Source of the DNA: Bryobacterales bacterium
GTDB taxonomy: Bacteria; Acidobacteriota; Terriglobia; Bryobacterales; Bryobacteraceae
Direction of reading: 5' to 3'
Length of the DNA: 18,029 bases
Assembly: GCA_003139735.1 (NCBI GenBank)
Contig: PLGA01000579.1
Coordinates: 49,246 to 67,274, forward strand
Shown here piece by piece: positions 1 through 18,029 of this stretch (its first letter is position 1; each line of letters opens with the position of its first letter). The notes beneath the pieces were generated by a model, which saw only the letters and a list, made by a program, of their open reading frames with translations, was not told the origin of the DNA and searched no databases. A program made the translations under genes and the position numbers.

Positions 1-410
1 GCGGACAACGGTCCTTTGCGTTCCCGGTCCACGCGCACCACCTGCTGATTGCGCGCGACAATTCTGGTTTTCACGGTGGTGAACAAGGCTTGGTCCTGCT
101 GCACCGCGGACGTATCGATCCCCGCGGCCGCCAGCAGACCGAGCAGGCGCTGCCCCTGAGGGTCGGCCCCGGCAATTCCCATCACCGCCGCGCCCGCGGT
201 GAATTCCCGGACGTTGCGCGCCACGTTGGCGGCGCCGCCGGGGTAATAAGATTCTCCGGTTACATTCACCACGGGAACCGGCGCCTCGGGAGAAATGCGC
301 GAGACCTGGCCCCAAATGAATTCGTCGAGCATGAGATCGCCGATTACTAGGATTCGCTTGTCGGCGAAGCCGGCGATCCATTCCTTTGCGGAGCCGAGTT
401 TGGTTTGCAT
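1..410 (-). CDS. hldE: D-glycero-beta-D-manno-heptose-7-phosphate kinase (HldE/RfaE1), N-terminal part, cut by window edge
   Basis: Reverse-strand reading from the ATG at 410 gives about 136 residues with no stop before the window edge. Near residues 19-46 it carries the family signature: RILVIGDLMLDEFIWG followed by SRISPEAPVPVV, then the PGGAANVARNV segment around residues 58-68, and ARNQQVVRVD near the cut end. These match the PfkB-type kinase domain of HldE/RfaE, which phosphorylates heptose 7-phosphate at C1 in the cytoplasm on the way to ADP-heptose, a precursor for the lipopolysaccharide core. The frame stays open upstream of 410, so a longer protein is possible, but no better start was seen; the chosen ATG has no clear Shine-Dalgarno sequence. 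It is divergent from the VanZ-like gene. Whether a C-terminal nucleotidyltransferase domain follows (hldE) or the kinase stands alone (rfaE1/hldA) lies outside the window. Confidence 0.9.
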   Translation of the reverse strand, partial: MQTKLGSAKEWIAGFADKRILVIGDLMLDEFIWGQVSRISPEAPVPVVNVTGESYYPGGAANVARNVREFTAGAAVMGIAGADPQGQRLLGLLAAAGIDTSAVQQDQALFTTVKTRIVARNQQVVRVDRERKGPLS

Positions 411-584
411 TCCGGCGCCGGCGTCCCGGCGACTAACGAGTTTAACAAACAGCGCTGGGCGCTCCCCACGACTGAAGCCAGGAGATTCTCGCTCCACTGC
501 CGGCTGCTCCCAACTGCGGGAGTCTTTACGTCGGGTCCAGAGGTAAACGGTTACCGCAGAGCGAGAGCAGGCCGAACCTCTTCC

Positions 585-593
585 GAGGTCAGG
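585..593 (+). promoter_or_regulatory. Ribosome binding site that decides the VanZ-like start
   Basis: GAGGTCAGG lies just upstream of the GTG at 597, with the GAGG core 8 bases from it. It supports starting the VanZ-like protein at 597 rather than at the in-frame ATG at 405, which would overlap the divergent hldE start and add a non-membrane, arginine-rich leader. Confidence 0.55.
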
Positions 594-596
594 TCC

Positions 597-1814
597 GTGG
601 AGAATGCACGTTACCATGAAGATCTGTTCGGAATTCTCATCGCCGTAGTCGTCCTCATCGTTTACGGTTCGCTCTACCCGTGGGCGTTTGAGACTCGCCA
701 CTTGCCCGCAAGCCCGCTTTATATCCTGCTTCATTCCTGGGACGCCAACCTCCTCGATCGGCGGTTACTTTTCGACGCGGCGGTCAACATCGCCATCTAT
801 ATTCCGTTGGGCATGTCCGCCTATCTCGCCTTACAGCGCTTCAAGTCCCGCGCCTTGGAGACTTTGGCGCCTGTCGCCCTTGGAGCGCTGCTATCCGCAA
901 CCATGGAAATGGCTCAGTTGTTCACGCCATCTCGCCACTGCAGCGCCGTTGATCTTATCGCCAATACTCTCGGATCGGCATCAGGCGTGCTCGTCGGGTT
1001 CGCGTTCACGCGAATTGCGGACGTTCCGGCCACGGGCCTCCGATTTCGTTCCCGCGACCGAAGCGCGGTCGCGCTTCTGTTCTGTTGGGTTTCGTCTCTG
1101 CTTTTCCCCATGTTCCCCGTCTTGTACCAAAGTGTCTGGCGGGCGAAGCTTTCGGCGTTTATTCATGCACCCCTGATCAGCCCGCTTCCGATCCTGTTGA
1201 GTGTGGCTGAATGGTTTGCCGTGGGCCGGTTGCTGGTAGCGGCGGGCGCCCGAAAGCCATTCCGTTGGCTGGTGGTAGTGCTGTTGCTGGCGCCGGCCCA
1301 GTTCGCGATCGTCAATCACAGTCCGATGCCGGCCGACTTTGCGGGAGGAGCCTTCGGGGCCCTGCTGTTCTATTTCTTCGGCAGGGGGCCGAGCGCAGAC
1401 CGCCTCGCCGGCGCCGCTCTTCTGCTCGCGCTGACGCTCAGAGGACTCGCGCCATTTCATTTCGAGGGCCCGGCGCAGGCGTTTTTGTGGATTCCATTCG
1501 GAGGCCTTCTGACAGCCGAATGGCAGAGCGCCATTCCAATCCTCGCCGGCAAGCTATTCCAGTACGGCGCCTGCATTTGGTTGCTGCGTCGCGCCGGCCT
1601 GGGGATTGCGCGCGCAACCGTCATCGTGACCGTGGTCCTGGCCGGAATCGAGGCGCTTCAGACTCGGATTCCCGGCCATGTCGCCGAGATCAACGACCCT
1701 CTTCTGGCCGTCCTGCTGTGCCTGGGGCTCCGCGTGCTGTATGCGCATCGGGAAGCCGTGACCAATGCGGAGAATGTAAATCAACCGACACCACCTCTCC
1801 TTCGCCCACAGTAG
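597..1814 (+). CDS. VanZ-like integral membrane protein with duplicated core
   Basis: About 405 residues, mostly hydrophobic, with around ten likely membrane segments. Two VanZ-like halves are visible. The first has YPWAFE near the N-terminus, a helix with IYIPLGMSAYL, and the signature E-x-x-Q followed by SRHCSAVDLIANTLG (about residues 104-130). The second repeats the pattern more loosely: LWIPFGG, then GIEALQTRIPGHVAEINDP (about residues 350-370). VanZ proteins are membrane proteins named after the teicoplanin-resistance accessory factor; in most bacteria their role is not known, and acidobacterial copies often sit among surface polysaccharide genes, as here. The GTG at 597 is preferred because of its Shine-Dalgarno sequence; the frame is open back to 405. 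The 186 bp between hldE and this gene hold a small inverted repeat (GGTAA/TTACC, 542-555) and nothing else that I recognise. It converges on the glycosyltransferase gene with a 19-bp gap. Confidence 0.75.
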   Translation: MENARYHEDLFGILIAVVVLIVYGSLYPWAFETRHLPASPLYILLHSWDANLLDRRLLFDAAVNIAIYIPLGMSAYLALQRFKSRALETLAPVALGALLSATMEMAQLFTPSRHCSAVDLIANTLGSASGVLVGFAFTRIADVPATGLRFRSRDRSAVALLFCWVSSLLFPMFPVLYQSVWRAKLSAFIHAPLISPLPILLSVAEWFAVGRLLVAAGARKPFRWLVVVLLLAPAQFAIVNHSPMPADFAGGAFGALLFYFFGRGPSADRLAGAALLLALTLRGLAPFHFEGPAQAFLWIPFGGLLTAEWQSAIPILAGKLFQYGACIWLLRRAGLGIARATVIVTVVLAGIEALQTRIPGHVAEINDPLLAVLLCLGLRVLYAHREAVTNAENVNQPTPPLLRPQ

Positions 1815-1833
1815 GCGAGCAAACGCCAATAAA

Positions 1834-3264
1834 TCAAGGGCCAGAAAGCGCCGGATCCGCCTGCTTGCGCGCCACGGCGATCAGCGTGAGGCCCGGCCAC
1901 GGCATAAGCCTGTCTAAGCGGCTCCAAAGCCAGACGGTCTTGTCGAAGATCTTGAGCACCGCCTTATTGATGTCTTTCGATCCCAGCACTTTGCTGTAAA
2001 CCCACCATGGCGGCGCCCCGCCTTTGTTGAAGCTGCGAATGGATTCGACGGCGAACCCGTGCGATTCCAGCAGCCGGCGGGCGTCCTCCAAATTGTACCG
2101 GCGCCTGTGCCCCAGCCTTCGATCGAGCGTCCCGAACAGAGCCGGGATGTTAGGAACGAGTATCACCAATACGCCATTCGGCTTCAATGCCGCGCGCAGG
2201 GAAGCGAGCACCTGGCCGGGGTCTTCGAGATATTCCAGAACGTTCAGGCAAAGGACCGTGTCGAAACCGCGCTCCAAGCCGGCCAAATCTTCCGGCATTT
2301 CCGGATCCAGGCGGCGCACCACGACGTTGGGGGTCCGCAGAAAACGGTTGCGCAGCGCGTGCAGATGCAGGGGGTCTTTTTCCCCCGCTACGTAGAGCGC
2401 CCGCTTGCTCATGAGTCTGGCGCTGATGTTCCCGATTCCGGCGCCAACCTCCAGCACCTCGTCGCCAATGTGCGGACGGATCTCTCTCGCCAGCCAGCTC
2501 AGATACTGGGGCGTGCCGGTGAGGTTGTTGAGCACGCCGCGTCCATAAGGCGCGGAGTACAAATCGTCGATGACCCAGTACTTCAAAATGACGCCCAGCG
2601 CCTTGACGCCGTCCTTCCAGCCGATTTTCTTGCCTTCCTCGTAGGTCCGTCCGTGGTAGCTGATGGGCACTTCGTAAATGCGCAGCTTCCGTTTGGCGCT
2701 CTTCATGACAATCTCGGGCTCCAGCCCGAAACGGTCGGAGCGGATGGGTATGCTTTTTAGCAGATCGGTGCGAAAAACCTTATAGCAGGTTTCCATATCC
2801 GTCACGTTCAGATTGCAGAACATGTTGGAAACCAGCGTAAGACCCTTATTGATCATGGAGTGCCAGAAAGGGAGAACCCGGCTCTGCTCGCCGGCCATGT
2901 AACGGGATCCGAAGACCGCGTCGGCGTGGCCGTCCAGCAGCGGCTTCAAAAGCCGCGGATACTCCGAGGGATCGTATTCCAGGTCGGCGTCCTGAATCAG
3001 CGAGAAATCCCCCGTGGCCTTTTCGACGGCCATGCGCACGGCCGCGCCCTTGCCCCGGTTGCGCGGCTGCCGGTATAGCTGGATTTGGGGGAACTGCGCG
3101 GCCAGGCGCTGGAGCGTGTCCCACGTTCCGTCGGTGGAGCAGTCGTCCACGATCACGAGTTCCCGATCCATGTTCTCGGGTAATCGAACCGTCAGTACGA
3201 GTGAAATGCACCGCTCTACCGCGGCGCCCTCGTTGTAAACCGGCATCAAGATAGACAACTTCAT
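1834..3264 (-). CDS. Fusion of GT2 glycosyltransferase (dolichol-phosphate-mannose-synthase-like) and SAM-dependent methyltransferase
   Basis: 476 residues in two domains. Residues 1 to about 235 are a family-2 glycosyltransferase: MKLSILMPVYNEG at the start, ELVIVDDCSTDGTWD, the DADLEYDPSEYP metal-binding region and the FGSRYM segment typical of DPM1/ArnC-like enzymes that move a sugar onto a lipid carrier. From about 250 a class I methyltransferase follows: motif I is DEVLEVGAGIGNISARL, then AGEKDPLHLHALR and DTVLCLNVLEYLEDP, with a C-terminal tail common to methyltransferases linked to polysaccharide loci. No membrane helix is obvious, so the enzyme probably works at the inner face of the membrane. 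Sugar and methyl acceptor cannot be read from sequence. The ATG at 3264 begins exactly at the family N-terminus. An extended -10 promoter lies about 80 bases upstream. Confidence 0.88.
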   Translation of the reverse strand: MKLSILMPVYNEGAAVERCISLVLTVRLPENMDRELVIVDDCSTDGTWDTLQRLAAQFPQIQLYRQPRNRGKGAAVRMAVEKATGDFSLIQDADLEYDPSEYPRLLKPLLDGHADAVFGSRYMAGEQSRVLPFWHSMINKGLTLVSNMFCNLNVTDMETCYKVFRTDLLKSIPIRSDRFGLEPEIVMKSAKRKLRIYEVPISYHGRTYEEGKKIGWKDGVKALGVILKYWVIDDLYSAPYGRGVLNNLTGTPQYLSWLAREIRPHIGDEVLEVGAGIGNISARLMSKRALYVAGEKDPLHLHALRNRFLRTPNVVVRRLDPEMPEDLAGLERGFDTVLCLNVLEYLEDPGQVLASLRAALKPNGVLVILVPNIPALFGTLDRRLGHRRRYNLEDARRLLESHGFAVESIRSFNKGGAPPWWVYSKVLGSKDINKAVLKIFDKTVWLWSRLDRLMPWPGLTLIAVARKQADPALSGP

Positions 3265-3321
3265 GCGATTATGCCCCGCCCGTTACTTCCCTGCCCCCAG
3301 AAAGCGCTTTGGATCTCGTTG

Positions 3322-3343
3322 CTTCTAGAAGAAGTTCCGGAAC
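3322..3343. repeat. Two adjacent 10-bp perfect palindromes (TTCnnGAA type)
   Basis: CTTCTAGAAG (3322-3331) and GTTCCGGAAC (3334-3343) are each self-complementary and 12 bp apart, both reading TTC-N2-GAA. They lie at about the predicted transcription start and the first 20 bases of the GT2-methyltransferase message. This is the arrangement of an operator for a dimeric regulator, but no regulator is identified. Confidence 0.4.
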
Positions 3344-3347
3344 GAGG

Positions 3348-3356
3348 ATTATACCA
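3348..3356 (-). promoter_or_regulatory. Extended -10 promoter for the GT2-methyltransferase gene
   Basis: On the reverse strand TGGTATAAT is a perfect -10 box with the extended TGn motif. No good -35 box is seen at 16-18 bp, which is usual for extended -10 promoters. The predicted start is near 3341, leaving a 5' untranslated region of about 76 bases. Confidence 0.45.
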
Positions 3357-3363
3357 GCGCCGT

Positions 3364-3876
3364 TCAACGCGGCGACCCTTTCTGAATCAGGCGTTCAAAT
3401 CCATCGAGGTCATTGCCGGCGGCCATCGCGATCGCCAGCAGTTTTTCCAGCGCTTCCACGGTGGTTGAGAACTGCACGGTAATTTCGCCGGGGCGCAATC
3501 CGATTCCCGCTGGTAGGTCCGCAAGTTCTTGATTTACAATCCCCACAGGCGCCTCAACGAGCGTCTTGGCCTGCTCCGTCCAGGCCTGGTTGAGGTTCGT
3601 GAGAACCCGTGCGAACCGTTCTCGACGCCGGCGCTCGTAATAGACGGATTCTCCCGAGGCAAGCCGCCGTAGATGGACAATCAACTCTTCGCGGTCGGCG
3701 ACGCCGTTTGTCCCGACCTGTTGATGCACACAGGGTTGGAGGATTTGTTGGGCCCGGCGGCGCCGGACCCGAAGCATACGTTCCAGCGTCGGGCGGTCCA
3801 CCCACGGATATGGAAGCGCCCTAAGCTCCGCGCAGACCTCCTCCAGATGGCCGCACCAGGTCGGTTTATCGGGCAT
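3364..3876 (-). CDS. Conserved-looking hypothetical protein, 170 aa, possibly DNA-binding
   Basis: I do not recognise the family. The protein starts MPDKPTWCGHLEEVC, has a basic segment (ERMLRVRRRRAQQILQP, about residues 32-48) that could be the recognition part of a helix-turn-helix, a second arginine cluster (YYERRRRERFARV), and a C-terminal half rich in helix formers with IQFSTTVEALEKLL-like character. No signal peptide or membrane segment. It has GC-rich codon use like its neighbours, so it is likely a real gene rather than a shadow. It is divergent from the tyrosine recombinase, with 120 bp between the starts, and the pair may form a unit in which this protein assists or regulates recombination; that is inference from position only. 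Its stop codon lies in a short sequence resembling those at the 3' ends of the fkp-like and rep genes. Confidence 0.6.
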   Translation of the reverse strand: MPDKPTWCGHLEEVCAELRALPYPWVDRPTLERMLRVRRRRAQQILQPCVHQQVGTNGVADREELIVHLRRLASGESVYYERRRRERFARVLTNLNQAWTEQAKTLVEAPVGIVNQELADLPAGIGLRPGEITVQFSTTVEALEKLLAIAMAAGNDLDGFERLIQKGSPR

Positions 3877-3962
3877 GGTCCGCTTTTCAGACTACCATAA
3901 GTAAAAGCGATTTTGCGCACCAGCGCATAATGTATGGATCTCTAACATCTGATAAGCAGAGG

Positions 3963-3991
3963 TTCTCAGATTCCATGTTTCGGGCTATTCT
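3963..3991 (+). promoter_or_regulatory. Candidate promoter for leaderless recombinase message
   Basis: TTCTCA (3963-3968) and TATTCT (3986-3991) are separated by 17 bp. The -10 box ends 5 bases before the GTG start, so transcription would begin at or next to the start codon. There is no Shine-Dalgarno sequence and a stop codon sits two codons upstream, both in line with a leaderless message. The 120-bp intergenic region also holds an inverted repeat with arms ATCTGA and TCAGAT around 3947-3971, which could be an operator or recombination arm. Confidence 0.35.
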
Positions 3992-3996
3992 AAATC

Positions 3997-4968
3997 GTGG
4001 AAACTGATTCCGATGTAGTCCCCGCCTCCGGCGCCGCGGAATTGATCCGCTTGGCGGGCGAGACCCGCCAGTTCCTCGCGGCCGCCAAGGCGGCAGGCAC
4101 CCGCCGCGCCTATCGCGCCGACTGGGATCACTTCGATGCGTGGTGTCGCCACCACTCCCTGGACGCTCTCCCGGCCACGCCCGAAACGGTGGCCCTGTAC
4201 ATCACGGCCTTAGCCGCCAGCCATAAGCCAGCCACGTTACGCCGCCGCTTGACCGTGATCGGCCTGGCGCATCAGGCCGCCGGGCGCCCCTCGCCGGCGA
4301 GCATGCAGCAAACACTGGTCGGCGAGACCCTGAAAGGCATCCGCCGGACGCTGGGGACCGCTCAAACCGGAAAACGGCCGTTCTTCACCGAGCAGGTGCG
4401 GGCCATGATCGGGGCTTTGCCGGAGAACCTGCAAGGCCTGCGGGATCGGGCGCTCCTATTGATCGGCTTCGCGGGCGGTTTCCGGCGTTCCGAGCTGGCG
4501 GGACTGGCCGTCGACGATATCGCGAACGAGAAAGACGGGCTGGTGGCCACCCTCCGCCGCTCCAAGACCGACCAGGAAGGCCGCGGCAGGAAAGTCGCTA
4601 TCCCGTATGGCTCCCACCCGGAGACGTGTCCGGTCCGCGCCTATCGGGATTGGCTGGAGGCGGCGGGTCTGGAGCAAGGGCCAGTCTTCCGGGAGATCGA
4701 CCGGCATGGGCGGCTGCAAGGCAAACCCCTGCACAAAGACTCGGTTGGGCTGATCGTGAAGCGGGCCGCCGCCCGGATTGGCCTGGACGCCGCGGAATAC
4801 GCCGGCCACAGTTTGCGCGCCGGGCTCGCCACCCAAGCCTACCTGAATGGCGCCAACGAGTTGGCCATTATGCAGCAAACCGGCCACCGATCGCTGGCCA
4901 CCGTCCGCAAATACATCAGGGAACAGTCTCTATTCCGCGACAACCCGGCCGGGAAGCTGGGGCTGTAA
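3997..4968 (+). CDS. Tyrosine recombinase / phage-integrase family site-specific recombinase
   Basis: 323 residues, usual size for XerC/D-like and integron-type enzymes. Residues about 20-110 form the SAM-like core-binding domain (TRRAYRADWDHFDAWC); about 125-315 form the catalytic domain. The full catalytic set is visible: R163 in GGFRRSEL, K190 in RRSKTDQEG, H271 and R274 in GHSLRAGLA, H297 in TGHRS, and the nucleophile Y306 in VRKYIREQS. It should therefore be active in cutting and rejoining DNA by a 3'-phosphotyrosyl intermediate. The start is the GTG at 3997, since a stop codon precedes it; no Shine-Dalgarno sequence. It ends 7 bp from the end of the fkp-like gene. No tRNA gene or obvious att repeats were seen nearby. 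Roles open: resolving replicon dimers for the neighbouring plasmid-type module, or mobilising a small cassette with the divergent 170-aa protein. Confidence 0.93.
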   Translation: METDSDVVPASGAAELIRLAGETRQFLAAAKAAGTRRAYRADWDHFDAWCRHHSLDALPATPETVALYITALAASHKPATLRRRLTVIGLAHQAAGRPSPASMQQTLVGETLKGIRRTLGTAQTGKRPFFTEQVRAMIGALPENLQGLRDRALLLIGFAGGFRRSELAGLAVDDIANEKDGLVATLRRSKTDQEGRGRKVAIPYGSHPETCPVRAYRDWLEAAGLEQGPVFREIDRHGRLQGKPLHKDSVGLIVKRAAARIGLDAAEYAGHSLRAGLATQAYLNGANELAIMQQTGHRSLATVRKYIREQSLFRDNPAGKLGL

Positions 4969-4975
4969 GGCGCGT

Positions 4976-7930
4976 TCAGCGCGGGCGTTCGCAAACGCGC
5001 AGCCCTTGTTCCGCGATGGCGGCGGACTCCACCTCGCCCAGCTCCCTGCGCAGCGCGGCAGCCGCCTCCAGGTCGCGAGCGAGGAGAATTAGATAGCCTC
5101 CGCCGCCCGCGCCGGCCAGCTTGGCGCCGGAAACGAATGGCCGTACGCGCGCCAGAAGGTTGTCGATGGGAGCGTTGGTGGTGTGCGGGTCGAGAATCTG
5201 GTTGAGCCGCCAGTGCCGGTCGAGCAGATCGCCCAGATAGTCCCATTCGCCGTCCCGCATGGCGAAGGCCATCTCGGTGGCCAGCGTCTTGATCCCGTGA
5301 AGGGCCTGCACGGTATCCCCTTCCCGCGCCAGGTAGCGGGCGACCACCTGGCGCAACAGATTCTTGGCCATGCGTTGGATGCCTGTGTTGTAGAGCACCA
5401 GCCGTTGGGAAAACTCGCGCTCGCGTTCTGCGGACCAGCGTATCGGCTCGACGCGGAGACGCTGCCGCAAACCTGGGCCGGAGGTCACGACCTTCGCGCC
5501 CGGGAAGATGCCGCCCGCCTGGTCCTGCCAGCCGCCGCCGGTTGTCATCATCTGCTCCAGGCACGACACCTCATCGGTCAGGGCGACATCGCTTAGCGTT
5601 ACGCCGCCCATCGCGGCCAGCGCGCGAAGCACGGTGGCGGAGAGGATGCTGCTGGTTCCGAGACCCGATCCCATAGGCAGATCGACGCTCGTAGAGATCT
5701 CCAACCCCCCTCCGCGGGAGCGCAGGACGCGCCGCAGTTCCTGGCCGGCCCTGACGATGCCCGCCAAAACCAGCGCCATGCGCGGGATCGTGAAGGGCGA
5801 CCCCGGATCGGCTGGCGCCAGCACCTGTTCGGCGGTCGAGTAAACTACGGTTTCGGCGGACTCGCGCACCGAGCAGCGGATTTCCGGCTCGGCGACGCGC
5901 CGCATCACCGTCCGTATGGGGCACGCTCCGTTCAGTTCCACCGCGATATTGAGTACCGTTCCGCCCCAATCCAGGCAGAAGGGCGGCGTGTCGGACCAGC
6001 CGCCGCCGAGATCGATGCGCGGCGGCGCCTCAACGGACACCTCATCGCAGGCCCATTCTCCAAGCGGCCCCCAAGCCCCGCGATCCGCCGCCCCGGCGTT
6101 TACCGCGTCCCGCACGCGCTCAAAGGCCGCCGCTTGCAAGCGGTCGGCTTCCTCCAACAGGCCGGCCTTGGCAAAAAACAGCGAGGCCCGGTAATAGTGG
6201 CTGGCCGCCGTGGTGGCCGAGCCCTCCGGCATCCGCGCGGCTTCGGCCTCCACCTCGCGCCCCGCAACGGCTAGCGGCAGAACTCCGGGAGCGTTGGCCA
6301 GCAACGGGCCAATATCCGCGCCCCTGCGCGCCAGAGAGACCGCCGTCCTCTCCCACGCCGAGTGCATGCGCCGCAGGTGCAGTTCGGACGCGCACCGCCG
6401 GTCGGCCCACTGCGCGCTGCCGGCCAGGGAGAGACGGGGCGTTCGCCTCCACTCCTCCGCCGAATACCCGCCAGCCGAGCCGATCAGCCAGCGAGCCGCG
6501 CGCCACGCATCCGCCACTGGCCCAACCGGGAACAGTTCCGCGTTCCAGAGAATGCGTTCCAGATGCGGGACGCCTGGCCAGACGGCTTCCGCGTCCAGCC
6601 CGAGCCGGGCGAGATGCTCTGCCAGCGGGTGGCCGAACCAGTCTGCGGACTTCGGATCGTCCTCTACGCCATAAACCCGAACCACTACGCCGGGTGGCTG
6701 TCCGGGCATCGCCACGGGGATCTGATGAACAACTGTGGCGTCTGGGACTTCGACGGCTTCACTCAAGCCCCAGGCGCCATGCAGGATGGCGCCCCGCCCG
6801 ATGGTGACGGGCGCCTTGAGGTCGCATTCAATGGCAACTGCGTCGACTCCCAATTCGCTGCCGGGCGCCAGCACGCTATCGACGATGATGCCCGCGGAGC
6901 GGACGCCTTCAGGGCCGGCGATTTCAATCCGCTGGCGCGCTTCGTAAAGGCGGCTGAAACTGGTATCGCCGGTGAGGAGTTTATGGAACGCCTGGGTGGC
7001 GCCTACGTGGGTGAAATCGCCGTCCAGAACCGAGCACCAAAAAGGCTGGCCGGCCAGGGTGGCGTGCAACTCGCGGATCGCCCAGTGCTCGTCTTCGCTA
7101 AGCTTCCATTGCCCGCTCAAGGCCAGGGTGAAATGCCGGTACAGATCCATGAACGGGACGTCGGCGCCCGCGTCGGCGCCCAACTTGGCCAGACGCGCCG
7201 CGATATCCGGATCGAAGCGGATCAGCCCGCTGTCCACGGCGACCATCCCGCCCGCCAGCATGCCTCCGGCCGCGGCAATCTCAGCCGCCGTCGGCTTTTG
7301 CAGGAAGGCGTACACGCGCCCTCCGGGGTCGGCAATATAGACCCCGTGCTGCGAGCCGACCTCGACAGGCTGCCGGAGCGCCACGCCCGTTGCGCCGGAC
7401 CGCGACCAGTTCAGTGCGCCCGCATCGAAGGTGAGCACCACGTCGCCGGATGCCACCACCAGCCCCGATGGCAGCCGCTCAACCCAGCCGCAGGAAAGCG
7501 CCAGGAATTCGTCGAAGACGGTGCTGACATCGCCCCACGGCGTCTTCACCGGCAACGGCCCGAACAGCTTGCCCGAAATCGAATACTGCGGAAGGCGCCG
7601 CGCATCTCCGCCGGAATGCACGATCAGGACGCGGGAGTCCCGCCATCCGCGCGCCAACTGAGGCTCCAGCGCACATAGGGCGTTCAGCGTAGCGCCGCCG
7701 CTTCCAACGCGCCGGCCGGAGGGGTCTGGCGCCACCAGATACAGCGCCGGAGGAATCTTGCCCTGGCTCCGTCGGCGGGCGATCTCATCGCCATACCAAT
7801 CGGCCTGCCGTTGGGAACTCGCCGTGAGGACCACAATGTCCCACCAGGGCGCTTGCCCGCCTTCGTTCCCAATACGTTCGGCGTAGGCCCGCCGCGCGGC
7901 GAGAGAGACTGCGATGGATGTCATAGGCAT
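4976..7930 (-). CDS. fkp: Bifunctional L-fucokinase / L-fucose-1-phosphate guanylyltransferase (Fkp type)
   Basis: 984 residues, close to the roughly 950 of Bacteroides Fkp. The N-terminal part is the fucose-1-phosphate guanylyltransferase domain, with VGSGGATLNAL (about 75-85) and the nucleotide-binding SGGDARRLP (106-114) followed by SISGKLFGPLP. The C-terminal part is a GHMP kinase: motif 1 near 640 (APPRIDLGGGWSDTPPF), motif 2 near 757 (LPMGSGLGTSS), motif 3 near 942 (GAKLAGAGGGGYL). The family turns free L-fucose into fucose-1-phosphate and then GDP-fucose, for fucosylated surface glycans; other GHMP substrates such as heptose are possible. Starts at ATG 7930 or two codons later; neither has a Shine-Dalgarno sequence. 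It follows the rep gene by 45 bp in the same direction, with only a small stem (CGCCA/TGGCG, 7941-7953) between, so read-through from rep is possible. Confidence 0.88.
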   Translation of the reverse strand: MPMTSIAVSLAARRAYAERIGNEGGQAPWWDIVVLTASSQRQADWYGDEIARRRSQGKIPPALYLVAPDPSGRRVGSGGATLNALCALEPQLARGWRDSRVLIVHSGGDARRLPQYSISGKLFGPLPVKTPWGDVSTVFDEFLALSCGWVERLPSGLVVASGDVVLTFDAGALNWSRSGATGVALRQPVEVGSQHGVYIADPGGRVYAFLQKPTAAEIAAAGGMLAGGMVAVDSGLIRFDPDIAARLAKLGADAGADVPFMDLYRHFTLALSGQWKLSEDEHWAIRELHATLAGQPFWCSVLDGDFTHVGATQAFHKLLTGDTSFSRLYEARQRIEIAGPEGVRSAGIIVDSVLAPGSELGVDAVAIECDLKAPVTIGRGAILHGAWGLSEAVEVPDATVVHQIPVAMPGQPPGVVVRVYGVEDDPKSADWFGHPLAEHLARLGLDAEAVWPGVPHLERILWNAELFPVGPVADAWRAARWLIGSAGGYSAEEWRRTPRLSLAGSAQWADRRCASELHLRRMHSAWERTAVSLARRGADIGPLLANAPGVLPLAVAGREVEAEAARMPEGSATTAASHYYRASLFFAKAGLLEEADRLQAAAFERVRDAVNAGAADRGAWGPLGEWACDEVSVEAPPRIDLGGGWSDTPPFCLDWGGTVLNIAVELNGACPIRTVMRRVAEPEIRCSVRESAETVVYSTAEQVLAPADPGSPFTIPRMALVLAGIVRAGQELRRVLRSRGGGLEISTSVDLPMGSGLGTSSILSATVLRALAAMGGVTLSDVALTDEVSCLEQMMTTGGGWQDQAGGIFPGAKVVTSGPGLRQRLRVEPIRWSAEREREFSQRLVLYNTGIQRMAKNLLRQVVARYLAREGDTVQALHGIKTLATEMAFAMRDGEWDYLGDLLDRHWRLNQILDPHTTNAPIDNLLARVRPFVSGAKLAGAGGGGYLILLARDLEAAAALRRELGEVESAAIAEQGLRVCERPR

Positions 7931-7975
7931 TTCAGCTTATCGCCACGCTGGCGAACCGCCGCGGATCTGGCGCGT

Positions 7976-9538
7976 TCAGAACAGGGTTTCCACTTTCCGG
8001 CGCGTGAACTCTTCGAAACTGGGAAGATCGAGCTCCGTGGCCACTTCCTCGCGTAGTTTTCGCAAGGCGAATCCGCGAAGCGTCGGTTCCGGCCAGCGGT
8101 ATTGTGGGGCGCCTTCCTGAATGCGCGCCATGTGGTCTCGAACACGCTGGTCGATGGCGGATTGCGCCATTTTGTTCTTCATGTGGGAGTCGGTCTCGGC
8201 TATTAGAAAGGCTTCGTAGCGTTCGCGCTGTTCGTAGGTCTCAAGTTCTTGCTGCGCTTCGCGAGCGCGAGTTTCCATATCGCGCTGCTGAGCCTGCTCG
8301 CGCAGCATGCGTTTATGCGTGGTCTCAAAGCTCGCCGGCACGGGATAATTGCACGTCAGCAGGTATACGTAAAACCCCGGTGGATTCTGGATCGGCTCCC
8401 GGGTGCGCTCCTTCCGCTTTACCTCCATATCGCCCCATTCGATCTGGTCGAGCGCCGGTTGTTCTTCCGGTAAGTCGATGAGAAGTTGGCGGGCGCGGTC
8501 CTCGCGAACGCCCCGCTCCACAAGCGCCCTTAAAACCTCGCCTTGCCTGGCGGTGAGCAAAATCGCCCTCTCCGGATTCTCCGCCGCGCGTATGTCCGCC
8601 GCGCTCACGAATGCGCTGCCAGCCCACAGACAGAGTTTGTAATCCGATTCGTCGGTGGTTTTGGTCACATCCCAGCTCCACAGGAACCCCTTCTCTTTGA
8701 GATCGTCGAGGCTTGGTCCAAACTGTTGTTTAATGCGTGACAGGGCCTTAAAACACTGGAGACCCAGCAATAAGCACAGGTCCGAATACTTCCTTTCGGC
8801 GCATTGTTCGCGGCGGCTCGCGTAGAACCAGATCTGCAGCAGCGGCACCAGGGCCTTGGCGATGTGCAACTGGAGTGTTCGATAAACGTCGTAGTCGATC
8901 GGCAGCGTGTGCCGGTTATTGACATTCTCGAGTTGCCATTCGCTCAGCCAAACGTAGTTTTCCTCGGCTATTGCGCCGTCCTCGAGAACCTCGCCCATCG
9001 CAACCGACCGCTGGAAAACATGAAATACATCGCGGGCGTACTTTTTCCGTCCGGCGAAGTATACAACGCCTTCCGATTCGACGCCGGTGAGCGTCATTCG
9101 CCTTAGCCACTCCCAGATTTCGCGGTAGTTGCGGCCCCCGTCGGTCATTCTAAGCGTCTCAATCATAGCCGCGGAGGAGAAACGCACCGGGTTCACAACC
9201 AGCCCATCCCGCTTCCGAATCTGCTCAATGATCTTCTGAAAAGCAAAGTACTTATCCTGATCGGCTGTTGTGGGCAAACCGAGCTCCGCGGCCGGATAAA
9301 TCGTAGCTTTAGCCTGCACGCGCTGTCCGTCGTCGGTGCGAACCTGAAGCGTGACGGTCTTCGACAAAGTGCGCAAGCGTTTACTGGACGGCGTGAAGAA
9401 GCCAAATGTATTTAGATTCTTCTCCACCCGCACGATCGTTCGAGGTGCGGCCGAAGGATTGGGAAGGAGTAGTTGCTGATGACGGGAACGTGGCTGGCGC
9501 ATGGAGTTTAGGTCTGTAGGCATCGTGCCATAGGGCAT
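7976..9538 (-). CDS. Plasmid replication initiator protein (RPA/RepA type)
   Basis: About 520 residues. After a short proline-rich leader, the initiator domain starts at VEKNLNTFGFF (about 38-48) and continues to about residue 340, with PTTADQDKYFAFQKIIEQI, an SSAAMIETLRMTDGGRNYREIWEWLRRM segment, and a block ending DESDYKLCLWAGSAF. This layout fits the replication initiator protein A family, winged-helix proteins that bind iterons and open the origin. Residues about 400-450 are highly charged and probably coiled coil, followed by a C-terminal domain of unknown role ending FTRRKVETLF. The start is taken as the ATG at 9538; a TTG at 9550 or ATGs at 9523 and 9502 are alternatives and none has a Shine-Dalgarno sequence. 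It is divergent from the parA operon, with the iteron region between. The family call is from recognition, not search. Confidence 0.7.
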   Translation of the reverse strand: MPYGTMPTDLNSMRQPRSRHQQLLLPNPSAAPRTIVRVEKNLNTFGFFTPSSKRLRTLSKTVTLQVRTDDGQRVQAKATIYPAAELGLPTTADQDKYFAFQKIIEQIRKRDGLVVNPVRFSSAAMIETLRMTDGGRNYREIWEWLRRMTLTGVESEGVVYFAGRKKYARDVFHVFQRSVAMGEVLEDGAIAEENYVWLSEWQLENVNNRHTLPIDYDVYRTLQLHIAKALVPLLQIWFYASRREQCAERKYSDLCLLLGLQCFKALSRIKQQFGPSLDDLKEKGFLWSWDVTKTTDESDYKLCLWAGSAFVSAADIRAAENPERAILLTARQGEVLRALVERGVREDRARQLLIDLPEEQPALDQIEWGDMEVKRKERTREPIQNPPGFYVYLLTCNYPVPASFETTHKRMLREQAQQRDMETRAREAQQELETYEQRERYEAFLIAETDSHMKNKMAQSAIDQRVRDHMARIQEGAPQYRWPEPTLRGFALRKLREEVATELDLPSFEEFTRRKVETLF

Positions 9539-9651
9539 GCAGCAAGACAAGAACGATTGTGAATGTTGTATGTAAATACTATGAACACAAACATATAAAA
9601 CCTATGACATCTCGTAAGGTATTGAAACAGCGCGTCTTATATGGCATTTCG

Positions 9652-9833
9652 TTACGTTGAAGTACGGGAAGTCTTACGTTGGAGTACGGACAGGTTTACG
9701 TTCCAGTACGGGGATCTTCCTTTGAGGTACGGCATATTTTACGTTGTAGTACGAGTGCTAGGCATGAGCCTCGATATTTGAGAGCGGGCAGGAGGAGCGG
9801 CTCCTCCGAATAGCTCCTTACGTTGAAGTACGG
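9652..9833 (+). repeat. Type A iterons (TTACGTTGAAGTACGG), five tandem plus one
   Basis: Six copies of a 16-bp sequence: 9652-9667 (TTACGTTGAAGTACGG), 9674-9689 (one change), 9696-9711 (TTACGTTCCAGTACGG), 9717-9732 (degenerate, 13 of 16), 9739-9754 (TTACGTTGTAGTACGA) and, after a gap, 9818-9833 (identical to the first). The first five start 22, 22, 21 and 22 bp apart, so they sit on one face of the helix about two turns apart. All six have the same orientation. Each copy contains two CGTA-like half sites about 10 bp apart when read on the reverse strand. Binding by the neighbouring initiator is the obvious inference. Confidence 0.85.
9791..9807. repeat. GC-rich hairpin in the origin region
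   Basis: GGAGGAG and CTCCTCC flank a 3-base CGG spacer, giving a perfect 7-bp stem. It sits in the gap between the fifth and sixth type A iterons. There is no T-run, so it is not a typical terminator; it could be a structure used in replication or an operator. Confidence 0.5.
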
Positions 9834-9840
9834 AACCTTA

Positions 9841-9884
9841 ACGGTATAAGGTATTTGTACGGTATAGTTTACTACTACGGTATA
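9841..9884 (+). repeat. Type B elements (ACGGTATA), three copies at exactly 18 bp
   Basis: ACGGTATA occurs at 9841-9848, 9859-9866 and 9877-9884; the second and third extend to TACGGTATA. The 18-bp spacing differs from that of the type A iterons, suggesting a second protein or binding mode. The same 18-bp-phased element recurs at 11129-11231, 11689-11730 and 16194-16237. Its TACGG core is shared with the end of the type A iteron. Confidence 0.8.
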
Positions 9885-9940
9885 CAATATAAGAATTAAG
9901 CCTTACACTGATACGCTTTCCCCACTTTATCCGTTTTGTC

Positions 9941-9970
9941 TTGACCTCCAGTCAAAAAGCATCGTATCAT
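9941..9970 (+). promoter_or_regulatory. Promoter of the merR-parA-wHTH operon, likely leaderless
   Basis: TTGACC (9941-9946) and TATCAT (9965-9970) are separated by 18 bp, close to the sigma-70 consensus. The ATG at 9981 lies 10 bases after the -10 box, so the message would have almost no leader; no Shine-Dalgarno sequence is present. The -35 box is part of a small inverted repeat, TTGAC-CTCCA-GTCAA (9941-9955), a plausible operator for autorepression. Confidence 0.5.
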
Positions 9971-9980
9971 CGTTTTTCGC

Positions 9981-10193
9981 ATGCCGAACAGGAATCTTGC
10001 GTCGATACCCTACTTACGTACCGCCGAAGTGGCCGATATTCTCAGAGTGACGAAAAGGACCCTTAAGAACTGGCTTCAGAAGGAGTTCATTGCGGAGCCG
10101 CAACGCAATCCCTCCAATGGGTATCGTCAATGGACTCTGGAGGATATCGAGGCTGTACGGCGGTTATTGCAAGAGAGGGATGGCGCTAAGTGA
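9981..10193 (+). CDS. Small MerR-like helix-turn-helix DNA-binding protein
   Basis: 70 residues, consisting of a MerR-type HTH domain only. YLRTAEVADILRVTKRTLKN (about residues 11-30) is the helix-turn-helix, followed by the wing-like GYRQWTLEDIEAVRRLL (about 47-63). There is no coiled coil or effector domain, so it resembles the excisionase/MerR-like small regulators rather than full MerR activators. It is the first gene of the par operon: its stop overlaps the parA GTG start by 4 bp, so the two are translationally coupled. Probable jobs are repression of the operon promoter, or serving as a partition or origin accessory factor like the HTH portion that some plasmid ParA proteins carry fused at their N-terminus; the ParA here lacks such a domain. 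The start ATG lies right at the predicted transcription start. Confidence 0.75.
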   Translation: MPNRNLASIPYLRTAEVADILRVTKRTLKNWLQKEFIAEPQRNPSNGYRQWTLEDIEAVRRLLQERDGAK

Positions 10194-11002
10194 TTCGGTT
10201 AGTAATCTCAAACCAGCGCGGCGGCGTCGCCAAAACCACCACGGTGGCGAATTTTTCGCGCTATTTGGCGGACCGGGGCCACCGGGTTTTGGTCATCGAT
10301 ACCGACCCCCAGGGATCCATAGGAACAGTTCTGGGGCTGAAGCCAGCAAAGTACTTACACGATTTTGTCGTCTACAACCATTTGTTTAAGGATTGCATTG
10401 TGGAGGCCTGCCCAGGAGTGGACGTTTTGTGCGGGAACCGCGAAACCGTGAAGACCGAAGGCCACCTGATGGGCCAGGTGGCGCGGGAATTTGTCTTCAA
10501 CAACCTATTTACCCAGGTCGAGAAGGGCTACGACGCCGTGCTGATTGACGTGGCGCCTTCGATCAACCTGTTGCAGACCTGCGCCATGGTATACGGGAAA
10601 TCCCTGCTGATTCCCGTCAGCATGGATCCGCTCAGCCTGCAAGGCGCCGCCGCCAGTATCGAGACGGCGAGGATGCTGAGTTCCCTGATCGGAATCGAGA
10701 TTCAACCCGTGGCGCTGCTGCCCGTGATGGTCGACCGGCGGCTGCAAATCACCGAGGTCGTCATGGAATCGCTGAAGGACCTCTCGGTGCGCACCAGGAT
10801 TCCTATGCTGCACGGAATCCGCACCGATACGACGGTAACGAAATGCAACCGGGCAAAGAGATTTCTAGCCGACTTCGAACTCCGCTCCAAGGCCCTTGAG
10901 GACTACAACGTGGCGTTCGAGGAATTATCGAATCTGCTCAATGGACAACCAGGCAAGGACCAGGACGAAAGCCAAGAAGCCGTCAACCCGGCCAGAGCTT
11001 AA
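10190..11002 (+). CDS. parA: ParA-family partition ATPase
   Basis: 270 residues, no N-terminal DNA-binding extension. The deviant Walker A is SNQRGGVAKTTT (about 7-18), Walker A' is VIDTDPQG (35-42), and Walker B is VLIDVAPS (117-124). These mark the ParA/MinD family, ATP-dependent dimers that ride the nucleoid to move plasmids or chromosomes apart. The usual signature lysine before GGV (K-G-G) is replaced by R10, while the phosphate-binding K15 is kept. The GTG start overlaps the upstream stop codon; AGAGAGG a little upstream may act as Shine-Dalgarno. The last ~60 bp probably overlap the start of the winged-helix gene. The partner in the usual ParB position is not a ParB, making this a non-canonical partition operon. 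Confidence 0.93.
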   Translation: MIRLVISNQRGGVAKTTTVANFSRYLADRGHRVLVIDTDPQGSIGTVLGLKPAKYLHDFVVYNHLFKDCIVEACPGVDVLCGNRETVKTEGHLMGQVAREFVFNNLFTQVEKGYDAVLIDVAPSINLLQTCAMVYGKSLLIPVSMDPLSLQGAAASIETARMLSSLIGIEIQPVALLPVMVDRRLQITEVVMESLKDLSVRTRIPMLHGIRTDTTVTKCNRAKRFLADFELRSKALEDYNVAFEELSNLLNGQPGKDQDESQEAVNPARA

Positions 11003-11681
11003 GCCAATCAGCTACGAGGAGATCATGGGCAATGCCGGCATGTCCGGCTTTGTGTCGTTCCTCGACGCTGCCGAGACCGAACCTGCCGCTTCGACGCTGC
11101 CCGCACTGCCGGATGTCATCGTATCCGATACGGTAGTAGAGTCGAATACGGTAAAAGAAACAACCTCCGTACAAGAACGTAAAACCAGCACCGTACATGA
11201 ACCTGTTACCGTAGCGAAAACTGATACCGTACCAACTCAGTCATTTCAGGACAGCAGACGGTGGCGAGTAAAAAGGGCCCGAGGGGTTGAGGACGGTCAC
11301 TCGCTGGCGGAGCAGGAGGTTTATCGAACACTGTGGAAAATCGGCGCGCCCGAAGGGGAAGATCCCGAAGCCAACCGGACCGTTCGGATCGGTTATGACC
11401 GGCTAGCCGGTCTGGTCAGGCTGAGTTGGGTGACCGTGAAGGCGAACTTGCGCAGCCTGGAGAGGAAACTCGCGATTGAAGTGGTCGCAGCGGAGGATTC
11501 CGCCAGCAGGGAAGGCAAACAGTACTGCGTTTATTCGACCAATGCGATTTGGGCCAGGCGTCAATCGGCCGGATTGCTGTGGGTCAGAAGAACCCGAGGG
11601 GTCGAACTGCTGACGGATGCTTCCGGCGCTACCCTGGGTGAAACTGGAGATGCCCACACCCCATTTCCACACCGTACTTGA
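10941..11681 (+). CDS. Winged-helix DNA-binding protein in the ParB position, with internal hexapeptide repeat
   Basis: About 246 residues if started at ATG 10941, overlapping parA by 62 bp; ATG 11025, after the parA stop and preceded at only 3 bases by GAGGAG, is the alternative (218 aa). The N-terminus is basic. Residues about 62-97 form a hexapeptide repeat built on T-V: SDTVVE, SNTVKE, TTSVQE, TSTVHE, PVTVAK, TDTVPT. The C-terminal half (about 118-235) looks like a winged helix: HSLAEQEVYRTLW, RIGYDRLAGLVRLSWVTVKA as recognition region, then NLRSLERKLAIEV. No ParB motifs (GERR, KorB/SpoOJ HTH) are present. I infer a centromere-binding partner of ParA. The DNA encoding the hexapeptides is itself an 18-bp-phased array of the type B element, and the stop codon lies within a type A element, so this gene probably carries binding sites for itself or for Rep. 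Confidence 0.72.
   Translation: MDNQARTRTKAKKPSTRPELKPISYEEIMGNAGMSGFVSFLDAAETEPAASTLPALPDVIVSDTVVESNTVKETTSVQERKTSTVHEPVTVAKTDTVPTQSFQDSRRWRVKRARGVEDGHSLAEQEVYRTLWKIGAPEGEDPEANRTVRIGYDRLAGLVRLSWVTVKANLRSLERKLAIEVVAAEDSASREGKQYCVYSTNAIWARRQSAGLLWVRRTRGVELLTDASGATLGETGDAHTPFPHRT
11129..11231. repeat. Type B/type A element array embedded in the winged-helix coding sequence
   Basis: TACGGTA occurs at 11129 and 11147, TACCGTA (its complement) at 11207 and 11225, and two intermediate elements lie at 11166-11171 (TCCGTA) and 11190-11195 (ACCGTA). Successive six-base cores start 18, 18, 24, 18 and 18 bp apart. CCGTACAAGAACGTAA at 11167-11182 is a reverse-oriented type A iteron (13 of 16). The first two elements point right and the last ones left, making the array roughly symmetrical around 11180. 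Confidence 0.75.
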
Positions 11682-11730
11682 AAGTAACACGGTAACGTTA
11701 GCTAATACGGTATAAGCTTTGTATACGGTA
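11672..11730. repeat. Third A+B cluster, across the winged-helix stop codon
   Basis: CCGTACTTGAAAGTAA (11672-11687) is a reverse-oriented type A element (14 of 16 against the iteron) that contains the gene's TGA. ACGGTA follows at 11689, 11707 (as TACGGTATAAG) and 11725, exactly 18 bp apart. Offsets from the A element are 17, 35 and 53 bp. The remaining 41 bp to the end of the SBBP gene show no hairpin or terminator. Confidence 0.75.
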
Positions 11731-11771
11731 CTGTAATCACAAAACAAAGAAGAATAGGCCTCGGACAGCTA

Positions 11772-14700
11772 CTAGCGTATGCCCGCGGTTTTGTAGCTGT
11801 AATCGGCGTACTGCCAGACGACGCCAATCTGCGACCATAAGCGCACATAGAGTGTGCTGCCATCGGTGGGCAGGGTTGTAAAGGTCATCGACGTATTCGA
11901 TCCCAGCGCGCTGCTATAGATCTCTTTACCGCCTGGCGCTATCTTGCTGAGGTAAAGCCAATATTCGGAAACCCCAACCCCGCCGGACCACCGGAAGGTA
12001 ACGGTGGAACCGGGCAGGGTAGCGCCGGCGGCGGGGCTGATCATGACCGCCGGCGAAGGAGTGGCGGTCTTGGAGAGATCCGAAACCTGTGAGAGATCCG
12101 GCGAGACAGCGCTCGAAAGCGCATACCGGAACGCGCCGACCGCGAAGTCAGGGCCGTCGGCGTTCGTGAGCGCTATGACTACCTTCACGATCGGAGCTCC
12201 CGTGGCCGCGAAGACCCTGGATTGGGGATAGGACATGCCGTTCATCCTGATGGTTAAGGATCCCGAAGATGTCGTGTAGAAGGTCGCGGCGATCGTGCCG
12301 AGATCGTCAGGCAACGCCTCGAAGCCGAATGTCCACACCGGCTGGGAAAGAGTAATGGTGAGATTGGGGAGACCGAACCAATTGGTTTGCGTATTCCATG
12401 CAAGCGTTGGATTGAAAAGGGCGTTGTATGGATCGACTATCGGCAAGAGGGCATTGGCGTCCACGCGTTGCGAGTTGGGGGATACGGCCCAGCCCCAGGC
12501 GTCGGGAACCGTAAACCTGGACATCGCGGCGTTGAAAGTGAGGCCCAGAACGCCGTCGGTGAGCTGAGTCGCTGTGGGCGGGGTGTAAAAGTTGTACTCG
12601 GGGAAGGAGGAAAAGTCAAAAGCAGCGGACGGAGTAGCGGCAAGATAGGCTGCCAGCGAGGCGGAATTCGTGGGCGGCGCGATCTGGATAAGAGCCGCGG
12701 CGCTTTGGTAGCCGTAATCCAGGAATTTCCAGGCGGAGCCGATTTCCGACCAGAGACGAACATAGACCGTGCTGCCGCCGGTGGGTAAGCCTGTAAGCGT
12801 TGTCGATGTGTTGGTTCCCTGGCTGCCGCTGTAGATCTCTTTTCCGCCTGGAGCCAAATTGCTGACGTAGAGCCAGTATTGGGAGACGCCAATCCCGGCG
12901 GACCATTGGAAGGTCACGGTAGAACCGGGCAGGGTGGCGCCATTAGCGGGGCTAATCATGGCGGCAACCGGTGAACCTTCGGCCGTAAAACTGTAATCGG
13001 CGTACTGCCAGGCGCCGCTCATCAGCGACGACAGGCGCACGTAAATTGTGCTGCCGTCGAGGGGCAGGTTCGTCACCGTCGATGCCGTTTGGACGCCGGC
13101 GTTGATACTGTCAAGATCGCCCCCGCCGGGAGCCACCTTGCTGACGTAAAGCCAGTATTGGGAATTCCCCGCCCCGGCGGACCATTGGAAGGTCACGGTG
13201 GAGCCGGGCAGGGTGGCGCCGTTTAGCGGGTTCGTAAGCGCAGCGGCAATCGGGATTGCGGCTATATAGGTGTAATCGATATATAGCCAGCCGGAACTGG
13301 TCTTCGAACCGATGCGCGCATAGATCAATCCGCCATTCAGGGGCAGGTTTGTCAGGAGTCGCGACGTACCGGCTCCCAGAACGCCGCCAAAAATGTCCGT
13401 CCCCCCTGGTGCGATGCCGCTGACGGAAAGCGTGCATTCAATAAAACTGCCGATGCCCGTCCATTGAAAAGCCACGCTGGCGCCAGGCAGCGTGGACTGG
13501 TTGGGAGGGCTGACGATCATCGCCGGGACCGTCCAGTTCCCACTGAGTCCCCAGCCCGTCGCAGCACTCAAGTTGGCCGATTGCATGTAAATGTTCGTGA
13601 CGCCGGCCATCGGCGGCAGAAATGAGATCGCCAGATTCAGGGTCAAGACATTCCCTGCCGCCGACACGCTCGATCCGGCGCCGCTCAGGAAACACTGGCT
13701 GTTCTGCTTCATGCCGCTGCCGGGGGTAAGCGTTCCCGCCGGCGGGCCTCCCGCGTCCGTCAGTAAGGACAAGGTGTTTGCGGCTCGGTTATAGACCACC
13801 GCACACCCATTTGCGACGTTAGGCGTCGAATTGAACAATACCGATACGGTCGTCAGGTCCGTTACGCCGCTGGGATCGGTAAACTGAAAGCCGAACGTCT
13901 GCGAGGCGCCGCCTCCCGAATTCGGCGTTACCCCTTGGTTGACGGGCGGCGAACCGGAGTCCACTTCCGTCAGGAACGCTCCATAATTGTCGGCGTCGAC
14001 GGATTGATAAGGGTTCCGCAGCGGAAAGTTGGTGGAGAGGGTCCAACCCGCCACATAGACGTTTGCCGACGACACCGCCACGGCCGTGGCGGTGTCGGCG
14101 CCGTTTCCTCCGAGATAGGTCAAGTAGCCCAAGGTCCCCGTGGCGCTTATTCTGGCCAGAAATGCGTCGCAATCTCCAGCGTTGGAACTTTGAAACGCAT
14201 TGGCGACGGGCAGATCCGTAGAGTAGGTGTAGCCCGCAACGTATGCCGCGCCGCTCGAATCCACCGCGATCGCATTGGCGACATCCATTCCGGAGCCCCC
14301 CAGGTAGGTGCTGTAAGCTAAGGTTCCGGAAGCATTCACTTTCGTCACAAAAGCGTCCACCGTCCCATTGAGCGACGATTGCAGCGGGTTCAGCAGGGGA
14401 AAGTTCACCGAACTGGTGACTCCCGCGAGATAAGCGTTCCCCTGCCAGTCCAAAGCGATCGCCTGGGCTGCCTCAGGGTAGCCGAGCGAGCCGCCGCTCC
14501 CGCCCAAATAGGAGCTAAATAACAGCGAATTCCCATCGGCCGCGAGCCGGGTCACAAACGCGTCCTGGCCGCCGCCGGAAGCGCTTTGAAATGCGTCCGC
14601 CACCGGGAAATCGGCCGACCAGGTCGACCCCGCCACCCAGGCGGTCCCTGTCGTGTCCACGGCGATCGCGGCGCCGTGATCGGTATTCGACCCGCCTAGA

Positions 14701-15953
14701 TAAGTGCTGTATATCAGGCGGCTCCCATCGGCGGACAACTTGGCGACGAAAGCGTCCTGGCCTCCGCGATTGGCTTTCTGCCAGCCGCTCGCCGGGAATT
14801 TCAGGGACGTCGCGTCTCCTACAACATAGGCGGCCCCGGCCTCATCCACGGCAATTCCATTGCCGGAATCCGACGCGCTTCCACCGAGATACGTGCTGTA
14901 CGCCAAGCTGTTGCCGGCGGCGGACAATTTCAGGACAAACGCGTTTTTGTTGCCCGCGAGCTGCGACTGCAGCGGATCGACCACTGGGAAGTCTTGCGAT
15001 GTTGTCGATCCCGTGACATAGGCTGCCCCGGAGGCGTCCACCGCAATTCCGTACGCTTGGTCGTTGCCAAAGCCGCCGAGGTAGGTGCAATAGACCAGCG
15101 CGGTGCCCGCGGGGTTCAGTTTCGCGACAAAAGCATCGTCGCCCCCGGCGTTGAAATTCTGCACGGGATTGGCGGTGGGCAGGTTGTAAGACGCGGTGAA
15201 GCCCGCAAGATACGCCGCTCCCGTCGAGTCTACCGCCAAGGCGTTCGCCGCATCGGGGCCCGACCCGCCCAGGAGCGTACTGTAGGAGATCGCCGGATCG
15301 ATAATCAAAGGCAGCGATGCATCGTACTTGCCGATCGCGAAACTCACGGTTTCACCCGTCAGGACGAACCGCGCATCCACGGCAACGCGCCGGCCATCGC
15401 GTTCCTGGTATACGATGGGCGCCTCTTCGCGAAACTCCTCGGCGCCGGTCAGGATCGCCAGACTGCCATCCTCTCCGATGCGCAGTTTGCCGCCGCCGAG
15501 ATACCGTACATGAATGGCCGAAAGGTCCGCCCGCGGAGCCACTACGAACTCGGACTTCAGGTTTGGTCCGGCGCCCCCGTAAAGCATGTCGATTCCCGGA
15601 TAGAGATTCCGATATACGACGCCCGCGTACAAGGGCTGCGCCAGCAGCCATCGGTCCTTCGGCCCAGTCAAGAAATTCGCCGCTCCGGGGAGGCGGTTTC
15701 CGGCTTCCAGCCGGGAAGCGCGAACGGCCCCCTCGAAGTGCATGCGGAGGGTTTTGCCCGCCATGCGGAACAACACTTCGCCGGGGGAGAAATAGGCCGT
15801 CAACCCGGGGGCCTTTGCCATAAAGCGGACCGCCGGAGGCGCTTGGCCATGGTTCGCCAGAAAGAACAGCGGCACGGGTTCTCTTCGTCCCGCACCCGCG
15901 GCTAGAATCGCGCAATTCGCCAGCAAGAGCATCCGGTATCCGCACAGCGCCAT
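11772..15953 (-). CDS. Large secreted SBBP-repeat (beta-propeller) protein with C-terminal Ig-like modules
   Basis: 1393 residues. A hydrophobic N-terminus (MLLLANCAILAAGAG from an internal ATG at 15932, or from 15953) looks like a signal peptide, so export is likely. Residues about 30-215 match the domain that usually precedes SBBP repeats (ANHGQAPPAVRF, ending PLIIDPAISYS). Seven ~63-residue SBBP repeats follow (about 220-665), each with STYLGG, AIAVD, GAAYVAG and DAFVAKL. Next is a domain common in Solibacter proteins (NSGGGASQTFGFQFTDPSG to GLSGNWTVP), then four ~90-residue modules marked by ATLPGSTVTFQWS, YWLYVSK, APGG and YVRLWS; an unrelated ~200-residue domain is inserted before the fourth. 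No enzyme residues, sorting signal or anchor were recognised. Probably an extracellular binding or structural protein. Its flanks carry the two homologous A+B clusters, and its 5' region has two palindromes. Confidence 0.88.
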   Translation of the reverse strand: MALCGYRMLLLANCAILAAGAGRREPVPLFFLANHGQAPPAVRFMAKAPGLTAYFSPGEVLFRMAGKTLRMHFEGAVRASRLEAGNRLPGAANFLTGPKDRWLLAQPLYAGVVYRNLYPGIDMLYGGAGPNLKSEFVVAPRADLSAIHVRYLGGGKLRIGEDGSLAILTGAEEFREEAPIVYQERDGRRVAVDARFVLTGETVSFAIGKYDASLPLIIDPAISYSTLLGGSGPDAANALAVDSTGAAYLAGFTASYNLPTANPVQNFNAGGDDAFVAKLNPAGTALVYCTYLGGFGNDQAYGIAVDASGAAYVTGSTTSQDFPVVDPLQSQLAGNKNAFVLKLSAAGNSLAYSTYLGGSASDSGNGIAVDEAGAAYVVGDATSLKFPASGWQKANRGGQDAFVAKLSADGSRLIYSTYLGGSNTDHGAAIAVDTTGTAWVAGSTWSADFPVADAFQSASGGGQDAFVTRLAADGNSLLFSSYLGGSGGSLGYPEAAQAIALDWQGNAYLAGVTSSVNFPLLNPLQSSLNGTVDAFVTKVNASGTLAYSTYLGGSGMDVANAIAVDSSGAAYVAGYTYSTDLPVANAFQSSNAGDCDAFLARISATGTLGYLTYLGGNGADTATAVAVSSANVYVAGWTLSTNFPLRNPYQSVDADNYGAFLTEVDSGSPPVNQGVTPNSGGGASQTFGFQFTDPSGVTDLTTVSVLFNSTPNVANGCAVVYNRAANTLSLLTDAGGPPAGTLTPGSGMKQNSQCFLSGAGSSVSAAGNVLTLNLAISFLPPMAGVTNIYMQSANLSAATGWGLSGNWTVPAMIVSPPNQSTLPGASVAFQWTGIGSFIECTLSVSGIAPGGTDIFGGVLGAGTSRLLTNLPLNGGLIYARIGSKTSSGWLYIDYTYIAAIPIAAALTNPLNGATLPGSTVTFQWSAGAGNSQYWLYVSKVAPGGGDLDSINAGVQTASTVTNLPLDGSTIYVRLSSLMSGAWQYADYSFTAEGSPVAAMISPANGATLPGSTVTFQWSAGIGVSQYWLYVSNLAPGGKEIYSGSQGTNTSTTLTGLPTGGSTVYVRLWSEIGSAWKFLDYGYQSAAALIQIAPPTNSASLAAYLAATPSAAFDFSSFPEYNFYTPPTATQLTDGVLGLTFNAAMSRFTVPDAWGWAVSPNSQRVDANALLPIVDPYNALFNPTLAWNTQTNWFGLPNLTITLSQPVWTFGFEALPDDLGTIAATFYTTSSGSLTIRMNGMSYPQSRVFAATGAPIVKVVIALTNADGPDFAVGAFRYALSSAVSPDLSQVSDLSKTATPSPAVMISPAAGATLPGSTVTFRWSGGVGVSEYWLYLSKIAPGGKEIYSSALGSNTSMTFTTLPTDGSTLYVRLWSQIGVVWQYADYSYKTAGIR
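11775..12051 (-). repeat. Fourth C-terminal Ig-like module of the SBBP protein
   Basis: Encodes GATLPGSTVTFRWSGG to the C-terminus. At DNA level it closely resembles the modules at 12700-13525 (for example GTAATCGGCGTACTGCCA occurs at both 11800 and 12992), indicating recent duplication or gene conversion. It is separated from the others by an unrelated segment. Confidence 0.7.
12700..13525 (-). repeat. Three tandem C-terminal Ig-like modules of the SBBP protein
   Basis: Three successive ~270-bp units, each encoding TLPGxxVxFQW, an APGG turn and a YVRL or YARI strand. Units 2 and 3 are closest to each other and to the fourth module; unit 1 (TLPGASVAFQWTGIG) is the most divergent. Confidence 0.7.
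13960..15296 (-). repeat. Seven SBBP repeats
   Basis: Seven units of about 190 bp, each encoding a ~63-residue SBBP repeat with the pattern S-T-Y-L-G-G, then A-I-A-V-D, G-x-A-Y-V-A-G, D-F-P and D-A-F-V. The fifth has a short insertion (GSLGYPEAAQ) and the last is degenerate. The family is predicted to form beta-propeller blades. Confidence 0.85.
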
Positions 15954-16026
15954 ACGACAATACGTCGGCGGAACGGGAGTTTCGCTTTAGCCAGCCGTTT
16001 AAAAACCGGCCTTTTTCGGATACGAT

Positions 16027-16045
16027 TTTGGGCAAAACGCCCAAA
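16027..16045. repeat. Palindrome TTTGGGC-N5-GCCCAAA
   Basis: Perfect 7-bp arms around AAAAC, about 75 bp upstream of the SBBP gene start. A second, longer version lies at 16087-16112, sharing TTTGGGCAAA. Confidence 0.6.
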
Positions 16046-16086
16046 TCCTGGTCTGTAACATGCTGATTCTAAACCTGCGTCTTCTG

Positions 16087-16112
16087 CGAATTTGGGCAAA
16101 TGCCCAAATTCG
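16087..16112. repeat. Palindrome with 12-bp arms (CGAATTTGGGCA / TGCCCAAATTCG)
   Basis: Perfect 12-bp arms with a 2-base spacer. The core TTTGGGCAAATGCCCAAA matches the element at 16027-16045, with centres about 64 bp (six helical turns) apart. Placement upstream of the SBBP gene suggests paired operator sites that could be bridged by DNA looping; a regulator is not identified. Confidence 0.65.
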
Positions 16113-16142
16113 ACCGGCCGATGCGCCTTTTTGTTCGGCCTA

Positions 16143-16237
16143 CCGTACCAGAAAGTAAAGATCCGGCACGTGCATACCGTACCAGAAAGTAAGACGGTAT
16201 AAGATAGCACTACCGTATAATTTATCGATACTGTATA
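16143..16237. repeat. Fourth A+B cluster, upstream of the SBBP gene
   Basis: Two identical type A elements, CCGTACCAGAAAGTAA, at 16143-16158 and 16177-16192 (34 bp apart), followed by three type B-like elements 18 bp apart: ACGGTATAAG at 16194, ACCGTATAAT at 16212 and ACTGTATAAG at 16230. Offsets of the B elements from the nearer A element (17, 35, 53) equal those in the cluster at 11672. From 16238 to the next gene at 16349 nothing definite is seen. Confidence 0.75.
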
Positions 16238-16348
16238 AGAGACCTATACCCCAGGGGAAGGGCAATCCCGCGGCGCGCTGAGCGGAATTGATATAAGCGA
16301 CGCCGCAATCGGAATTGAACTAAAATGGAGGCCTGAAAGTCCGTTTTC

Positions 16349-16666
16349 ATGCTGTGTCCAAGGTGCAAAGCCGATCACGCGCACCGTTCTCATCGTAAGG
16401 GCGTCGTGGAGCGTCTAGGGAGCTGGATCGGCTATTATCCGTATCGCTGCCGGGAGTGCGGTTATCGGTTTTTGCAGTTCCGCTATGCGATCCCCCCCGA
16501 AAGCCCCGGCAAGCATTCGGAAACGGAGCGGGAGATTCGAACGACCCGTGTCCGCATCCGCTGGAAGCGGAAAAAACGCGCCCTCCTGCTTTATGGTTTT
16601 GGCGCTTTGATTTTCCTGAGCTTTCTCTATTACATTACGCGCCCCGGCAATTTTTCGGGAAATTGA
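16349..16666 (+). CDS. Small zinc-ribbon protein with one C-terminal membrane helix
   Basis: 105 residues. CPRC (C3, C6) and CREC (C34, C37) form a four-cysteine zinc ribbon around a basic segment (HRSHRKGVVERLGSWIGYYP). After a charged linker (about 50-76) comes a hydrophobic helix (RALLLYGFGALIFLSFLYYI, about 77-96), so the protein is probably a membrane-tethered cytoplasmic zinc ribbon. I recognise no specific function; proteins of this shape are common and unassigned in acidobacteria. The ATG at 16349 is chosen because it starts directly at the first CxxC; the only purine-rich site (GGAGG, 16327-16331) is rather far upstream. The last 37 bp overlap the 3' end of the convergent TPR-type gene, so antisense effects between them are possible. 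Confidence 0.75.
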   Translation: MLCPRCKADHAHRSHRKGVVERLGSWIGYYPYRCRECGYRFLQFRYAIPPESPGKHSETEREIRTTRVRIRWKRKKRALLLYGFGALIFLSFLYYITRPGNFSGN

Positions 16667-17877
16667 GCGGTCCGCTGCAACCCAGCCTCTCGTAGAACGA
16701 TCGAGCCTTCGATGCGGGTTGTCCCCAGAGCTCGCCGGTATGCGAGAGCGATTCGCACCAGGTGGCAGCCGGATGGGGCGATGAAACGAACTTTAGCTTG
16801 TGCGCCACCTTCCGAAGCCAGGCTTTCCGGCGCCCCCATAATCAAGCCGCCCGCCATATCCGTTACGCGCCAACCGAGGCCGGTGTCCGGCTGTATCCCG
16901 GCGGTACGGTACAAGGCGGTGAACTCGTATGCGGTGTTTTCCCGCACCGGTAAAATCCGAAACAGGGGTTCGCAATTCTCGGGTTGCGCGCCGGAGAACG
17001 TAAGGCGCAGGCCAGAGGGGGTCTCCTCGCGCGAGGCGCTAATCCCATCTACCGTGGACAATCGCCAGGCGAAGCCCTGCACCGCGGGGGTCGGCAGGAA
17101 GCTGTCATTGGTCAAAATCTTTTCCGCGCCGGGATCCAAGGGCGCATAGGGAATCAGCCGTGCTTTGGCGAGCCGGTTCCATACCTCCAGAGCTTCGTTC
17201 ACGAGTTTCGCGTCCATCAGCCGGTCGCAAGCCGTCAACAGCAGAGGGACATCCGATTGGCGCCCCTGATCGAGCAGCCGATAAGTGGCGGGACCGATCA
17301 GATCCAGGCGGTTTTGAGAGAGCAAATACGTCAGATATGCCGCTTGGATGTCCGGGCGGCGGATTTCCAGGCGGTCGATCAGGTTCCCATCCTCCACGAC
17401 CTTACCGGACAAGCGGAATAGCGGCAGCGGGTCGCCATAGAGCATTTGCGCGGCGGCCTTTGCCCAGAACCAAAACTTGGATTCTTCATCGCGCCGGAAG
17501 TAGTAATTCGCGAGGGTCCATTTTGGAAGATACTCCTTGTCCACCTCGGCTGCCCGCAGGAAGTATGGCTCCGCGGCCGCGCTGTGGCCGTCGGCCTCGA
17601 CCCTAAGACCAAGTTCGATCCAGGAGACCGAATCGTAAGGGTCCAGAGCGACGGCGCGCTGCAGCGCTTCGGAGGCCCTCCTGGGGTCGTCGTCCGATAT
17701 CAGCGCCGCGAGCTGAACGTAATAAGCCGCCTGCCAGGGCGTAAGCGCCAGAGCTCTTTCGGTTCCGGCGACGGTTAGCTGCCGCGCCGAATAATCGGCC
17801 CATCCAACCAGGATGGACCAAACCGAGGCGGCCGCCAGGCCGGCGAGCGCTATCGCGAGGACGAGGGAGCGTACCAT
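16630..17877 (-). CDS. Membrane-anchored TPR-type protein with C-terminal carbohydrate-binding-like domain
   Basis: About 415 residues from the ATG at 17877. It begins with a signal anchor (MVRSLVLAIALAGLAAASVW), so the rest should lie in the periplasm or outside. Residues about 45-150 contain helical repeats of TPR character (ALALTPWQAAYYVQLAALI, RRASEALQRAVALDPYD, SAAAEPYFLRAAEVDKEYLP). A middle helical region follows, and the C-terminal ~150 residues are a beta-rich domain (FAWRLSTVDGISA, ENTAYEFTALYRT, HLVRIALAYRR) like the jelly-roll domains attached to exopolysaccharide-locus TPR proteins. A role in polysaccharide assembly or export is inferred. The frame is open up to 17997, with an ATG at 17964 as an alternative, but that would add a hydrophilic leader before the anchor. 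No clear Shine-Dalgarno sequence. Confidence 0.75.
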   Translation of the reverse strand: MVRSLVLAIALAGLAAASVWSILVGWADYSARQLTVAGTERALALTPWQAAYYVQLAALISDDDPRRASEALQRAVALDPYDSVSWIELGLRVEADGHSAAAEPYFLRAAEVDKEYLPKWTLANYYFRRDEESKFWFWAKAAAQMLYGDPLPLFRLSGKVVEDGNLIDRLEIRRPDIQAAYLTYLLSQNRLDLIGPATYRLLDQGRQSDVPLLLTACDRLMDAKLVNEALEVWNRLAKARLIPYAPLDPGAEKILTNDSFLPTPAVQGFAWRLSTVDGISASREETPSGLRLTFSGAQPENCEPLFRILPVRENTAYEFTALYRTAGIQPDTGLGWRVTDMAGGLIMGAPESLASEGGAQAKVRFIAPSGCHLVRIALAYRRALGTTRIEGSIVLREAGLQRTAQFPEKLPGRVM

Positions 17878-18029
17878 GGAATTGTTTTTCTCGCCGGTGA
17901 ACCGCGCAATGCCTGCTCGCTCGTGGGCCGTGACGCCACCATTCGTAACACGACTGTATGACATAGCTTGCACAAATAAATGATTTAACGCCAACAATAT
18001 TCTTAGGCTATAATATAAGACGGAGTCGT
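17878..18029. other. Right-edge intergenic region with possible rightward promoter
   Basis: 152 bp upstream of the TPR-type gene. It turns AT-rich towards the end and includes TATAAT at 18009-18014 on the forward strand, with a poor -35 match (TTTAAC, 17984-17989, spacer 19). This could drive a gene beyond the window. No repeat element of type A or B is present. Confidence 0.3.

Follow-up and report, generated by a model that had tools for sequence, protein, structure and literature searches.

The gene for a winged-helix protein (WH) that overlaps the 3' end of parA in the 18,029-bp stretch of DNA analysed here (the window) carries an array of short palindromic sites, TACSGTA, inside its own coding sequence; this observation was confirmed. 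The array is kept by selection acting on the DNA, recurs with other motifs in the WH genes of other lineages, and varies together with the WH domain. Judging from sequence comparisons, the small helix-turn-helix (HTH) gene, parA and the WH gene probably constitute a partition locus, in which WH would be a ParB-like centromere binder with its array partly in its own open reading frame; we give this reading a probability of roughly 0.6. Binding of the sites by WH, its contact with ParA and a role in segregation are what we infer in this reading.

Organization of the locus

The features of the window, and the site motifs of other WH lineages, are collected in Table 1. The rep gene is oriented divergently from the small HTH-parA-WH cassette, with the A-type iterons in between. 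Its product is of the RPA type, its Pfam match lying above the curated cut-off of PF10134. The ParA protein is assigned to the ParA/Soj-type ATPases by its Pfam match, by a match to the ParA-like family phrog_164 (E 1.7e-35) and by sequence matches to ParA/Soj chains in the PDB. A large secreted-looking repeat protein is encoded on the minus strand at 11772-15953, in a gene with four imperfect 266-bp repeats. The Rfam scan of the window gave no match at gathering scores; one tRNA-Ala gene was called on the related contig of genome G002 and none on the window's contig.

Table 1. Positions of features in the window, and site motifs found at WH loci of other lineages
Feature	Positions	Strand	Details or locus
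Rep, replication initiator protein A family (PF10134)	7976..9550	-	Pfam E 1.7e-7, 31.5 bits, cut-off 27
A-type iterons TTACGTTNNAGTACGG	9652..9833	+	starts 9652, 9674, 9696, 9818; partial TTACGTT 9739
B cluster 1, non-coding, upstream of cassette	9841..9882	.	ACGGTA at 9841, 9859, 9877
Small MerR/excisionase-like HTH protein, 70 aa	9981..10193	+	PF13411 E 8e-8
ParA (Soj/AAA_31-type ATPase)	10190..11002	+	PF13614 E 1.7e-34
WH protein gene, 246 aa, candidate centromere-binding protein	10941..11681	+	overlaps parA 3' end
Conserved N-terminal segment of WH PELKPISYEEIMGNAGMSGFVSFL	10992..11063	+	possible ParA contact (putative function)
Array in predicted disordered WH linker	11129..11231	.	TACSGTA 11129, 11147, 11207, 11225; ACCGTA 11190; imperfect TCCGTA 11166
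Reversed A-type iteron CCGTACAAGAACGTAA amid linker array	11167..11182	-	codes V-Q-E-R-K
WH winged-helix domain	11295..11612	+	AlphaFold pLDDT and generic winged-helix fold matches
B cluster 3, across WH stop codon	11671..11731	.	A'-type site 11672-11687; B at 11689, 11706, 11724
B cluster 4, non-coding	16141..16235	.	A' 16143, 16177; B 16194, 16211; imperfect TACTGTA near 16229
Lineage motif CCTATAGG			L185
Lineage motif CCCATGGG			L179, L191
Lineage motif GGTATACC			L172, L187
Lineage motif GTTTCATCCCC and its complement			L195
Lineage motif ACCTGTAAG			L194
Lineage motif CCACSGTGG			L178, L186
Lineage motif YACWGTR			L188, L189
Lineage motif GATACTG			L168
Lineage motif TTGAACGTTCAA			L219

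The site array in the WH gene

Five ACSGTA sites lie in the linker (starts 11130, 11148, 11190, 11208 and 11226), four of them as the full TACSGTA; their spacing of 18, 42, 18 and 18 bp describes an 18-bp register with one break. At the peptide level the linker shows T-V or S-V, mostly at six-residue steps and coded ACG-GTA, ACC-GTA or TCC-GTA. The codons include GAT ACG GTA, AAT ACG GTA and TCC GTA CAA GAA CGT AAA, and further on ACC GTA, GTT ACC GTA and GAT ACC GTA. The imperfect TCCGTA, which is in register with the first two sites, is the end of the reversed A-type iteron, whose codons (GTA CAA GAA CGT AAA) are also present in the orthologue L124. In genome G002 the first two linker sites have C in place of the window's G, and the site is kept.

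The original prediction had held that the T-V codons recreate the site, on one or the other strand, at an 18-bp period, in the near-symmetrical order B, B, reversed A, B, B. The sites and the period were recovered, with the one break in register, and a reversed A-type iteron does stand amid them; the order as given leaves out the six-base site at 11190. The distinction between strands did not survive: TACSGTA is an odd palindrome, its own reverse complement save for the central G or C, so right- and left-pointing copies differ in the centre base only and a near-symmetrical order means little.

Copies outside the linker agree in part with the further claim that the period also holds outside genes: clusters 1, 3 and 4 are partly in 18-bp register, and TACSGTA was found outside genes in three of three orthologues (the window, L016 and L124). 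In L124 and L016, as in the window, B sites precede the small HTH gene, by some 105-125 bp. The counterpart of cluster 4 stands ahead of a zinc-ribbon gene in L124, and none was seen in L016. Cluster 3 reads HRT-stop in the frame used in the window and TPYLKVTR-stop in another frame; three WH homologues, known as proteins only, end in PYLKVTR and match that other frame. Among 51 WH proteins, 23 C-termini were of the HRT/YRT style, three were PYLKVTR, one had a TV-type reading and 24 were neither.

TACSGTA occurs 13 times in the window against 0.8 expected by chance, two of these (15502 and 16905) being single copies within other genes. When ACSGTA pairs at 18 bp were listed for the window's own genome, 14 of 15 rows fell in 6.4 kb of the window's contig, some places being counted twice as both strands were listed. 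A TACSGTA pair at this distance was present in 8 of 237 family genomes: on one strand there were 4, 6 and 4 places in the genus members G000, G002 and G003, where the pairs lie at this locus, and one each in five others, the pair of G218 lying inside a WH homologue.

Selection on the DNA

Codon use was compared among the WH orthologues of the window, L016 (taken, on the match in length and position, to be one contig with G003:C23) and L124 (in G002). Linker valines were coded GTA in 24 of 30 cases versus 4 of 37 in the rest of the three genes (Fisher P 9e-9); the share of GTA among valine codons in the window's long ORFs is 37/310. The T-V pairs of the linker were ACS-GTA in 15 of 17 cases; the two others are an ACA-GTC in L016 and, at the final T-V of L124, ACC-GTC. 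C or G precedes the valine in 23 of 25 [TSAP]-V linker pairs (the exceptions being a CCT-GTT in one linker and the ACA-GTC of L016), versus 27 of 58 other Thr, Ala or Pro linker codons, and the same is true of all 22 linker GTA codons with T, S or A before them. Substitution of A or S for T goes with the codons GCC, GCG or TCC, which leave the core NCS-GTA intact.

Each linker was then recoded synonymously in 20,000 draws, under genome codon usage, under uniform usage, or by permuting codons within the linker. The observed TACSGTA numbers (4, 5 and 4 in the window, L016 and L124) were reached by none of the 20,000 genome-usage recodings. Under uniform usage P was 5e-5 for the window, and 5e-5 or less for all three linkers; under permutation it was 0.0046, 0.0068 and 0.0014, respectively. 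The number of ACSGTA and of 18-bp pairs gave weaker values under permutation (P 0.034 to 0.19).

A wider view was obtained from 53 TV-linker proteins, taken from the first 63 among 120 WH homologues listed. These proteins contain 392 valines that have a second valine at a distance of six residues; 305 of them are preceded by T, and 62 of the other 87 by A, S or P, four residues that have codons with a central C. Codon choice in the WH linker is not explained by the peptide. That the DNA site and not only the peptide is under selection, as had been predicted, follows from the GTA bias, the C or G before valine, the recoding tests and the non-coding copies; the orthologues keep the hexapeptides with the codons of the site rather than with others, apart from the two exceptions among 17.

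A motif-free test was applied to other loci of the family, in which each ORF was recoded synonymously 1000 times and scored for inverted 8-mer pairs and for 8-mers shared with the intergenic flanks. P < 0.005 on either statistic was reached by WH at 21 of 34 loci and by parA at 1 of 30. Among six further, out-of-sample loci it was reached by WH at three (L216, L218 and L219; G456 gave 0.012, and G313 and a WH fragment failed) and by parA at none of four. Combined, this makes 24 of 40 for WH versus 1 of 34 for the neighbouring parA, the 40 including L217, a C-terminal fragment lacking the WH domain, and several ORFs cut by contig ends or with an atypical N-terminus. The window, where the site is short and its flanks variable, is among the 16 WH loci that were not significant (P 0.076 and 0.02).

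In a second run, with L217 omitted, inverted pairs gave P < 0.005 in 12 of 39 WH ORFs versus 4 of 137 control ORFs, and sharing with the upstream region only gave P < 0.01 in 11 of 39 versus 6 of 137; the controls include some parA genes, some ORFs cut at 1800 bases, and one L168 ORF that overlaps that contig's second WH match and scored a low P. Inverted-pair counts can be inflated by in-frame duplication, flank sharing less so. An earlier 8-mer test with wide flanks (34 loci) was dropped as too dilute; the window and L124 got no further in it than P 0.035 (inverted pairs) and 0.0125 (direct repeats), respectively.

Arrays in other WH lineages

Many other WH homologue loci have a different short motif, often a palindrome, in the linker and C-terminal tail, partly also upstream of the operon or past the stop codon (Table 1). 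In G218, where the aligned parts of the WH homologue are about 35% identical, GAAAGGGATACSGTA repeats occupy the linker and tail, with one more past the stop; L186 has nine sites in these two regions. Motif density at 25 loci was 6.59 per kb in the N-terminus and linker and 3.95 in the C-terminal tail; the upstream and downstream regions had 1.11 and 1.12, the parA stretch 0.09 and the WH-domain stretch 0.12. The motifs had been chosen after inspection of enriched words at 25 of 34 loci, and the densities within the ORF are thereby inflated. Two of the 25 loci (L175 and L184) are without any site of the given motif and L176 has one. Non-palindromic lineage motifs also occur as opposite-strand copies.

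In G874, which is assigned to the phylum Acidobacteriota, as the G genomes presumably all are, and falls outside the class, TGAACGTTCA-type sites occur in the linker and tail, for the most part 12 bp apart. Six of them encode VERS or IERS; at two, a different frame of this gene gives LNVQ. In all 14 other genes checked that have two or more palindromic sites, the sites are in one reading frame, and this constancy implies that the peptide or in-frame duplication also matters. At L126, whose ParA is 79% identical to that of the window, no B site and no clear array was seen in the 3.6 kb scanned; the 20 repeat families listed in a search there for another array were all of two or three copies.

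Some further observations concern single loci. The outer parts of the L195 site in G351, GTTTCATCCCCAGGGGATGAAAC, resemble canonical parS half-sites (GTTTCA...TGAAAC). L218, in G100, has a WH relative with an in-frame stop, and its CTACWGTAG sites go on past that stop. At L168, 13 copies of AGGAGAC at steps of 19-45 bp (mostly 21-23) follow closely on the WH gene (+1119 to +1401, counted from the ORF start used); they are iteron-like, and a Rep relative is found in the same stretch. L174, in G001 of the same genus, has a glycosyltransferase neighbour that is 83% identical, a divergent Rep (38%) and a divergent WH ORF; no ParA was found in the stretch, which perhaps holds a different cassette in the same neighbourhood.

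WH as the candidate site binder

WH has 264 homologues at E <= 1e-3, of which 120 were listed. Pfam assigned no family to the window's WH, and no ParB family was found among the 33 aligned members scanned; the ParB_N or KorB-type domain of the partner protein in parABS systems was not found in WH by these scans. A protein search of IMG/VR gave no matches. Within the N-terminal segment, NAGMSGFV is invariant in 33 close homologues, and a weaker pattern is seen in the wide family. In the AlphaFold model a winged helix starting near residue 121 is predicted with confidence, the mean pLDDT of eight ten-residue blocks over 121-200 being 93-95 in seven and 82 in one; stretches of low confidence between residues 42 and 115 are probably disordered.

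The fold matches are generic winged helices of the MarR, CRP and other types; they include 4rs8_B, and cover many regulators and an initiator besides a centromere-binding protein. The model has a winged-helix fold, as AspA-like centromere binders do; as to homology with AspA itself, there was one weak Foldseek match among many winged-helix proteins, and no convincing sequence match in the PDB. WH and ParA are the genes that most loci have in common. A parA gene was found by motif before WH at 30 of 34 and 4 of 6 loci, and a small HTH gene before parA at 20 of 34 loci by tblastn, at six more at least by eye, and also in G874.

The similarity of enriched 6-mers between loci tracks WH-domain identity (Mantel r 0.30, P 0.0002; partial 0.30, P 0.0002), a modest correlation among related loci, and not small-HTH identity (r 0.05, P 0.25; partial 0.01, P 0.43). 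The 23 loci compared are those where the small HTH was found by regular expression, and they do not include the window and L124. As the site type follows the WH domain and not the small HTH, these sequence comparisons favour WH as the putative binder, without amounting to proof.

Proposed mechanism and alternative explanations

In the mechanism that we propose, the winged helix of WH would bind short palindromes (TACSGTA in the window) and the conserved N-terminal segment would contact ParA, making WH an analogue of ParB without the ParB fold. The long disordered linker and tail would be free to vary, so that selection may have placed much of the site array in them. Upstream copies, which may also act as operator, and downstream copies would make up the rest of a compact centromere that moves together with the gene. 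Since the array and the WH domain change together, the site would be particular to each lineage.

The main rival to this partition reading is that WH initiates replication and that the array within its gene serves as the origin. We consider it unlikely. The winged-helix matches include an initiator, and initiators that carry their own origin have a site array within their coding sequence, as WH does; those initiators are not linked to parA. Quite unlikely, in our estimate, is that the sites are operators at which WH or the small HTH protein represses the operon, the intragenic copies being roadblocks or accessory sites and no centromere existing. Each of the three genus members and six other loci have sites ahead of the operon, which would suit such a role, as would the resemblance of the WH fold to MarR and CRP regulators. 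Against it stands the linkage to ParA; the many linker and tail sites (nine in L186), the downstream clusters and a window cluster 4.4 kb away also go beyond what an operator needs.

That the small MerR/Xis-like HTH protein binds the array, with WH as a bridge to ParA, appears very unlikely. The frequent presence of a small HTH gene before parA would allow it, and pNOB8-type systems have a separate site binder and an adaptor; however, motif similarity tracks WH and not the small HTH, and L168, L188, L189 and L191 share similar small HTHs but not the same motif. Hardly credible, finally, is that the DNA array is a by-product of the peptide repeat. Ordinary hexapeptide repeats do produce such arrays elsewhere: in 61 IMG/VR stretches (L063-L123) with three TACSGTA at 18 bp the array is always in an open frame, many of these arrays look by eye to be of the VYGNA type, and neither a WH relative nor the ParA motif used in the search is present in any of the stretches. 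Coding repeats such as VYGNA yield TACSGTA at 18 bp as a plain by-product, which calls for caution with such arrays, and in most WH genes the frame of the sites is constant. The codon tests, the non-coding copies, the opposite-strand copies of non-palindromic motifs, the two frames used in the G874 gene and the exchange of residues with the DNA core kept all argue against it for WH.

We would put at even odds the broader proposal that, across the phylum, a ParB-independent partition protein has its own centromere in its coding sequence, the disordered linker and tail giving it room for the binding sites, and sites and DNA-binding domain co-diverging in a self-contained mobile segregation unit whose centromere is inseparable from its binder. 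If this is true, regions of protein disorder would serve for the writing of cis-acting DNA sites, and constraints on the peptide and on the DNA would be superimposed there. The parallel divergence of WH domain and site across many lineages would offer data from which to read a DNA-recognition code and to ask how centromere and binder can evolve jointly and stay functional; an uncharacterised family lacking a Pfam match would also be named as a testable partition factor.

Related systems and genomic setting

Bacillus subtilis parS lies within spo0J, and by that analogy a centromere within the gene of its binder, as proposed for WH, is not claimed to be without precedent. Like parABS, the cassette has a ParA ATPase followed by a putative DNA-binding partner, and short palindromes as sites in or close to the gene of that partner; unlike parABS, the partner has no ParB_N domain or Pfam family, the arrays fill its linker and tail, and the site varies by lineage. 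A ParB_N gene is also present in 14 of 14 genomes checked, and canonical parS, within one mismatch, in five of five. In pNOB8-type partition a separate site binder and an adaptor act with ParA. The pNOB8 AspA-ParB-ParA system, to which we take structure 4rs8 to belong, has in common with the WH cassette three proteins and a winged-helix centromere binder (for which WH is the candidate) working with ParA; the cassette differs in having a small HTH instead of the ParB adaptor, and the fold match is weak (Foldseek E 0.012, TM 0.60 of target).

In lambda O and staphylococcal pSK41-type Rep genes, origin iterons lie inside the initiator gene. The likeness to WH, if WH is indeed the binder, is that the binder's sites are coded in its own linker region; we know of no lineage turnover of the array in these genes. 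The Rep family, at 30-32% identity, is shared with the RPA-type plasmid replicons of Granulicella and Acidisarcina, two of whose three regions read (pACIX901 and pACPOL2) also have a ParA gene nearby; unlike in the window, no WH relative was found there, the search covering PLSDB plasmids (tblastn, E 0.01). Among 16 plasmid records the best Rep relatives were Acidobacteria plasmids, the rest being Rubrobacter, planctomycete and one other.

A plain plasmid setting did not find support in the form claimed. The window's contig (119 kb) and the G002 contig (60 kb) have many blocks in common, including about 8 kb across the locus, and in G456, of another genus, the contig with the cassette measures 5.62 Mb; the distance there to dnaA is about 32 kb and that to a ParB_N gene about 15 kb (region G456:C1 718641-751952). 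For the cassette in G313:C1 103583-146733 the corresponding distances are about 42 kb (dnaA) and 25 kb (ParB_N gene). In G000, G002 and G003, a ParB_N gene with canonical parS beside it, and DnaA, are on another contig. Relatives of the tyrosine recombinase (3997-4968, plus strand) were found near 9 of 38 other cassette loci, and relatives of the small protein (3364-3876, minus strand) near 13 of 38, which suggests a mobile module. The cassette has the look of a module that is mobile or exchangeable; a chromosome-sized contig can house it, and in the window it stands beside a plasmid-type rep. Around the rep/par locus the GC skew turns from negative to positive, as at an origin, in a weak and local manner (G000:C194 at about 55-65 kb, G002:C247 at about 10-20 kb).
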